DNA of 64,000 nt from Verrucomicrobiia bacterium (GTDB lineage: Bacteria > Verrucomicrobiota > Verrucomicrobiia > Verrucomicrobiales > DEV007), in the NCBI GenBank assembly GCA_030427505.1, contig JAUICH010000003.1, forward strand, positions 248,001-312,000, in the 5' to 3' direction. The translations under genes were made by a program, and so were the position numbers. Positions within the stretch are counted from its first letter, which is position 1, and every line of letters begins with the position of its first letter. The notes below the pieces were generated by a model that was not told where the DNA came from, made no database searches, and saw only the letters and a program-made list of their open reading frames with translations. Below are positions 1 to 64,000 of this stretch, one piece after another.

Positions 1-200
1 ACGTAATGCTCCCACTGTCCCGTCCCGTCGTAGGTTTCGATATCGTGAGCGTCCACTTGATCGCGCCACCCCTTTTCCCACTCCCCTCGCAATTGGAACT
101 GCTCTGGTTTCGATGTTTCAATTGGCTTCAGATTCGTAACACAAGCGGTGAGGTATAAGAGTAAAATTGTGATACTGATGACCGGAAAGGACAGTTTCAT
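1..200 (-). CDS. Lipoprotein, N-terminal part (runs off left edge)
   Basis: Reverse-strand reading frame starting with ATG at 200-198 and open to the window edge (66 codons seen). The first residues, MKLSFPVISITILLLYLTAC, form a signal peptide ending in a lipobox (LTAC), so the mature protein would be lipid-anchored at Cys20. The part that follows is hydrophilic and rich in Trp, Glu and Asp (EWEKGWRDQVDAHDIETYDG). No domain can be recognised from so short a stretch. The frame does not overlap any better gene. Function unknown. Confidence 0.6.
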   Translation of the reverse strand, partial: MKLSFPVISITILLLYLTACVTNLKPIETSKPEQFQLRGEWEKGWRDQVDAHDIETYDGTGQWEHY

Positions 201-270
201 CACCAAGACTTGCAATTGTCGGCACCAGAATGCGGTCTCACTCTGAATTTACCAGGAGGTCCGGCCAAAG

Positions 271-1563
271 CTACTCCGCTGGTAGAGAATAAGGAAGATC
301 CGGCGGTCTCTGTTCGAGACTACCCCTGACCGTGCCCGTCAGCCAGTTGCGAATCGCCTTGAATCCCCGCGCCAGCGAGGAATCCCTGACCTCTCGAATA
401 GACAGCGCCGCGGCTACCGTTTCTTCACTGCCCCGGTACCTGGGCAGCATCATGACCACCATGTTCTCCCTGGGATCTTCCGCGCCTTTCGGGCACCAAA
501 GGGACGGAAAGAGCAACCCCCTGGAGAGCGTGATGGATTCCGCCGGTACCTCCACCACCTTTCTGGGACCCAAGAGAAGCGGGCGGTAGCTGAGCTGTAA
601 CCGGCCGCTTTCAGGATGAAGGCAGAGACGGCCATAGGTCCGCGCCGGAACCCGGTTTACTTTCTTAGCCAGGAAGGCATGCGGCTCCGCGTGGTTGGCC
701 TTTTTCCGTCCCAGCCACGGCAGTAGCACGTCCAGCCCGAAAACGGCTCCGAAGACACTCAGACGGAAGGCCCAGGGAGCGATGAGAAACGCGATTCCGA
801 TATAGGTCAGCGACACGGCGGCACCGAACAGTGGATGGATCACCGCGGAAGCCACCACGGAACCGAGCAGGACGCCTTTGAACAGCTTCAGGAGACTGTC
901 GATGAATCCAAACGGGCAGAGCAGGATGAGCACATTGATGGCATGAGAAGACAGCCACACCAAGACAAAGGCCGTCAGAAACAGTGGGAGCAGCAGGATC
1001 CGAGCATCCACTTGAATAGCGGCAATGGTGAGCGGCGCGGCCGTGTCCCACTGCATGGCGCCGGGCGGGGAACCGGGGTCTCCCGCCTGGAGATAGCCAG
1101 ACAGCTGTGCCACCACGAACGGCACAAAGGCGGCACCGGCCACCACGGCGCTGAGCTTGTCTTCAAACACTTCCAACACGTCGAAAGGCTTCTTCAGGAT
1201 GAAGGGCGCACCAGTGCCGAGAATATCCTTCAGCAGACAAAGCGCGATCACCGCCAGCCCGATTCCCCAGGCCCAGGGCTGACAAAACCAGGGCAGGTTC
1301 CCCCGCTCCGCCTCCGGGGTGCGGAAATATTTCCAGGCTCCCAGGCCGCTCACCCCCATCAGCGGAGAAATGGCTACCCCGGTAACCTCGGAAAGGCTCC
1401 GCGCCAGTTCCACCCCCGGAAGATACTCCCCCAAGTCAGCCGGTCCGGCTTTCGAGGGACCGGCTGGTTCCGGCGGAATATCCGCCACCGTCACTTGGGG
1501 GGTGCTCAAGAATGAAAAAACTCCGAACACCCATAGGACAACCAATACCTTCCCCTGTTTCAT
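271..1563 (-). CDS. Multi-pass membrane protein of unknown function
   Basis: Start chosen at 1563 (MKQGKVLVVLWVFGVFSFL), which opens with a signal-peptide-like segment; a longer frame to 1641 adds only 26 unremarkable residues. The 430-aa protein has a signal peptide, about five or six hydrophobic segments in its middle (for example CQPWAWGIGLAVIALCLL and ILLLPLFLTAFVLVWLSS), and a soluble C-terminal third with basic and beta-rich character (KKVNRVPARTYGRLCLHPES). The stretch around residues 50-140 vaguely recalls DUF4126 proteins, but this is a guess. It stands divergent from the AraC-family gene next to it. Function unknown. Confidence 0.75.
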   Translation of the reverse strand: MKQGKVLVVLWVFGVFSFLSTPQVTVADIPPEPAGPSKAGPADLGEYLPGVELARSLSEVTGVAISPLMGVSGLGAWKYFRTPEAERGNLPWFCQPWAWGIGLAVIALCLLKDILGTGAPFILKKPFDVLEVFEDKLSAVVAGAAFVPFVVAQLSGYLQAGDPGSPPGAMQWDTAAPLTIAAIQVDARILLLPLFLTAFVLVWLSSHAINVLILLCPFGFIDSLLKLFKGVLLGSVVASAVIHPLFGAAVSLTYIGIAFLIAPWAFRLSVFGAVFGLDVLLPWLGRKKANHAEPHAFLAKKVNRVPARTYGRLCLHPESGRLQLSYRPLLLGPRKVVEVPAESITLSRGLLFPSLWCPKGAEDPRENMVVMMLPRYRGSEETVAAALSIREVRDSSLARGFKAIRNWLTGTVRGSLEQRPPDLPYSLPAE

Positions 1564-1707
1564 CTTTGTGGACTTCAAATTCAGGATCGAGGAATCCGGG
1601 CTAACGATCAAGTAGGAACTGAGCCTCCCCTGCCCCGGCATCCGACTGCCGGGAGAATTTCACGAGTCTTGCCAACTCCGCGCTTCGCCCCCTATCCTGG
1701 GAACGCC

Positions 1708-2547
1708 ATGGCTCGTATCGTTTCCCTGCACCGCCCATCCATCGACGGCGTCGCGGAGTTGGTGAGTGGCGGCATTTCGGACAATTCCAATCCAGGCCAT
1801 CCGCCGCACTGGCACTCGGAATGGCAGGTAGTGGTCGTGACCCGGGGCGACGGGTGGGTCCGCACTCAAGGCACGCGGCACGGCACTCCAGGCCATTCTC
1901 TTTTTCTGATCCCGCCAGAGGTCGTGCACTCCAACAACGTGCTCGAAGCAGGTTGTGACTTTCAGTCCATGCTGATCGAACCGGAGTTCTTCGAGTCCAC
2001 TGCCAGGGCCGCGAGCCTCAAGCGGCTCGGCAGGCTTGTCATCGGTCGCGAGCCGGTGTGCATCTCGCCAGCTCTGACACGGCGGTTCCGTGGTTTTCAC
2101 CGGGAACTGTGCGATCCCGCCGGTTCCAGGTCGAGCCTACGCCTGGAATCCGCCCTGCAATCGTGGATCACTCACCTCCTGTCTCGCTACACCGGACAAA
2201 GTGAAACACCGCTTTCCCGCATCGCCCACCCGGCCGCCCGGCGGGCCAGGGAATTTATCTGGGCGCATGCCGAGCAGGCATTGTCCCTTGAGACCGTGGC
2301 CCAGGCGGCGGGTTTGAGCCGCTTTGAGCTAAGCCGTCAATTCACCGCCGCCTTTGGCATGCCGCCGCACGCCTGGCAGTTGCAGGTGCGGGTGCAGCGG
2401 GCCAAGGACCAACTGAAGGCCGGAATCCCCGCCGGGGATGTCGCGCTAAGTCTGGGCTTTGCCGATCAGGCGCACTTCACCCGTGTTTTCCGCCGCAGTT
2501 GGGGAATCTCTCCGGGACGTTATGCCCGGGAGTTTTACCGGCGATAG
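1708..2547 (+). CDS. AraC-family transcriptional regulator
   Basis: The 279-aa protein has the AraC layout: an N-terminal cupin-like sensor (HWHSEWQVVVVTRGDGWV, then GHSLFLIPPEVVHSN) and a C-terminal pair of helix-turn-helix motifs (SLETVAQAAGLSRFELSRQF and GDVALSLGFADQAHFTRVFR, ending in WGISPGRYAREF). ATG 1708 is preferred because it opens directly into the sensor domain; a TTG at 1669 is in frame. The sensor is of the kind that binds small molecules such as sugars or amino acids, but the ligand is unknown. It may control the divergent membrane-protein gene or the secreted lectin-like gene downstream. Confidence 0.88.
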   Translation: MARIVSLHRPSIDGVAELVSGGISDNSNPGHPPHWHSEWQVVVVTRGDGWVRTQGTRHGTPGHSLFLIPPEVVHSNNVLEAGCDFQSMLIEPEFFESTARAASLKRLGRLVIGREPVCISPALTRRFRGFHRELCDPAGSRSSLRLESALQSWITHLLSRYTGQSETPLSRIAHPAARRAREFIWAHAEQALSLETVAQAAGLSRFELSRQFTAAFGMPPHAWQLQVRVQRAKDQLKAGIPAGDVALSLGFADQAHFTRVFRRSWGISPGRYAREFYRR

Positions 2548-2618
2548 GGGCGGGTGGCTTTGGCGATTTTCCGCAAGATCCTTCAAGCCCATCTTTGTTC
2601 CGAACCCCATTTTGAGGG

Positions 2619-3329
2619 GTGAAGACGAAACCTCCTACTCAACTTCGGACGGCCGCCACCAGCCTGGCGGTCCTCCTTCTTTCCCTTTCCATCTCTCCCA
2701 TGGCTCCGGCTCAATCGGGCACGGAACCTGTGGTCGTGAACCTTGCTTCTCTGGGCCAACCAGGCACTCCCGGATGGGAACCCTTCAATGGAGCGGCATT
2801 TGACGTAGCCGGCGAGAGCGGCCGGAAGATCGTCCACAGCCGCCCCGAAGCCGGCGCCAATGACCGGGGCGCCTTTGTCAGCGGGATTGAGTTCTCTGAA
2901 GGAACCATCGAGGTAGACCTCCGGGGCGCAAACCGGCCCGCGGGCAGCTTCCTGGGAGTGGTTTTTCACGGGAAAGACGGAGGCAGGTATGACGCCGTCT
3001 ATTTCAGACCCTTCAATTTTGGCGCCCCCGATCCCATCCGGCGGAGTCATGCGGTGCAGTACATGTCACACCCCGAATGGCCCTGGAACCGGCTGCGAAA
3101 CGAACGCCCCGGCACGTTCGAACAGCCCGCCGATCCCGAACCTGGCGCCGAAGACTGGTTTCACGCCCGGATCGAGATTACGGACCGGAGGGTGCGGGTC
3201 TTCGTGGGTGGAGCGGAAAAGCCCTGTCTGGATGTGGAAAAGGTAAGCCGGACGAAAACCGGAAAGGTGGGTCTCTGGTTCAATGGCGTGGCCGCCTTTG
3301 CGAATCTCAAAATCCAGTCCACGAAATAG
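2619..3329 (+). CDS. Secreted lectin-like (3-keto-disaccharide hydrolase / DUF1080-like) protein
   Basis: 236 aa from a GTG start. An N-terminal signal peptide (TSLAVLLLSLSISPMAPAQ, cleavage probably after AQS) is followed by one concanavalin-A-like beta-sandwich. Features typical of DUF1080 / 3-keto-disaccharide hydrolase proteins are visible: FSEGTIEVDLRG, SFLGVVFHGKDG, YDAVYFRPFNF, ARIEITDRRVRVFVGG and GKVGLWFNGVAAFANLKI at the end. The family includes carbohydrate-binding modules and sugar hydrolases of Bacteroidetes and Verrucomicrobia; which applies here is open. The TAG stop codon is formed by the last T of the gene and the first AG of a dispersed repeat (3328-3622). Confidence 0.8.
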   Translation: MKTKPPTQLRTAATSLAVLLLSLSISPMAPAQSGTEPVVVNLASLGQPGTPGWEPFNGAAFDVAGESGRKIVHSRPEAGANDRGAFVSGIEFSEGTIEVDLRGANRPAGSFLGVVFHGKDGGRYDAVYFRPFNFGAPDPIRRSHAVQYMSHPEWPWNRLRNERPGTFEQPADPEPGAEDWFHARIEITDRRVRVFVGGAEKPCLDVEKVSRTKTGKVGLWFNGVAAFANLKIQSTK

Positions 3330-3622
3330 GGTGTGTGGACCAATGGGCGGACTACCTTGGCGCGAGTCCATTTTTCGGCCGGCAAGCCGCGCCGGACGCC
3401 TTTGGGTGGTCCCAATAGAGTGAGGGCGGAGCGCAGCCAGGCAGACTGTTTCGGCCGCGAAGCGGCTCGCAAACCCCTGAAACAAAGCGAAAGGTGTCGG
3501 CAGAGCCCGCAAAGGCGGGATAAAAAGGGGCCGCGCTCTTATATTAGTCGCCGCTTGCGACGTTGATTCGATCACCTTTTTTCATCCACAACAGGCGCTT
3601 CGGGAATTTGTCCTTACACCCT
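3328..3622 (+). repeat. Dispersed intergenic repeat, copy A (longest)
   Basis: About 295 bp bounded by imperfect terminal inverted repeats: AGGGTGTGTGGACCAAT on the left, and on the right a sequence whose reverse complement is AGGGTGTAAGGACAAAT. It matches the reverse complement of the copy at 25357-25568 over most of its length, with about 85 extra bases near 3455-3530. A CGCCGCTTGCGACG hairpin-like core lies at 3549-3562. The first AG completes the stop codon of the gene at 2619-3329. No target-site duplication is evident. The whole gap between the two flanking genes is this element plus about 28 bp. Confidence 0.8.
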
Positions 3623-3650
3623 GAGTAGTCAGTTGTCCGGCCTGCCCGCT

Positions 3651-5024
3651 TCATTCCCGGGGGGAGGCCATCCAGGCGCCGAGGTCCACTTTCGATCCGG
3701 AGCGCTCTGTTCCGCCGAAGTCCGGGTAGAGCCGTCCCGCCTCCAAGCCGGCGCCGCGGGCGGGCGACTGGTTGCGGAGTTGACAACCTGTCGCTTCATC
3801 GCCGCCGTCCACTGTCCCGACAAAGAGCGGGTCGGCATACACGTCGCCATCATTCCGCGCGGCGTCCTGGGGCCTGCCACCATGCCAAAGGTTGTTAGCG
3901 AATTGAATCTGACCAGGCGCCGTCCGCAGGTCCGTCATGGGCACGCCGCCGGTTTGCTGGAAGACATTATTGAACAGACGGACGTCCACGTGACCTTCGT
4001 CCGCATCGATTCGGATCAGGGAACCCGTAGCGCCACGGGCCGTGTTGTGGGCAAAGACAGTGTGCCGCAGACCACCGCCACACTGATAGGCTCCGTAGCT
4101 GAAGGCGTGCAGGTTATCCAGCAGGATATTGCTGACAATCTCGTTGTGGGCCGAAGGATTCGAAAGCGCTCCATAAGCTTCGTTGGCGATCTGTATTCCC
4201 GCGGCCGGATGATCGAAGCGAAAGAAAGCTTTGTCACCCGTGGAGTACGCCAGGTTCCGGGAAACCTGGGTATGGGTGGCGTTGTCGAGATACAGGTTAA
4301 CGGAGAAGTTGTCATGCACCACGTTGCCCTCCGCCACACCTCCATCCGCCAGGTAGAAGCCGATGCCTTCTCCGTGGTTCTGAAAGACGGTATTGCCCCG
4401 GAAGCTTACGTTCTTCGAAAGGCCCGTGCCCAGGGCAAAGGCCCATGAGGCGTGCGGCGGATTCCGATTTTTCAAGACTACGTGGTGAACCGTATTGCCA
4501 TCCGCCACGACCTCCCGGACCGGATCGTCCAGGCGATTGAACCCGGCATAAATTCCGCTGCCCTGACAATGATGGACGGTGTTCCCCGAGACGCGGACGC
4601 GGTGCACCCGCGAACCCGGACCCCAGACCGTGATGCCATTGCCTTTCGCATTCCGGACCGTCAGCCCCTGAATGCTCACGTCATGAGTGCCCACCACGAG
4701 AAGATTGGCTCCGTCCGGCGTGTTTCGACCATCCACAATGGCTTCTTCGCCTTCGAAAGCGCGTAGAGTGATCTCCCTCCCTCCGGCTCCCGGGTTAACC
4801 AGGTTCAGCGTTCCGCCCGGCAGATAGAGACCGCCGCGCACCACGACGCTGTCCCCTGGCTGGCGCGCCGCCGCAATGGCGCGGCCAAGCGACCGGAAGG
4901 GTCGGTTCTCACCGCCTGACGCCTGGTCGTCACCCCTGGTGGAGACATAGTAGTCCGTGGCATACAGGGAGGCTTTCGCTCCCAGGGTAAGCAGGAACAT
5001 GGCGGCAAGGTGGCGGAGTTTCAT
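3651..5024 (-). CDS. Secreted right-handed beta-helix protein
   Basis: 457 aa with a signal peptide (MKLRHLAAMFLLTLGAKASL, mature end near YATDYYVS). The N-terminus TDYYVSTRGDDQASGGENRPFRSL is the usual opening of parallel beta-helix proteins of the polysaccharide-lyase-like type (DUF1565 / PbH1). Repeated rungs are visible across residues 110-390, such as SIQGLTVRNAKGNGI, RVSGNTVHHCQGSGIYAG, SFRGNTVFQNHGEGIGFY and HNEIVSNILLDNLHA. The C-terminus (YPDFGGTERSGSKVDLGAW) is typical of this class. It may be an exported carbohydrate-active enzyme or cell-surface protein; the substrate and catalytic residues cannot be assigned. Confidence 0.85.
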   Translation of the reverse strand: MKLRHLAAMFLLTLGAKASLYATDYYVSTRGDDQASGGENRPFRSLGRAIAAARQPGDSVVVRGGLYLPGGTLNLVNPGAGGREITLRAFEGEEAIVDGRNTPDGANLLVVGTHDVSIQGLTVRNAKGNGITVWGPGSRVHRVRVSGNTVHHCQGSGIYAGFNRLDDPVREVVADGNTVHHVVLKNRNPPHASWAFALGTGLSKNVSFRGNTVFQNHGEGIGFYLADGGVAEGNVVHDNFSVNLYLDNATHTQVSRNLAYSTGDKAFFRFDHPAAGIQIANEAYGALSNPSAHNEIVSNILLDNLHAFSYGAYQCGGGLRHTVFAHNTARGATGSLIRIDADEGHVDVRLFNNVFQQTGGVPMTDLRTAPGQIQFANNLWHGGRPQDAARNDGDVYADPLFVGTVDGGDEATGCQLRNQSPARGAGLEAGRLYPDFGGTERSGSKVDLGAWMASPRE

Positions 5025-5203
5025 GCGCCAGCCTCGTGCCGGTGGAAACCCGCCGCTGGAACGATCTTGCGGAAATTCCAGGAAGCCTCACGGAAACAGC
5101 TGCCGGAACTTCCCTCTTGAACCAGATCGTTGCCTGCCCCACTGTCTGCCTCCCCATTTTTCGATTTTCCCTCCTCTAGTATTCGACACCAGCCCCTCCG
5201 CTC

Positions 5204-6007
5204 ATGGCCAACCGCATTGACAGCACGTTTGCCCGTCTGAAGGACGAGGGGAAAGCCGGGTTTGTGGCCTACGTTTCCGGCGGCGATCCCACAATCGAGA
5301 AATCTCTGGAAGTCCTGCGGGCGCTGGAACGGGCCGGGGCGGACGTGATCGAAGTCGGCGTGCCTTTTTCGGATCCGCTGGCGGATGGGGTGGTCAACCA
5401 AATGGCCGCGCAACGGGCCCTGGAAGCGGGCGCCACCATGCCAAAGGTGCTGGAACTGGTGCGGGAGTTCCGCTCTCAGTCCGAGGTGCCGGTGGTGCTC
5501 TTTACCTACCTGAACCCGGTCTATACCTACGGGTTCGAAGCCTTTCATCATGAAGCCGCCGCCGCCGGAGCCGACGGCGTGCTGCTGCTGGACCTGCCGC
5601 CGGACGAAGGTTCGCGAAACGCGGAGCTTCACGAACTGCCGGACCTGAAGCACATCCGCCTCATCGCGCCCACCACTCCGGAAAGCCGCATCGAAACGCT
5701 CTGCAAGGCCAGCGAAGGTTTCATTTACTACGTCTCCCGTGAAGGCGTGACGGGCGCGCAGACTGAGCTTTCCTCCGGAATCGAGGCCCAAGTCGCGGCC
5801 ATCAAACGCCACACGGATCTGCCCGTGGCGGTGGGCTTTGGCATTTCCACGCCGGAACAAGCCGCCCAGGTCGCCAAGGCCGCCGATGCCGTGGTGGTCG
5901 GCAGCGCCATTGTTAAGGTTGTGGAGCAAAACGCGTCTTCTCCAGAGCTGGCCGCGAAGGTGGAGGCCTTCGTCAAACCGCTTGTCCAGGCCGCGAAGTC
6001 AGTCTAG
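5204..6007 (+). CDS. trpA: Tryptophan synthase alpha chain
   Basis: 267 aa, the usual length. It cleaves indole-3-glycerol phosphate to indole and glyceraldehyde 3-phosphate in the last step of tryptophan synthesis, working with TrpB in the cytoplasm. The catalytic Glu50 and Asp61 sit in the signature VIEVGVPFSDPLADG. The TIM-barrel phosphate-binding loops VAVGFGISTPEQAA and VVVGSAIVKVV are present. After the signature, the usual PTIQ is replaced by VVNQ, a variation seen in some phyla. TrpB is not in this window. It opens a run of biosynthetic genes on the same strand, but the gap of about 200 bp to dapF holds a repeat. Confidence 0.95.
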   Translation: MANRIDSTFARLKDEGKAGFVAYVSGGDPTIEKSLEVLRALERAGADVIEVGVPFSDPLADGVVNQMAAQRALEAGATMPKVLELVREFRSQSEVPVVLFTYLNPVYTYGFEAFHHEAAAAGADGVLLLDLPPDEGSRNAELHELPDLKHIRLIAPTTPESRIETLCKASEGFIYYVSREGVTGAQTELSSGIEAQVAAIKRHTDLPVAVGFGISTPEQAAQVAKAADAVVVGSAIVKVVEQNASSPELAAKVEAFVKPLVQAAKSV

Positions 6008-6078
6008 CTTTCCGGCCCGCCGGAGGTCCCGTAGCCTATGTGGGACGTCCAGCACTGCGGTGTGCCACGGATTTTTGG

Positions 6079-6169
6079 AACCACAGATTACACGGATATC
6101 ACAGATGAATTTTGCCAAAGTATTCGCATAACTCAGACTATCTGAGCCATCTGTGTTATCAGCGGTTTA
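6079..6169. repeat. ACAGAT-type inverted repeat in trpA-dapF gap
   Basis: Two arms of about 28-30 bp in inverted orientation: 6079-6106 (AACCACAGATTACACGGATA and on) and 6140-6169 (ending GTGTTATCAGCGGTTT), whose reverse complement reads AAACCGCTGATAACACAGAT. The arms match with several mismatches, separated by about 33 bp. The ACAGATTACACGGAT style is known from dispersed intergenic repeats of Planctomycetes and Verrucomicrobia. As RNA it could form a long imperfect hairpin between trpA and dapF. Confidence 0.65.
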
Positions 6170-6211
6170 TTTGGCGAATTCTCCCACGAAACAGCCCTCC
6201 AGTTTTCAGCC

Positions 6212-7027
6212 ATGATCTCCTTTTCGAAAATGAACGGCGCCGGCAACGATTTCGTTGTCCTGGACAACCGTGACGAGTCGCTGTCGCTGAGCCGGGAGCA
6301 GATCGCGCGGCTGTGCAATCGCCAGCGCGGCATTGGAGCGGACGGTTTACTGGCGGTGGAACCTTCCCAAAACGGCGCGGACTACCGCATGCGCTATTAC
6401 AATGCCGACGGCGGCGAAGCGGAGATGTGCGGCAATGGAGCGCGCTGCTTCGCCCGCTTCGTAAACCGGCTGACGGGCGGAAAGCTTCACAAAGTGTCTT
6501 TCGAAACCATCGCCGGGGTCATCCGGGCGGAGTTCGACGGCGACCTCGTCACCATCACCCTGAGCCCGCCGTTTGGCATGGCGATGGGCGCGGCACTGAA
6601 TGTGGATGGCGAGCCGATGACGGTGCACTCCGTGAACACGGGCGTGCCGCACGCCGTCGTGGTGGTGGATGGCGATCTGGAAAAGGTCGATATCCGGCGC
6701 TTTGGCTCGGCCATTCGCTTTCACGAACACTTCGCGCCTTCCGGCACCAACGTGAATTTCATGAAAGTTCTGGAGCCCGGCCCCGTGGCCATCCGCACCT
6801 ACGAGCGCGGCGTGGAAGACGAAACCCTGGCCTGCGGCACGGGCATGGTTGCGTGCGCGTTAATTCACGCGAAGCTCGCCGACATTCACCCCCCTATCCG
6901 CGTGCAGGTTCGTGGTGGCGATACTCTGGAGGTCAATTTCATGGATCTCGGCGACAACGCCTACGACAACGTCACCCTGAAAGGCCCCGCGGATTTCACC
7001 TTTGACGGCAGCGTCGCGATCGGTTGA
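6212..7027 (+). CDS. dapF: Diaminopimelate epimerase
   Basis: 271 aa. It interconverts LL- and meso-diaminopimelate, giving the precursor for lysine and peptidoglycan. Both catalytic cysteines are present: Cys73 in MCGNGARC and Cys208 in LACGTGMVAC. The N-terminus FSKMNGAGNDFVVLDN and the motif FAPSGTNVNF are typical of the family. Followed 52 bp later by dapA and then dapB, so the three lysine/peptidoglycan genes probably form one operon. Confidence 0.96.
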   Translation: MISFSKMNGAGNDFVVLDNRDESLSLSREQIARLCNRQRGIGADGLLAVEPSQNGADYRMRYYNADGGEAEMCGNGARCFARFVNRLTGGKLHKVSFETIAGVIRAEFDGDLVTITLSPPFGMAMGAALNVDGEPMTVHSVNTGVPHAVVVVDGDLEKVDIRRFGSAIRFHEHFAPSGTNVNFMKVLEPGPVAIRTYERGVEDETLACGTGMVACALIHAKLADIHPPIRVQVRGGDTLEVNFMDLGDNAYDNVTLKGPADFTFDGSVAIG

Positions 7028-7079
7028 CGCTTCCGGTATCCTTTCCCATTTTCCATCTCTCTCAGAAAGACCCAGCACC

Positions 7080-7967
7080 ATGTTTGAAGGAGTTCACACC
7101 GCCCTGGTTACCCCCTTTGGCGAAAAAGGCATCGACGCTGAAGCCTACCGCAAGCTGATCGACCGCCAGTTCGAAAACGGTATTTCCGGCGTCGTGCCCG
7201 TGGGCACCACGGGGGAATCGCCCACTCTGTCCCACGAAGAACACATCCGGGTCATCGAGATCGCGGTGGAACAGACCAAGGGCCGGGGCAAGGTCATCGC
7301 TGGCACGGGTTCGAATTCCACCGACGAAGCCATTTCCCTGACCCAGGCCGCCCAGAAGTCCGGCGCCACGGGAGCGCTGCTGGTAGCGCCTTACTATAAT
7401 AAGCCGTCCCAGGCGGGGCTGCTGCGTCATTTCCGCGCCATCGCGGACGCCACGGAACTGCCGCTCATCCTTTACTCCATTCCCGGCCGCTGCGGAATCG
7501 AGATTGCCGTGGAAACCGTGGCCGAACTGGCTACATCCTGCTCCAACGTGGTGGCTATCAAGGAAGCCGGTGGCAACGTGGAGCGCGTCAGCCAGCTTGC
7601 GGAAGCTTGCCCGGCGGACTTCGAGATCCTTTCCGGGGACGATTCTCTGACGCTGCCCTTCATGTCCGTGGGGGCCGTGGGGGTCATCAGCGTGGCGTCC
7701 AACCTGGTGCCCGGCCCGCTTGCCGAAATGGTGAAGTTCATGCTGGAAGGCAACCTGGGCGAAGCCCTGCGAATCCACCGCGCCCATTACAAGTTGTTCA
7801 GCACCCTCCTGAAACTGGATAGCAACCCGGTGCCGATCAAGGCCGCTCTGGCCCTGGTGAATGCCTGCCGGGCGGATGTGCGCTCTCCGCTCGTCATGAT
7901 GCCGGAGGAAAAGGTCAGCCAACTGGCCGAACTGCTGCGCGGCATGGGGATCCTGCCCGCTTCCTGA
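7080..7967 (+). CDS. dapA: 4-hydroxy-tetrahydrodipicolinate synthase
   Basis: 295 aa. It condenses pyruvate with aspartate semialdehyde, the first committed step to diaminopimelate. The Schiff-base lysine is Lys161 (VVAIKEAGG) and the catalytic tyrosine is Tyr132 (LILYSIPGR), the same spacing as in E. coli DapA (133/161). The GTTGESPTL motif at 42-50 is present. ATG 7080 is chosen because it opens directly into FEGVHTALVTPF, the conserved first beta strand; the frame extends upstream without homology. Confidence 0.96.
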   Translation: MFEGVHTALVTPFGEKGIDAEAYRKLIDRQFENGISGVVPVGTTGESPTLSHEEHIRVIEIAVEQTKGRGKVIAGTGSNSTDEAISLTQAAQKSGATGALLVAPYYNKPSQAGLLRHFRAIADATELPLILYSIPGRCGIEIAVETVAELATSCSNVVAIKEAGGNVERVSQLAEACPADFEILSGDDSLTLPFMSVGAVGVISVASNLVPGPLAEMVKFMLEGNLGEALRIHRAHYKLFSTLLKLDSNPVPIKAALALVNACRADVRSPLVMMPEEKVSQLAELLRGMGILPAS

Positions 7968-8063
7968 AGCGGGGTTGTCCTGCTGCCTTCCTTCTCCGCC
8001 CCTGCTCTTCCGGGCAAACCGGGGCTTTCGTTTCTTTCGTTTTTCCCTTATTCCATCTCTACT

Positions 8064-8798
8064 ATGATCAAGCTGCTCATCACCGGCGCCAAGGGGCGCA
8101 TGGGTCAGGCCGTAAAGTCCTGCGCGCTGGCGGACGGCGGGTTCGAAATTGCCTCCGAAATCGACCTGGGAGATTCCCTGGCGGATGGCCTCAGCCGGTC
8201 GGAAGCCGTGATCGACTTCAGCTACCGGGGATTCACGCTGGAGCTTCTGGAAGGCTGCGTGGAGAAGAAAGTTCTCCTGGTCATGGGCACCACGGGCCAT
8301 ACCGATGAGGAACTGGAGGCCATTCAGAAAGCATCGGAAGTCATTCCCATTGTCCACGCGCCGAACTTTTCCGTGGGGGTCAATACCCTGTTCTGGCTAA
8401 CCGCCAAGGCCACGGAGATCCTGGGCCGCGGTTTTGATTTAGAGGTCGTGGAAATGCACCACCGCATGAAGAAGGACGCGCCCAGCGGTACCGCCCGGCG
8501 GCTGGCCGAGATACTCGCCGAAAGGCGCTCCCTGAGCTATGACAAGGACACCCGCCACGGCCGGTTTGGCGACGTGGGCGCGCGCACGGATGACGAAATC
8601 GGCGTCCATGCCCTGCGCGGCGGCGACGTGGTGGGCGACCACACCGTCATTTATGCCGGAGACGGAGAACGCGTCGAATTGACGCACAAAGCCTCCAGCC
8701 GGAACACCTTTGCGAACGGCTCCCTGCGCGCCGCCAAGTGGCTCTCGGATAAAAGCCCTGGGCTTTATGACATGCAAGACGTGCTGGGTTTGAAGTAG
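8064..8798 (+). CDS. dapB: 4-hydroxy-tetrahydrodipicolinate reductase
   Basis: 244 aa. It reduces the product of DapA with NAD(P)H in the diaminopimelate pathway. The Rossmann motif is ITGAKGRMGQAV; MGTTGH is the conserved hinge; the catalytic HH and Lys lie in EMHHRMKKDAPSGTA; and HALRGGDVVGDHTVIYAG is the usual C-terminal motif. It lies 96 bp after dapA and 18 bp before folK. Confidence 0.95.
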   Translation: MIKLLITGAKGRMGQAVKSCALADGGFEIASEIDLGDSLADGLSRSEAVIDFSYRGFTLELLEGCVEKKVLLVMGTTGHTDEELEAIQKASEVIPIVHAPNFSVGVNTLFWLTAKATEILGRGFDLEVVEMHHRMKKDAPSGTARRLAEILAERRSLSYDKDTRHGRFGDVGARTDDEIGVHALRGGDVVGDHTVIYAGDGERVELTHKASSRNTFANGSLRAAKWLSDKSPGLYDMQDVLGLK

Positions 8799-8816
8799 TT
8801 CGCGTATAGTCACTAC

Positions 8817-9341
8817 GTGCCCACACGCTACGGAATCGCGCTCGGATCAAATCTGGGCGATCGTCTGACCAACCTACGGGAGGCCTGTGCCCGCCTCTGG
8901 GCGCTTCACTCCGGGTCCGGCGCCCCCTTGGCCTCGCCCGTGTATGAGACGGACCCGGTGGATTGCGAACCGGGAACGGAGGCCTTCCTGAACGCGGTGG
9001 TGGAGATCGAGTCCGCGCTGGAGCCCGCGGGTCTGATTGCGGAAACTCAGAAGATCGAACAAGAACTCCGCCGTCCCAGCCGGAGGCCGCGCAACGCCCC
9101 GCGCACGATCGATGTCGATATCCTCTACGCGGACGACTTCGTGATCGAAACCGAAGACCTGCAAATCCCCCACCCGCGCCTGCGGGAAAGGCGTTTCGTG
9201 CTGCGGCCGCTGGCGGATATTCGACCGGATCTACGGCTACCGGGAGAAACGCGGACCATTGAGCACATTCTGAACAATCTCCAGAGCCCGGAGCCCCCAC
9301 TCCGCACAATCTCCCAGTCTTTGATTAACTCAGCCCCATGA
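8817..9341 (+). CDS. folK: 2-amino-4-hydroxy-6-hydroxymethyldihydropteridine pyrophosphokinase
   Basis: 174 aa from a GTG start. It transfers pyrophosphate from ATP to 6-hydroxymethyl-dihydropterin in folate synthesis. Recognised by IALGSNLGDRLTNLREA at the start, ASPVYETDPVDCEPG in the middle, and the signature RRPRNAPRTIDVDILYADD followed by IPHPRLRERRFVLRPLADI. Its stop codon is four bases before the panB start, so the two vitamin genes are likely co-transcribed. Confidence 0.93.
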   Translation: MPTRYGIALGSNLGDRLTNLREACARLWALHSGSGAPLASPVYETDPVDCEPGTEAFLNAVVEIESALEPAGLIAETQKIEQELRRPSRRPRNAPRTIDVDILYADDFVIETEDLQIPHPRLRERRFVLRPLADIRPDLRLPGETRTIEHILNNLQSPEPPLRTISQSLINSAP

Positions 9342-9345
9342 GTTT

Positions 9346-10098
9346 ATGACGGTATTGACGCCTCTTAAGGAAAAAAAGAAGCGAGGTGAAAAACTCGCCA
9401 CGCTGACCGCTTACGACTACCCCACGGCCCGTCTCCTCGACGAGACCGGCCTGGTGGATCTCATCCTGGTGGGCGATTCCCTGGGCATGGTGGTCGCCGG
9501 TCTGCCGGACACCACCGGCGTAACCCTGGAGCAGATGGTTTACCACACCACCATTGCCGCTCGCGGAGTGAAAGACACCCTGCTCGCCGCGGATCTTCCC
9601 TACCACACTTACGACACTCCAGAACAAGCTCTGCAAAGCGCCCGGGCATTGCTCGCCGCCGGAGCCGTCGCGGCAAAACTGGAGGGAGGCGAAGAGGTTG
9701 CTGAAATCATCGCTCACCTGGTGGCGCACCAGATTCCCGTCGTCGGTCACCTGGGCATGCTCCCCCAACACATCCTGGAGGAAGGCCGCTACAAGAAAAA
9801 AGGAAAGACTGAGGCGGAGCGGGACTATCTTCTTCGCTCCGCCAAAGCTCTGGAAGCCGCCGGCGCGGGCGCCATCGTCCTGGAGAGCATGGTCCCTGAA
9901 GTCGCCGCCGAGATCACCCGCTCCGTGGAGATTCCCACTATCGGAATCGGCGCGGGGAAAGACTGTGATGGTCAGATTCTCGTCATTCACGACGTGACCG
10001 GTTTCTTTCCCTGGTTCACCCCGCCTTTCGTGACGCCCAGCGCGGACTTTGCCGGAGACTTGAAAAAGGCCGTGCAAGCCTATCGGGACTCGCTTTGA
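9346..10098 (+). CDS. panB: 3-methyl-2-oxobutanoate hydroxymethyltransferase
   Basis: 250 aa. It makes ketopantoate from alpha-ketoisovalerate and methylene-tetrahydrofolate, the first step of pantothenate/CoA synthesis. Seen motifs: LTAYDYPTARLLDETGLVDL, ILVGDSLGMVV (metal/substrate site), GHLGMLPQHI, IVLESMVPEVAAEIT (catalytic Glu) and IGIGAGKDCDGQILV. The start at 9346 is just after the folK stop. The pairing with folK is logical because PanB needs the folate cofactor. Confidence 0.95.
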   Translation: MTVLTPLKEKKKRGEKLATLTAYDYPTARLLDETGLVDLILVGDSLGMVVAGLPDTTGVTLEQMVYHTTIAARGVKDTLLAADLPYHTYDTPEQALQSARALLAAGAVAAKLEGGEEVAEIIAHLVAHQIPVVGHLGMLPQHILEEGRYKKKGKTEAERDYLLRSAKALEAAGAGAIVLESMVPEVAAEITRSVEIPTIGIGAGKDCDGQILVIHDVTGFFPWFTPPFVTPSADFAGDLKKAVQAYRDSL

Positions 10099-10162
10099 TC
10101 TCGTGCCGTAGGTTGTAGGCTTTTACCCCGAGCTGGAATCGGCTTACCCTCGTAAGAACGCC

Positions 10163-10729
10163 ATGCAGAAAGAACTGATCCGCCAAAGCAAGTTCCTCAG
10201 TCTGGTGCTGAGGCACAACCCCTCAGCCGCGGGTATCACGCTGGATGATTCGGGCTGGGTGGAGGTAGACGTGCTTGTGAAAGCGGTGCAGCGAACCCAT
10301 CGGAATTTCACCCGTGAGCGGCTCATTGAAATTGTCGAGACCAACGACAAGAAACGATTCTCTTTTTCCGGGGACGGCACCCGCATCCGCGCGGCGCAGG
10401 GTCACTCCATCGGCGTGAATCTCGAGTTGGCTCCGGTCACTCCGCCGGAACGTCTCTATCACGGAACCACGGAGCGCTTTCTTCCGTCGATCCGGGAGCA
10501 GGGGCTCATTCGAATGAAGCGGGATCACGTCCACCTTTCGCCGGATGAGAAGACGGCTCATCAGGTGGGCATGCGTCACGGCCGGCCCGTGATCCTGGTG
10601 GTCCGGGCTTTGGATATGAACGCGGCCGGACATGCATTCTACCTGTCCGATAACGGCGTGTGGCTGACCGAGTCCGTTCCGGTCCAGTTCATTCAGTTTC
10701 CGGAACCGGCAACGCCACCCGCTGGCTGA
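10163..10729 (+). CDS. kptA: RNA 2'-phosphotransferase (Tpt1/KptA family)
   Basis: 188 aa. Family members move an internal 2'-phosphate from RNA to NAD+, a step of tRNA splicing in eukaryotes; bacteria with the gene lack that splicing route and the role is unclear. Signature: SKFLSLVLRHNPSAAGITLD, GWVEVDVLV, KKRFSFS, IRAAQGHSIGV, YHGTTERFLPSIREQGL, HVHLSPDEKTAHQVGMRHG. It stands 64 bp after panB and converges on the MOSC gene. Confidence 0.93.
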   Translation: MQKELIRQSKFLSLVLRHNPSAAGITLDDSGWVEVDVLVKAVQRTHRNFTRERLIEIVETNDKKRFSFSGDGTRIRAAQGHSIGVNLELAPVTPPERLYHGTTERFLPSIREQGLIRMKRDHVHLSPDEKTAHQVGMRHGRPVILVVRALDMNAAGHAFYLSDNGVWLTESVPVQFIQFPEPATPPAG

Positions 10730-10762
10730 TCTCCGATACGAACAGTCCGCGAGCCGCGGATC

Positions 10763-11419
10763 TTACTGAAACCGCTTCTCCAGCGGTTCCCGGAACTCGG
10801 GGTCCAGGTAGGCGTAGGAGAGGGCGTATTCCGCCCGTTTCTTGTCTTCCCGGTCCACCAGCGCCACCCTCCAGAGGTCGCGAATACTCAGGTCCTGTAA
10901 ACCGCTTTTCAGGTGTTCCACCGGGTCCCCCGCCTGGAGAGTGCCCGTTTCGAGGACTCTGAGGTAGTAACCCGTCCGTTGTGTTTTGAAAAACGTCGCC
11001 ACGAAAGACCGGTCTCCCATTCGCGCTCCCAGTTTCGCGCAAGGAGTACGCGGTTGAGTGACTTCAAAAAGGGCGGTGCCAATTTTCAAAACGTCGCCTG
11101 GATGCACGTCTTCTTCGGTCAGGCCCGCGATGGTCAGGTTTTCGCCAAACTGTGCCGGCTCCAGGGATTCGCGCCCCAGTTCCGCCGCCCAAACCGGATA
11201 GTGATCCGCCGGGTAGCAGTAGACGGATTTCACGACGCCCCCATGCACCGACAGATCCGCCTGCCGGTCCCCCTCCAGATTGGTCTCCAAAACCGCCACT
11301 GGGCCGGAAACTGGCTTTTTGAAAATCGCGGTTTCGTATTCTCTCCCTTCAAAGACGATCACCTCTGGCTGAGACACGGCCACGGTGGTGACATGGGGTT
11401 GGGTTGTGATGGTATTCAT
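10763..11419 (-). CDS. MOSC-domain protein (YiiM-like)
   Basis: 218 aa. MOSC domains bind the molybdenum cofactor or carry sulfur, and YiiM reduces N-hydroxylated bases such as 6-hydroxylaminopurine. Seen: DRQADLSVHGGVVKSVYCYP, QFGENLTIAGLTEEDVHPGD, the conserved Cys in TQPRTPCAKLGARM and GYYLRVLETG, then a C-terminal three-helix part. These match YiiM in order and spacing. Start ATG at 11419. The small membrane protein gene lies 87 bp upstream on the same strand. Confidence 0.88.
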   Translation of the reverse strand: MNTITTQPHVTTVAVSQPEVIVFEGREYETAIFKKPVSGPVAVLETNLEGDRQADLSVHGGVVKSVYCYPADHYPVWAAELGRESLEPAQFGENLTIAGLTEEDVHPGDVLKIGTALFEVTQPRTPCAKLGARMGDRSFVATFFKTQRTGYYLRVLETGTLQAGDPVEHLKSGLQDLSIRDLWRVALVDREDKKRAEYALSYAYLDPEFREPLEKRFQ

Positions 11420-11506
11420 GTCAGGAAAATCCGAACGCTTGATTCAATCCGGGATCAGCAGTTTCCATGCAACCGCCAGGCCTGGAACGCAACTCGTGGA
11501 GGGCCG

Positions 11507-11896
11507 TCAGGTTCTTCCGGTATTCCCGCCACGGTCCCTCGCCTCTTCCGCCGTCCGCACGGACACGGCTCCGACTTTCCGGGCATGGGCTTCCGGGCTG
11601 GAACTCCGCAGTATCCGCTGAATCGTCCGGGGCATGATGCCTTCCAGCCGGTCCAGCACCCGGTCGCAGGCCGGGCTTCGCTGGCGTAGCTTTGTGAGCA
11701 GAGAAGAAAACGGACGGGTGTGGGTGATGAAGAGCAGGCCGCCCACCGCCATCAGGAAAATCGCCACCAGCAAGGGCATGAACAAGACCGCCAGCCCAAA
11801 TAGAATCAGCCCGCCTCCGGCGACCTTGTAAAACAAGCCCGTCAGTTCGCCCCGTATTTCTCTCTTTTCGGGCTCTTGGAAATGTCCCGTGGGCAT
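11507..11896 (-). CDS. Small membrane protein
   Basis: 129 aa with an N-terminal hydrophilic stretch, two transmembrane helices back to back (residues about 24-60: YKVAGGGLILFGLAVLFMPL, then VAIFLMAVGGLLFI) and a basic, helical C-terminus (RVLDRLEGIMPRTIQRILRS). This reading is preferred to an overlapping 162-codon frame whose translation lacks hydrophobic order. It resembles small bacterial inner-membrane proteins of the PGPGW (putative transmembrane) type but the assignment is loose. Function unknown. Confidence 0.6.
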   Translation of the reverse strand: MPTGHFQEPEKREIRGELTGLFYKVAGGGLILFGLAVLFMPLLVAIFLMAVGGLLFITHTRPFSSLLTKLRQRSPACDRVLDRLEGIMPRTIQRILRSSSPEAHARKVGAVSVRTAEEARDRGGNTGRT

Positions 11897-12218
11897 GGGA
11901 GAACGTCACACCTCACCGGCTCCAGGTAAACGAAATTCCATAAGTCCCGAGACGCCTCCGCCGCTTTCGCGCACTACTGGGGCATCTTCCCATGTCGTCG
12001 AACACTGCATTTCATACGTCTCACGAATCCATGGGAAGAATTCCTTCGCCCTGCGCTTCCCGGCCGTTGGCGCATTCTTGTTCTACTGGCTTCGAACCGA
12101 AAGATCCAAACTCTCGATTCAAAGTGGGAGGCGGTCTTTGAACCCGCCGGGATTCTCAAAAATCTTGCATATATTTATAAAAAATACACTCTTTGTAAAG
12201 ATCGACAGTTCGAAATTA
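11897..12218. other. Intergenic region with AT-rich leader before BLUF gene
   Basis: About 320 bp without a convincing gene, between divergent genes. The last 65 bp (12155-12218) are markedly AT-rich against the high-GC surroundings (for example GCATATATTTATAAAAAATA at 12166), which suits a promoter for the BLUF-kinase pair. An open frame runs upstream from the BLUF start to 11889 in the same phase, but its translation shows no conserved character. Confidence 0.5.
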
Positions 12219-12668
12219 ATGGAGGATCCGGAGTCCAAGCTTTTTGCCATTACCTATTCCAGCCGGCCCTCGGTCCGATTTGGCGAGACGGAGTTGGAGG
12301 CGCTTCTCCATCAAAGCCAGGAGAACAATGCCAGATTGGGAGTGACGGGTGCGCTTCTCTTCACGGGCCGGCAGTTTATTCAAGTCCTCGAAGGTCCGGA
12401 GGCCCAGGTCCGCGATCTTTATGTGAAGATCAAAAATGACAGCCGCCACCACAGTGTGGTTCTCCTCTTTGAAGATTACCCCGCCCAAAGAACTTTCCCT
12501 GATTGGGCAATGAGCTTTCGCACGCTGAACCCGGACACTCCGGGATTCCGGGGCACGACCTCTCCCCGCCAGCTCAAGGAGCTGTATTTCGCGCAACCGA
12601 ATGCTTCTCTGTGTCTTCTGAATTCCGCGGGCGAACAGGATGACAGCGGCCTTCCCCTGCCTTCCTAA
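12219..12668 (+). CDS. BLUF-domain blue-light sensor protein
   Basis: 149 aa; start ATG 12219 opens 10 residues before the first BLUF strand (KLFAITYSS). BLUF domains bind FAD and shift a hydrogen-bond network on blue light. All key residues are visible: Tyr13 (AITYSS), Asn37 (NNARLGVTGALL), Gln55 (RQFIQVLEGP), and Trp96/Met98 (FPDWAMSF). After the roughly 100-residue domain only a short tail of about 48 residues follows, so the signal must go to a partner. The next gene, 35 bp on, is a histidine kinase; co-transcription makes it the obvious partner (inference). Confidence 0.92.
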   Translation: MEDPESKLFAITYSSRPSVRFGETELEALLHQSQENNARLGVTGALLFTGRQFIQVLEGPEAQVRDLYVKIKNDSRHHSVVLLFEDYPAQRTFPDWAMSFRTLNPDTPGFRGTTSPRQLKELYFAQPNASLCLLNSAGEQDDSGLPLPS

Positions 12669-12703
12669 CTTATTGTCCCTTTTCCGGCTGGCGCGTCTCT
12701 GGC

Positions 12704-13831
12704 ATGAACTTTGAACTTGGAAAAGACTCTTTCAGCAGCCTCTTCCCCTTCTTTGTGGCGTTCGGCCCGGACTCGATCATCGAAGCCACCGGACCCAGCT
12801 TTCAGCGCCTGTTGGGCCACGACCCGGTGGGAGAGCCGCTGGACGGACTGTTCGCGTGCCGGACGCCTTCCGCCACACTGACGTGCGAATCGATTCGGGA
12901 CTATCCGGGCGAACTCTTTGTCCTGGACCTGAAAGCCAAACAAATTTCGTTCCGCGGCCAGATGTGCTGTATGGACCGCGGAGGGTGCTTTGCCGGAGCG
13001 CCGTGGATTCTCGATGAAAAAGACTTGGAACAGGCGGGGCTTGGCCTCGAGGACTTCGCGATCAACGATCCCATCGGCGAACTGTTCACTGCCTTTCGCG
13101 CCCAGAAAGCCGCGCTTCATCAGACCCACCAGCTCTCGGAAATGCTGAAAGAGCGAAACGAGCGCCTGGACATGTTTGCCGCCAGCCTCGCTCACGATAT
13201 CCGGAATCCACTCTCCGTCATCCAGACCGGAACCGAGTTCCTGCAAGGCAGCGATCTGGATCTGGACCTCCCGGAAAAAGTAATGAGCCTCATCAAGGCC
13301 ATCCACCAATCGAGCAGGAAGGCCAACGAGATCGTATCCGCACTGCTGCTGCTCGCGAACTCCAATCCGGGAGGCGTGGAAAAGGTCCCCACGAAAATGG
13401 AGGACCTGGTTCGGGACTGCATCCGCTCCTTTCAATCCGTCATCGAAGAAAAGAATGCCCAGATCACCGTGGAGTCACTGGAAGACTGCTCCACACACAC
13501 CCCCTGGGTTCAACGGATCTTTGACAACTATATCAGCAACGCTCTGAAGTATGGCGGAACGCCGCCCAATTTACGAATCCGGTCCGAAGCCCGGCGTACC
13601 CGTTTTGGCCCGGCACTGCGCTATTGGTTTGAAGACAACGGCCCCGGCATTCCCAGAGACCGTCAAGACGAGGTGTTTCGGGCCTTCAAACGGCTGGAGC
13701 CCGATCGCGCCGAGGGCACCGGTCTTGGACTCAGCATGGCCAAGCGGATCGCGGAATCCATGGACGGCTCAGTGGGCGTGGAAAGCGAGCCCGGCAAAGG
13801 TTCCCGCTTCTACCTGGAACTTCCCGCGTAG
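12704..13831 (+). CDS. Sensor histidine kinase with HNOBA-like N-terminal domain
   Basis: 375 aa, no transmembrane segment, so cytoplasmic. Residues 11-130 match the HNOBA (heme-NO-binding-associated, PAS-like) pattern: SSLFPFFVAFGPDSIIEATG, QRLLG, LFVLDLKAKQISFRGQM, FAGAPWILDEKDLEQAGLGL and DFAINDPIGELF. A coiled-coil linker (135-157) leads to HisKA with phosphoacceptor His164 (ASLAHDIRNPLSVIQ) and a HATPase domain with N box (NYISNALKYGG), DNGPGIP and GTGLGLSMAKRI. No H-NOX gene and no response regulator adjoin it; the BLUF gene 35 bp upstream is the likely sensory partner (inference). Confidence 0.88.
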   Translation: MNFELGKDSFSSLFPFFVAFGPDSIIEATGPSFQRLLGHDPVGEPLDGLFACRTPSATLTCESIRDYPGELFVLDLKAKQISFRGQMCCMDRGGCFAGAPWILDEKDLEQAGLGLEDFAINDPIGELFTAFRAQKAALHQTHQLSEMLKERNERLDMFAASLAHDIRNPLSVIQTGTEFLQGSDLDLDLPEKVMSLIKAIHQSSRKANEIVSALLLLANSNPGGVEKVPTKMEDLVRDCIRSFQSVIEEKNAQITVESLEDCSTHTPWVQRIFDNYISNALKYGGTPPNLRIRSEARRTRFGPALRYWFEDNGPGIPRDRQDEVFRAFKRLEPDRAEGTGLGLSMAKRIAESMDGSVGVESEPGKGSRFYLELPA

Positions 13832-13846
13832 CCCGGGCGGAAACTT

Positions 13847-14800
13847 CTACCGCTCGCGGAATTCCCCAAACTTCCGGAACCGCTGGTAGCGTTCTTCGAG
13901 CAGCGTATCGGTGTCCTTTACCTCCAGTTCCCGCAGGTGTTTGAGCACGGCGGTCTTGAGGCTGGCGGCGGCGGCCACATGGTCGTGGTGAGCGCCGCCC
14001 ACGGGCTCGGCGATGATTTCATCGATGATGCCGAGCTGTTTGAGGTCCGGAGCGCTGATCTTAAGCGCTTCCGCGGCTTCCGGGGCGTGTTTGCCGTCTT
14101 TCCAAAGAATGGCGGCGCAGCCTTCCGGGCTGATGACGGAATAGTAGGCGTTCTCCATCATCAGCACGCGGTCCGCCACGCCGATGCCGAGGGCTCCGCC
14201 CGAGCCGCCCTCACCAATCACCACGGCAATGATGGGCACGCGGATGAGCATCATCTCACGAAGGTTAAAGGCAATGGCCTCGGCGATGTTCCGCTCCTCC
14301 GCGCCAATGCCGGGATAGGCGCCGGGAGTGTCAATCAACGCAATGATGGGGGCGCCAAACTTTTCGCCCAGGCGCATGAGGCGCAGGGCTTTCCGGTACC
14401 CTTCCGGGTGAGCCGCGCCAAAGTTCCGATGCAGGTTTTCCTTTGTGTCCCGGCCCTTCTGATGTCCCAGGGCGACGCAGCGCCGCCCTTCGACGGTGGC
14501 GAAACCGCCGGGCATGGCCGCATCGTCCCCCACATGGCGGTCGCCATGCAGTTCCAGGAAGTCGTCAAAACACTGATTGAAATAGTCCAGGGTGAAGGGC
14601 CGCTGTTTATGACGGGCTATCTGGACCCGCTGCCAAGTCGTGAGATTGCGATAAATATCCGACTTCGTCGCCATGATTTTTTCTTCAATCCGGCGGATCT
14701 CCTTATCGACCTCGATCTCCTTTGAGTTCTCGCGCAGGTCTTTGAGCTTTCTCTCCAGCTCGGCGACGGGTTTTTCGAATTCCAGCGGCTCTACGTTCAT
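13847..14800 (-). CDS. accA: Acetyl-CoA carboxylase carboxyltransferase subunit alpha
   Basis: 317 aa, typical length. It carries the carboxyl-transfer half of acetyl-CoA carboxylase with AccD, making malonyl-CoA for fatty-acid synthesis. Start at 14800 (MNVEPLEFEKPVAELERKL) gives the standard N-terminus. Motifs: WQRVQIARHKQRPFTLDY, ELHGDRHVGDDAAMPGG, NFGAAHPEGYRKALRLM, DTPGAYPGIGAEERN, IGEGGSGGALGIGVADRVL and ISPEGCAAILWKD. accD is not in the window. It converges on the histidine kinase gene, 15 bp away. Confidence 0.95.
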   Translation of the reverse strand: MNVEPLEFEKPVAELERKLKDLRENSKEIEVDKEIRRIEEKIMATKSDIYRNLTTWQRVQIARHKQRPFTLDYFNQCFDDFLELHGDRHVGDDAAMPGGFATVEGRRCVALGHQKGRDTKENLHRNFGAAHPEGYRKALRLMRLGEKFGAPIIALIDTPGAYPGIGAEERNIAEAIAFNLREMMLIRVPIIAVVIGEGGSGGALGIGVADRVLMMENAYYSVISPEGCAAILWKDGKHAPEAAEALKISAPDLKQLGIIDEIIAEPVGGAHHDHVAAAASLKTAVLKHLRELEVKDTDTLLEERYQRFRKFGEFRER

Positions 14801-14844
14801 ACAAAGGGTCAATGACATGCGTTTCGGTCAAGGGGCGAGAAAAT

Positions 14845-15774
14845 CTAGCTGGCGGAATTGACCACCGTCACCGGAGTACCTGGCCGGAGAATGGTGAACA
14901 ATTCCTCCAAATCGGCGGGATGGAGCATGATGCCAAAATCCCTTTGTTGCGAGCCCGATTCATCTTTCTCGCGATAGGGCCGGAGAATAACACCATTTTT
15001 CCGGGTTTGAATCCACTTGTTTGCGTTCAGGTAGTCTCGTTTGTTGAATTCGACACGGCGGCCATCTTTCCAGGCCACCAGGTCGCTGACCTCCGTGGAA
15101 CCCGTCAGGGAAAATCCGGGCGGCGCGTTCACCTTTACGATGGGGTATTCTTTGAAAAACAGCTCCACCGGCCTCTCGTTGGGCTTTCCTGGCCGGGCGG
15201 GTTGGGCCTCCTTGCCCGCGTTGCTCCATGGGCGTTCCAGAGTAAGGGTCATGTCGCCTAAATCGATAACCATTTCCCAGTTCAGCGGAATGACGACCAG
15301 CCGGTCGCCTGGGTGAATGATGGAACTGGTTCGCCCGTTCGCCCGCATGATGTAGTCCACGTTGCACTGGTTGTGGCGGGCAATGGCGGCCAGGGCATCT
15401 CCCGATTTCACGGTATACTCGATCTTTCCTTCCATGGGAGCGCGGGAAATGAGGCGATCCACATTAATCTCCCCCACGATACGCTTGGCCTCCGGATATG
15501 CGTCGGACTCCGGGTAATATGTCATGAGATACAGCAACCGGTCCGTGGCGGCGTTCAGCTTTCCGTCTTCCAAAAGTTTCACTGCTTCCTCGAACTGCCG
15601 CTTGCCCAAGTCCGGTCCCTTGGTGTCCGAAGGTCCGGAAAATTGGCTGCGCACCGCCAATTCGATTTCCTGTTCCGGTTTTATCTGATCTTCCCAGAAC
15701 CGCTTGACCAAGAGCACGCCCGCCACGCAAATCGCAAGGCCAATGAAGGCGAGGACAAGTTTCAGCCGGAACAT
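14845..15774 (-). CDS. LysM protein with degenerate L,D-transpeptidase domain
   Basis: 309 aa from ATG 15774. Order: an N-terminal membrane anchor (LKLVLAFIGLAICVAGVLLV), a helical repeat-like stretch (residues about 40-105, KRQFEEAVKLLEDGKLNAAT), a LysM domain (IEYTVKSGDALAAIARHNQC to IIHPGDRLVVIP) and a C-terminal domain laid out like YkuD L,D-transpeptidases (WEMVIDLGDMTLTLERP to DLEELFTILRPGTPVTVV). Where active enzymes have GC(I/V)R, this one reads GIM, so catalytic Cys and Arg are missing (Gly281, Met283 by eye). Probably a peptidoglycan-binding, non-catalytic envelope protein. Confidence 0.78.
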   Translation of the reverse strand: MFRLKLVLAFIGLAICVAGVLLVKRFWEDQIKPEQEIELAVRSQFSGPSDTKGPDLGKRQFEEAVKLLEDGKLNAATDRLLYLMTYYPESDAYPEAKRIVGEINVDRLISRAPMEGKIEYTVKSGDALAAIARHNQCNVDYIMRANGRTSSIIHPGDRLVVIPLNWEMVIDLGDMTLTLERPWSNAGKEAQPARPGKPNERPVELFFKEYPIVKVNAPPGFSLTGSTEVSDLVAWKDGRRVEFNKRDYLNANKWIQTRKNGVILRPYREKDESGSQQRDFGIMLHPADLEELFTILRPGTPVTVVNSAS

Positions 15775-15841
15775 GATTAAGAAAAGCTTACCATAAATTC
15801 CGGCGGCCGGCACGCCTCCAGAATTTTTCCTTTCCCCCGGC

Positions 15842-16366
15842 TCAGAGCAATCCCCGGCGCTTGAAGTCGAACACGTTGATTCCCTGAGATTTCTGAATCA
15901 TGTCCATCGTAAACTTGAGCAGGCAGATCTCCCAAGTGTCGTCCACTCCGTGAATCACGGCGCTCAAAGGATTACCCGATGACCGGGTTTCCTCCAAGAC
16001 GCGGTCCCGAACGTCTTCCAGGCTGTCGTGGACGATGTTCTCCTTTACGTTCGACTTGGAGAAACTGAATCCATACTTCAGAAAGGCCACGTCTCCGCCG
16101 AAGCGTTTGAACCATTCGCGAAAGGCTTCCCCCTGCTCCCCAAACCCCTCGAACAGAAGGTCGTCGTAACCATCCGGCCTGACAATCCGGGGGCGCTCCG
16201 CGCTGATCTCCCCGTTTCGCACGCGGACGCGATTGACCGTGTCCATCAGTTCCGAGATCAGATGGAACTGGAACCGGGTTGTCCCAAAGGTGTCGATACG
16301 CCGGTCCGGCTCGTAGAGCACTTGGGTGGACTCCAGGGCGTAGAGAATATCGTCATCTGAATACAT
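15842..16366 (-). CDS. Conserved-looking protein of unknown function
   Basis: 174 aa, soluble, no signal peptide. The sequence looks like a real protein: ILYALESTQVLYEPDRRIDT, FQFHLISELMDTVNRVRVRN, AFREWFKRFGGDVAFLKYGF, and a C-terminal NVFDFKRRGLL. No family was recognised. It lies 67 bp upstream of the LysM gene on the same strand and could be co-transcribed with it and accA. Function unknown. Confidence 0.72.
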   Translation of the reverse strand: MYSDDDILYALESTQVLYEPDRRIDTFGTTRFQFHLISELMDTVNRVRVRNGEISAERPRIVRPDGYDDLLFEGFGEQGEAFREWFKRFGGDVAFLKYGFSFSKSNVKENIVHDSLEDVRDRVLEETRSSGNPLSAVIHGVDDTWEICLLKFTMDMIQKSQGINVFDFKRRGLL

Positions 16367-16410
16367 GACCTTTAGAGACTAAGGCAGGAATGATGCCCAT
16401 TCCACCGAAT

Positions 16411-16480
16411 TAGGCAGTGTGGACAAATTGGGGGTGGAGCGGCACGAGACCACTTTTGTCTAGCGAGGCTCCGCTGATGA
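16411..16480 (+). repeat. Dispersed intergenic repeat, degenerate partial copy D
   Basis: About 70 bp starting TAGGCAGTGTGGACAAATTG, aligning with the left end of copy A and the reverse complement of copy B: the terminal GTGTGGACAAATTGG block, then GGCACGAGACCACTTTT against GGCGCGAGATCATTTTT in copy B. Homology fades after about 70 bp; the right end is not seen. It does not abut a stop codon here. Lies between the 15842-16366 gene and the acpP terminator. Confidence 0.55.
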
Positions 16481-16518
16481 GCCCGCACGCGCGCTGACCT
16501 CGTGAATTCCAGGCAATT

Positions 16519-16554
16519 AAAAAGCGCCCGGCCGAATCGGCCTTGGGCGCTTTT
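16519..16554 (-). terminator. Rho-independent terminator of acpP
   Basis: Perfect nested hairpin: AAAAGCGCCC and GGGCGCTTTTT flank the inner pair GGCCGATTCGGCC. Read on the minus strand it ends in a run of five T. It lies 28 bp past the acpP stop codon. On the plus strand the far side is also T-rich, so it may work in both directions. Confidence 0.88.
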
Positions 16555-16581
16555 CCTGCAAATAGAACTGAAGTTGAGTGA

Positions 16582-16827
16582 TCAGCCTTTGGCGTTGGCT
16601 TCAACGTAGTTGATCACATCTCCCACAGTCGTGAGCTTCTCCGCCTCTTCGTCTGGAACTTCGATTCCAAATTCTTCCTCGAAGGCCATGACAAGCTCAA
16701 CCGTATCCAACGAATCGGCGCCAAGGTCCTCGATAAATTTAGCTTCGGGCTTTACCTGCTCAGCCGTTACGCTGAGCTGGTCCACGATGATATTGGTCAC
16801 CTTCTCCTGGATGCTTTCGTCTGCCAT
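16582..16827 (-). CDS. acpP: Acyl carrier protein
   Basis: 81 aa, acidic helical protein that carries growing fatty-acyl chains on a 4'-phosphopantetheine arm. The attachment site is Ser39 in [19 protein letters not shown] Shine-Dalgarno-like GGAG sits just before the ATG (CGGAGAATTC). It stands alone with its own terminator; plsX-fabH are 11 kb away and accA is two kilobases downstream. Confidence 0.97.
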
Positions 16828-16857
16828 GAATTCTCCGAATTGAAATTAATGACGGTA

Positions 16858-16886
16858 GCCATACTTACGCTTTGGAGGTTTGGCAA
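16858..16886 (-). promoter_or_regulatory. Putative sigma-70 promoter of acpP
   Basis: On the minus strand, TTGCCA (16886-16881) and TATGGC (16863-16858) stand 17 bp apart, about 30 bp before the acpP ATG. The match to the TTGACA/TATAAT consensus is moderate at the -35 and partial at the -10. Inference from position and spacing only. Confidence 0.35.
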
Positions 16887-17045
16887 CAAAATTTAGACTG
16901 GCGAAGATTATCTTTTTCGGGACTCATAGAAGCTTGAGTTCAAGCTAAATTTGACGCCTGTTACCCCCGGGTTCCCTCCACTCGAACCCATATACGCGGC
17001 CCGGAATTGAATTCGTCTCCATGCCGGATAGTTTGCGGGATCGAA

Positions 17046-18248
17046 ATGACTTTTTCCTCCGCGTTCAGACAAGGCACCCCTTCCCGGTTCAGTCCGGCGA
17101 TGAGGCGCTTCCAGGAATTGCTGGAGCCCAAGACTCCCGGGCAATTGGAAACCATGGCCCACGCGTCCGCCGCGCTGACGCGGCAGTACTTTGGCCGCAC
17201 CATGCGCCTGTTCGCGCCGCTTTACCTTTCCAACGAGTGCATCAACAACTGTAAATACTGCGGTTTTTCCCGGGACAACCCGATCTTGCGCGTCACGCTG
17301 GATCTGAAACAGGTGGAGAAGGAGGCCCGGCATCTGGCCAAACTCGGCTTCCGGAACGTGCTGCTGGTGGCGGGAGAACATCCGAAATTCGTTTCCAACG
17401 GCTACCTGGCCCACTGCGTGGAGATCTTGCGGGACTTCATACCCACCGTCGCTCTGGAAGTCGGCCCGATGGAGGTGGAAGACTATGCTTCCATGGTGGC
17501 GGCAGGGGCGGAGGGGCTGGTCGTCTACCAGGAAACTTATGATCCCATCGCCTATGCCGAACTGCACACGGCGGGGCCGAAACGGAATTTTGACTGGCGC
17601 CTGGATTGTCCCGAGCGGGCCTATCAGGGCGGCTTCCGGCGGATCGGCCTGGGCGCCCTGATGGGGCTGGCGGACTGGCGGGAGGAGGCCCTTGGCCTGG
17701 CCCTGCACTTGGAATACCTCTACCGGCACTGCTGGAAAGCCTCCTACACCGTCAGTTTCCCCCGGCTGCGGCCCGCGGCGGGCGGGTTCAAGCCGTCACA
17801 CCCCATTCCGGACGCGGAGTTCGTTCAGCTCATCTGCGCGTTCCGGATCGCCTTTCCTCAGGTGGGCATTGTGATGAGCACCCGGGAGTCCCCCGCCCTG
17901 CGGGACGCGCTGATGCCACTGGGAATCACTATGATGAGCGCGGGCAGCCACACCGAGCCTGGCGGCTATACCGGGCAGGGAACTGAAGACCTGCACCTGA
18001 CGGTTCGCGGGCGGCGGGTGGAACTGGAGGAGAACCGCGGCGGCTGCCAGAGCGCCACGGGACAGTTCCAAATAGATGACGAGCGGTCCCCGGAAGCGGT
18101 CGCCGAGCGGTTGCGTTCTCTGAATCTGGAACCGGTCTGGAAAGACTGGGACGGGGCGATCTTGAATCCCGGGAGCGAGTCTTTGGCGAGAGACACCTTC
18201 GCCTCCAGTCCCGAAGAGCCCGAAGTGGTCAGCGCCGCGTCTTCCTGA
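17046..18248 (+). CDS. thiH: 2-iminoacetate synthase (ThiH), radical SAM
   Basis: 400 aa. It cleaves tyrosine to 2-iminoacetate and p-cresol for the thiazole moiety of thiamine. The radical-SAM cluster cysteines are Cys65, Cys69 and Cys72 (CX3CX2C in NECINNCKYCGF). Other ThiH features: QYFGRTMRLFAPLYLSN, NVLLVAGEHPKFVS, LVVYQETYDPIAYAELHTAG, SFPRLRPAAGGF, IVMSTRESPALRD and SAGSHTEPGGYTG. ATG 17046 is preferred to one 39 bp earlier. thiS follows 11 bp on; thiG and other thiamine genes are not here. Confidence 0.95.
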   Translation: MTFSSAFRQGTPSRFSPAMRRFQELLEPKTPGQLETMAHASAALTRQYFGRTMRLFAPLYLSNECINNCKYCGFSRDNPILRVTLDLKQVEKEARHLAKLGFRNVLLVAGEHPKFVSNGYLAHCVEILRDFIPTVALEVGPMEVEDYASMVAAGAEGLVVYQETYDPIAYAELHTAGPKRNFDWRLDCPERAYQGGFRRIGLGALMGLADWREEALGLALHLEYLYRHCWKASYTVSFPRLRPAAGGFKPSHPIPDAEFVQLICAFRIAFPQVGIVMSTRESPALRDALMPLGITMMSAGSHTEPGGYTGQGTEDLHLTVRGRRVELEENRGGCQSATGQFQIDDERSPEAVAERLRSLNLEPVWKDWDGAILNPGSESLARDTFASSPEEPEVVSAASS

Positions 18249-18259
18249 GTCACGGATAG

Positions 18260-18466
18260 ATGAGCATCAAGATTACGCTAAATGGAGAGGACCGGGAGTT
18301 TCCGGAAGCCATGTCTCTGCCCGCCCTGCTGGAAGCGGTCGGCCTCGGGGAGCAACCCGTCCTGGTGGAGCTAAATGGCGAAGCCTTGTTGAAGAAAGAG
18401 ATCGCGGACCGGGAGATCGCGGACGGCGATCAGTTAGAGATCGTCCGCATGGTGGCGGGAGGCTGA
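18260..18466 (+). CDS. thiS: Sulfur carrier protein ThiS
   Basis: 68 aa, beta-grasp fold like ubiquitin. It ends in the required Gly-Gly (RMVAGG), whose C-terminal thiocarboxylate donates sulfur for thiazole formation. MSIKITLNGEDREFPEAMSL and the motif VLVELNGEAL are typical. Lies 11 bp after thiH, so one transcript. Converges on the NfeD gene. Confidence 0.95.
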   Translation: MSIKITLNGEDREFPEAMSLPALLEAVGLGEQPVLVELNGEALLKKEIADREIADGDQLEIVRMVAGG

Positions 18467-18520
18467 CGCGCGGCCATTCTTCAATCAGCGCCGCCCTGAT
18501 TCCTTCCTGGCCGGGCATCC

Positions 18521-20839
18521 TCAGGTTCCGGAGGACGAATCCTCCGCCTTTGAAACCACGATGCGGGAGCCTTCGTGTTTCACGATCTTCAGCGGGCTGC
18601 CTCTTTCGATGAACTCTCCGTCTGAGACGATGTCCAGGTAACGGTCGCCAAAGGTGCCCTTTCCGGCGGGCCTCAGGTCGGTGGTGGCGCTTCCTGTCTG
18701 GCCGATGAGAGACACGGGCACATGGGGCTCGCTTCCTTCAGCCAATACGGCGCCACTCTCCTGGAGCGAGGCGCCTCCCGGCACGGCCTGCTTTAGAATC
18801 AGCCAACTGCCCATCGGAGTCTCCGGGAGATAACGCATCAGCAGAAGAATCGCGACCACGGCTCCGGACACGCCGACCACGAAGTAGAGCAGAGGGATCA
18901 TCAAAATGTCTCCGAAGGAGGGCGCTTCGGGGAGCCCTTCCCAGGCAAATTGAAAGTCATACCGGTCCACCATGGCAAAGATGAGGGAGCCGAATATCAG
19001 CAGCCCTCCGACGATGCCGGGTATGAGCGTGCCGGGAAGGATGAAGAGCTCCACCCCCACCAACAAGAGGCCCAGCACGAGAAGGACCAGGAGTTCGTAG
19101 CCCGCCAGATTGCCCGCCATGTTGTTCCCAAAGAAGAAAAGCCCAAAGCAAAGCAGCGAAACCACTCCGGGAACGCCAAAGCCCGGCGACTGCAACTCCA
19201 TGTAAGCGCCCGCCACGCCAAAGAGAATCAGCACTGCGGAGAACATCTGAACCCAGTGGGCAAAGGCTTCCAGCCCCAGGGGCTCCACCTTCAGGATTTC
19301 CCCTTCCAACGCTTCCCGCTCGACAATCTCCTCCACGGAGTTCACCACGCCTTTGGCGAGAACGGGTTCGCCGTCGATAATTTCGGTGGCTTGAATGGTG
19401 TTGAAATTCAGTACTCTACCGGCTTCCCACACCACTTCGCCTCCAATGATGACGGTGGTGTCCGTGGTGACCATGGCCTGGGCGATGTCCGGGTTGTGAC
19501 CTTTCAGTTCGGCGATGTTCCGCACCACGGCGATGGCCATCTGGGTCACCTTTTGGTCCATGGACTCGCTCAGGTCTCCCCCACTGCCGGAAACCACCAG
19601 AGCGGAGCCGATCGTGGCGGCGGGACGCATGTAGATCTCATCCGTCGCCAGGGCCACCATGGCGCCGGCGGACTCCGCGCGGGTATTGACGAAGGCAAAG
19701 GTGGGGAAAGGCAACCCCTGCAAGTCGTCCAGAGCCAGTCCCTTGGTGTACCAAGCGTATCCTCCCGGGGAATCGATGTCGAAAATGACGGCGGCCGCAC
19801 CGTCCAGGCGGGCCTTCTTCAGCGTCCGGATCATGAAATCGAACTTCGCGGTGGAGATCAGGTCTTCTTCCCCCACGGGAATCACCAGGATGCGGTCCCG
19901 GTAACTTTCACCTTCCCGCTTGTCGAAGATGCCCCCGGCTTCTTCCTGGTCCCCATCTTCGGCGTCCTTGTCCGCTTTGTGGGAAGCGGTGGCGTTCTTC
20001 TGAGCCCGCGCGGTTTGAAACTCACGCGGCGAGGTCTCGAAGATGGGCGCCTTGATCCCTTCCTTGGCCAGCAACTCTTCGACTGAAGAAACGACGCCCT
20101 TGGCGAGGAGCGGCTTCCCTTCGATCTTTTGGGTGGCTTCGTCGGCCGTCAGGGTCAGGATATCACCCTCGGAGGATATGGTGACTTCCGTGCCGTTGAC
20201 GATTCGCTTCACCTCCACATCGCTATCGACAAAGGCCTCCGCGATAGCGGGATCGTGACCCCGGTTTTTCGCCAGGGTCCGGGCCCGGGCCTTCAGGATG
20301 GAGAGCGTTTGCGCGAGCGAACGCCGCTGAGCTTCCTCATCTTCTTCGCCACCGGCAACTTCGACGCCCGCTCCGCCGACGATTCCGGTGGGCGCCATGT
20401 AGATGGACTCTGTCCCCAGGGCCAGAAAAGCTCCCGCGGACAAGGCGGAGGGATTTACGAAAGCCAGCGAACGCGGCTTGAGCGCGGGCAATTCTTCCGC
20501 GATGCGGCGGGTCACCGACAGATCGGCCACGGTGGTGACGTTCAGGTCCAGCACCACGGCCGCGGCTTCCTCTTCATTGACTTGGTGCAGCAGGCTGGTC
20601 AGGCTCCGAAAGCGCGGTCCCTGGGCCAGATCCTCCGTATCGATGGAAATGACGACGGCTTTTCCCTTGAAGCTTTTCTCTCCTCCTTCTTCACTGCCTT
20701 TGTCAGTTCCTTTCGCTTCCACTTGCTGACCGGCGGGAGCGTCACTTTCTTTCAGCCCCAATCCAAAGAGGCCACAAAGAATCATGGAGGAATAAACAGT
20801 CCAGCGCCGGAGCGCGCCGTGGGGAGGGCTTGGCTTCAT
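18521..20839 (-). CDS. NfeD-family membrane serine protease with two ClpP-like domains
   Basis: 772 aa. N-terminal signal segment; first ClpP/SppA-like domain (about 57-250, Ser134 in LSAGAF); acidic linker; second such domain (about 312-510) with SPGG (357-360), Ser390 in ESAGAM and Lys430 in MDQKVTQ, matching the Ser/Lys dyad of membrane-bound ClpP-class proteases; four or more transmembrane helices (about 530-690); and a C-terminal NfeD OB fold (IGQTGSATTDLRPAGKGTF). The first domain lacks SPGG and has Gln177 where the lysine should be, so it is likely inactive. Family members cut stomatin-like or membrane proteins. Confidence 0.88.
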   Translation of the reverse strand: MKPSPPHGALRRWTVYSSMILCGLFGLGLKESDAPAGQQVEAKGTDKGSEEGGEKSFKGKAVVISIDTEDLAQGPRFRSLTSLLHQVNEEEAAAVVLDLNVTTVADLSVTRRIAEELPALKPRSLAFVNPSALSAGAFLALGTESIYMAPTGIVGGAGVEVAGGEEDEEAQRRSLAQTLSILKARARTLAKNRGHDPAIAEAFVDSDVEVKRIVNGTEVTISSEGDILTLTADEATQKIEGKPLLAKGVVSSVEELLAKEGIKAPIFETSPREFQTARAQKNATASHKADKDAEDGDQEEAGGIFDKREGESYRDRILVIPVGEEDLISTAKFDFMIRTLKKARLDGAAAVIFDIDSPGGYAWYTKGLALDDLQGLPFPTFAFVNTRAESAGAMVALATDEIYMRPAATIGSALVVSGSGGDLSESMDQKVTQMAIAVVRNIAELKGHNPDIAQAMVTTDTTVIIGGEVVWEAGRVLNFNTIQATEIIDGEPVLAKGVVNSVEEIVEREALEGEILKVEPLGLEAFAHWVQMFSAVLILFGVAGAYMELQSPGFGVPGVVSLLCFGLFFFGNNMAGNLAGYELLVLLVLGLLLVGVELFILPGTLIPGIVGGLLIFGSLIFAMVDRYDFQFAWEGLPEAPSFGDILMIPLLYFVVGVSGAVVAILLLMRYLPETPMGSWLILKQAVPGGASLQESGAVLAEGSEPHVPVSLIGQTGSATTDLRPAGKGTFGDRYLDIVSDGEFIERGSPLKIVKHEGSRIVVSKAEDSSSGT

Positions 20840-21043
20840 TGTCCCGGAAGTTAGCCAAGCCTCGGGAAGAGTTCAAAGCGAATCGGCAAACGGGGCCGGA
20901 GTTGTGGCGCTCCCTCCGCCCCCAGCGAATGCCTCACCCCCTGGAAACATACGAGCAACCACGCCTCGCAGCTGCCCATCACCTTGATTTGCCCGCCCGG
21001 CTATCTTAACTGAGGATCAACGAATCCCCCCTTTCTTCCGGCC

Positions 21044-22876
21044 ATGAGCATGATACCTCAGGAAACCATCCAGCGCGTCGTCAGCGAGTCTGACATCGTG
21101 GACGTGGTGGGTTCTTACATCTCCCTGAAACGGGCGGGGGCAAACTACCGGGCGCTCTGCCCTTTTCACACCGAGAAGACGCCTTCCTTCAATGTGAACC
21201 CGGCGCGTCAGATCTATCATTGCTTTGGCTGCGGCGCGGGTGGAGACGTCATCGCTTTCGTCAAGGAGTATGAGAATCTAGCCTTCGCGGAAGCCGTTCA
21301 GCGCCTGGCGGACCGGGCGGGCATCCGCATTGTGGAAGCGGAATTCGATCCCCAGCAGGAGGCCCGGAGCAAGCTGCGCCGCCAACTTCAAACGTTACAC
21401 AAGAAGGTGGCGGAATGGTACCACTTCCTCCTCTTCAAAAAACCGGCGGCCGAGATTGCCCGGGACTATCTGAAACGGCGCCAGATATCCATGGAAACGG
21501 CGCGGCGCTGGCAACTGGGCTACGCGCCGGACGACACGGCCCCCCTGCTGGACTGGGCGGCGGAGGAAAAGTTCGACCACCGGCTCCTGGTGGAAAGCGG
21601 CCTGGCCATGTGGCGGGATGAAACCGAACCCCGCCGCGGCATTTACGCGCGTTTCCGCAACCGGCTGATGTTCCCCATTGCCAGCGAGTTTGGCGACGTC
21701 ATTGCCTTCAGCGGGCGGGTCTTGAGTCCGGACCAGAAAGGGGGCAAATACGTAAACTCTCCGGAGACCATCCTTTTCAACAAGAGCAAGGTCTTCTTCG
21801 GCCTGGACAAGTCCAAGCGAGCCATCCTAAAGGCTGGCGAAGCCATTCTCTGCGAAGGGCAGATGGATCTGATCGCCTGCTTCGAGAACGGCATCGAAAA
21901 CGTCGTCGCGCCTTTGGGCACGGCCTTTACCGAACAACATGCCCGCGTCCTGAAGCGAAACGCCGAGCAAGTGGTGCTCTGCTTTGATTCCGACGCCGCG
22001 GGCTACAAGGCCGCCGAGCGTGCTTTCCGCCAACTGGCCCAGGCGAATGTGTTGGTTAAAGTAGCTCCCCTGCCCCCCGGCGAGGACCCGGACTCCCTGA
22101 TCGGGAAAGAAGGCGCGGAGCTGTTTCACGAACGCATCGAAAACGCGCTGAGTTTCTTTGACTACCAGATCAACCACCTGAGCGCGGGCATGAACTGGGA
22201 GTCCCTGCGGGACCGGCTGGAGTTTGCCAGGACCGTGTCTGGGAACATTGCGTTAGTGAAGGAGAAAGTGCTGCAGGACTCACTAATCAACCAGGTAAGC
22301 ACCCGGCTGGGCGTAAGCGCGGACGATATTCGTGGCCTGGTGGCGGAGTCCGCCCGCGAACTGGACCGGCAGAGCCGGAGTTCCGCGCGGGCCCCTTCTT
22401 CGGATGACGAGCCCGAACGGCCGCCCGCTTTCTTCATTCGCGATCCCACGGTGCGCATCCTAACACAGATCCTGCTCCGGAACGAAAGCGCCCGAAAGGA
22501 ACTCGCCTCCCGGCCACTGCCCGCTTACCTGGGCGAGATACCCGGCACTCAACTACTGGCCCGGCTCTGGACGGCGGACTTCGACGCGTCTTCGCCCCAC
22601 AGCGTTTCCGCCTGCATCAACACCCTTCCGGAAACCTTTCAACCCCTGGCCGCCGAACTCGTGGCGGAGGAGATCCCCCCACTGGATTTGAACATGGCGG
22701 AAGCCTGCCTTTTGAAGCTCAACCGCCGGGCGTTGCGGAACCGGCAAAATGAAATCCGGGCGGGTTTGAACAATCTGAATTTACCTCCGGCGGAGATCCA
22801 ACGGCTTACCAAAGAACTGCTTGACCTCAGTACGCGGCTAAAGGATATTCCGCCACCCAAGACTACCGGCGGGTAA
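21044..22876 (+). CDS. dnaG: DNA primase
   Basis: 610 aa. It makes RNA primers for replication. An N-terminal CHC2 zinc finger uses Cys39, His42, Cys60 and Cys63 ([27 protein letters not shown]). The catalytic core has [39 protein letters not shown] and a TOPRIM motif ([33 protein letters not shown]). The C-terminal third would bind the DnaB helicase. rpoD starts 56 bp on, the common dnaG-rpoD arrangement. Confidence 0.96.
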
Positions 22877-22932
22877 GCTTTTTTCCTCCGCGCGCTGTCG
22901 TCGCGAACCTCCTTACTCAGCCTCATCACACC

Positions 22933-24732
22933 ATGGCTTCCAAGACACAAGCCAGCAGAAAGGCCAAAGCAGAGAACCCCGAAGAGAGCCAAAACGGCAG
23001 CGCTTCCACCGTCCCTAAAGCCAAGACCCGGAAGAAACGCCTCAACGGTTCCAGTGGCAAGAACGGCACGGCTTCGCCAAAGAACGGAGCGGAAGCCAGC
23101 GCCACTAAAGACAGCACTCAACTGTCGATCGATTCGCCCGAGATCCAGCAAAAGCTGCGGGAGTTGATCAAGCTGGCCAAGGAACAGGAATACCTGACCT
23201 ACGAGGACGTCAACGAACTGCTGCCTGACGAGGTGGTGGACGCGGAAACGCTGGACGAGGTTTTACAGCGGCTCCGCAACATGGAGTTCGACATCATCGA
23301 CGCCTCGGAGGTGGACCGCATCAAGGATGTCTCCGACAAAGAGAAGTCCGGCGACGAGGAGAAAATAGACGCCAAGCTGGATATCCTGGACGACCCGGTC
23401 CGGATGTACCTGAAGCAAATGGGTCAGGTTCCCCTGCTGACCCGCGAGCAGGAGGTGGAGATTTCCAAGCGGATCGAGAAAGCCGAACTGAAGGTCGAGA
23501 AGCTCATCAATTCCTTTGGCTTCATCGTCGAGTCCTACCTCCGGATCGCCGAACGTTTGCTCGTCGGGAAAGAGCGGTTCGACCGCGTCATCATCGACAA
23601 GAAGATCGACAGCCGCGAACGCTACATGCGCGGCCTGCAGAAGCTGTGCGATCAGTTGACCGCGACCCGCGACGACATCGCGGAGACGATTCCTCACCTG
23701 CTTTCCGATAAGGCCACCAAGAAGCAGATTGATGCCTGCAACAAGGCACGGGCCACGCTGAACCGGCTGTTCACCCGCTTCTATTTCAAGCAGAAGGTGA
23801 CCGAAGAGTTCGTGGAATCCGCGGACACTTTCCATGATAGGCTTCAGGAACTGGAGTCCAATGCCAAGGCCGCCAAGAAGCCCTCCGACAAAGCGCGAGC
23901 CACCCGGGAGCTGAATGCTTTCCAGGCCGAAATCTGGCAGTCGGTGGATGAATTCCGTCAGAACTATTCAGAACTGCGCCACTGGCTGGGCGAGGCCCGC
24001 CGCGCGAAGGACGAAATGGTCGAAGCCAACTTGCGCCTCGTCATTTCCATCGCCAAGAAATACACCAACCGCGGCCTCTCCTTTCTGGACCTGATTCAAG
24101 AAGGCAACATGGGCCTGATGAAAGCGGTCGAGAAGTTCGAGTATCGCCGCGGTTACAAGTTTTCCACCTACGCCACATGGTGGATCCGTCAGGCCATCAC
24201 CCGCTCCATCGCCGATCAGGCCCGGACCATTCGCATTCCGGTCCACATGATCGAGACGATCAACAAGCTGATGCGGGTGCAGAAACAGCTCGTCCAGGAA
24301 TATGGACGGGAACCGTCCCCGGACGAAATCGCCGAGGAGATTCACCTGCCAGTGCAGCGCGTTCGCGCCGTGCTCCGGATGGCTCAGCAGCCCATTTCCC
24401 TGCAAGCGCCCGTGGGCGACGGCGACGATACGAGTTTTGGGGATTTCATCGAAGACAAGACCGCTGATGACCCGATGGAAATGACAGGCATGAGCCTGCT
24501 CAAAGACAAGATCCGGGACGTTCTGGACACCCTGACCGATCGCGAGCGCCAGGTGCTTGAACAGCGCTTCGGCTTGGTCGATGGGTACAGCCGTACGCTG
24601 GAGGAAGTGGGCAAGCAGTTCCAGGTGACCCGGGAGCGCATCCGGCAGATCGAGGCGAAGGCGCTTCGGAAAATGCGTCACCCCACCCGGATCCGCCAGT
24701 TGGAAGGCTTCCTGGAGATGTCCGGGCTGTAG
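22933..24732 (+). CDS. rpoD: Primary RNA polymerase sigma factor (sigma-70/RpoD)
   Basis: 599 aa. A Lys/Ala-rich N-terminal tail (residues 1-65), region 1.1 ([20 protein letters not shown]), region 1.2 ([20 protein letters not shown]), then region 2 ([60 protein letters not shown]), region 3 ([16 protein letters not shown]) and region 4 ([20 protein letters not shown]). It recognises housekeeping promoters. Directly after dnaG. Confidence 0.97.
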
Positions 24733-24878
24733 TAGCCATTGGTACGGGGCGGCCCTGCCCTTCCTTGGTGCCTCTTTCCACTCGCCACGCCGGCCGGTGG
24801 GATTAGCAGATCATTTGCCGCTGGAAATTTTCAACCAGGTGCCGCAACCTGGCACTGATTGCGCTGTTTAATGAAGCG

Positions 24879-25358
24879 ATGATGAACGCGCCCGAACATG
24901 ATGACCCGGTGTGGGATCTGCTGAAGAAGGCCCGAAAAGTCGAGCCCAGCCCCTCTTTTGTCCGGAACGTGGTGCGGGAGGCTCGCAGGCAGGAAAGCGC
25001 CCGGACTTCCGGCGCGGCCGGACTTTTCGCTGAGTTCTTCGCCTGGCTGAGCCGCCCCGTCGTCGCTGTGCCCGCTGGGGCTCTGGCGGCCCTGTTGGTG
25101 GCGGGAGTGATATTTTACTCCAATAGCCGAGTAACCTCGCCAAGTCCCTCATCCTTTGCAGATAACACACCAGAGGAAACGCTCACGGTTCCAGACGCTT
25201 CTCCGGCGGCGCCACTTTCTCCGTCTCAGGGATCCAAGGAGGGACCGGCGAGCACTCTCGCCAGTGATTTGGAGACGATCAGCTACCTGGGCGAACTGAT
25301 GGCGGTGAACGATCCGTCGGCGCTCGATGACGACGCCTTGGCGAATCTACTTTTCTAG
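24879..25358 (+). CDS. Small single-pass membrane protein, unknown
   Basis: 159 aa. A cytoplasmic helical N-terminus (VWDLLKKARKVEPSPSFVRN) leads into one transmembrane helix (residues about 58-80: VVAVPAGALAALLVAGVIFY) and a low-complexity Ser/Pro-rich outer part ending in EDNPSALDDDALANLLF-like sequence. The layout recalls anti-sigma-factor-like proteins that often follow ECF sigma genes, but here it follows rpoD by 146 bp and no zinc-binding motif is seen. The TAG stop is completed by the first AG of repeat copy B. Confidence 0.7.
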   Translation: MMNAPEHDDPVWDLLKKARKVEPSPSFVRNVVREARRQESARTSGAAGLFAEFFAWLSRPVVAVPAGALAALLVAGVIFYSNSRVTSPSPSSFADNTPEETLTVPDASPAAPLSPSQGSKEGPASTLASDLETISYLGELMAVNDPSALDDDALANLLF

Positions 25359-25568
25359 GATGTATGGACAGATTCCCGAACTGTCCGGAATAGAAAAAGG
25401 TCATCTAACCAGCGCCGCAAGCGGCGATTTTTCTGACAAGCGCGGCCCATTTTGCGCCTGGCTGCGTTCCGCCTCACCCTATTGGGAGCACCCAACGGCG
25501 TTCGGCGCGCTTTGCCAGCCGAAAAATGATCTCGCGCCGGGCAGCCCGCCAATTTGTCCACACACCCT
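25357..25568 (-). repeat. Dispersed intergenic repeat, copy B
   Basis: 212 bp with imperfect terminal inverted repeats (left AGGATGTATGGACAGATTCC; right, reverse complement AGGGTGTGTGGACAAATTGG). In opposite orientation to copy A, to which it aligns throughout except for an extra block in A. It carries a hairpin CGCCG-CAAG-CGGCG at 25413-25426 followed by ATTTTT, which would act as an intrinsic terminator for the gene ending at 25358. Its first AG completes that gene's TAG stop codon. Confidence 0.82.
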
Positions 25569-25589
25569 GGTGCACTGACCCTCCCCTTT

Positions 25590-26231
25590 TCAAGGAATCT
25601 CATCCGGTCCCCACCAGAAGGGCCGTTTCTCCAGGAAACCGTCCGTGAAGGAAACCGGCACCTGGATAGCCTGTGCCAATTGCCGGAGGTAGTCGTTTCG
25701 GGGAATTTCCCGGCAGCCAAACCGCTCCAGGTGTGGGTTAGACCACTGGGTGTCCAGCAGTTGGAAGCCCCGGTCTTTCATCCGGTTTACCAAGTAGACC
25801 AGCGCGGCTTGGGAAGCATTCGACACCCGGCTGAACATGGACTCTCCGAAAAACGCCGCGCCGATGGCGACTCCATACAAACCGCCCACCAATTGATTGT
25901 TCCGCCAGGCTTCCACCGAATGGGCAAAGCCCGCTTCGTGCAGCCCCACATAGGCGCTCGTGATCGTGGAATCGATCCAGGTTTCCTCGCGGTCGGCACA
26001 GCCTCGCAAGACTTCGAGAAAGGAGGTGTTCAGCCGAATTTCGAAAGGATCTTTGCGAAGAGCCTTCTTCAGACCGTGCGGAATGTGAAACTCGTCCAGG
26101 GGAATCACTCCGCGGGGGTTTGGCGAAAACCAGGCAATTTCCCGGTCATTTCCGATAGCCATGGGAAAAAGCCCGGCACAATATGCCTGTACCAGCGTAT
26201 TGGGATTCAGGGGGACTTTTTCGTCACTCAT
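25590..26231 (-). CDS. aat: Leucyl/phenylalanyl-tRNA-protein transferase
   Basis: 213 aa. It adds Leu or Phe from tRNA to proteins with N-terminal Arg or Lys, tagging them for ClpS/ClpAP in the N-end rule pathway. Signature: LVQAYCAGLFPMAIGNDREI, AWFSPNPRGVIPLDEFHIP, WIDSTITSAYVGLHEAGFAH, SVEAWRNNQLVGGLYGVAIG, FFGESMFSR, LLDTQWSNPHLERFGCREIP. Stop at 25590 lies 21 bp past repeat copy B; divergent from coaD. Confidence 0.95.
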   Translation of the reverse strand: MSDEKVPLNPNTLVQAYCAGLFPMAIGNDREIAWFSPNPRGVIPLDEFHIPHGLKKALRKDPFEIRLNTSFLEVLRGCADREETWIDSTITSAYVGLHEAGFAHSVEAWRNNQLVGGLYGVAIGAAFFGESMFSRVSNASQAALVYLVNRMKDRGFQLLDTQWSNPHLERFGCREIPRNDYLRQLAQAIQVPVSFTDGFLEKRPFWWGPDEIP

Positions 26232-26322
26232 GCTTCTTCATTGATAACGTCTTCCCTATCCAATCCGTTGGCGTACCGGTTAAAGTGAATCACAATATTG
26301 GGCATTCCGCCTGCAAACGCCA

Positions 26323-26805
26323 ATGCGTAAGGCCATCTATCCAGGAAGTTTCGACCCCGTCCACAACGGACACCTAGACGTAATCGAGCGGGCCAGCCGG
26401 CTTTGTGACTGCGTCGTGGTGGCCGTGGCCAACAACGACCAGAAGAACGCCCTCTTCAGCGTCCAGGAACGGGTGGAGATCGTCAAGGAAGCCACCGGCG
26501 CCATGGAAAACGTGGAAGTGACCAGCTTTGACGGGTTGCTGGTGAATTTTGCCTCCTCTCACGGCATTCAGGCCGTGGTCCGGGGGCTCCGGGCCGTTTC
26601 GGACTTTGAATATGAATTTCAGATGGCGCTGATGAACCGGCAGCTGCATAGTGAGATTGAGACGCTTTTCCTGATCCCCAGTCAGGAGAACATTTATCTC
26701 AGCTCGCGAATGATTAAGGAAATTGCCCGGCTCGGCGGCAAGTTTGAGGACTTTGTCCCGGAGGCGACCGCCCGGGCCCTGGCACGATACGCGACGCGGG
26801 CATGA
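26323..26805 (+). CDS. coaD: Phosphopantetheine adenylyltransferase
   Basis: 160 aa. It joins ATP and 4'-phosphopantetheine to give dephospho-CoA. The nucleotidyl-transferase HxGH motif lies in IYPGSFDPVHNGHLDVIERA, and the C-terminal SSRMIKEIARLGG motif is intact. First gene of the likely operon coaD-yceD-rpmF. Confidence 0.96.
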   Translation: MRKAIYPGSFDPVHNGHLDVIERASRLCDCVVVAVANNDQKNALFSVQERVEIVKEATGAMENVEVTSFDGLLVNFASSHGIQAVVRGLRAVSDFEYEFQMALMNRQLHSEIETLFLIPSQENIYLSSRMIKEIARLGGKFEDFVPEATARALARYATRA

Positions 26806-26826
26806 CTTCGCTCACGCTGCTTTGAT

Positions 26827-27318
26827 ATGAGAATCTACCTTGCAGACATCCCCGAAGAGGGATTGGAGCTAAAGGGTACCCTGGACCGGAAGATCTTCGA
26901 CCTGGACCCGAATGACGAGGCCCAGCCCGCGGGAGACATCCGCTACGACTTGGTGGCCCGGGTCAGCGGCGATCTTCTGACGCTGGAGGGCCAGTTGAGC
27001 AGCCCCTTTGAGCTTCGCTGCGTGAATTGCCTGGAGAGATTTCCCTACACAGTAGAGATCGATCCGTACCTTGCGGCTATCGAAATTGAAGGTTCCTCAA
27101 GCATCGACTTGACGGATCAACTTCGGGAAGATATTCTTCTCGACCTTCCGAGCTACCCGCGTTGCGAGGAGGGTGACGAACCCGAGAGGATCTGCCAGTT
27201 GAGCGGGCCCCTTAGTTTCGAAAGTGCCTCGGCTACCCCGCCGTCAGGAAAAGAAGCGGACTCCCGCAACCCCTGGCAAGCACTCGACAAACTGGACTCT
27301 CCGGAAGAGTCGGCATGA
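26827..27318 (+). CDS. DUF177 (YceD-like) protein
   Basis: 163 aa. DUF177 proteins are usually encoded just before rpmF and are thought to help with 23S rRNA or large-subunit accumulation. Seen: [13 protein letters not shown]-like core ([20 protein letters not shown]), a CxxC pair ([16 protein letters not shown]) and [20 protein letters not shown]. Position, directly between coaD and rpmF (44 bp before rpmF), supports the call. Confidence 0.85.
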
Positions 27319-27361
27319 AAAGCCGTTTAACCCGGGCGACTCAAACAAATCTTTACGAACC

Positions 27362-27544
27362 ATGGCTGTACCAAAACGCAGAACTTCCAAGATGAAGAAG
27401 CGGTTGCGCCGCGCCTCCAAGCGCTGGTCCGCGCCGAAGCTCAAGACGTGTCCGGAGTGCGGAAGCGCCGTGCCGTCCCATATCGCGTGCCCTTCCTGCG
27501 GTTACTATCGCGACCGCCAGGTGCTCAGCGTGGACACCTTTTAG
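27362..27544 (+). CDS. rpmF: 50S ribosomal protein L32
   Basis: 60 aa, too short to show well among longer frames. [20 protein letters not shown] is the standard N-terminus. Zinc-binding pairs Cys30/Cys33 (CPEC) and Cys43/Cys46 (CPSC) are intact, so this is the zinc-containing form rather than the zinc-free paralogue. A clear terminator follows at 27581. Confidence 0.97.
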
Positions 27545-27580
27545 GCAGCCGGTTTTCCCGGCTTGACTTTCGATTGAGCG

Positions 27581-27616
27581 AGCCACCCGATTGCGGGTGG
27601 CTTTCGTTCTTTTTGG
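27581..27616 (+). terminator. Rho-independent terminator after rpmF
   Basis: Nine-base-pair perfect stem AGCCACCCG-ATTG-CGGGTGGCT (27581-27602) followed by a T-rich run TTCGTTCTTTTT. It lies 36 bp after rpmF and about 90 bp before plsX, so read-through or a separate promoter must supply plsX-fabH. Confidence 0.9.
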
Positions 27617-27703
27617 GCGCCATAGCCCTTGAAGTTGCGGTGCGCCTCTCTAGTGTAAGGCGCTTCAAATCCGTAAAGCACCCAGACCCAAAAGACACCC
27701 ATC

Positions 27704-28708
27704 GTGAAGATCGCCGTTGATGCCATGGGGGGCGACCACGCTCCCGAAAGCGTGGTTGGAGGAGCCAAGGCGGCCCTCGAAGAATACGATTTCATCGAGC
27801 AACTCATTCTGGTCGGAGACGAGGCCAAGATTAAAGCCGAGGTAGACCGGCAGGAACTGAAGGGCCGGAGATTTTCCATCCTGCATGCCTCCGAAGTGGT
27901 GGACATGCACGAGTCGCCGGTGGAAGCGATCCGGCGGAAAAAGGACTCGTCCATCAGCGTGTCCGTGGATCTGGTAAAAAAAGGCGAATGCGACGCAGTG
28001 GTCAGCGCTGGAAACACCGGCGCCGCGGTGGCCGCCGCGACCATTAAGCTGCGCACCCTTCCGGGCGTGGAACGCGCCGGAATCGCCTCCCCCCTGCCCA
28101 ACGAGTACGGGCCCTGCAACATCATGGACGCGGGGGCCAATGTGGATGCCCGCCCCCGCCACCTGCTGCAGTACGCCATCATGGGCAGCGTTTATGCCCG
28201 CCATGTGCAAGGAAAGCGGAACCCCATCGTCGGCCTGATGAGTGTGGGTGAAGAGGACAGCAAAGGAAACGAATTTACCAAGGAAGTCTTCGACCTCCTG
28301 AAAGACACGCCGCTTAACTTCAAGGGTAACGTGGAAGGGCACGACCTGTTTGAAACTCCGCTGGACGTGGTGGTGTGCGACGGTTTCGTGGGTAACGTCG
28401 TGCTGAAGAGTTGTGAGGCGACGGCCAAGGTCATGTTCAAGTGGCTGAAGCACGAAATCAAAACCTCTCCCTTCCGTCAATTGGGCGCCCTGATCGCAAA
28501 AGGAGCTTTCAAAGCCACGCTGGAACGGGGTAACTATGAGGCTTATGGTGGAAGCCCCCTGTTGGGAGTGAACGGAATTGTCATTATCGCTCACGGAGCC
28601 AGTACTCCGCGCGCCATGAAAAACGCCATCCGTGTCGCCGCCGAGTCCGTGCGGCACGAGGTGAATCCACATATCCAGGAAGAGATCGAAAAATTCGGCC
28701 GTATCTAA
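27704..28708 (+). CDS. plsX: Phosphate acyltransferase PlsX
   Basis: 334 aa. It makes acyl-phosphate from acyl-ACP for phospholipid synthesis. Seen: KIAVDAMGGDHAPESVVGGA, VSAGNTGAAVAAATIKLRTL, DAGANVDARPRHLLQYAIMG, PIVGLMSVGEEDSKGNEFTK, VEGHDLFETPLDVVVCDGFV and YGGSPLLGVNGIVIIAHGAS. Its stop codon overlaps the fabH start by one base (TAATG), so the two are translationally coupled. Confidence 0.96.
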   Translation: MKIAVDAMGGDHAPESVVGGAKAALEEYDFIEQLILVGDEAKIKAEVDRQELKGRRFSILHASEVVDMHESPVEAIRRKKDSSISVSVDLVKKGECDAVVSAGNTGAAVAAATIKLRTLPGVERAGIASPLPNEYGPCNIMDAGANVDARPRHLLQYAIMGSVYARHVQGKRNPIVGLMSVGEEDSKGNEFTKEVFDLLKDTPLNFKGNVEGHDLFETPLDVVVCDGFVGNVVLKSCEATAKVMFKWLKHEIKTSPFRQLGALIAKGAFKATLERGNYEAYGGSPLLGVNGIVIIAHGASTPRAMKNAIRVAAESVRHEVNPHIQEEIEKFGRI

Positions 28709-29715
28709 TGAGCGAACAAGCCATCGTCACTGGCAGACCCGTGTCCATCTCCGGCACGGGCAGTTATCTGCCCGAAAAGGTCCTCACCAACCATGATCTC
28801 GAAAAGCTGGTGGAGACTTCGGACGACTGGATCACGACGCGGACCGGCATCAAGGAACGGCGCATCGCCGCCGAAGGAGAGTGCACCAGCGACATGGCCA
28901 CCAAGGCCGCCCTGCGTGCCCTGGAACAGGCCGGTATCGAGGGGGCTGACTTGAATCTCATCATCGTCGCCACCATCACGCCAGACACTCTGACTCCCGC
29001 CACGGCCTGCTACGTGCAGCGAAAGCTAGGAGCCATGAAAGCGGTGGCCTTTGACGTTTCCGCCGCCTGCTCGGGTTTTCTGTATGCGATGGAGATCGCC
29101 CATAGCTGCATCGCCACCGGCGCCTTCGACAACGCGCTGATCATCGGAGCGGAGAAACTGAGCGCTTTCATTAATTGGCAGGACCGGAATACCTGCGTCC
29201 TTTTCGGAGATGGCTCGGGAGCCGCTGTCATGCGGGCTTCCCCCAATGGTCACCGGCGGGTTCTCGCCTCCCACCTGGGAACGGACGGAGAGCAGACGGA
29301 GTTGCTCAACATCCCGGGAGGTGGCGCGGCCTGCCCCATCACTCTGGATAATGTGGAGCGGCGGCTTGCCACCTTGGCCATGCAGGGGCGAGAAGTGTTC
29401 AAGCACGCCGTTACCGCCATGCGCCAGGCGGCGGAATTGGCCATCGCGAAAGCCGGCCTAACCATCGCCGACATCAACCTGGTCATCCCACACCAGGCAA
29501 ATCTGCGCATCATCCAAGCCATCTCCGAGCGCCTGGGTGTCACCGAAGATCAGGTCTTCGTCAATCTTCACCGGTATGGGAACACCTCCGCCGCCGCGGT
29601 CGCCATTGCCCTGGACGAAGCCAACCGCTCGGGCGCCATCAAGGAAAACGACCGAGTACTCCTGATCGCTTTTGGAGCCGGGCTGACGTGGGCCAGCGCG
29701 GTGATCGAGTGGTAG
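28708..29715 (+). CDS. fabH: 3-oxoacyl-[ACP] synthase III (FabH)
   Basis: 335 aa. It starts fatty-acid synthesis by condensing acetyl-CoA with malonyl-ACP. The catalytic triad is Cys121 (VSAACSGFLYAME), His (NLVIPHQANLRI) and Asn (YGNTSAAAVAIAL). The N-terminal extension before ISGTGSYLPEKVLTN is about 12 residues, a little longer than usual. Coupled with plsX. Confidence 0.96.
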   Translation: MSEQAIVTGRPVSISGTGSYLPEKVLTNHDLEKLVETSDDWITTRTGIKERRIAAEGECTSDMATKAALRALEQAGIEGADLNLIIVATITPDTLTPATACYVQRKLGAMKAVAFDVSAACSGFLYAMEIAHSCIATGAFDNALIIGAEKLSAFINWQDRNTCVLFGDGSGAAVMRASPNGHRRVLASHLGTDGEQTELLNIPGGGAACPITLDNVERRLATLAMQGREVFKHAVTAMRQAAELAIAKAGLTIADINLVIPHQANLRIIQAISERLGVTEDQVFVNLHRYGNTSAAAVAIALDEANRSGAIKENDRVLLIAFGAGLTWASAVIEW

Positions 29716-29808
29716 GTTTTTCCCTAACAGGGAAACCACAACGCCAGCACTCCTTTGCCATGCGCCTGCTTCAAGCGAGGCTCATGTATTTATCTTATTT
29801 TTCCCGTT

Positions 29809-30603
29809 ATGTTGATCGATACTCACGCCCACCTGGCCAGCCAGCAGCTGCGCAATGAAACAGCCGATGTGGTTGCCCGGGCCACCGCCGCTGGAGTGGA
29901 ACGGATCGTTTCCATCGGAACCGATCTGGTGGATAGCGCGCTGAATATTCAGTTGGCGGAACAACACGAACCGGTCTTGGCCGCGGTGGGCATCCACCCT
30001 ACCTCGGTACATGAGATCGAGGATGAAGACTGGCTGGACCAGTTGCGGAAGTGGTGCGCCCACCCCAAGGTGGTCGCCTTGGGCGAGATGGGTTTGGACT
30101 TCTATCACCCGCCCCAGGATGGCGGCAGCCAGGAAGCCTGGGCCGCCTTGCAGGAACGTTTCTTCCGCGCCCAGCTGGACCTGGCAGAAGAGCTAAGCAT
30201 GCCGGTTGTCATTCACCAACGGAACAGTTGGGAAGACGTCTGGCGCGTCATGAAAGACTACTCCGGAAAGCTAAGAGCTGTCTTCCACTGCTTCACGGGA
30301 GACTACGAACAAGCCATGGAAATCATCAACGCCGGTCACCTCGTTTCGTTTACTGGCATCGTCACCTTCAAGAGCGCCAAAGAGATGCAGGACACGGCGG
30401 CGCGAGTGCCGGATGGTTCCTTCATGGTGGAGACAGATTGCCCTTACCTGGCACCGGTCCCCTACCGGGGCAAACGTTGTGAACCCGCTTACGTCGCTGA
30501 CACAGCGGCGTTTATCGCCGGGTTGCGAGGTGTTTCGAAAGAAGATCTGGCGCTTGGCACGGGGCGTGCTGCGACGCACTTCTTTGAATTGCGAAAAGAT
30601 TAA
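29809..30603 (+). CDS. tatD: TatD-family metal-dependent hydrolase
   Basis: 264 aa; start ATG 29809 gives the standard N-terminus MLIDTHAHLAS with the metal-binding HxH. Other motifs: VSIGTDLVDS, AVGIHPTSVHEIEDEDW, VALGEMGLDFYHP, VVIHQRNSWEDVWRVM, AVFHCFTGDYEQAMEII, SFTGIVTFKSAKEMQ and VETDCPYLAPVPYRGKRCEP. TatD proteins are metal-dependent nucleases of the amidohydrolase fold, probably acting in DNA repair or turnover. Confidence 0.93.
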   Translation: MLIDTHAHLASQQLRNETADVVARATAAGVERIVSIGTDLVDSALNIQLAEQHEPVLAAVGIHPTSVHEIEDEDWLDQLRKWCAHPKVVALGEMGLDFYHPPQDGGSQEAWAALQERFFRAQLDLAEELSMPVVIHQRNSWEDVWRVMKDYSGKLRAVFHCFTGDYEQAMEIINAGHLVSFTGIVTFKSAKEMQDTAARVPDGSFMVETDCPYLAPVPYRGKRCEPAYVADTAAFIAGLRGVSKEDLALGTGRAATHFFELRKD

Positions 30604-30670
30604 GTTAATTGGTTGCGATTCTCCATCCAACCTCTTAGATTCTCCCAACGTACCTAATCTATCCAACGCA

Positions 30671-30868
30671 ATGTTTTCCGTTCGAGACAGCCTTGTCCGG
30701 GAAAAGCGTCTGGGACCAAAGATATTCGTCACCAATTCGGGCAGCAAGCGTAACGCGCGTACCGTCACCGAAGAGGGAGCTTTATTCCTGGCCCACCGCC
30801 TTCACTCCTCCGAGAAACCGAAAAGCTTCTGGCGCCAAATCTTTGGCGGCCGGTCTACTGGGCTGTAG
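30671..30868 (+). CDS. Possible small basic protein
   Basis: 65 aa from ATG 30671, basic and without hydrophobic segments (SVRDSLVREKRLGPKIFVTN at the start, KPKSFWRQIFGGRSTGL at the end). The codon choice looks plausible, and a hairpin terminator follows at 30879, but no ribosome binding site and no family were seen. It could equally be chance. Located after tatD and before the convergent DAACS gene. Confidence 0.3.
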   Translation: MFSVRDSLVREKRLGPKIFVTNSGSKRNARTVTEEGALFLAHRLHSSEKPKSFWRQIFGGRSTGL

Positions 30869-30878
30869 TCCAGTCCGA

Positions 30879-30897
30879 TCCGGCGTCATTCGCCGGA
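30879..30897. terminator. Hairpin between convergent genes
   Basis: Perfect seven-base-pair stem TCCGGCG-TCATT-CGCCGGA, followed on the plus strand by AGGTTCTTCTT. It sits between the plus-strand tatD/small ORF and the minus-strand DAACS gene ending at 30906. The T-run is interrupted, so the terminator call is moderate. Confidence 0.5.
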
Positions 30898-30905
30898 GGT
30901 TCTTC

Positions 30906-32228
30906 TTAGGGATTGGCGAGAACACCCTTCTCGCCTTCGGATTTCGCAATCACCACGGCTCCGCAAGAGTCGCTGAAGATATTCACCGCGGTTCTGGACA
31001 TGTCCAGAAGCCGGTCCACGGTCAGTACGACCGCCATGGCCGCGTCCGGGTTCAGGCCCGGGATCTTGGCGGCGTTCAGAATGATGAGAATGGCCACCAG
31101 ACTGGCCTGAGGTACGCCCGCCACGCCGATGCTGGTCCAGAGCGCCAGCAGCACGACGGCGAACTGTTCCGTCAGCGTCATGTCATAGCCCATGACCTGG
31201 GCCAGGAAGATGACCACCACGCATTCATAGAGAGCAGTGCCGTCCATGTTTACCGTGGCGCCTAACGGAAGCACGAAACTGGTCACCTTCTTAGAAACCC
31301 CGGCATTGTCCCGGACACAGCGCATGGTCACGGGCAGTGTGGCGGAAGAGGAAGAGGTCGAAAAAGCCGTCAGAAGCGCTTCTTTCATCGCGCTATAGTG
31401 ACGGCGCGGATCCACCCTCGCGAAGGCCATCAGCAGGATCGGCATCACGACAAACAGGTGCAGACCCAGGGCTAACAAAACCACCAGGAAGTACTTCCAA
31501 AGCGCGCCCAGGAAACCGATGCCGACGTCCACAATGACCGGTAAGATGAGGAAAAAGACGCCAATCGGCGCGAACATCATGATGCCCCGCGTAATGGCGA
31601 CCATGAGGTCGTTCAGGGCCTGAAAGAAGTGCCGCATGACGTCTCCGCTTTCTCCCGGCATTCGAGTCAGCGCGGCGCCAAATACGATGGAGAAAAAGAT
31701 CAGGCCCAGCATCTGACCATCAGAGGCGGCCTTGATGATGTTCGGCGGCACCAGATCGCGCAAAATTTCCACGAGCCCCCTGGCCCCGGCTTCGGCCCTC
31801 TCTTTGGCGCCGGCGATCTTTTCGTCCGGGCTGGCCGCCATTTCGTCTGCCTTGCGGTCGATCATCTCCCGCACCAGGGGACTGGGTTCCCCCCCTACCT
31901 CACCGGGCCGGAAGACGTTTACCACCATGAGACCGACGCAGATGGCCACGAAACTGGTAAACATGTAATACAGCAGGGTCTTCAGCCCCATCCGGCCAAA
32001 GCCCTCCACCCCGCCCAGACTGGCGATTCCCGAGACCACCGCGGAAACGATCAGGGGCACAATCACCATCTTCAGCAGGCGGAGGAAGATATCTCCTAAA
32101 AACTCGGAAATGCCGACAAACCCGGAAACCACCGCCGTGTCGCGGAGACTGTCCATTCCCAAGAGGAGGCCTAGCAGGGCGGCGGCGGCCAGAGCGATAA
32201 CGATCTGCCAGTGTTCTTTGATCTTCAT
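30906..32228 (-). CDS. Dicarboxylate/amino acid:cation symporter (DAACS family)
   Basis: 440 aa from ATG 32228. DAACS/GltP carriers take up glutamate, aspartate or C4-dicarboxylates with Na+ or H+. Seen: helix one IVIALAAAALLGLLLGM, RLLKMVIVPLIVSAVVSGIA, the serine-rich re-entrant loop AFSTSSSSATLPVTMRC, the transport motif ATVNMDGTALYECVVVIFLA and GVPQASLVAILIIL, and DRLLDMSRTAVNIFSDSCGA at the end. An extra hydrophilic loop (residues 115-160, REMIDRKADEMAASPDEKIA) follows helix 3. Confidence 0.92.
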   Translation of the reverse strand: MKIKEHWQIVIALAAAALLGLLLGMDSLRDTAVVSGFVGISEFLGDIFLRLLKMVIVPLIVSAVVSGIASLGGVEGFGRMGLKTLLYYMFTSFVAICVGLMVVNVFRPGEVGGEPSPLVREMIDRKADEMAASPDEKIAGAKERAEAGARGLVEILRDLVPPNIIKAASDGQMLGLIFFSIVFGAALTRMPGESGDVMRHFFQALNDLMVAITRGIMMFAPIGVFFLILPVIVDVGIGFLGALWKYFLVVLLALGLHLFVVMPILLMAFARVDPRRHYSAMKEALLTAFSTSSSSATLPVTMRCVRDNAGVSKKVTSFVLPLGATVNMDGTALYECVVVIFLAQVMGYDMTLTEQFAVVLLALWTSIGVAGVPQASLVAILIILNAAKIPGLNPDAAMAVVLTVDRLLDMSRTAVNIFSDSCGAVVIAKSEGEKGVLANP

Positions 32229-32381
32229 AGGAGGAAAGCAGGTTCCCGGCCTGTGGTGAAGCGCCGGTGGCGCCACGCTAAAGGATGGGCTGTCGAGCGG
32301 TCAACCCATGATTGAAACGAACTGAGTGCCCTGTTTCCCACGGTTGCGGCCTTCCCCTGACGCGTACATGATAGGGACCCC

Positions 32382-33749
32382 ATGTCAGAAACCCAGGTTC
32401 GCGTACGTTTTGCCCCCTCACCCACCGGCATGCTCCACATTGGTGGCGCGCGCACGGCTCTGTATAACTGGCTCTACGCCCGGCACATGGGCGGAACCTT
32501 CGTCCTCCGGGTGGAGGACACGGACGAGGCCCGTAACACGCCGGAAGCCCGCGAAGCCATCTTCTCCGGCTTGCGCTGGCTGGGCCTGGACTGGGATGAG
32601 GGGCCTGACAAGGGCGGAGACTTCGGTCCCTACTTTCAGAGCGAGCGAAAGGACATCTACGCCCAATACCTGAAGAAGCTGGAGGACGCCGGCCTGGCCT
32701 ACGAAGACGAAGGCGCGGTGCGCTTCCGGGTGCCGGACAAACCCATCACGGTGGATGACGTGGTTTGCGGCTCGCAGACGGTGAACCTGGCCGAGCAGGG
32801 CTCGCGTAAGTGGGACCCGGAGCAAAAGAAAGAAGTGGAGGCCAATCCCGACCTGGTCATCCGCCGGCCGGACGGCACCTACATCTTCCACTTCGCCAAC
32901 GTGGTGGATGATCTGACCATGGGCATCACCCACGTGATCCGGGGAGAAGACCACCTGTCCAACACGCCAAAGCACATGGCGCTGTTCGAAGCCTTCGGCG
33001 CCACGCCACCACGCTTTGTCCACATTCCGCTCAACCTGAACGCGGACGGCTCCAAGATGAGCAAACGCGACCAGGGCGCCGCGGTTGCGGAATACATGAA
33101 TGGCGGTTTCCTGCCGCAAGCGGTGTGCAACTACATCGCCCTGCTGGGTTGGTCTTCCAAGGACGACCAGGAAATCTTCACCATGGCGGAGTTGAAGGAG
33201 CGCTTCACGCTGGAGGGAGTCAACCGCTCCAACTCGCGCTTCGACTTTTCGAAATGTGTCTGGATGAACGCCGAGCACCTGCGCCGCCTGACCCCGGGCG
33301 GATTCGCGGAACTGGCGATTCCCTATGTGGAAAAGGCCGGGATCCAGGCGGAAAGTGAGGAACGCCTTCACGACGCTCTGGCTCTGGTCCAGGAGCGGAC
33401 GCAACTCCTGACCGAAGTGCCGGAAAAGATCGGCTATATCTTTTCGGACGACTATCCCAAGGATGAAGCCGCGCTGAGTAAAGCCGCGGGCCGGGACGGC
33501 GTAAAAGAAGCCGTCACCGCGATGCGCGACTTCCTGGCGAAGCTGGAAGACGCCTGGACGGGCGAGGCCATCCACGATGCCATTTTCGAAGCCGCGTCCT
33601 CCCTGGGACTGAAGCCCGGCGCGCTGATGTTCCCCTGCCGGGCCGCCACGACCGGTCAGGCCAGCGGAGCGGAACTCATGCCCGTCCTGGAACTGATGGG
33701 GCAAAAGCGGGTACTACAACGGCTCGACGCCTTCCTCGCAACGCTCTAA
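32382..33749 (+). CDS. gltX: Glutamyl-tRNA synthetase
   Basis: 455 aa. Class I synthetase with the HIGH motif at residues 19-22 (HIGG in GMLHIGGARTALYNWLYARH) and the KMSKR motif (DGSKMSKRDQGAAVAEY). Also typical: RVEDTDEARNTPEAREAI, WLGLDWDEGPDKGG, YIFHFANVVDDLTMGITHVI and RGEDHLSNTPKH. Length and layout fit the discriminating GltX group. Followed 12 bp later by aroE. Confidence 0.96.
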   Translation: MSETQVRVRFAPSPTGMLHIGGARTALYNWLYARHMGGTFVLRVEDTDEARNTPEAREAIFSGLRWLGLDWDEGPDKGGDFGPYFQSERKDIYAQYLKKLEDAGLAYEDEGAVRFRVPDKPITVDDVVCGSQTVNLAEQGSRKWDPEQKKEVEANPDLVIRRPDGTYIFHFANVVDDLTMGITHVIRGEDHLSNTPKHMALFEAFGATPPRFVHIPLNLNADGSKMSKRDQGAAVAEYMNGGFLPQAVCNYIALLGWSSKDDQEIFTMAELKERFTLEGVNRSNSRFDFSKCVWMNAEHLRRLTPGGFAELAIPYVEKAGIQAESEERLHDALALVQERTQLLTEVPEKIGYIFSDDYPKDEAALSKAAGRDGVKEAVTAMRDFLAKLEDAWTGEAIHDAIFEAASSLGLKPGALMFPCRAATTGQASGAELMPVLELMGQKRVLQRLDAFLATL

Positions 33750-33761
33750 GCTGCCCGGACC

Positions 33762-34706
33762 ATGGAAGAGAAGGCCGTCTATACCTTCGACGATCTGAAG
33801 AATTGGGGCGAGGCCGCCAAGGGCCTGAATCCCCCTGCCCGCCTGTCGGTCTTTGGGGACCCGGTGGCGCATTCGCTGTCGCCCCAGATGCACAACCCCG
33901 CGCTGACGGCGGCGGGGATCGAGTCACAGTATGTGCGTCTCCATATTCAACCGGAAGAACTGAAGGACGCCCTCCGCGAACTGCCGAAGCAGGGCTTCAT
34001 CGGGACCAACGTGACCATTCCACACAAAGCCGCCGTGGCGGAAGCGGTGGATGAAGTCGATGACCTCGCAAAGAAGATCGGCGCCGTGAATACCGTCCTG
34101 GTGGAGGGCGAACGTTTGATCGGCTTCAGCAGCGACGGCCCCGGCTTCCAGCGCGCGGTACGGGAAGAGTTCTCCGTGGACCTGCGCGACCTGCGGATCA
34201 TGATTCTGGGCGCGGGTGGTGGCGCGGGCCGGGCCGTGGCGGTACAGTGCGCCGTGGAGGAATGCGAGCGGCTCGTCCTGGTCAACCGCACGGCGGAAAA
34301 GGCCCAGGAACTGGCGGATGAACTAAGCCCCTATTTCTCTGACGAACGCGTCTCCGGACCGGTGGACCGGTTGCAGGCCGTTCCCTGGGATATGGCAGCG
34401 CTCGAAGAGCAGATGGATCACATCGATCTGATCGTGAACGGCACTTCTCTGGGCATGAAGCGCTCCGATCCGCCGCTGCTCCCCCACCGGTTTTTTCAGC
34501 CGCATCACCTCATTTACGACATGGTGTACAGCCCGCCACATACCCGGCTGATGTCTGACGCCGTTTCAGCGGGAGCCCGCGCCGCCAACGGCCTGTCCAT
34601 GCTGCTTCACCAGGGCGCCATCAGTTTCGAGATCTGGTTTAACCAGGATGCTCCGTTGGCCGAAATGCGAAGAGGTCTGGAAGAGGCCCTTCAGAAAAAG
34701 AGCTAA
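33762..34706 (+). CDS. aroE: Shikimate dehydrogenase
   Basis: 314 aa, about 25-30 residues longer at the N-terminus than usual. It reduces 3-dehydroshikimate in aromatic amino-acid synthesis. Substrate motif SVFGDPVAHSLSPQMHNPAL; catalytic Lys89 (NVTIPHKAAVAEA) and Asp125 (GFSSDGPGF); NADP-binding ILGAGGGAGRAVAVQC; and GARAANGLSMLLHQGAISFEI at the end. Converges on ribF. Confidence 0.95.
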   Translation: MEEKAVYTFDDLKNWGEAAKGLNPPARLSVFGDPVAHSLSPQMHNPALTAAGIESQYVRLHIQPEELKDALRELPKQGFIGTNVTIPHKAAVAEAVDEVDDLAKKIGAVNTVLVEGERLIGFSSDGPGFQRAVREEFSVDLRDLRIMILGAGGGAGRAVAVQCAVEECERLVLVNRTAEKAQELADELSPYFSDERVSGPVDRLQAVPWDMAALEEQMDHIDLIVNGTSLGMKRSDPPLLPHRFFQPHHLIYDMVYSPPHTRLMSDAVSAGARAANGLSMLLHQGAISFEIWFNQDAPLAEMRRGLEEALQKKS

Positions 34707-34724
34707 AGGGCAAACTTATCGGAT

Positions 34725-35669
34725 TCAGTAACCTGAGCGATTGTCCATGGCCGCCGCGACGTCCTTTTCGATCTGCGCTTTCAGTTCCTCCACGCCACCA
34801 AATTTCCGCTCTTCGCGGAGGAAACGGTCGAAGGTAATTTCCAAATCCTGACCGTAGAGGTCTTCTTTGAAGTCAAAGAGGTGCACTTCCAAAAGGCGTT
34901 TGACGTCTCCGCCTTCGACCGTGGGGCGAACACCCAGGTTACCCACGCCCTTGATCTTTTTCCCATTCCATTCGGCGGAAACGGCATAGACGCCGGAGGG
35001 CGGGAGTTGTTCGTTGTGGACGGTCAAATTTGCAGTCGGAAACCCGATCTGACGGCCCAGCTTCCTCCCTTCAATCACGGTTCCCAGAACGGTGTAGTCC
35101 CGGCCGAGCAGCTTTCTGGCGGTCTCGAAATTCCCCTCTTGGATGGCGGCACGCAGGGCCGTGCTGCTGACCACCTCTCCATCCACTGACACGGTCGGCA
35201 CGCCGCGCACCTGGAAGCCATGCTCCGCGCCCATCTTTTCCAAGAGAGCCACGTTTCCGCTCCGCTGGTGACCGAAAGCCCAGGTCTCTCCCACGCAGAT
35301 GGTCTTCAGGCCGTGCTCGCAAACGGCCAGGAGATCCGCCACAAACAGCTCGCCTGTTTTTCGCGAAAAGTTCTCATCAAACTGAATGGCCAGCATGCGC
35401 GTCACGCCAAAGGCGGACAGCAGCTTTACCTTATGCCGGGTGGAGGTCAGCAGGCGCGGCGCCTTTTCCGGCGCCAGCACGGATACAGGATGAGGATCAA
35501 AGGTAACCACCACGGTTTCGCCCCCACCCTTGCGGGCGGCTTCCAGCGCACAGCGCACCACGGCCTGATGCCCCAGGTGCAGCCCATCGAACACGCCGAT
35601 GGCAAGGTGGGCCGGTCCGGGCAGTTTCTGCAGTTCGCGGATGTCCCGGTATAGTTCCATCGACTGCAT
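34725..35669 (-). CDS. ribF: Bifunctional riboflavin kinase / FAD synthetase
   Basis: 314 aa. It makes FMN then FAD. N-terminal nucleotidyltransferase: AIGVFDGLHLGHQAVVRCAL, VTFDPHPVSVLAPEKAPRLL, VGETWAFGHQRSGNVALL. C-terminal riboflavin kinase: LGRQIGFPTANLTVHNEQLP, GVYAVSAEWNGKKIKGVGNL, GVRPTV. Last gene of the reverse-strand cluster nusA-infB-rbfA-nrnA-truB-ribF. Confidence 0.95.
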   Translation of the reverse strand: MQSMELYRDIRELQKLPGPAHLAIGVFDGLHLGHQAVVRCALEAARKGGGETVVVTFDPHPVSVLAPEKAPRLLTSTRHKVKLLSAFGVTRMLAIQFDENFSRKTGELFVADLLAVCEHGLKTICVGETWAFGHQRSGNVALLEKMGAEHGFQVRGVPTVSVDGEVVSSTALRAAIQEGNFETARKLLGRDYTVLGTVIEGRKLGRQIGFPTANLTVHNEQLPPSGVYAVSAEWNGKKIKGVGNLGVRPTVEGGDVKRLLEVHLFDFKEDLYGQDLEITFDRFLREERKFGGVEELKAQIEKDVAAAMDNRSGY

Positions 35670-35696
35670 GTTGCTGGGGCTATTGTTGCGGCCCGC

Positions 35697-36422
35697 CTAC
35701 GCGCCACGCAAGCGGGAAACTTCGGGCAGCGTGAGCATCTTCTCCACCAAATCCTGGCGATTGCCGTGTTTCAGTTCTTCGAAGGTGACGCTTCGTTGCA
35801 GGTCAAACTTACCGGACTTTGTGCGCCGCAGGGCTTTCAAATGTCCGCCGCAGCCCAGGGTTTTGCCGATGTCATTCGCATAGGTGCGCACGTAGAACCC
35901 CTTGCTGCACACCACCGTGAAATCCACCTCGGGCAAGGCCACGCCGTCGATCCGGTAGCTGTATACGTGCACCAGACGGGGTTCGCGGGCCACTTCCTTC
36001 CCCTGACGGGCCAGCTTGTAGAGCGGCACCCCGTCCTTCTTGATGGCGGACACCATGGGCGGTGTCTGATAGAAATCGCCACGGAACTGATTGAAGGCTT
36101 TTTTCAGGTCTTCTTCCGTGAAGTCCGGCACGGGCCGTTCCTCCATGACGTCGCCTTCCCGATCCTGGGTATTGGTCGTTTTGCCCAGTTCGATGGTACC
36201 GGCATACTCCTTGTCCTCACTCATGAGGAGATCCTGAATCTTGGTTCCTTTCCCGATGACCAGGATCAGGAGCCCGGTTGCCATCGGGTCCAGGGTTCCA
36301 CAGTGACCGATCTTCTTTACTCCCAATGTCTTGCGGGCGACAGCGACGACGTCGTGCGACGTCATTGCCTCACCCTTATCTACCAGGAGAACTCCATCCA
36401 GACTATCCGTTGAGACTTTCAT
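35697..36422 (-). CDS. truB: tRNA pseudouridine(55) synthase TruB
   Basis: 241 aa. It makes pseudouridine-55 in the T-loop of tRNAs. The catalytic Asp lies in KIGHCGTLDPMATGLLILVI. Also seen: YAGTIELGKTTNTQDREGDV, YQTPPMVSAIKKDGVPLYKL and VCSKGFYVRTYANDIGKTLG. The C-terminal PUA domain of longer TruB proteins is short here. Start overlaps nrnA by 20 bp, so coupled translation. Confidence 0.95.
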   Translation of the reverse strand: MKVSTDSLDGVLLVDKGEAMTSHDVVAVARKTLGVKKIGHCGTLDPMATGLLILVIGKGTKIQDLLMSEDKEYAGTIELGKTTNTQDREGDVMEERPVPDFTEEDLKKAFNQFRGDFYQTPPMVSAIKKDGVPLYKLARQGKEVAREPRLVHVYSYRIDGVALPEVDFTVVCSKGFYVRTYANDIGKTLGCGGHLKALRRTKSGKFDLQRSVTFEELKHGNRQDLVEKMLTLPEVSRLRGA

Positions 36423-37395
36423 GTACCGCTTTCAAAAATTGTTCCGCTGCTTCATCCATCGGGCCGGTCATCCGGGCGCCGGCGGCGCGCATGTGGCCGC
36501 CCCCTCCAAACTGGCCGCAGATGGCGGATACATCCGGGCCGCCGCTCTTGGAACGCACGCTGATCCGGACTTTTCCGTCCTGCATTTCTTCGAAGAAAAT
36601 AGCCACCCGAACCGTGTCGACGGAGCGGATGGCGTCAATCAAACCTTCCGTGTCAGAAGGAAGAATGCCCAGCCGCTCAACCACTTCGCGCCGCAAGCGC
36701 CAACTGGCCACCTGGCCGTCTCCGGTCAGCTTCATTTCGCCCAGAAGTTCCCTTAGAAGCTTCAGACGGCGTACCGGGTAGCTGTCATAAACCTTTTCCG
36801 CAATGTCCCCCACCCGCACGCCGGCTTCCACCAGGCGGGCCGCCACCTCGAAGGTCCGGGCGGTGGTGCTGGGGTATTTGAAAGAACCGGTATCCGTGAC
36901 GATGGCCACCCAGAGAGCGTCCCGGGCTACCTCGTCCAGCGGCCAGCCCATACATTCGATCAAGTCATAGACGATCTGGCCCGCCGCCGGCGCATCCGCA
37001 TCAACAAAGTTCCAGTCTCCGTAGCCGGGATTGCTGATGTGGTGATCCATATTGATCACCCTTTCATAGCCTTTCAGGCAATCCCAGACCGGTTCGCCAA
37101 TGCGGCTTTTCTCCGCGGAATCCAGCGCGACGACTACCTCCACCTCGACAGGCGCGGACACCGAAGCCGGGGTCAGAACCATATCCTTTCCCTGAAGGAA
37201 GAGGTAGTTCTCCGGCACGCCGTCATGATTCATGACGAGCACGTCCTTCCCCAGATCTTTCAAGACCTGACCGAGGGCCATGATGGACCCGATGGCGTCT
37301 CCATCCGGCCGCAGGTGACTCACCACGGCAACGGAGGACTTTCCGCTGAGGTAGTCACCAATCTCGCGGAGCGTCACTGTCTTTCCGGCTTCCAT
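36403..37395 (-). CDS. nrnA: DHH-family phosphoesterase (NrnA-like)
   Basis: 330 aa. NrnA-type enzymes degrade nanoRNA and dephosphorylate pAp. DHH motifs: VVSHLRPDGDAIGSIMALGQ, VALDSAEKSRIGEPVWD, NMDHHISNPGYGDWNFVD, YPSTTARTFEVAARLVEAG. C-terminal DHHA1: RISVRSKSGGPDVSAICGQF and GGGGHMRAAGARM. Typical neighbour of rbfA and truB. Overlaps rbfA by one base and truB by 20. Confidence 0.92.
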   Translation of the reverse strand: MEAGKTVTLREIGDYLSGKSSVAVVSHLRPDGDAIGSIMALGQVLKDLGKDVLVMNHDGVPENYLFLQGKDMVLTPASVSAPVEVEVVVALDSAEKSRIGEPVWDCLKGYERVINMDHHISNPGYGDWNFVDADAPAAGQIVYDLIECMGWPLDEVARDALWVAIVTDTGSFKYPSTTARTFEVAARLVEAGVRVGDIAEKVYDSYPVRRLKLLRELLGEMKLTGDGQVASWRLRREVVERLGILPSDTEGLIDAIRSVDTVRVAIFFEEMQDGKVRISVRSKSGGPDVSAICGQFGGGGHMRAAGARMTGPMDEAAEQFLKAVHESLNG

Positions 37396-37805
37396 CAGCG
37401 GGTGCTTTCGCCCTCCTCCAGATGGTCTCCGGTTTCGTAACCTTCCTCCATATCTTCATCGGGGGGTAGTGTGTCTTCAATTTCCTGCAGTAGCGAGACA
37501 ACCCGCACTCCGCGCTCCGCGGAGACATCCGGCCTGAAGGTTAGTTGCGGGGTGTATTTGAGCACCACCCGGCGGCTCATGTGGCTCTGAATCAGACCGT
37601 GATTTTCATTCAGCTTCGCGATGACCTTGTCCCGTTCTTCTTCGGGACCCACGATGCCGATGAATACATGGCCGCTTCTCAGGTCGGGCGTCACGTCCAC
37701 GTCGGTCACGGTGACCAGCACGTTGGGAAATTCGAAATCTTTCGCGATGACGTTGCTCAGCTCGCGCTTCAGCAGTTCCCGCACTCTCAATAACCTCTGA
37801 CTCAT
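37395..37805 (-). CDS. rbfA: Ribosome-binding factor A
   Basis: 136 aa. It helps mature the 30S subunit and its 16S rRNA 5' end. Pattern: RVRELLKRELSNVIAKDFEF, VTVTDVDVTPDLRSGHVFIG, HMSRRVVLKYTPQLTFRPDV, plus a short acidic tail (EDMEEGYETGDHLEEGE). Between infB and nrnA on the reverse strand. Confidence 0.95.
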   Translation of the reverse strand: MSQRLLRVRELLKRELSNVIAKDFEFPNVLVTVTDVDVTPDLRSGHVFIGIVGPEEERDKVIAKLNENHGLIQSHMSRRVVLKYTPQLTFRPDVSAERGVRVVSLLQEIEDTLPPDEDMEEGYETGDHLEEGESTR

Positions 37806-37918
37806 ACCGTCGCCCTCCTTCTAGTTCTTAGACGAAAATAGCAAAGACAAGCAGTGGAAACCAAGGCGTTCCCGGGAGGTAGCCCGATGCAACTTTTCCC
37901 GCCGTGGACGCTCGCGGA

Positions 37919-40039
37919 TTACAGCGTTTGCTGGATCTTCTCGAGTTCGTAGCACTCGATGATGTCGTCCTTCATGTAGTCGTTGAAGTCGCCCAAGCGA
38001 ATCCCGCACTCCAAGCCGTTGCGGACTTCCTCGACATCCTCTTTAAAGCGCCGCAGCGTCTGGAAACCACCGTCATAGACGGGTTGGTCGCCTCTCAGGA
38101 CGCGGGCGCGCGCTTTCCGGTTGACGCGGCCATCGATGACGACGCAGCCGCCCACTCTGCCGGAGGAAAGTTTGAAGACTTCCCTGATCTGGGCGTGTCC
38201 CAAGACATTCTCCCGGGTCTCCGGCTCCAGCATGCCCAGCATGGCGTCTTTCACCTGATCGATAAGCTCGTAGATGATGCTGTATAGCTTCACCTGCACG
38301 CCTTCTTTCTTGGCAGCGGAAACGGCTTTGTTCTCCACTTTGGTATTGAAGCCAATGATGATGGCGTCCGAAGCACTGGCCAGCAGCACGTCCGACTCCG
38401 TGACGGGACCGGCCGCGGTGTGAATGACCTCCAGGGAAATCTTATCGGAATTGATTTCGTTCAAAGCTCCGACAATGGCTTCCGCGGACCCCTGCACGTC
38501 TGTCTTCAGAATGACCTTGAGAGTCTTTTTCCCGACTTCGTCGATGTCCGCGAAGAGCGCTTCCAGAGACGCCCGCTTCGGCCGGCCAAGCTTTTCCTGA
38601 CGTTCGCTCTCCAGCCGCTCTTCACTGAGCTTCTTCGAGGCGCGATCGGATTCCATCTGAACGAGTTCGTCCCCGACTCCGGGCACGCCGGAAAAGCCCA
38701 GCACCTCCACCGGCGTGGCGGGTCCGGCTTCTTCCGTTATCTTTCCAATGTCGCTCAGCATGCTCTTCACCTTGCCGCTGTAGTTGCCGCAGATGAAAGG
38801 CATCCCCACCTTCAGGGTGCCGCTCTGAATCACAACCGTGGCCGTGGGGCCTTTGCCAGCCTCCATGCGTGCTTCGATGACCGTGCCGCGAGCCGGTCCT
38901 TCGGGATTGGCTTTCAGCTCCAGGACTTCCGCCTGAAGGCCGATCATGTCGAAAAGATCATCCAGACCTGCGCCTGTCTTGGCGGACACTTCCACGCAGA
39001 TGGTGTTGCCGCCCCAGTCTTCCGGCGACAGGCCCGCGTCTTGGAGTTGGCCTTTCACCTTGTCCACGTTCGCCGCGGGCAGATCGACCTTATTGATGGC
39101 CACCACGATGGTGACGCCCGCCGCTTTGGCGTGGTCCATGGCTTCCCGCGTCGTCGGCATGATGCCGTCGTCCGCCGCAATGACAAGCACCACGATGTCC
39201 GTGACCGTGGCGCCACGCGCCCGCATGGCGGTAAAGGCTTCGTGACCGGGCGTATCCAGGAAAGTCACGCGCTGTCCGTTTCTTTCCACGCTGTAAGCAC
39301 CGATGTGCTGGGTAATGCCGCCAGCTTCCCCTTCCACCACGCGCGAACCGCGGAACTGGTCGAGCAGCGAGGTCTTCCCGTGGTCCACGTGACCCATGAA
39401 GGTCACGATGGGCGGACGAAGCTTCAGTTTCTCTTCCTCGACCACCTCAGGAACCTTGGGCTCCTCGATAACTTCCTCGACCTTGTGGACTCCGGCGCCT
39501 TTTTCCCGTTTTTCCCGCTCGAATACGAAGCCGTGTTTTTCACAAACTTGCGCGGCCACGTCGGGCTCGATGGACTGGTTCTGGCTGGCGAACACATCCA
39601 TCTCCATCAAGTCCTTGATCAACTTGAAGGGTTTGATGCCCATCAGCTCCGCCAGATCCGTGACGATGATGGGCGGCTTGATGTTGATGATCTTGCTGGG
39701 ATCGATCTCCTCTTCCTCCTCGACGGCGGGCTCTTCCGGCTCGGCCGCGACCGGTTCCGGGATCTCTTCGACAGCTTTGGCCTTGGGTTCGTCCACCGGC
39801 GGCGGCGGAGCCACGGGATTACCGGCTCCCACGCTTCCCAACTTCTTGAACAGGGACTGATCCTTGCTCTCCTGGTTGGTGCTCTTCGCACCTTTGTTGT
39901 CGCGGCGCTTCTCGGCCTTGCGCTCCTCTTCCTCAAACAGGTTCAGAGCCTCCTTCTTGGCCTCGGCCAGCGGCTTGTCGAGCTGCCGTCCGCCGCCTCG
40001 TCTGGAGCCGCGCTTTTTCGTTGGTTCTTGGGAAGCCAT
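37919..40039 (-). CDS. infB: Translation initiation factor IF-2
   Basis: 706 aa from ATG 40039; a start 12 bp upstream is also possible. It brings initiator tRNA to the 30S subunit. Order: a charged N-terminal tail with Pro/Glu-rich spacer ([20 protein letters not shown]), the IF2_N domain ([20 protein letters not shown]), the G domain ([49 protein letters not shown]), then beta-barrel and C-terminal domains ([20 protein letters not shown]). Follows nusA, with an intrinsic terminator in the gap. Confidence 0.97.
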
Positions 40040-40101
40040 GCAATCAGTCAAACCGTATCGTGGAAACTTGTAGGGTTGAAATCGTTCAATCAGGAAATAC
40101 T

Positions 40102-40129
40102 AAAAAACTCCGGCACGCTCATGCCGGAG
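40102..40129 (-). terminator. Intrinsic terminator between nusA and infB
   Basis: On the minus strand, CTCCGGCA-TGAGCG-TGCCGGAG (40129-40108) is a perfect eight-base-pair hairpin followed by six T (40107-40102). It lies 16 bp after the nusA stop and about 60 bp before infB, in an operon where these genes are usually co-transcribed. It may partially terminate or be regulated by NusA itself. Confidence 0.85.
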
Positions 40130-40144
40130 AGGAAAAACACCTGC

Positions 40145-41554
40145 CTAGGCGTTTTCCCTTTCTTCGCCACCAGCCACCGCCGGCTCCTCCTCGCCACCGC
40201 TCTCGGCAGGCGGGGATTCCTCTTCGGCCGCGGCTTCTGAAGCTGGAGCAGGCGCTTCATCCTCCGGGGCTTCCGCAGGAGCAGCGTCAGCTTCGCCATG
40301 GGGAGCAGGGCCACCCATCTTGAGCGCGGCCTTGGCGAGAATCTCTTCACCGACAGACTCTTCCACGTCCAGAATTTCCGCGACGTCTTCCGCGTCCACG
40401 CCAGCCAGCATCTCAAGGTTGACGATACCGCCCCGGACAAGTCCGACGGCGGTGTCCAGATCCACGCCCAGTTCCGCGGCCAACTGGCCTCCGGCTTCGA
40501 CGACCCGGGCTTCGAACTGCTCGTGCTTGGACTCGTCTTTCTCGACCTTCACGTCCCAGTCGATCAAGCGGGAAGTCAGGCGGGCATTCTGGCCACGGCG
40601 GCCAATTGCCTTGGAAAGTTCTTCTTCGTCCACCGTGACGCGGACGCGTTTTTCCTCTTCGTTCAGCTCGATGGTCCGGATCTTCGCGGGCTTCAGGGCG
40701 TCTTCGACGAATTCGCGGATGTTTTCGCTCCAGCGGATGATGTCCACCTTCTCGTTGTTCAACTCGCGGACAATGTTCTTCACGCGGGCGCCCCGCAGGC
40801 CCACGCAGGCGCCAACCGGGTCCACTTTGTCATCGTTGCTGAACACCGCGACCTTGGTCCGGTAACCGGCTTCGCGGGCGATGCCGCGAATTTCCACGGT
40901 GCGATCCGCGATCTCACTGACTTCCGATTCGAAAAGGCGGCGAACAAAGTTCGGATGGCTGCGGGAAAGAATGATCTCGGGACCACGCGGGCCGTTTTCC
41001 ACCGCCACGACATAGGCACGAATGCGGTCGCCAATGTTGTATTCCTCGGTATTGACCCGTTCGCGGGAAGGCATGACACCTTCGAATTTCCCAAGGTCCA
41101 CAATCACGTCCGAGCGCTCGAAACGCCGCACCGTGCCGCTCACGATGTCACCGGCGCGATCTTTGAACTCGTCATAGATCATCTCCTTCTCCGCCTGGCG
41201 GAGGCGCTGCATCATGGCCTGTTTGGCGGTCTGGGCGGCAATACGCCCGAAGTCCTTCGGCGTGACCTCTACTTCAACCTCTTCGCCAAGTTCGGCGTCG
41301 GGCCTGATCCGGCGCGCGGTGGCCAAATCCAGCTCATCGTAAGGGGCGGTCACATTTTCCACGACCACCAGCTTCGCGGTGGCGCGAATCTTGCCTGTTT
41401 CAGGGGCAATGGAGATGTTTAGCTCACGTGCCGGACCAATACTCTTCTTGGATGCAGACAACAAAGCGCCCTCAATGGCTTCGACCATGGTGGAGCGGTC
41501 GATGCCCTTTTCTTTTTCGTAGTACTCAAAGAGAGCTAGTAACTCGTTGGTCAT
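40145..41554 (-). CDS. nusA: Transcription termination/antitermination factor NusA
   Basis: 469 aa from ATG 41554. Order: N-terminal RNAP-binding domain (LLALFEYYEKEKGIDRSTMV), S1 domain (DIVSGTVRRFERSDVIVDLG, EGVMPSRERV), KH domains (DPVGACVGLRGARVKNIVRE, SKAIGRRGQNARLTSRLIDW), then an acidic/Ala-Pro-rich tail of about 55 residues (APEDEAPAPASEAAAEEESP). It modulates pausing, termination and rRNA antitermination. Head gene of the translation operon; rimP, its usual upstream partner, is absent. Confidence 0.96.
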   Translation of the reverse strand: MTNELLALFEYYEKEKGIDRSTMVEAIEGALLSASKKSIGPARELNISIAPETGKIRATAKLVVVENVTAPYDELDLATARRIRPDAELGEEVEVEVTPKDFGRIAAQTAKQAMMQRLRQAEKEMIYDEFKDRAGDIVSGTVRRFERSDVIVDLGKFEGVMPSRERVNTEEYNIGDRIRAYVVAVENGPRGPEIILSRSHPNFVRRLFESEVSEIADRTVEIRGIAREAGYRTKVAVFSNDDKVDPVGACVGLRGARVKNIVRELNNEKVDIIRWSENIREFVEDALKPAKIRTIELNEEEKRVRVTVDEEELSKAIGRRGQNARLTSRLIDWDVKVEKDESKHEQFEARVVEAGGQLAAELGVDLDTAVGLVRGGIVNLEMLAGVDAEDVAEILDVEESVGEEILAKAALKMGGPAPHGEADAAPAEAPEDEAPAPASEAAAEEESPPAESGGEEEPAVAGGEERENA

Positions 41555-41581
41555 CTTGCTGTAATGGCCGGAGACAAAAAA

Positions 41582-41624
41582 GAGCGGGAAAAATCCCACT
41601 CCGACTCGTCACCACGCCGTGGTG
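41582..41624. promoter_or_regulatory. Two palindromes in nusA / HAD divergent region
   Basis: A near-perfect hairpin GAGCGGGA-AAAA-TCCCACTC (41582-41601; one G-T wobble) and a palindrome CACCACG-C-CGTGGTG (41610-41624) lie in the 158-bp gap between the divergent nusA and HAD-hydrolase genes, within the leader of nusA. They could be an operator and a leader hairpin; no binding protein is known. Confidence 0.4.
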
Positions 41625-41712
41625 TCTTGCACGTCAAGTGTCTTAAACGTTCCAAGATAGGCATAAGCCCCAGATGTCGCAAGCACGAAATCTTTAGCCT
41701 CCCAGTAAGGTC

Positions 41713-42453
41713 ATGAGGACTTTAGTTAAAGCCATTACTTTCGACGCGGCGGGGACGCTGTTTCAGCTACGTGAGGCCGTGGGCGAAGGCTACGCCAAGG
41801 TCGCCAAACGTCACGGTCTGACCTTGCGGCCAGGAGAGGTGGAAGACGCCTTCCGCCTGGTCTGGAGCCGCCTGCCCCCGCCCCATTCAGTTTCTCCTGA
41901 AGGCAGTGCCAGTCTCGTTTCTCCGGAGGAAAGCGACGCGCGGGAAAGGCTATGGTGGAAAGAACTCGTCCGCCAAGTGGTCGACACCTGCGGATTCGAA
42001 GGCTTGGAGGGCCAGGCATTCGATAATCTGTTCGAAGATCTTTTCGCCTACTATGCCTCTCCTTCCGTTTGGGCATTGTGTCAGGGTGTGCGCGGACTTC
42101 TGGACCGGCTGAAGGGAGCCGGTCTTTCGCTGGCGGTCGTTTCGAATTTCGATTCTCGCCTGGAAGGCATTGTCGAAGGGCTCGGCATCCGGCCATACTT
42201 TCGCGCCTTGATCTGCTCTGGAAAAACGGGCGCGTCGAAACCGGACCCCGCCATTTTCCTGGCCGCCGCCGCGGCCCTCGAGGTTCCTCCGGAATGGATT
42301 CTCCATGTGGGTGACGACCGGAAGCGGGACCTGGAAGGAGCAAGAGCGGCGGGCTTTGAGGCCCAATTGATCGCGCCGGGAACTCTTTCTTCCGCGCCTT
42401 TCTGGAACACCCTGCTGGCCCCCTTCGCCTCCCAACCCACAGACTGTCATTGA
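41713..42453 (+). CDS. HAD-superfamily hydrolase (HDHD3-like)
   Basis: 246 aa. HAD fold with motif I (ITFDAAGTLFQLREAVGEGY), motif II (AVVSNFDSRLEGIVEGLG), the motif III lysine (KTGASKPDPAIFLAAAAAL) and motif IV (HVGDDRKRDLEGARAAGF). Motif I has Asp then Ala-Ala-Gly instead of the DxD pattern, so the usual second Asp is replaced, as in many HDHD3-type members. Substrate unknown. Divergent from nusA. Confidence 0.85.
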   Translation: MRTLVKAITFDAAGTLFQLREAVGEGYAKVAKRHGLTLRPGEVEDAFRLVWSRLPPPHSVSPEGSASLVSPEESDARERLWWKELVRQVVDTCGFEGLEGQAFDNLFEDLFAYYASPSVWALCQGVRGLLDRLKGAGLSLAVVSNFDSRLEGIVEGLGIRPYFRALICSGKTGASKPDPAIFLAAAAALEVPPEWILHVGDDRKRDLEGARAAGFEAQLIAPGTLSSAPFWNTLLAPFASQPTDCH

Positions 42454-42506
42454 ATTCCCGCATCACGCTTTCTGAAAACGGAAGCACGAAAACGAACGGA
42501 TATTAC

Positions 42507-42535
42507 TTGCACGTTCCAGATTCCTGAAGTAACGG
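42507..42535 (+). promoter_or_regulatory. Putative promoter of tRNA-Lys
   Basis: TTGCAC (42507-42512) and TAACGG (42530-42535) 17 bp apart, 68 bp before the tRNA. The -35 fits well, the -10 poorly; kept as a weak inference. Confidence 0.3.
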
Positions 42536-42602
42536 AGTCACCCTTTCCGCTTCGGCCTCCGGAGCGACCCGGTTCTTCCCACTCGGAGAACCAACCCACC
42601 AT

Positions 42603-42675
42603 GGACGGGTAGCTCAGTCGGTAGAGCAGTTGGCTTTTAACCAATTGGTCCTGGGTTCGAGTCCCAGCCCGTCCA
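42603..42675 (+). tRNA. tRNA-Lys(TTT)
   Basis: 73 nt. Acceptor stem GGACGGG/CCCGTCC, D arm with GCTCAGTCGGTAGAGC, anticodon stem TTGG/CCAA with loop CTTTTAA (anticodon TTT), and T arm CTGGGTTCGAGTCCCAG. Discriminator base A. The terminal CCA is not encoded (ACTTCC follows), so a CCA-adding enzyme must finish it. Confidence 0.97.
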
Positions 42676-43037
42676 CTTCCTTTACTTCCTTTTCTACCGG
42701 CAGCGCCACTGGCGCCCCGGTTCGCCGCCGGACGCGAACTGGATCTTCCGCTGGAACTCGAGCGAGAGGACTCATGGCCAGCGGCGGTCCGATCTGGGCT
42801 GGCGCCCCTGTTTCTGCTTACCGCTTCGGCTGATTGGGGGAAACGGCATCCGGGCTTGGACCGGATGGTTCCGCCCACTTATTTGCTCGCTTCGCTCGGA
42901 TTTTTTATGATCGCGGTCTTCTTTTCCGATCTCCGCGTTGCTCGATCAGCCGTTGAGCTGGCTCAACTCCCTTCTCGCTCCTTGAACTTGAAAAAGATTT
43001 CTCGCGGATTTCGCCCACCTATTTCGCAAACACCATA
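42676..43037. other. Gap downstream of tRNA-Lys, nothing convincing
   Basis: About 360 bp without a supported gene. A pyrimidine-rich stretch (TTCCTTTACTTCCTTTTCTA) just after the tRNA may help end its transcript. An overlapping 143-codon frame on the minus strand is only the mirror of the tRNA. Confidence 0.6.
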
Positions 43038-43592
43038 CTAAAAATAGACGTCCACGTAATCCGTGACCGAGTCCTGGGGGTTCGACATCTGCTGAAGACG
43101 CCAATATTGGCGGCCTTGGGTGGAGGCAAATTGAAACGTGCCTTTGCGCACGACTTCCTGTCCTCCGGCAATGTGAGAAACCCGGGTCCGGATGACGCCT
43201 TCGAATTCGAAGGATGTCTCGTCCAGAGGCGTGACGATGCCGTCAATTTTCAGGTAGTCACCCGAACTGCCTGCCGCGTCCTGTCCGCCGGTCATCCGCA
43301 GTCTCCCATTCTCTCCCCGCACCACCGTTACCGTGCCGAAGTCATCCCAGCTGATCCACTGGAGGGAGCACAGGTGGGTGCCCAGCAGTTTGGCTTCCGC
43401 GGCATTCGCTTCGCTTGGCGCCGGGGCCACGGTGGCAGCCTCCACGGCCGGAGTTTCCGATGCTGGTGAGGTTTCGGTGGCGGTTTGGCAACCCGTGGCT
43501 GCCAATCCCAACAGGACAGACAGGAAAGAAACCCCTGCTTGCCCGAATGCGGCCGGACGTTTTCGCGGATCTTTGAATGTGGTATCTGTCAT
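43038..43592 (-). CDS. Probable lipoprotein, unknown
   Basis: 184 aa. A signal peptide (AGVSFLSVLLGLAATGCQTA) with lipobox-like ATGC suggests lipid attachment at the Cys. An Ala/Pro/Glu-rich spacer of about 35 residues follows. The remainder (LLGTHLCSLQWISWDDFGTV, TSFEFEGVIRTRVSHIAG, KGTFQFASTQGRQYWRLQ) looks like a beta-rich domain. Starts 5 bp from the FAD-oxidoreductase stop on the same strand, so likely in one operon with it. Function unknown. Confidence 0.72.
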   Translation of the reverse strand: MTDTTFKDPRKRPAAFGQAGVSFLSVLLGLAATGCQTATETSPASETPAVEAATVAPAPSEANAAEAKLLGTHLCSLQWISWDDFGTVTVVRGENGRLRMTGGQDAAGSSGDYLKIDGIVTPLDETSFEFEGVIRTRVSHIAGGQEVVRKGTFQFASTQGRQYWRLQQMSNPQDSVTDYVDVYF

Positions 43593-43596
43593 GGCG

Positions 43597-51770: not shown

Positions 51771-53618
51771 TCATCCATTTTTTGGTTTTACGCCGCCGTA
51801 CCTGCTAAAGGTTGGCGCGGGCTGGATATGGTTCACGCCACTAACGATCTTTTCAACTGGTAAGCTCCAGGGGAATGATTCGGGTATTTCCATGTTGGCT
51901 GGAAACTTTGCGGTAATTCCCTCCGGGTAGACCACCCAGTTGGCGGATCCGCGGGTATAGAAAACATAGGGCTCGCCCGGAGCTGTCAATTGCGGGCTGC
52001 GGTACGGCTTCCATGGCCCGGTTTGCCAGACATACCACCCGGCAAACAAGACCGTTACCGCCAACAGGACCCCAGCGCGATTTCTTTCTGCCGATGGAAG
52101 CCATTCCGGCAGCGACTCCAACCCCAGAGCCAACAGCCCAATGACGACCGGCAAGGCAAAGATAAGGTAAAAAAAGAAGAGCACCAAGTGACCGAAAACC
52201 AAGTCGTAAAGATACATCAGTAGTGGCGCCGCCATGCTGGAGACCAGCAGCAGCCGCCCCCCGATGGAAGCAGTCCTCCACCAGCGCTTGGCTCCCAGGA
52301 GAGACAGGAACGGAATCGCCACAAACGTCAGCAAGAAGTAGATCGGCTCTCGTGGCACAAAATCCGTAAAAAACCGTGAAAGCCCCTCATGAACACTCGG
52401 TAATTCGCGAATGGCATTCACATCATCCAGGAAATTGGCGCCCGTCGCAAACTCAGTGTAGGTCGAAAATACCCACCCCAAGTCCAGGGGCGTGGACCAC
52501 TGGGGAATGTCCTGGTTTTGCACCAACTGAACCAACGCTGGCAACGCCAGTTGCAAGTAGACGCCAAAGGTCACGAGACCGGTCACAGTGAACCGCGCCA
52601 GGTTCTCCCTGGCCTCTTGATCCCCCTGCTTCAACCATCTCCAACCCATCAGGGCCGCCAGCCCCACACTCAAGGAAATCACAAAGTAGAAACTTCCCAC
52701 AAAGGCGTATGCCATCAACAGCAGAGAGAGACCCAAGCCAGCCCAGAAACGCCAGGAACGGCGACGCAAGGCCAGTAATGAAAAACTCATGGCCAGAACA
52801 GTGGCCAGCAATACCAGCGAATAGCCTCGCGCCTCAATGCCATACTCGGTGTGCAACGGGTGCAAGGCGGCTATGAGCGCCCCCACCCACGCGGCACGGG
52901 AAAATCCCAATAAGTGCAACCACCACCACAATGCCGCGATGGAAAGCAAGCCTGTCAGATAGGTCGGGATGCGCAACGCCACTCTGCTAAAAGTCTGCTC
53001 GCCCGCCCCAGAGAGTCCTCGCCATGCCGCCAGGCTGGCTTTTGCCGTCACGCTGAGTGGAATGGGGTTGTTCCCTTTCTGATTGCCCCAGAACGTGTCC
53101 ATCCAGGTCACGCGGTGAAACTCCGGCGCCTTTTCCTTGGCGCTGTATTCCAAATACCCGTGAATGGTCCACCTCAGAGAATCCTGTTCGTCCCGGAGGA
53201 TGTAACGGTCCAATTGGGGAGCCCGAATCGCGGCGGCTGTCAGCAGGATCGCCAGCAGTGCCAACCAGGCCCCTCGCCCAGGAGAAGCTCCCACCCGCGC
53301 CCGGGGGTCTCCGCTGACACCACCCGCCCATTTCCACCACCAGGGAGAGGTCAAGAGCAGCGCGCCCCAGAGAATGGCGTTTCCAATGCCCGCCCATAGG
53401 CCGAATATTCTCAGGTAATCCTCGGGTATCAGGTCCTGTCCGCGAAGGAGACGCTTTCCCGTTTGCCCTTCCCAGGGGTGATCCATGCGGACCAGAATCA
53501 CAATAGCCACGAGCCAGATCGCGGCTCCCACGAGAACCATGCGGCGGTAGGCTCTCATGCCGGCGGTCTGCCTGCTATCAACATCCCTCCGGAATAGAAA
53601 AGCCATGACCGGTTTCAA
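51771..53618 (-). CDS. GT39-like polyprenyl-sugar glycosyltransferase, multi-pass
   Basis: 615 aa with about 11-13 transmembrane helices (VLVGAAIWLVAIVILVRM at the start). The first outer loop carries the acidic motif YILRDEQDSLRWTIHGYLEY expected for GT-C enzymes such as PMT/ArnT. Other features: RIPTYLTGLLSIAALWWWLH, GALIAALHPLHTEYGIEARG and YSLVLLATVLAMSFSLLAL. It probably transfers a sugar from a polyprenyl-phosphate donor on the outer side of the inner membrane. Acceptor unknown. Confidence 0.82.
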   Translation of the reverse strand: MKPVMAFLFRRDVDSRQTAGMRAYRRMVLVGAAIWLVAIVILVRMDHPWEGQTGKRLLRGQDLIPEDYLRIFGLWAGIGNAILWGALLLTSPWWWKWAGGVSGDPRARVGASPGRGAWLALLAILLTAAAIRAPQLDRYILRDEQDSLRWTIHGYLEYSAKEKAPEFHRVTWMDTFWGNQKGNNPIPLSVTAKASLAAWRGLSGAGEQTFSRVALRIPTYLTGLLSIAALWWWLHLLGFSRAAWVGALIAALHPLHTEYGIEARGYSLVLLATVLAMSFSLLALRRRSWRFWAGLGLSLLLMAYAFVGSFYFVISLSVGLAALMGWRWLKQGDQEARENLARFTVTGLVTFGVYLQLALPALVQLVQNQDIPQWSTPLDLGWVFSTYTEFATGANFLDDVNAIRELPSVHEGLSRFFTDFVPREPIYFLLTFVAIPFLSLLGAKRWWRTASIGGRLLLVSSMAAPLLMYLYDLVFGHLVLFFFYLIFALPVVIGLLALGLESLPEWLPSAERNRAGVLLAVTVLFAGWYVWQTGPWKPYRSPQLTAPGEPYVFYTRGSANWVVYPEGITAKFPANMEIPESFPWSLPVEKIVSGVNHIQPAPTFSRYGGVKPKNG

Positions 53619-53668
53619 GATGGGAATCTTTGAAATTCAGCACGCCCTGCCGTGGAAAGGTAGTAGCC

Positions 53669-53702
53669 CCGTAGAAACGCGCTGCCGATTTTGCTTCTAC
53701 GG
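53669..53702. promoter_or_regulatory. Inverted repeat upstream of glycosyltransferase
   Basis: CCGTAGAA (53669-53676) and TTCTACGG (53695-53702) form a perfect eight-base inverted repeat with an 18-nt spacer, 51 bp before the start of the minus-strand glycosyltransferase gene. Operator or leader hairpin; no known protein site. Confidence 0.35.
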
Positions 53703-53765
53703 TAAAACTATCCGGCTGCAAGCCTTTTCCCGCCGCCGCGATCACGGAAGGGTGAGTTCCTTGTT

Positions 53766-54269
53766 CTAGCTGGAAGGTGTGGATTCGCTCTTCAGCCGGA
53801 CGCAAAGGATTTCGGCCATGCTGACCCGTTCCGCCTTTCGAAAGCCGCGAATGTGCCGCAAGAGTTCCCGTAGCATGTGCGCCTCATCCTTCAGAATTCC
53901 GGAGTCGTCCTCCAGCAGGTCCCGAAGGGCCAGTTCCAGAGCTTTGAAATCGTTTCCCGGCTCCATGGCCAGCAGGTGGCGAGCCGGGGCTATCTCTATG
54001 AAACTCAGGAAGGGAATCCGGCGCAATACCGACGAGGATTCCACCACCAATAGTCCCGTTTCCTTCGCCACCCGGACAATCTCCACGGGGCTCCTGACCT
54101 GTTTCTCTTCCGTGCCCAGAACCGCCTCGGTGGCTTTCACGATGGCCCGTCCCCGGTCTTCATCGATTCGGCCAAGATCATCGAGAATCCGCTCCGGGAG
54201 CGTTAACGTGACAGGACGGCTCGGTTCGTTAAACTTGGGTGGACGTCCACCTGGGTTTCTTGAAGTCAT
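53766..54269 (-). CDS. Putative ribbon-helix-helix DNA-binding protein, unknown
   Basis: 167 aa. The N-terminus GGRPPKFNEPSRPVTLTLPE and ILDDLGRIDEDRGRAIVKAT looks like a ribbon-helix-helix DNA-binding module, as in Arc/CopG-like regulators. The remainder (RSPVEIVRVAKETGLLVVES, MEPGNDFKALELALRDLLED) is helical and has no recognised match. It lies 147 bp upstream of the glycosyltransferase gene on the same strand and may regulate it (inference). Confidence 0.65.
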   Translation of the reverse strand: MTSRNPGGRPPKFNEPSRPVTLTLPERILDDLGRIDEDRGRAIVKATEAVLGTEEKQVRSPVEIVRVAKETGLLVVESSSVLRRIPFLSFIEIAPARHLLAMEPGNDFKALELALRDLLEDDSGILKDEAHMLRELLRHIRGFRKAERVSMAEILCVRLKSESTPSS

Positions 54270-54425
54270 AGGAGGACACAGGACAGGGCTCGTCTATTTT
54301 CGAACGGCCTGCTTGACCAATCATCCGAGCCACTTCGCCGCAATTTCTACGGGAAAACTTAATCTTGTTCCAGTTTGAACTTGGATTTCGATGCACTTTC
54401 TAAAATAAAGCTCCACGTTACAGAA

Positions 54426-55541
54426 ATGACGCATTACGCTTTTCGTTCACACTTAGGCATTTCCGTTCTGGCAATGGCCCTCGCTGCTCTTTTTCCGGCT
54501 GCCAGCCCTGCTCAACCGCCGAAAGACGCCACGGGCAAGCCCTCTAAAGATCCATCTCCGGTTCGCGTTATCCTCATTAGCTGCGATGGCACCCGCCCGG
54601 ACGCCATCACAACTCTCGGAGAAGAAAAGGTCCCTTCCTTTTACCGGCTGCGGAAGGAAGGCGCGTTCACGGACAACGCTCGCACGGACTATCACTACAC
54701 CGTCACGCTTCCGAATCACACCTGCATGGTGACGAGCCGGGGAGTGACGGGGAAACAGGGGCACCACTGGATCAAGAACTCCGATCCCAAGCTGGGCGAG
54801 ACGCTGCACAGCAATAACAAGTCCTATGTCTCAAGCATGTTTGAGGTGGCGCACGACTACGGACTGCGCACCGCCCTGTTTGCCAGCAAGTCCAAGTTCT
54901 CCCTTTACGACGTCAGCTATGACAGCCGCAGCGGCGCCGCGGACAACATTGGAGAAGACAATGGCCGGGATAAGCTGGATTTCTATCAGGCCAATCCGGA
55001 TACGGCCGTGCTGATGGACGCCATGATCGAAGAAATGGGGAAACACCCTTTCGACCTGATGATGCTGCACCTGCGGAACCCGGACTCCGCGGGCCACGCC
55101 AGCGGATGGGACCTGACTCCCGGCAGCGACTACCTGAACGCCGTGGCGGCACTGGATCCGCTGTTGGGGAAACTGTTAACGGCGGTAGAAACTCTGCCCG
55201 CCTACAAAGGGAACACCTACCTGGTCTTGACCGCCGATCACGGCGGTTGGCTCGATACCAAGGGCCATGGCGAATTCGATCAGCCTGACAATTTCACCAT
55301 TCCTTTTTATGTCTGGGGTCCGGGAGTAAAGCCCGGGGGCGATCTTTATGCCATGAACCCGGAAACCCGGAAAGCGCCGGGCAAGGAGAACCCGACCTAC
55401 GGCGCCGCGACGCAACCCATTCGCAATGGAGATGCCGGAAATCTCCTGCTGAAACTTCTCGGCCTCCCCGCCATTCCTGGTTCCACGATCAATTCACAAC
55501 AGGACCTGGTGGTGACCGCACCCGTCCTTTCGGCCCCATAA
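54426..55541 (+). CDS. Secreted alkaline phosphatase-superfamily phosphodiesterase
   Basis: 371 aa from ATG 54426 with a signal peptide (HLGISVLAMALAALFPAASP). Type-I phosphodiesterase/nucleotide pyrophosphatase (ENPP-like) pattern: metal/nucleophile region ILISCDGTRPDAITTLGEEK and TLPNHTCMVTSRGVTGKQGH with the nucleophile Thr in VTLPNH, then HLRNPDSAGHASGWDLTPGS and TADHGGWLDTKGHGEFDQ as the second and third metal-binding groups. It should hydrolyse phosphodiester or pyrophosphate bonds outside the cytoplasm. Substrate unknown. Confidence 0.88.
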   Translation: MTHYAFRSHLGISVLAMALAALFPAASPAQPPKDATGKPSKDPSPVRVILISCDGTRPDAITTLGEEKVPSFYRLRKEGAFTDNARTDYHYTVTLPNHTCMVTSRGVTGKQGHHWIKNSDPKLGETLHSNNKSYVSSMFEVAHDYGLRTALFASKSKFSLYDVSYDSRSGAADNIGEDNGRDKLDFYQANPDTAVLMDAMIEEMGKHPFDLMMLHLRNPDSAGHASGWDLTPGSDYLNAVAALDPLLGKLLTAVETLPAYKGNTYLVLTADHGGWLDTKGHGEFDQPDNFTIPFYVWGPGVKPGGDLYAMNPETRKAPGKENPTYGAATQPIRNGDAGNLLLKLLGLPAIPGSTINSQQDLVVTAPVLSAP

Positions 55542-55622
55542 GGCGTAGGGATTCGCCTTTGGCATTACCCTTCCGTTGCTTGCTTGCCCGCTGGCACTCC
55601 CCATGCTTTGGCATACACCAGC

Positions 55623-57056
55623 ATGGCAAACGAGCATATGGCAGAAACGACCAACGAATCCGGCGCTACCAAGGGAAACCCTTTCCTGAAGAAATTCTGG
55701 AAGGCAGCTCCCATTGGTCTGGCTGCCCTCATCCTGGTGGTGGGGCTCAGCGGAGGACTGGCCGGTCTGGGCATGCCGGCACCAGCCCAGGCGTCTTTGA
55801 CCATCCTTCTGATTGCCACGGTTCTCTGGGTCACGGAAGCGCTGCCGCTTTTCGTCACCAGCTTCATCGTCCTCTTTCTGTCCGTGGTCTGGCTGCCGCC
55901 AAGTCTGGCGGCCACGGAACATCCGGCGTCCGCTTCCACTTTTCTCGCCCCGTTTTTCTCGGACATTGTGCTTCTCTTCCTGGGTGGGTTCACCCTTTCC
56001 GCCGCGCTTCACCGCTACCATCTGGACAGGCGGATGGCTCAGTGGCTGATCCGCCGCACCGGCACCTCGGTGCCCCGCCTGATGGCTGGGGTCATGCTGG
56101 GCACGGCCTTTCTTTCCATGTGGCTGAGCAACACGGCCACCTCCGCCATGATGCTGGCCCTGGTGTTTCCCGTGCTGGAAGGGCTGCCGCCTGGAACGTC
56201 CGCCCGAAAGGCTCTGATCCTTTGCGTGCCCATCGCCGCCAATATTGGGGGAATCGGGACGCCCATCGGCACGCCGCCAAACGCCATTGCGCTGCAGTAT
56301 CTTCAAAAGATCGGTCACGCGCCGTCCTTTGTGCAGTGGATCACCATCGGCGTGCCCATGGTGGTGATCTTGCTGGTCCTGGCCTGGGGACTTCTCCTGG
56401 TGGTGTTCAAGGCCAAGGGCTCGCTCGAAATCAAAACGGACATGGAGAAACAAGACAAATACGACCGGGGCATGATCATCGTACTGGTGGGAAGCGCGGT
56501 AACCGCCCTGGGTTGGGTCACTTCGGAATGGCACGGACTCTCCGCCGGTACGGTGGCTCTCATCCCGATCATCTTGTTCTTCGGCGCCCGGATGCTGGAC
56601 CTGCGGGACTTCAAGAACCTTTCCTGGGACGTGCTGATCGTCATGGGTGGCGGGCTTTGCCTGGGCGCGGTCATCTCCGTCAGCGGCCTGGCGGGATGGA
56701 TCGTGGACCAGTTGCCCGTCCAGGGCGCGAGCCTCTACGCCATCATGATCGTCTTCGCGATTGCCGCGACCACCATGTCCTGCCTGATGAGCCACACGGC
56801 CACGGCCAACCTGATCATGCCCATTGTGCTGGGACTCAGCATTACGCCTCTGACACCCGTGCTGCTGGCGGTGGCCTTCAGTTGTTCCACCGCCATGGCA
56901 CTGCCCATCTCCACGCCGCCGAACGCCATGGCCTTCAGCTTTGGGGAACTGACGGTGGCGGACATGATGAAAGCCGGCCTCGTCATGACCCTTGCCGGGA
57001 TCATTTTGACGCTGACAGCGGGCTATTGGTGGTGGCAGATTGTGGGATTGTTTTGA
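55623..57056 (+). CDS. DASS-family (SLC13) anion:Na+ symporter
   Basis: 477 aa. About 12 transmembrane helices. SLC13 signatures: TVLWVTEALPLFVTSFIVLF, the SNT-like motif in MWLSNTATSAMMLALVFPVL, NIGGIGTPIGTPPNAIALQY, and in the second half SCLMSHTATANLIMPIVLGL and STAMALPISTPPNAMAFSFG. It imports dicarboxylates, sulfate or similar anions with sodium; the substrate is not determined. The start at 55623 is preferred; another ATG lies 15 bp on. Confidence 0.9.
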   Translation: MANEHMAETTNESGATKGNPFLKKFWKAAPIGLAALILVVGLSGGLAGLGMPAPAQASLTILLIATVLWVTEALPLFVTSFIVLFLSVVWLPPSLAATEHPASASTFLAPFFSDIVLLFLGGFTLSAALHRYHLDRRMAQWLIRRTGTSVPRLMAGVMLGTAFLSMWLSNTATSAMMLALVFPVLEGLPPGTSARKALILCVPIAANIGGIGTPIGTPPNAIALQYLQKIGHAPSFVQWITIGVPMVVILLVLAWGLLLVVFKAKGSLEIKTDMEKQDKYDRGMIIVLVGSAVTALGWVTSEWHGLSAGTVALIPIILFFGARMLDLRDFKNLSWDVLIVMGGGLCLGAVISVSGLAGWIVDQLPVQGASLYAIMIVFAIAATTMSCLMSHTATANLIMPIVLGLSITPLTPVLLAVAFSCSTAMALPISTPPNAMAFSFGELTVADMMKAGLVMTLAGIILTLTAGYWWWQIVGLF

Positions 57057-57106
57057 TGCCAGTCCCGCCAGCTTCCCTCAATTCCCCCCTCCTTTCATAG
57101 AGACTC

Positions 57107-57418
57107 ATGGAAATTCACCGCCAGACCTGCCAAAGCTGCCACTCCCGGGAGATGCAGAATATCCTCGTCCGGGAACCGGGCGTCCCCTCCACGGTTTACG
57201 CCCGTTGCGCGAAGTGTGGCGAACTGGTGGCGCTCTACCGCCTGAGCGACTACTACCATCACGGTAAGGACCTCGAGTCCTATCTCCGTTCCCACGGCGT
57301 CAGCAGCGGGGAAAGCGGACGAGATATCCTGGCGGACTTTCAGCGGACTCAGAAAGAAGCGGAGGAAGGCTTCCAACGAGTCCTGGAGTTTTTCGAAATG
57401 CCTAAAGAAGAGTCTTAG
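57107..57418 (+). CDS. Small zinc-ribbon-like protein
   Basis: 103 aa. Four cysteines in two CxxC pairs (Cys8/Cys11 in TCQSC; Cys34/Cys37 in RCAKC) suggest a zinc ribbon; the rest is helical (YYHHGKDLESYLRSHGVSSG, ILADFQRTQKEAEEGFQRVL). No family recognised. It starts 50 bp after the symporter stop. The TAG stop is completed by the first AG of repeat copy C. Confidence 0.72.
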   Translation: MEIHRQTCQSCHSREMQNILVREPGVPSTVYARCAKCGELVALYRLSDYYHHGKDLESYLRSHGVSSGESGRDILADFQRTQKEAEEGFQRVLEFFEMPKEES

Positions 57419-57530
57419 GGTGTATGGACAAATTCCCGAACCGCCCGGCATGGATGCGGAAAGGTAATCAAATTAGCGCCGCAAGCGGCGAATTTTCAAT
57501 AGGCGCGGCCCATTTTACGCCGGGCTACCG
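57417..57530 (-). repeat. Dispersed intergenic repeat, copy C (truncated)
   Basis: About 114 bp starting AGGGTGTATGGACAAATTCC, matching the left part of copy B as read on the plus strand through AAAATGGGCCGCGC; the rest of the element is missing. It carries the hairpin CGCCG-CAAG-CGGCG (57477-57490) followed by AATTTT. Its AG completes the stop codon of the gene ending at 57418, and the minus-strand gene that ends at 57525 has its TAG stop inside the other edge of the copy. Confidence 0.78.
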
Positions 57531-58967
57531 AACTTCCCGGGCACCCGCCAGGGCGGGATCGTCCAGATCCAGCCGATAAAGAATCTGGTTGTAGTCGTAG
57601 CGGGGTGTCTTGGTGGGGCTACTGGAAAAGAGCTGGGTATAGGTACCCTCAAACAGCAAGACTGGCGAGTCCGCCGGGGTAAACTCTGGGTGCAAGCGGG
57701 GATTGTAGAAGGTGTATTGTTGGTGTGTCAGGACTTTGACCGCCTTTCCCCATGGGCCCAGAGGCGAGTCCGCCTCGGCGTACCACAGCTCGCCAAACGC
57801 GGACGGTTTCCCAAAGCGCTGCATGAAGACGGTAACCCATTTCTTACGGTAGGCGTTCCAGGCAATGGAGCCGCTGTGCGGTTTCACCTCGGAACCGTCC
57901 TCCGCCGAGAGCAGCGTTTCCTGAGACGTTAACGGTTCCCAGGTTTTCGGATCTTCCCAGGCTTCAAAGCTGGCTGGTATCTTCAAGACCGGTAGCGGGT
58001 CGCCAAACAACACGCACTCTTGGCCGTTTTCGTCCGTCCAAAAAGCAGGATGACCTTTGGGCGCGAGCGGTGCTTCCGGCCGGTCCTCCGATTTTTTCCA
58101 CAGGATCTGGTGACGTTCGAAGTTCTCTGTTTCGTCATTCCACACGCAAAGACCAGTTTCGTAGGACTCCAGCGGCGGTTTGATTTTTGCGTAGTATCCC
58201 ACCAGCCGTTGTTTCCCTGCCTTATCCGGCAGACTCACATACCCACTGACCCAGGTGGGACCGGGACCCGGCATCTGGGCCACGCCCCGGGGCCGGCCCT
58301 CTTCGTCGCGGAAGTAGTTCAGCTTCAGCTTCACGGGCGGCTCGAATGTTTCCAGTGGCTGAAGGGCTGAGGTCGCGCTGGTCATGTGAAAAATGCCCAA
58401 CGGATAGCGGGGCAGATTGGTATCGCCCCAGGCCCAGAACATCTTTCCTTTGTGAACCGCCGTCTGAACGCTGTCGGAACCAAAGGTGCCGCTTTCCTCC
58501 CAGTCCAGGTGTTCACCCAGTTTCTGGCTCTCTGAAAACAGTCCCCCACCCGTCAGGCGGCCCAGCCGCTTCGCCACAATGGTCCGGTCCACCTCGATCT
58601 CCAACGCGCCCCCTGGCTCGGGCGTCAGCCGGACGCCCCGATATCCAAATCCATCCGCTTTCACTTCATAGCCATCGCTGCGGATATGGAACCAGGATTC
58701 GCGTCCCAACAGTTCGGGTAGATCGATCGCCACCACTCCGGCGTTGTCGGTAACGAAACAGACCTCGTGGGTGGTGCGCAGCTCCACCAGCGGCACGGGC
58801 CAGCCGGAATTCGATTCCTTCACGACGATCTTGCAGGGCTCCAGGGCAGAGGCGACGGAGAGCCAACTCGCGGCCAAGCCCAGTACCAAGACCGCGATGC
58901 TAACGTGATTTCTAAGCTGTAAACCTGGCGGGCCGTCCAGGAGGCTGGTATTCGGTCGAGGGTTCAT
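57525..58967 (-). CDS. Secreted protein with DUF4185-like propeller
   Basis: 480 aa from ATG 58967 with a signal segment (HVSIAVLVLGLAASWLSVAS). After a carboxypeptidase-regulatory-like beta domain (VVKESNSGWPVPLVELRTTH), the C-terminal two-thirds resemble DUF4185 beta-propellers: SDSVQTAVHKGKMFWAWGDT, PGPTWVSGYVSLPDKAGKQR, VGYYAKIKPPLESYETGLCV and HSGSIAWNAYRKKWVTVFMQ, ending with LLFEGTYTQLFSSSPTKTPR and YDYNQILYRLDL. Function unknown, possibly glycan-related. Its stop lies inside repeat copy C. Confidence 0.75.
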   Translation of the reverse strand: MNPRPNTSLLDGPPGLQLRNHVSIAVLVLGLAASWLSVASALEPCKIVVKESNSGWPVPLVELRTTHEVCFVTDNAGVVAIDLPELLGRESWFHIRSDGYEVKADGFGYRGVRLTPEPGGALEIEVDRTIVAKRLGRLTGGGLFSESQKLGEHLDWEESGTFGSDSVQTAVHKGKMFWAWGDTNLPRYPLGIFHMTSATSALQPLETFEPPVKLKLNYFRDEEGRPRGVAQMPGPGPTWVSGYVSLPDKAGKQRLVGYYAKIKPPLESYETGLCVWNDETENFERHQILWKKSEDRPEAPLAPKGHPAFWTDENGQECVLFGDPLPVLKIPASFEAWEDPKTWEPLTSQETLLSAEDGSEVKPHSGSIAWNAYRKKWVTVFMQRFGKPSAFGELWYAEADSPLGPWGKAVKVLTHQQYTFYNPRLHPEFTPADSPVLLFEGTYTQLFSSSPTKTPRYDYNQILYRLDLDDPALAGAREVR

Positions 58968-59051
58968 GAGGGTGAATAGCAGATTGAAACGCTGCTTCAC
59001 GCTTACCAGAAATTCTGGCTGTTCCACCAGCGTGAACCGCCTCGGCGCGGA

Positions 59052-59762
59052 CTATCGTTGGAAAGAAATCAGGTGATGAAACCCGCTCGCGTCCGACCAC
59101 CGGGTCTCCCCGGCTTGAAAACCCGCGTCCGCCGCCATGGAAAGCAGCGTGGCGATTTCTTCCGGGTAGTCGCATTCGGAGATATGGGTGTCGATCAACG
59201 CCATCTCCCGCTCCGTCATTTCCGTCCAGTTGCGATGAATCCAGTCCAGATAGAGGGCAATGGATTCCTCCCGCTGCTTGCCGGGACGGAGGACGACATC
59301 GGTCATTAGGAGGCAGCCTCCGTCCGCCAGGCGTTTCCGGGCGTGCTGAAAGAAGTCCCGCTTTTCCTCGTGGGAGAGATGGTGCACCGCATAGCCCGCG
59401 TAGATAACCTCATAACTGTGATCTGCGTTTCGAACGAAGTCCAGCAGGTGTTCGTGGTGGAGGGTCACTTCGGCGCCGCAGTTTTCGAGATTCTTTTCCG
59501 CGATGCCCAAGACGGGACCGGTGATGTCCGCCCCGTGATAAACGTCATGAGGACAGTGTTTCAGCAACTGGGCCGCCATTCCGGCGTCTCCGCAGCCCAG
59601 CTCCAGGAAACGTCCTCCCGCGGGGCGGTCCTTCACCGCGTCGAGCAAGGCCTGGAAGACCTCCTCGTGCGCCATGTAGCCCAGGGACACCACTTTCTCG
59701 TAAATGGCCCACTGCTCAAAAAACGCCGCGATTTCCGCGCTCTCCGCTTTCGTCTTCACCAT
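59052..59762 (-). CDS. Class I SAM-dependent methyltransferase
   Basis: 236 aa. The start at 59762 (MVKTKAESAEIAAFFEQWAI) is chosen because the upstream extension to 60194 is low-complexity and unlike any domain. SAM-binding motif I FLELGCGDAGMAAQLL, then HGADITGPVLGIAEKN and the post-motif YEVIYAGYAVHHLSHEEKRD and CLLMTDVVLRPG. Acceptor substrate unknown. Confidence 0.87.
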   Translation of the reverse strand: MVKTKAESAEIAAFFEQWAIYEKVVSLGYMAHEEVFQALLDAVKDRPAGGRFLELGCGDAGMAAQLLKHCPHDVYHGADITGPVLGIAEKNLENCGAEVTLHHEHLLDFVRNADHSYEVIYAGYAVHHLSHEEKRDFFQHARKRLADGGCLLMTDVVLRPGKQREESIALYLDWIHRNWTEMTEREMALIDTHISECDYPEEIATLLSMAADAGFQAGETRWSDASGFHHLISFQR

Positions 59763-60296
59763 TGGGACTGAAGCACCGCCGGAAGCGGATGCAATGGCGC
59801 CCGGTGTTTTTGTGGAAGGCGGCGTCTTTCCCCATTGCTCTCCCTGCCTGTCTCGCCCCTCCACCCGAGGCACGATTCCGGCGAAAGGCGGTCCTCGACC
59901 TCCGGGCGAGGAACTCGCGACCCGAGCCATCGACCAACTGCGGCGGCCCGGGTTGGTCCATACGCGAACACGACAGGCCCGCGCGTCGAAAAATTGATGT
60001 CCAAACAAGGATTTGATGCTTCCCGGCCCTGCTTCCGCGAACGCGCTCGGAGATCGCTTTCCACCTTGTGCCAGAGGGGGCGCCGTCAGGCTTGAGGAGA
60101 AAGAGCCGCCATCCGCGCCCAACCGGAAGAAGATCTGGATATCGTATCCATCTCCGGTCGCCGCCTTTCTTCGAGGAGCCGCAGTGTCATCCACACCGAG
60201 GCTCGCCCTCCCTCAGCCCGAGACGCCCGGTTAGTTTCTAGAGATTCCCCCATCGCGCCATTGCCAAGACCGGGAAAAGCTGTTTAGCCTGCCCCG
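59763..60296. other. Intergenic region before TTT transporter, nothing convincing
   Basis: About 530 bp without a supported gene. An open minus-strand frame upstream of the methyltransferase spans most of it, but the translation lacks hydrophobic order and conserved motifs. It must hold the promoters for the divergent methyltransferase and transporter genes; no specific motif stands out. Confidence 0.5.
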
Positions 60297-61682
60297 ATGC
60301 CGCCCCCATTTCGCGCCGCAGTCTGCTTTGTATTGGCGATCGCGATGGGTATTATTCTCCCCTCTTGTTCGAATGGAGTAAAAAAGAACGATAGCGAGAG
60401 AGTTCTCTTCCCTTCCAAACCGGTTAAGGTGATCGTCCCTTTCTCGCCGGGAGGCGGCAGCGATTCCTTTGCGCGGGTCATCCAAAGGGCAGTGGCCGAT
60501 CACCACCTGCTGCCCGAAAACCTGGTCGTCATCAATGTGCCGGGCGCGGGGGGCACGGAAGGGTCGCGACGGGTGTTGAACGCCTACCCGGACGGGCACA
60601 CTCTCCTTTTTCTCCACGACGGAATTCTGACGGCGAAGTATTCCGGAAATGCCGCCTATGGGCCTGAAGCCTTCCAGCCGATAGCCGCCACGGGGCGGGA
60701 CACGATGATCATCGGCGTTCCGGCGGACTCCCCCTATGCCTCGCTCGGGGAGTTGATGGAGGCGGCTGCCCAGTCTCCTGACACGGTCACCTTTGCCACC
60801 AATTTCGGCGCGCCCAGTCACTTCGCGGCATTGTTGCTGGAAAAGGCCGAACCGGGCGCGCAGTTCCGCTTTGTTCAGGCGGGCGGCGGCTCGAAACGCC
60901 TTGCGAATCTGATCGGTGGCCACGTGGACGTGTCCGCGTTTTCGGTGGCGGAGTACTTGCAGTTTAAGAGCGAGGGCTTGCGGGCACTGGCCACCCTGGG
61001 CGAAAGCCGGGACGCGGCCGCGCCTGACGTGCCGGCCGCGCGGGAGCAGGGCTACGACCTGATCTCCGGCAACATGCATTTCTGGTGGGCGCCCAAGGGA
61101 ACCGATCCCGCCCGAGTCGCGCGGATCGCGGAAGCCTTACAACAAGCTCTGCAAACCGAAGACGTAAAGGCCTGGCTGGACCGCCTCCACACGGAACCCG
61201 TTTTCCTGACCGGCGGCGATCTGGAAAGTGAGTTGGAACGCCGGGAAGCGCGTATCGCCGCGGTCGCCACGCGGGACACCGTCTCCGTTCCGGATTTTCC
61301 ACTCTGGGCGGGAGTGGTGGTTCTCGTTCTCGGAACCGCTCTCATCACGCGGCGTTTCTTGGCATCCAGGAAAACCCACTCCAGCAAGACAGCCGATGAC
61401 GCGCTCTCCGGACCCGCGAAACAACCGCCGGCCTCGAATCCGGAATTATCCATCGCCAAACCCTTCTTCCTCTTTCTCCTGGCGCTGCTCTACGCCCTAT
61501 CGCTCCAGGGGACGTGGCCGGGCTACCGGATCGCCACGGGGTCATTCCTTCTGGCCGCCGGATGGTTGCTGCTTACGCCGCGACGGTTGAGAAACCTTGC
61601 CGTGGTGGTGGCCCTGGCGGGGGTGCTCTCTCTTGGCAGCCACTACGTGTTTACCCACGTCCTCACGGTGGATCTTCCCTGA
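60297..61682 (+). CDS. TctC-TctB fusion of a tripartite tricarboxylate transporter
   Basis: 461 aa. Signal segment with lipobox-like LPSC at 21-24. Residues about 38-330 are a TctC-type solute-binding protein: PVKVIVPFSPGGGSDSFARV, VVINVPGAGGTEGSRRVLN and ATNFGAPSHFAALLLEKAEP. Residues 333-461 hold four transmembrane helices in the TctB arrangement: 334-355, a hydrophilic loop, then 389-404, 411-427 and 433-455, ending with HYVFTHVLTVDLP, the usual end of TctB. The small membrane subunit is therefore fused to the binding protein. TctA follows 18 bp on. Probable substrate: a carboxylate. Confidence 0.82.
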   Translation: MPPPFRAAVCFVLAIAMGIILPSCSNGVKKNDSERVLFPSKPVKVIVPFSPGGGSDSFARVIQRAVADHHLLPENLVVINVPGAGGTEGSRRVLNAYPDGHTLLFLHDGILTAKYSGNAAYGPEAFQPIAATGRDTMIIGVPADSPYASLGELMEAAAQSPDTVTFATNFGAPSHFAALLLEKAEPGAQFRFVQAGGGSKRLANLIGGHVDVSAFSVAEYLQFKSEGLRALATLGESRDAAAPDVPAAREQGYDLISGNMHFWWAPKGTDPARVARIAEALQQALQTEDVKAWLDRLHTEPVFLTGGDLESELERREARIAAVATRDTVSVPDFPLWAGVVVLVLGTALITRRFLASRKTHSSKTADDALSGPAKQPPASNPELSIAKPFFLFLLALLYALSLQGTWPGYRIATGSFLLAAGWLLLTPRRLRNLAVVVALAGVLSLGSHYVFTHVLTVDLP

Positions 61683-61700
61683 ATTCCTTCCCATGCCTCT

Positions 61701-63191
61701 ATGCCGGATTTCATCCTAGAAGCCCTCCGTTTTCTGTTCTCTCCCATGGGCCTGCTATTGGGATTGCTGGGAGTGAGCCTGGGGATCTTCGTGGGAGCCA
61801 TACCCGGACTCACGGGCGCGATGTTGATCGCGCTGACGCTGCCCCTGACATACTCCATGGAAAGCGGAGAGGCGCTGATTCTCCTGGTGGGGATGTATGT
61901 GGGCTCGGTCAGCGGGGGGCTCGTCACGGCTACTTTGCTGAACATTCCTGGCACGCCCGCGTCCATCGTCACCACATTGGACGGCTATCCCATGGCTCAG
62001 GCGGGCCAGCCAGGCCGGGCCCTGGCGCTGGGCATCGGCGCGTCCCTGGTGGGCGGCGTGATCTCTTTTGTCTTCCTGGCCCTCCTGGCGAAGCCCGCGG
62101 CGGACCTCTCGACAAGGCTGTCTCCCTTCGATTTCTTTTCCCTGGTCTGCGTGGCGCTGGTGCTGATTTCTTCGGTGAGCCGGGGCTCGATCCTCGCGGG
62201 TATCTTCGCTGGGTTCCTTGGCATTTTTCTCGCCATGCCTGGGACGTCTCCCGTGACGGGACAGCTTCGCCTGACCTTCGGCTTCCCCGCTCTAAATGAC
62301 GGGTTCAAGCTCCTTCCGGTGCTGATCGGTCTCTTCGCCTTCAGCCAGATCCTGCAGGATGTGCGGAGCAAGACCGGCCGGAAAGGCGCCGGGAGTAGTC
62401 CCCTTTCCGATCCCATCCGGGTGGGTTTCAGCGGCTGGCGTCCGCACGGGCGCAACCTGCTGATGTCTTCCACGATCGGGACGTGGATCGGTATTCTGCC
62501 TGGAATCGGCGCGAATATTGGCTCGCTGGTCGCCTATGGCACGGCGCGCGGGATGTCGAAGAAACCGGAGAAATTCGGCCATGGCAGCGAGGAAGGCATA
62601 GTGGCCTCCGAAGCCGCCAACAACGCCACCGTGGGCGGCGCGCTGATACCGCTGATCGCGCTGGGGATTCCCGGCAGCGTCATCGACGCCATTCTGCTGG
62701 GCGCCTTCGAGATTCACGGGCTGACGCCGGGACCGCTCTTGTTCGAAAACGAGCCCGTGACAGTCGCCGTCATTGTGGGGGGCTTTCTGATGGCGAACGC
62801 GCTGATGTTTTTCGTGATGCGCCTGTCCGCCCGCTGGCTGCTCCGCGTGACCGCCGTGCCGCTCTATCTCCTGGCGCCCGCCGTGATTGTCTCTTGCGTG
62901 ACGGGCTCCTATGCTCTGGCGAACCGCATGACGGACGTATGGGTCATGCTGGCCTTTGGACTGCTGGGCCTGGTAATGAACCGGTTCAAGATTCCGCTCG
63001 CGCCTTTTGTGATCGGTTTCGTGCTGGGACCGATTGCCGAGGAGAACCTGGGCGCGGGTCTCATGCTCAGTGGCGGATCGTTCTGGCCACTGCTGAAGTC
63101 GCCCTTTTCCCTGACGTGCCTGTGCGTGGCGGCGGTGCTGCTGTGCTGGCCCTGGATCTCGAGACGGAAAACAGAACGCCGTCCCTCATAG
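61701..63191 (+). CDS. Tripartite tricarboxylate transporter large subunit TctA
   Basis: 496 aa with about 11 transmembrane helices. TctA signatures: GIFVGAIPGLTGAMLIALTL near residues 29-48, GSVSGGLVTATLLNIPGTPA, IGTWIGILPGIGANIGSLVA, ASEAANNATVGGALIPLIAL and GIPGSVIDAILLGAFEIHGL. It is the ion-coupled membrane channel part that works with the TctB/TctC protein just upstream. The pair makes a secondary transporter for a carboxylate. Confidence 0.93.
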   Translation: MPDFILEALRFLFSPMGLLLGLLGVSLGIFVGAIPGLTGAMLIALTLPLTYSMESGEALILLVGMYVGSVSGGLVTATLLNIPGTPASIVTTLDGYPMAQAGQPGRALALGIGASLVGGVISFVFLALLAKPAADLSTRLSPFDFFSLVCVALVLISSVSRGSILAGIFAGFLGIFLAMPGTSPVTGQLRLTFGFPALNDGFKLLPVLIGLFAFSQILQDVRSKTGRKGAGSSPLSDPIRVGFSGWRPHGRNLLMSSTIGTWIGILPGIGANIGSLVAYGTARGMSKKPEKFGHGSEEGIVASEAANNATVGGALIPLIALGIPGSVIDAILLGAFEIHGLTPGPLLFENEPVTVAVIVGGFLMANALMFFVMRLSARWLLRVTAVPLYLLAPAVIVSCVTGSYALANRMTDVWVMLAFGLLGLVMNRFKIPLAPFVIGFVLGPIAEENLGAGLMLSGGSFWPLLKSPFSLTCLCVAAVLLCWPWISRRKTERRPS

Positions 63192-63331
63192 CGGGGTTGC
63201 GTGACTGGCGTCTCGTCCGGCTTCTTGCCACACTGAACACTGAAGAGTCAAAAGTAATGCGCCATGGCTTGCCCCTCGAATGCTTGACCTTTATGTCAGT
63301 AGCAGTGCTCTTACATCGAACCTCCCGCCTG

Positions 63332-64000
63332 ATGATGACTTCTTTCCCCTCCCCTCTGATTTCGTTCTTCGGTTCTGTCTTTGCCGGTATCGCGTTTTTC
63401 TTTGGTGGAAGTTTCCAAAGCAAGGCGGCGGAGCGGCCCAACATTCTGCTGATCTTGACGGATGACCAGGGCTTCGGCGACATCGCCTCTCATGGCAATC
63501 CGTATGTCAAGACCCCGGTGCTCGACTCGCTGGCGGCGTCCGGAGCGCGATTCGACCGGTTCTTTGTGAGCCCCGTGTGCGCGCCTACCCGGGCTAGCCT
63601 GCTCACGGGCCGCTACCACCTGCGCACCGGCGTGTACGGGGTGACCCGGGGGTATGAGAATATCCGTTCCGAAGAGGTCACCCTTGCCGAAATCCTGCGG
63701 GAGAACGGCTACCGAACGGGCGCCTTCGGAAAATGGCACAATGGCCGCCACATGCCGAACCACCCGAACGGACAGGGCTTCCAGGAGTTCGTAGGCTTTT
63801 GCGGAGGGCACTGGAACACCTACTTCAATCCTCCGCTGGAACACAATGGCCAACCCATTGAAACCCAAGGCTACATTAGTGACATCCTCACGGACCATGC
63901 CCTGGACTTCATGCGCCAGGACGGTGACGAACCGTGGTTCTGCTATGTGCCTTACAACGCGCCTCACTCCCCCTGGCGCGTGCCGGACATTTACTGGGAA
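63332..64000 (+). CDS. Formylglycine-dependent sulfatase, N-terminal part (runs off right edge)
   Basis: Open from ATG 63332 to the window end (223 codons seen); in-frame ATGs further upstream (63257, 63293) would lengthen it. A signal peptide (LISFFGSVFAGIAFFFGG) is followed by RPNILLILTDDQGFGD, then the sulfatase signature CAPTRASLLTGR with Cys83, which would be converted to formylglycine by a separate maturase. It removes sulfate from a sulfated polysaccharide or glycan outside the cytoplasm. TTT-transporter genes precede it by 140 bp. Confidence 0.93.
   Translation, partial: MMTSFPSPLISFFGSVFAGIAFFFGGSFQSKAAERPNILLILTDDQGFGDIASHGNPYVKTPVLDSLAASGARFDRFFVSPVCAPTRASLLTGRYHLRTGVYGVTRGYENIRSEEVTLAEILRENGYRTGAFGKWHNGRHMPNHPNGQGFQEFVGFCGGHWNTYFNPPLEHNGQPIETQGYISDILTDHALDFMRQDGDEPWFCYVPYNAPHSPWRVPDIYWE

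What the first reader, a model, noticed from the sequence alone, without database searches (positions are those of the whole stretch)
12219..13831. BLUF photoreceptor paired with an HNOBA-like histidine kinase
The BLUF gene has all key flavin-site residues and no output domain; 35 bp later comes a soluble histidine kinase whose N-terminal 120 residues match HNOBA, a PAS-like domain known as the partner of heme-NO/O2 (H-NOX) sensors. No H-NOX gene is nearby. The inference is that BLUF replaces H-NOX as the input, giving a blue-light-controlled kinase. I know of no described BLUF-HNOBA pair, though I cannot check the literature.
Basis: partly seen in the sequence, partly recalled or inferred. 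Interest (0 to 1): 0.65.

Follow-up and report, generated by a model that had tools for sequence, protein, structure and literature searches.

The report
Blue-light sensor beside rewired NO-type kinase
In an uncultured verrucomicrobial genome, a blue-light sensor gene sits where a nitric-oxide sensor gene normally sits, in front of a kinase that looks stitched together from two neighbouring genes of a nitric-oxide pathway, which suggests that evolution swapped gas sensing for light sensing.

Summary
Window 12219-12668(+) encodes a short BLUF protein with every flavin-site residue. After a 35-base gap, 12704-13831(+) encodes a soluble histidine kinase whose N-terminal ~155 residues are a true HNOBA domain (Pfam E 4.6e-14; fold match to human sGC beta-1 and to the Nostoc HNOBA structure).

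HNOBA kinases almost always follow an H-NOX gene: all 8 others in the family, and 26 of 32 in a wide genome scan. None of them has a BLUF neighbour. This genome has one H-NOX, but it is of the other subfamily and has its own kinase; in the family, that subfamily is never next to HNOBA.

Two results go beyond the finding. First, the kinase is a chimera. Its HNOBA half is sister to the first kinase, and its catalytic half (50% identity) to the second kinase, of one H-NOX/HNOBA-kinase/REC-kinase operon in a relative. Second, that relative also encodes a single BLUF-REC-kinase protein whose kinase is of the same small clade, independent support for BLUF control of this kinase type.

Best reading: a BLUF-controlled kinase derived from an NO relay. 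The exact pair is known from one genome only, and docking of BLUF on HNOBA is inferred. No response regulator was identified.

The parts
12219..12668 (+). Short BLUF photoreceptor, 149 aa (Y13, N37, Q55, W96, M98), no output domain
   Evidence: PF04940 E 1.8e-28; alignment to PixD and BlrP1; residue indices
12669..12703 (+). 35-nt intergenic gap; no terminator-like site called in it
12704..13831 (+). Soluble histidine kinase, 375 aa, HNOBA + signalling helix + HisKA/HATPase chimera
12704..13168 (+). HNOBA domain and start of signalling helix (residues 1-155); 38% identical to HNOBA of the H-NOX-linked kinase of G406
   Evidence: PF07701; 2p04/2p08; tree; alignment; fold
13139..13828 (+). Kinase core (residues 146-375), 50% identical to the REC-linked kinase behind the G406 HNOBA kinase; H164 in AHDIRNP; junction with HNOBA part at residues ~146-155
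13064..13066 (+). Codon of N121, where 50 of 51 other HNOBA domains have His

Best explanation
This is a two-gene blue-light two-component input unit. A PixD-like short BLUF protein is the sensor, and the co-transcribed HNOBA kinase is its output. The kinase arose from an H-NOX / HNOBA-kinase / REC-kinase operon of the sort still present in relative G406. The HNOBA domain and the start of the signalling helix of the first kinase were joined to the catalytic core of the second, most simply by an in-frame deletion, and a BLUF gene now occupies the place of the A-type H-NOX gene. Proposed working: light-driven rearrangement of the BLUF hydrogen-bond network changes how BLUF contacts the HNOBA dimer; this shifts the continuous helix (residues 123-182) leading into the DHp and alters autophosphorylation of H164; phosphate then goes to an unlinked response regulator. 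Shown here: gene anatomy, intact catalytic and flavin residues, chimerism, absence of the A-type H-NOX, and a BLUF-REC-kinase fusion with the same kinase clade in a relative. Inferred: co-transcription, physical contact, light control, direction of the response and the target regulator.
For: Adjacency on one strand with a 35-nt gap, as an isolated pair. BLUF and HNOBA each occur once in the genome, side by side. HNOBA normally follows an A-type H-NOX, which this genome lacks: its only H-NOX is V-type with its own kinase. The HNOBA half is sister to the G406 HNOBA (98*); the core is sister to the adjacent G406 REC-kinase (91, inside a 99* clade of 7), with 50% identity against 26% to the first kinase's own core. 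Relative G406 encodes BLUF-REC-HisKA-HATPase in one 535-aa protein whose core falls in that same clade. Among 66 BLUF loci fetched across the phylum, plus the window, the only same-strand BLUF-kinase links found were these two.
Against: The exact BLUF-HNOBA pair is seen in one genome only, and no other member of its genus is held. The G406 fusion shows BLUF working with this kinase class through a REC domain, not through HNOBA. The BLUF of the fusion and this BLUF are not clearly sisters. HNOBA kinases without any neighbouring sensor exist (L190, L198, L206, L208, L210, L212). No light assay and no response regulator.
Confidence: 0.58

Rival explanations
1. BLUF controls the kinase, but not through HNOBA. 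HNOBA is only an inherited dimerisation and linker module, and BLUF contacts the DHp or catalytic part, as its fused counterpart in G406 presumably does through REC.
For: BLUF-REC-kinase fusion in G406 lacks HNOBA; HNOBA is a known dimerisation module of sGC and of the Nostoc kinase (PMC2828450).
Against: The HNOBA core is well conserved in this protein (F14, P15, F16, G30, G85, P100, W101 kept), more than a bare spacer would need.
Confidence: 0.2
2. The pair is only co-transcribed or adjacent. BLUF acts on another target (as short BLUFs do) and the kinase senses something else or is constitutive.
For: Most BLUFs in this phylum are solo short proteins with no kinase neighbour; orphan HNOBA kinases exist; only one genome shows the pair.
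Against: The only other same-strand BLUF-kinase link found in the phylum is a fusion to a kinase of the same small clade; BLUF and HNOBA are both single-copy and adjacent.
Confidence: 0.17
3. The kinase still reports NO through the H-NOX at C51 acting in trans, and BLUF is incidental or a second input.
For: The genome has an intact H-NOX (PF07700 E 1.4e-41).
Against: That H-NOX is V/HnoX-type (6ocv E 1.5e-43, Alr2278 only 1.7e-10) and is followed by its own kinase. In the family 0 of 10 V-type H-NOX neighbour HNOBA, while 9 of 9 A-type do. Asn121 replaces a His kept in 50 of 51 HNOBA domains.
Confidence: 0.05

Closest known systems
H-NOX / HNOBA histidine kinase pairs (A-type, Alr2278-like H-NOX; Nostoc punctiforme kinase of 2p04/2p08)
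   Same: Stand-alone sensor gene directly before a soluble HNOBA-signalling helix-HisKA-HATPase kinase
   Different: The sensor is BLUF instead of H-NOX; the catalytic core is from a REC-linked kinase class; no receiver or Hpt tail
Soluble guanylate cyclase beta-1 (H-NOX - HNOBA - coiled coil - cyclase)
   Same: HNOBA fold followed by a signalling helix (model Z 16.5 to 8hbe)
   Different: Kinase output; sensor on a separate chain and of another fold
Short BLUF proteins acting through partners (PixD-PixE, BlsA, PapB-PapA; own knowledge)
   Same: Short BLUF, no fused output, presumed action by protein contact
   Different: Partner here is an HNOBA histidine kinase, a partner not reported in the papers searched
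LOV-histidine kinases and other photoreceptor kinases (PMC6798134)
   Same: Blue light to a soluble histidine kinase
   Different: LOV is fused in cis and of PAS fold; here a separate BLUF chain
BLUF-REC-histidine kinase of G406 (L094:6064-7671)
   Same: BLUF linked to a kinase core of the same clade
   Different: One chain with a receiver domain and no HNOBA
REC-kinases ('hybrid response regulators', e.g. Leptospira LvrB, 8vc9)
   Same: The catalytic core here descends from this layout in its family
   Different: The receiver domain is gone and HNOBA takes its place; no claim of close kinship to LvrB itself

Membership tests
BLUF photoreceptor (PF04940) | Profile match above cut-off | tested here: met
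   98.9 bits vs 25
BLUF photoreceptor (PF04940) | Photocycle residues Tyr, Asn, Gln (plus Trp/Met) | tested here: met
   Y13, N37, Q55, W96, M98
BLUF photoreceptor (PF04940) | Flavin binding and red shift on illumination | not testable with these tools
   needs protein
HNOBA domain (PF07701) | Profile match above cut-off and HNOBA fold | tested here: met
   52.9 bits vs 23.4; 2p08 Z 16.5, 8hbe Z 16.5
H-NOX/HNOBA kinase pair | A-type H-NOX gene adjacent | tested here: not met
   BLUF in its place; only V-type H-NOX in the genome
H-NOX/HNOBA kinase pair | Catalytic core of the HNOBA-kinase clade | tested here: not met
   Core in the REC-kinase clade, 99*
Histidine kinase of two-component systems | Phospho-acceptor His, N, G1, F, G2 boxes | tested here: met
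   H164; N box 275-283; 311-317; 328-333; 338-344
Histidine kinase of two-component systems | Cognate response regulator identified | tested here: inconclusive
   None among the neighbouring genes; flanks are a MOSC protein and accA. Unlinked regulators were not searched; many kinases have none linked
Light-regulated histidine kinase | Light-dependent autophosphorylation | not testable with these tools
   bench assay needed

The most novel reading that the evidence does not exclude
HNOBA is an interchangeable docking adaptor for stand-alone sensors. Here a light sensor was naturally swapped in for an NO sensor, while the HNOBA domain was grafted onto another kinase, shortening an NO phosphorelay to a one-step blue-light kinase. 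H-NOX (usual), possibly FIST/NosP-like proteins (seen beside HNOBA proteins in L100, L189, L222) and BLUF would all plug into the same domain.
Probability: 0.33. Interest if true: 0.75.

Novelty: new variant of a known kind. Interest (0 to 1): 0.52.

Why it matters
HNOBA is the middle domain of soluble guanylate cyclase, and how it passes a signal from H-NOX is not settled (own knowledge). A natural case in which a sensor of unrelated fold, switched on and off as easily as by light, replaces H-NOX would allow HNOBA signalling to be tested directly. It would also be a partner kind for short BLUF proteins that the searched papers do not report, and a natural template for light-controlled kinases built from two chains.

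Tried and rejected
- H-NOX in trans as the true input: rejected as the main reading on subfamily and gene context.
- Other BLUF-HNOBA pairs: none in phylum, class or family samples or in the GTDB contig scan. The first alignment (A1) was too diverse to scan with, so the scan used a four-sequence alignment and two peptide patterns and is not exhaustive.
- BLUF tree as proof of common origin with the G406 fusion: unresolved, with a long branch.
- Asn121 as a unique mark of lost H-NOX contact: not unique; one H-NOX-paired HNOBA (L204) also has Asn.
- Response regulator: none linked here, nor next to the related REC-kinases.
- Plasmid search with the whole kinase: the rows shown are generic kinases.
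- Literature: one paper holds both BLUF and HNOBA, a c-di-GMP review without such a pair in the passages read; three hold BLUF and H-NOX; none holds 'BLUF histidine kinase' or variants. The library is open-access only.

Full report
Observation. The window (G000:C43:248001-312000, 6.4 Mb genome, 96.5% complete) holds a BLUF gene at 12219-12668(+) and, 35 bases on, a kinase gene at 12704-13831(+). BLUF matches PF04940 at E 1.8e-28. The kinase matches HNOBA (E 4.6e-14), HisKA (8.6e-13) and HATPase_c (1.6e-21). Flavin-site residues Y13, N37, Q55, W96 and M98 are present. The catalytic motifs and H164 are intact. HNOBA is confirmed by sequence (2p04/2p08) and by fold: the model's HNOBA part is confident (pLDDT mostly 94-98) and aligns to sGC beta-1 8hbe (Z 16.5, 1.9 A, 129 residues) and 2p08 (Z 16.5, 1.8 A, 105 residues). 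In the model one helix (123-182) runs from HNOBA into the kinase; overall pTM is only 0.46, so relative domain placement is not informative.

Setting. The neighbours on both sides (a MOSC protein, a small protein with no Pfam match, accA) lie on the other strand, and no terminator was called between the two genes. BLUF and HNOBA each occur once in the genome. The organism belongs to Verrucomicrobiota: the family relative G406 is the record 'Verrucomicrobia bacterium isolate MAG-85' (L182 carries the same genes as L093).

What HNOBA kinases usually look like. In the family, all 8 other HNOBA genes recovered by the HNOBA search follow directly behind an H-NOX gene. In the phylum and class samples most do too. 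In the GTDB-wide scan 26 of 32 do. The six exceptions of that scan have no recognisable sensor gene next to them. L100 has no H-NOX but a FIST protein next door. No HNOBA other than the one in the window has a BLUF neighbour.

The genome's own H-NOX. It lies on C51 with a 700-aa kinase directly behind it (GAF-like region by eye, PAS, HisKA, HATPase) and regulator genes nearby. It is of the V/HnoX subfamily (6ocv E 1.5e-43; Alr2278 1.7e-10), whereas the HNOBA-linked H-NOX of G406 is of the Alr2278/sGC kind (E 4e-44). In the family the split is clean: 9 A-type H-NOX all neighbour HNOBA, 10 V-type never do (one A-type neighbour match, L268, is weak, and one V-type, L266, is a fragment). So the H-NOX kind that goes with HNOBA is missing here, within the limits of a 96.5% complete genome.

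The kinase is a chimera. Residues 4-155 align to the HNOBA kinase of G406 at 38% identity; residues 146-374 align to the next gene of the same operon, a REC-kinase, at 50%; the core is only 26% identical to the first kinase's own core. Trees agree: the HNOBA half is sister to G406 HNOBA (98*), and the core is sister to the G406 REC-kinase (91) within a seven-member clade (99*) of the same family. Every full-length member of that clade that was scanned, other than this one, carries a receiver domain. The simplest history is an in-frame deletion joining two neighbouring genes of an H-NOX/HNOBA-kinase/REC-kinase operon, with BLUF now in the H-NOX place. That history is inferred; no intermediate was found.

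Independent support for BLUF input. G406 also encodes one 535-aa protein BLUF(32-123)-REC(160-270)-HisKA-HATPase, and its core lies in the same seven-member clade. Among 66 BLUF loci fetched across the phylum (some overlapping), the only same-strand BLUF-kinase link was this fusion, beside the window's own pair. The BLUF tree does not show that the two BLUFs share one origin.

Mechanism. HNOBA is a dimerisation domain in sGC and in the Nostoc kinase (PMC2828450) and leads into a signalling helix. I propose that BLUF contacts the HNOBA dimer, and that light changes this contact and the helix register, hence autophosphorylation at H164. Contact, light control, direction and target are untested. 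Asn121 replaces a His found in 50 of 51 other HNOBA domains, compatible with a changed partner but not specific to it.

Literature. One open-access paper holds both BLUF and HNOBA, a c-di-GMP review that treats them in separate sections. BLUF proteins were counted as 64% short and 34% EAL-linked (PMC4844311). BLUF units in sensor kinases are mentioned as poorly characterised (PMC6798134). No paper found describes a BLUF-HNOBA pair; subscription papers were not searched.

Verdict. Observation confirmed; interpretation partly supported and sharpened. The pair is known from one genome, so functional linkage rests on gene context, on the missing A-type H-NOX and on the related fusion.

Noticed in passing
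L094:6064-7671 (G406:C122): Single protein BLUF-REC-HisKA-HATPase, an architecture not in the BLUF census read (PMC4844311).
   Followed up: yes
L149:5121-5852 (G406:C87): BLUF fused to a LuxR-type (GerE) helix-turn-helix, i.e. a possible one-component blue-light regulator.
   Followed up: partly
L155:497-1570 and L156:218-1492: BLUF-adenylate/guanylate cyclase fusions (photoactivated-cyclase-like) in two family members.
   Followed up: partly
L100:3361-7554, L189:2105-5300, L222:1-2546: FIST (NosP-like) genes next to HNOBA proteins, with or without H-NOX, hinting that HNOBA may serve several sensors.
   Followed up: partly
L093:7567-10727 (G406:C48): H-NOX / HNOBA-kinase / REC-kinase operon with no terminal response regulator; the REC-kinase resembles Leptospira LvrB in layout.
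   Followed up: yes
L004:5406-10339: V-type H-NOX, 700-aa kinase whose C-terminal stretch has no receiver match, REC-Hpt protein and NtrC-type regulator: a separate NO circuit of this genome.
   Followed up: partly
L210:6001-9567: HNOBA split over two open reading frames, possible frameshift in a Sphingobacteriia orphan HNOBA kinase.
   Followed up: no
L042:1333-2351 (G233:C61): Two BLUF domains encoded in tandem.
   Followed up: no
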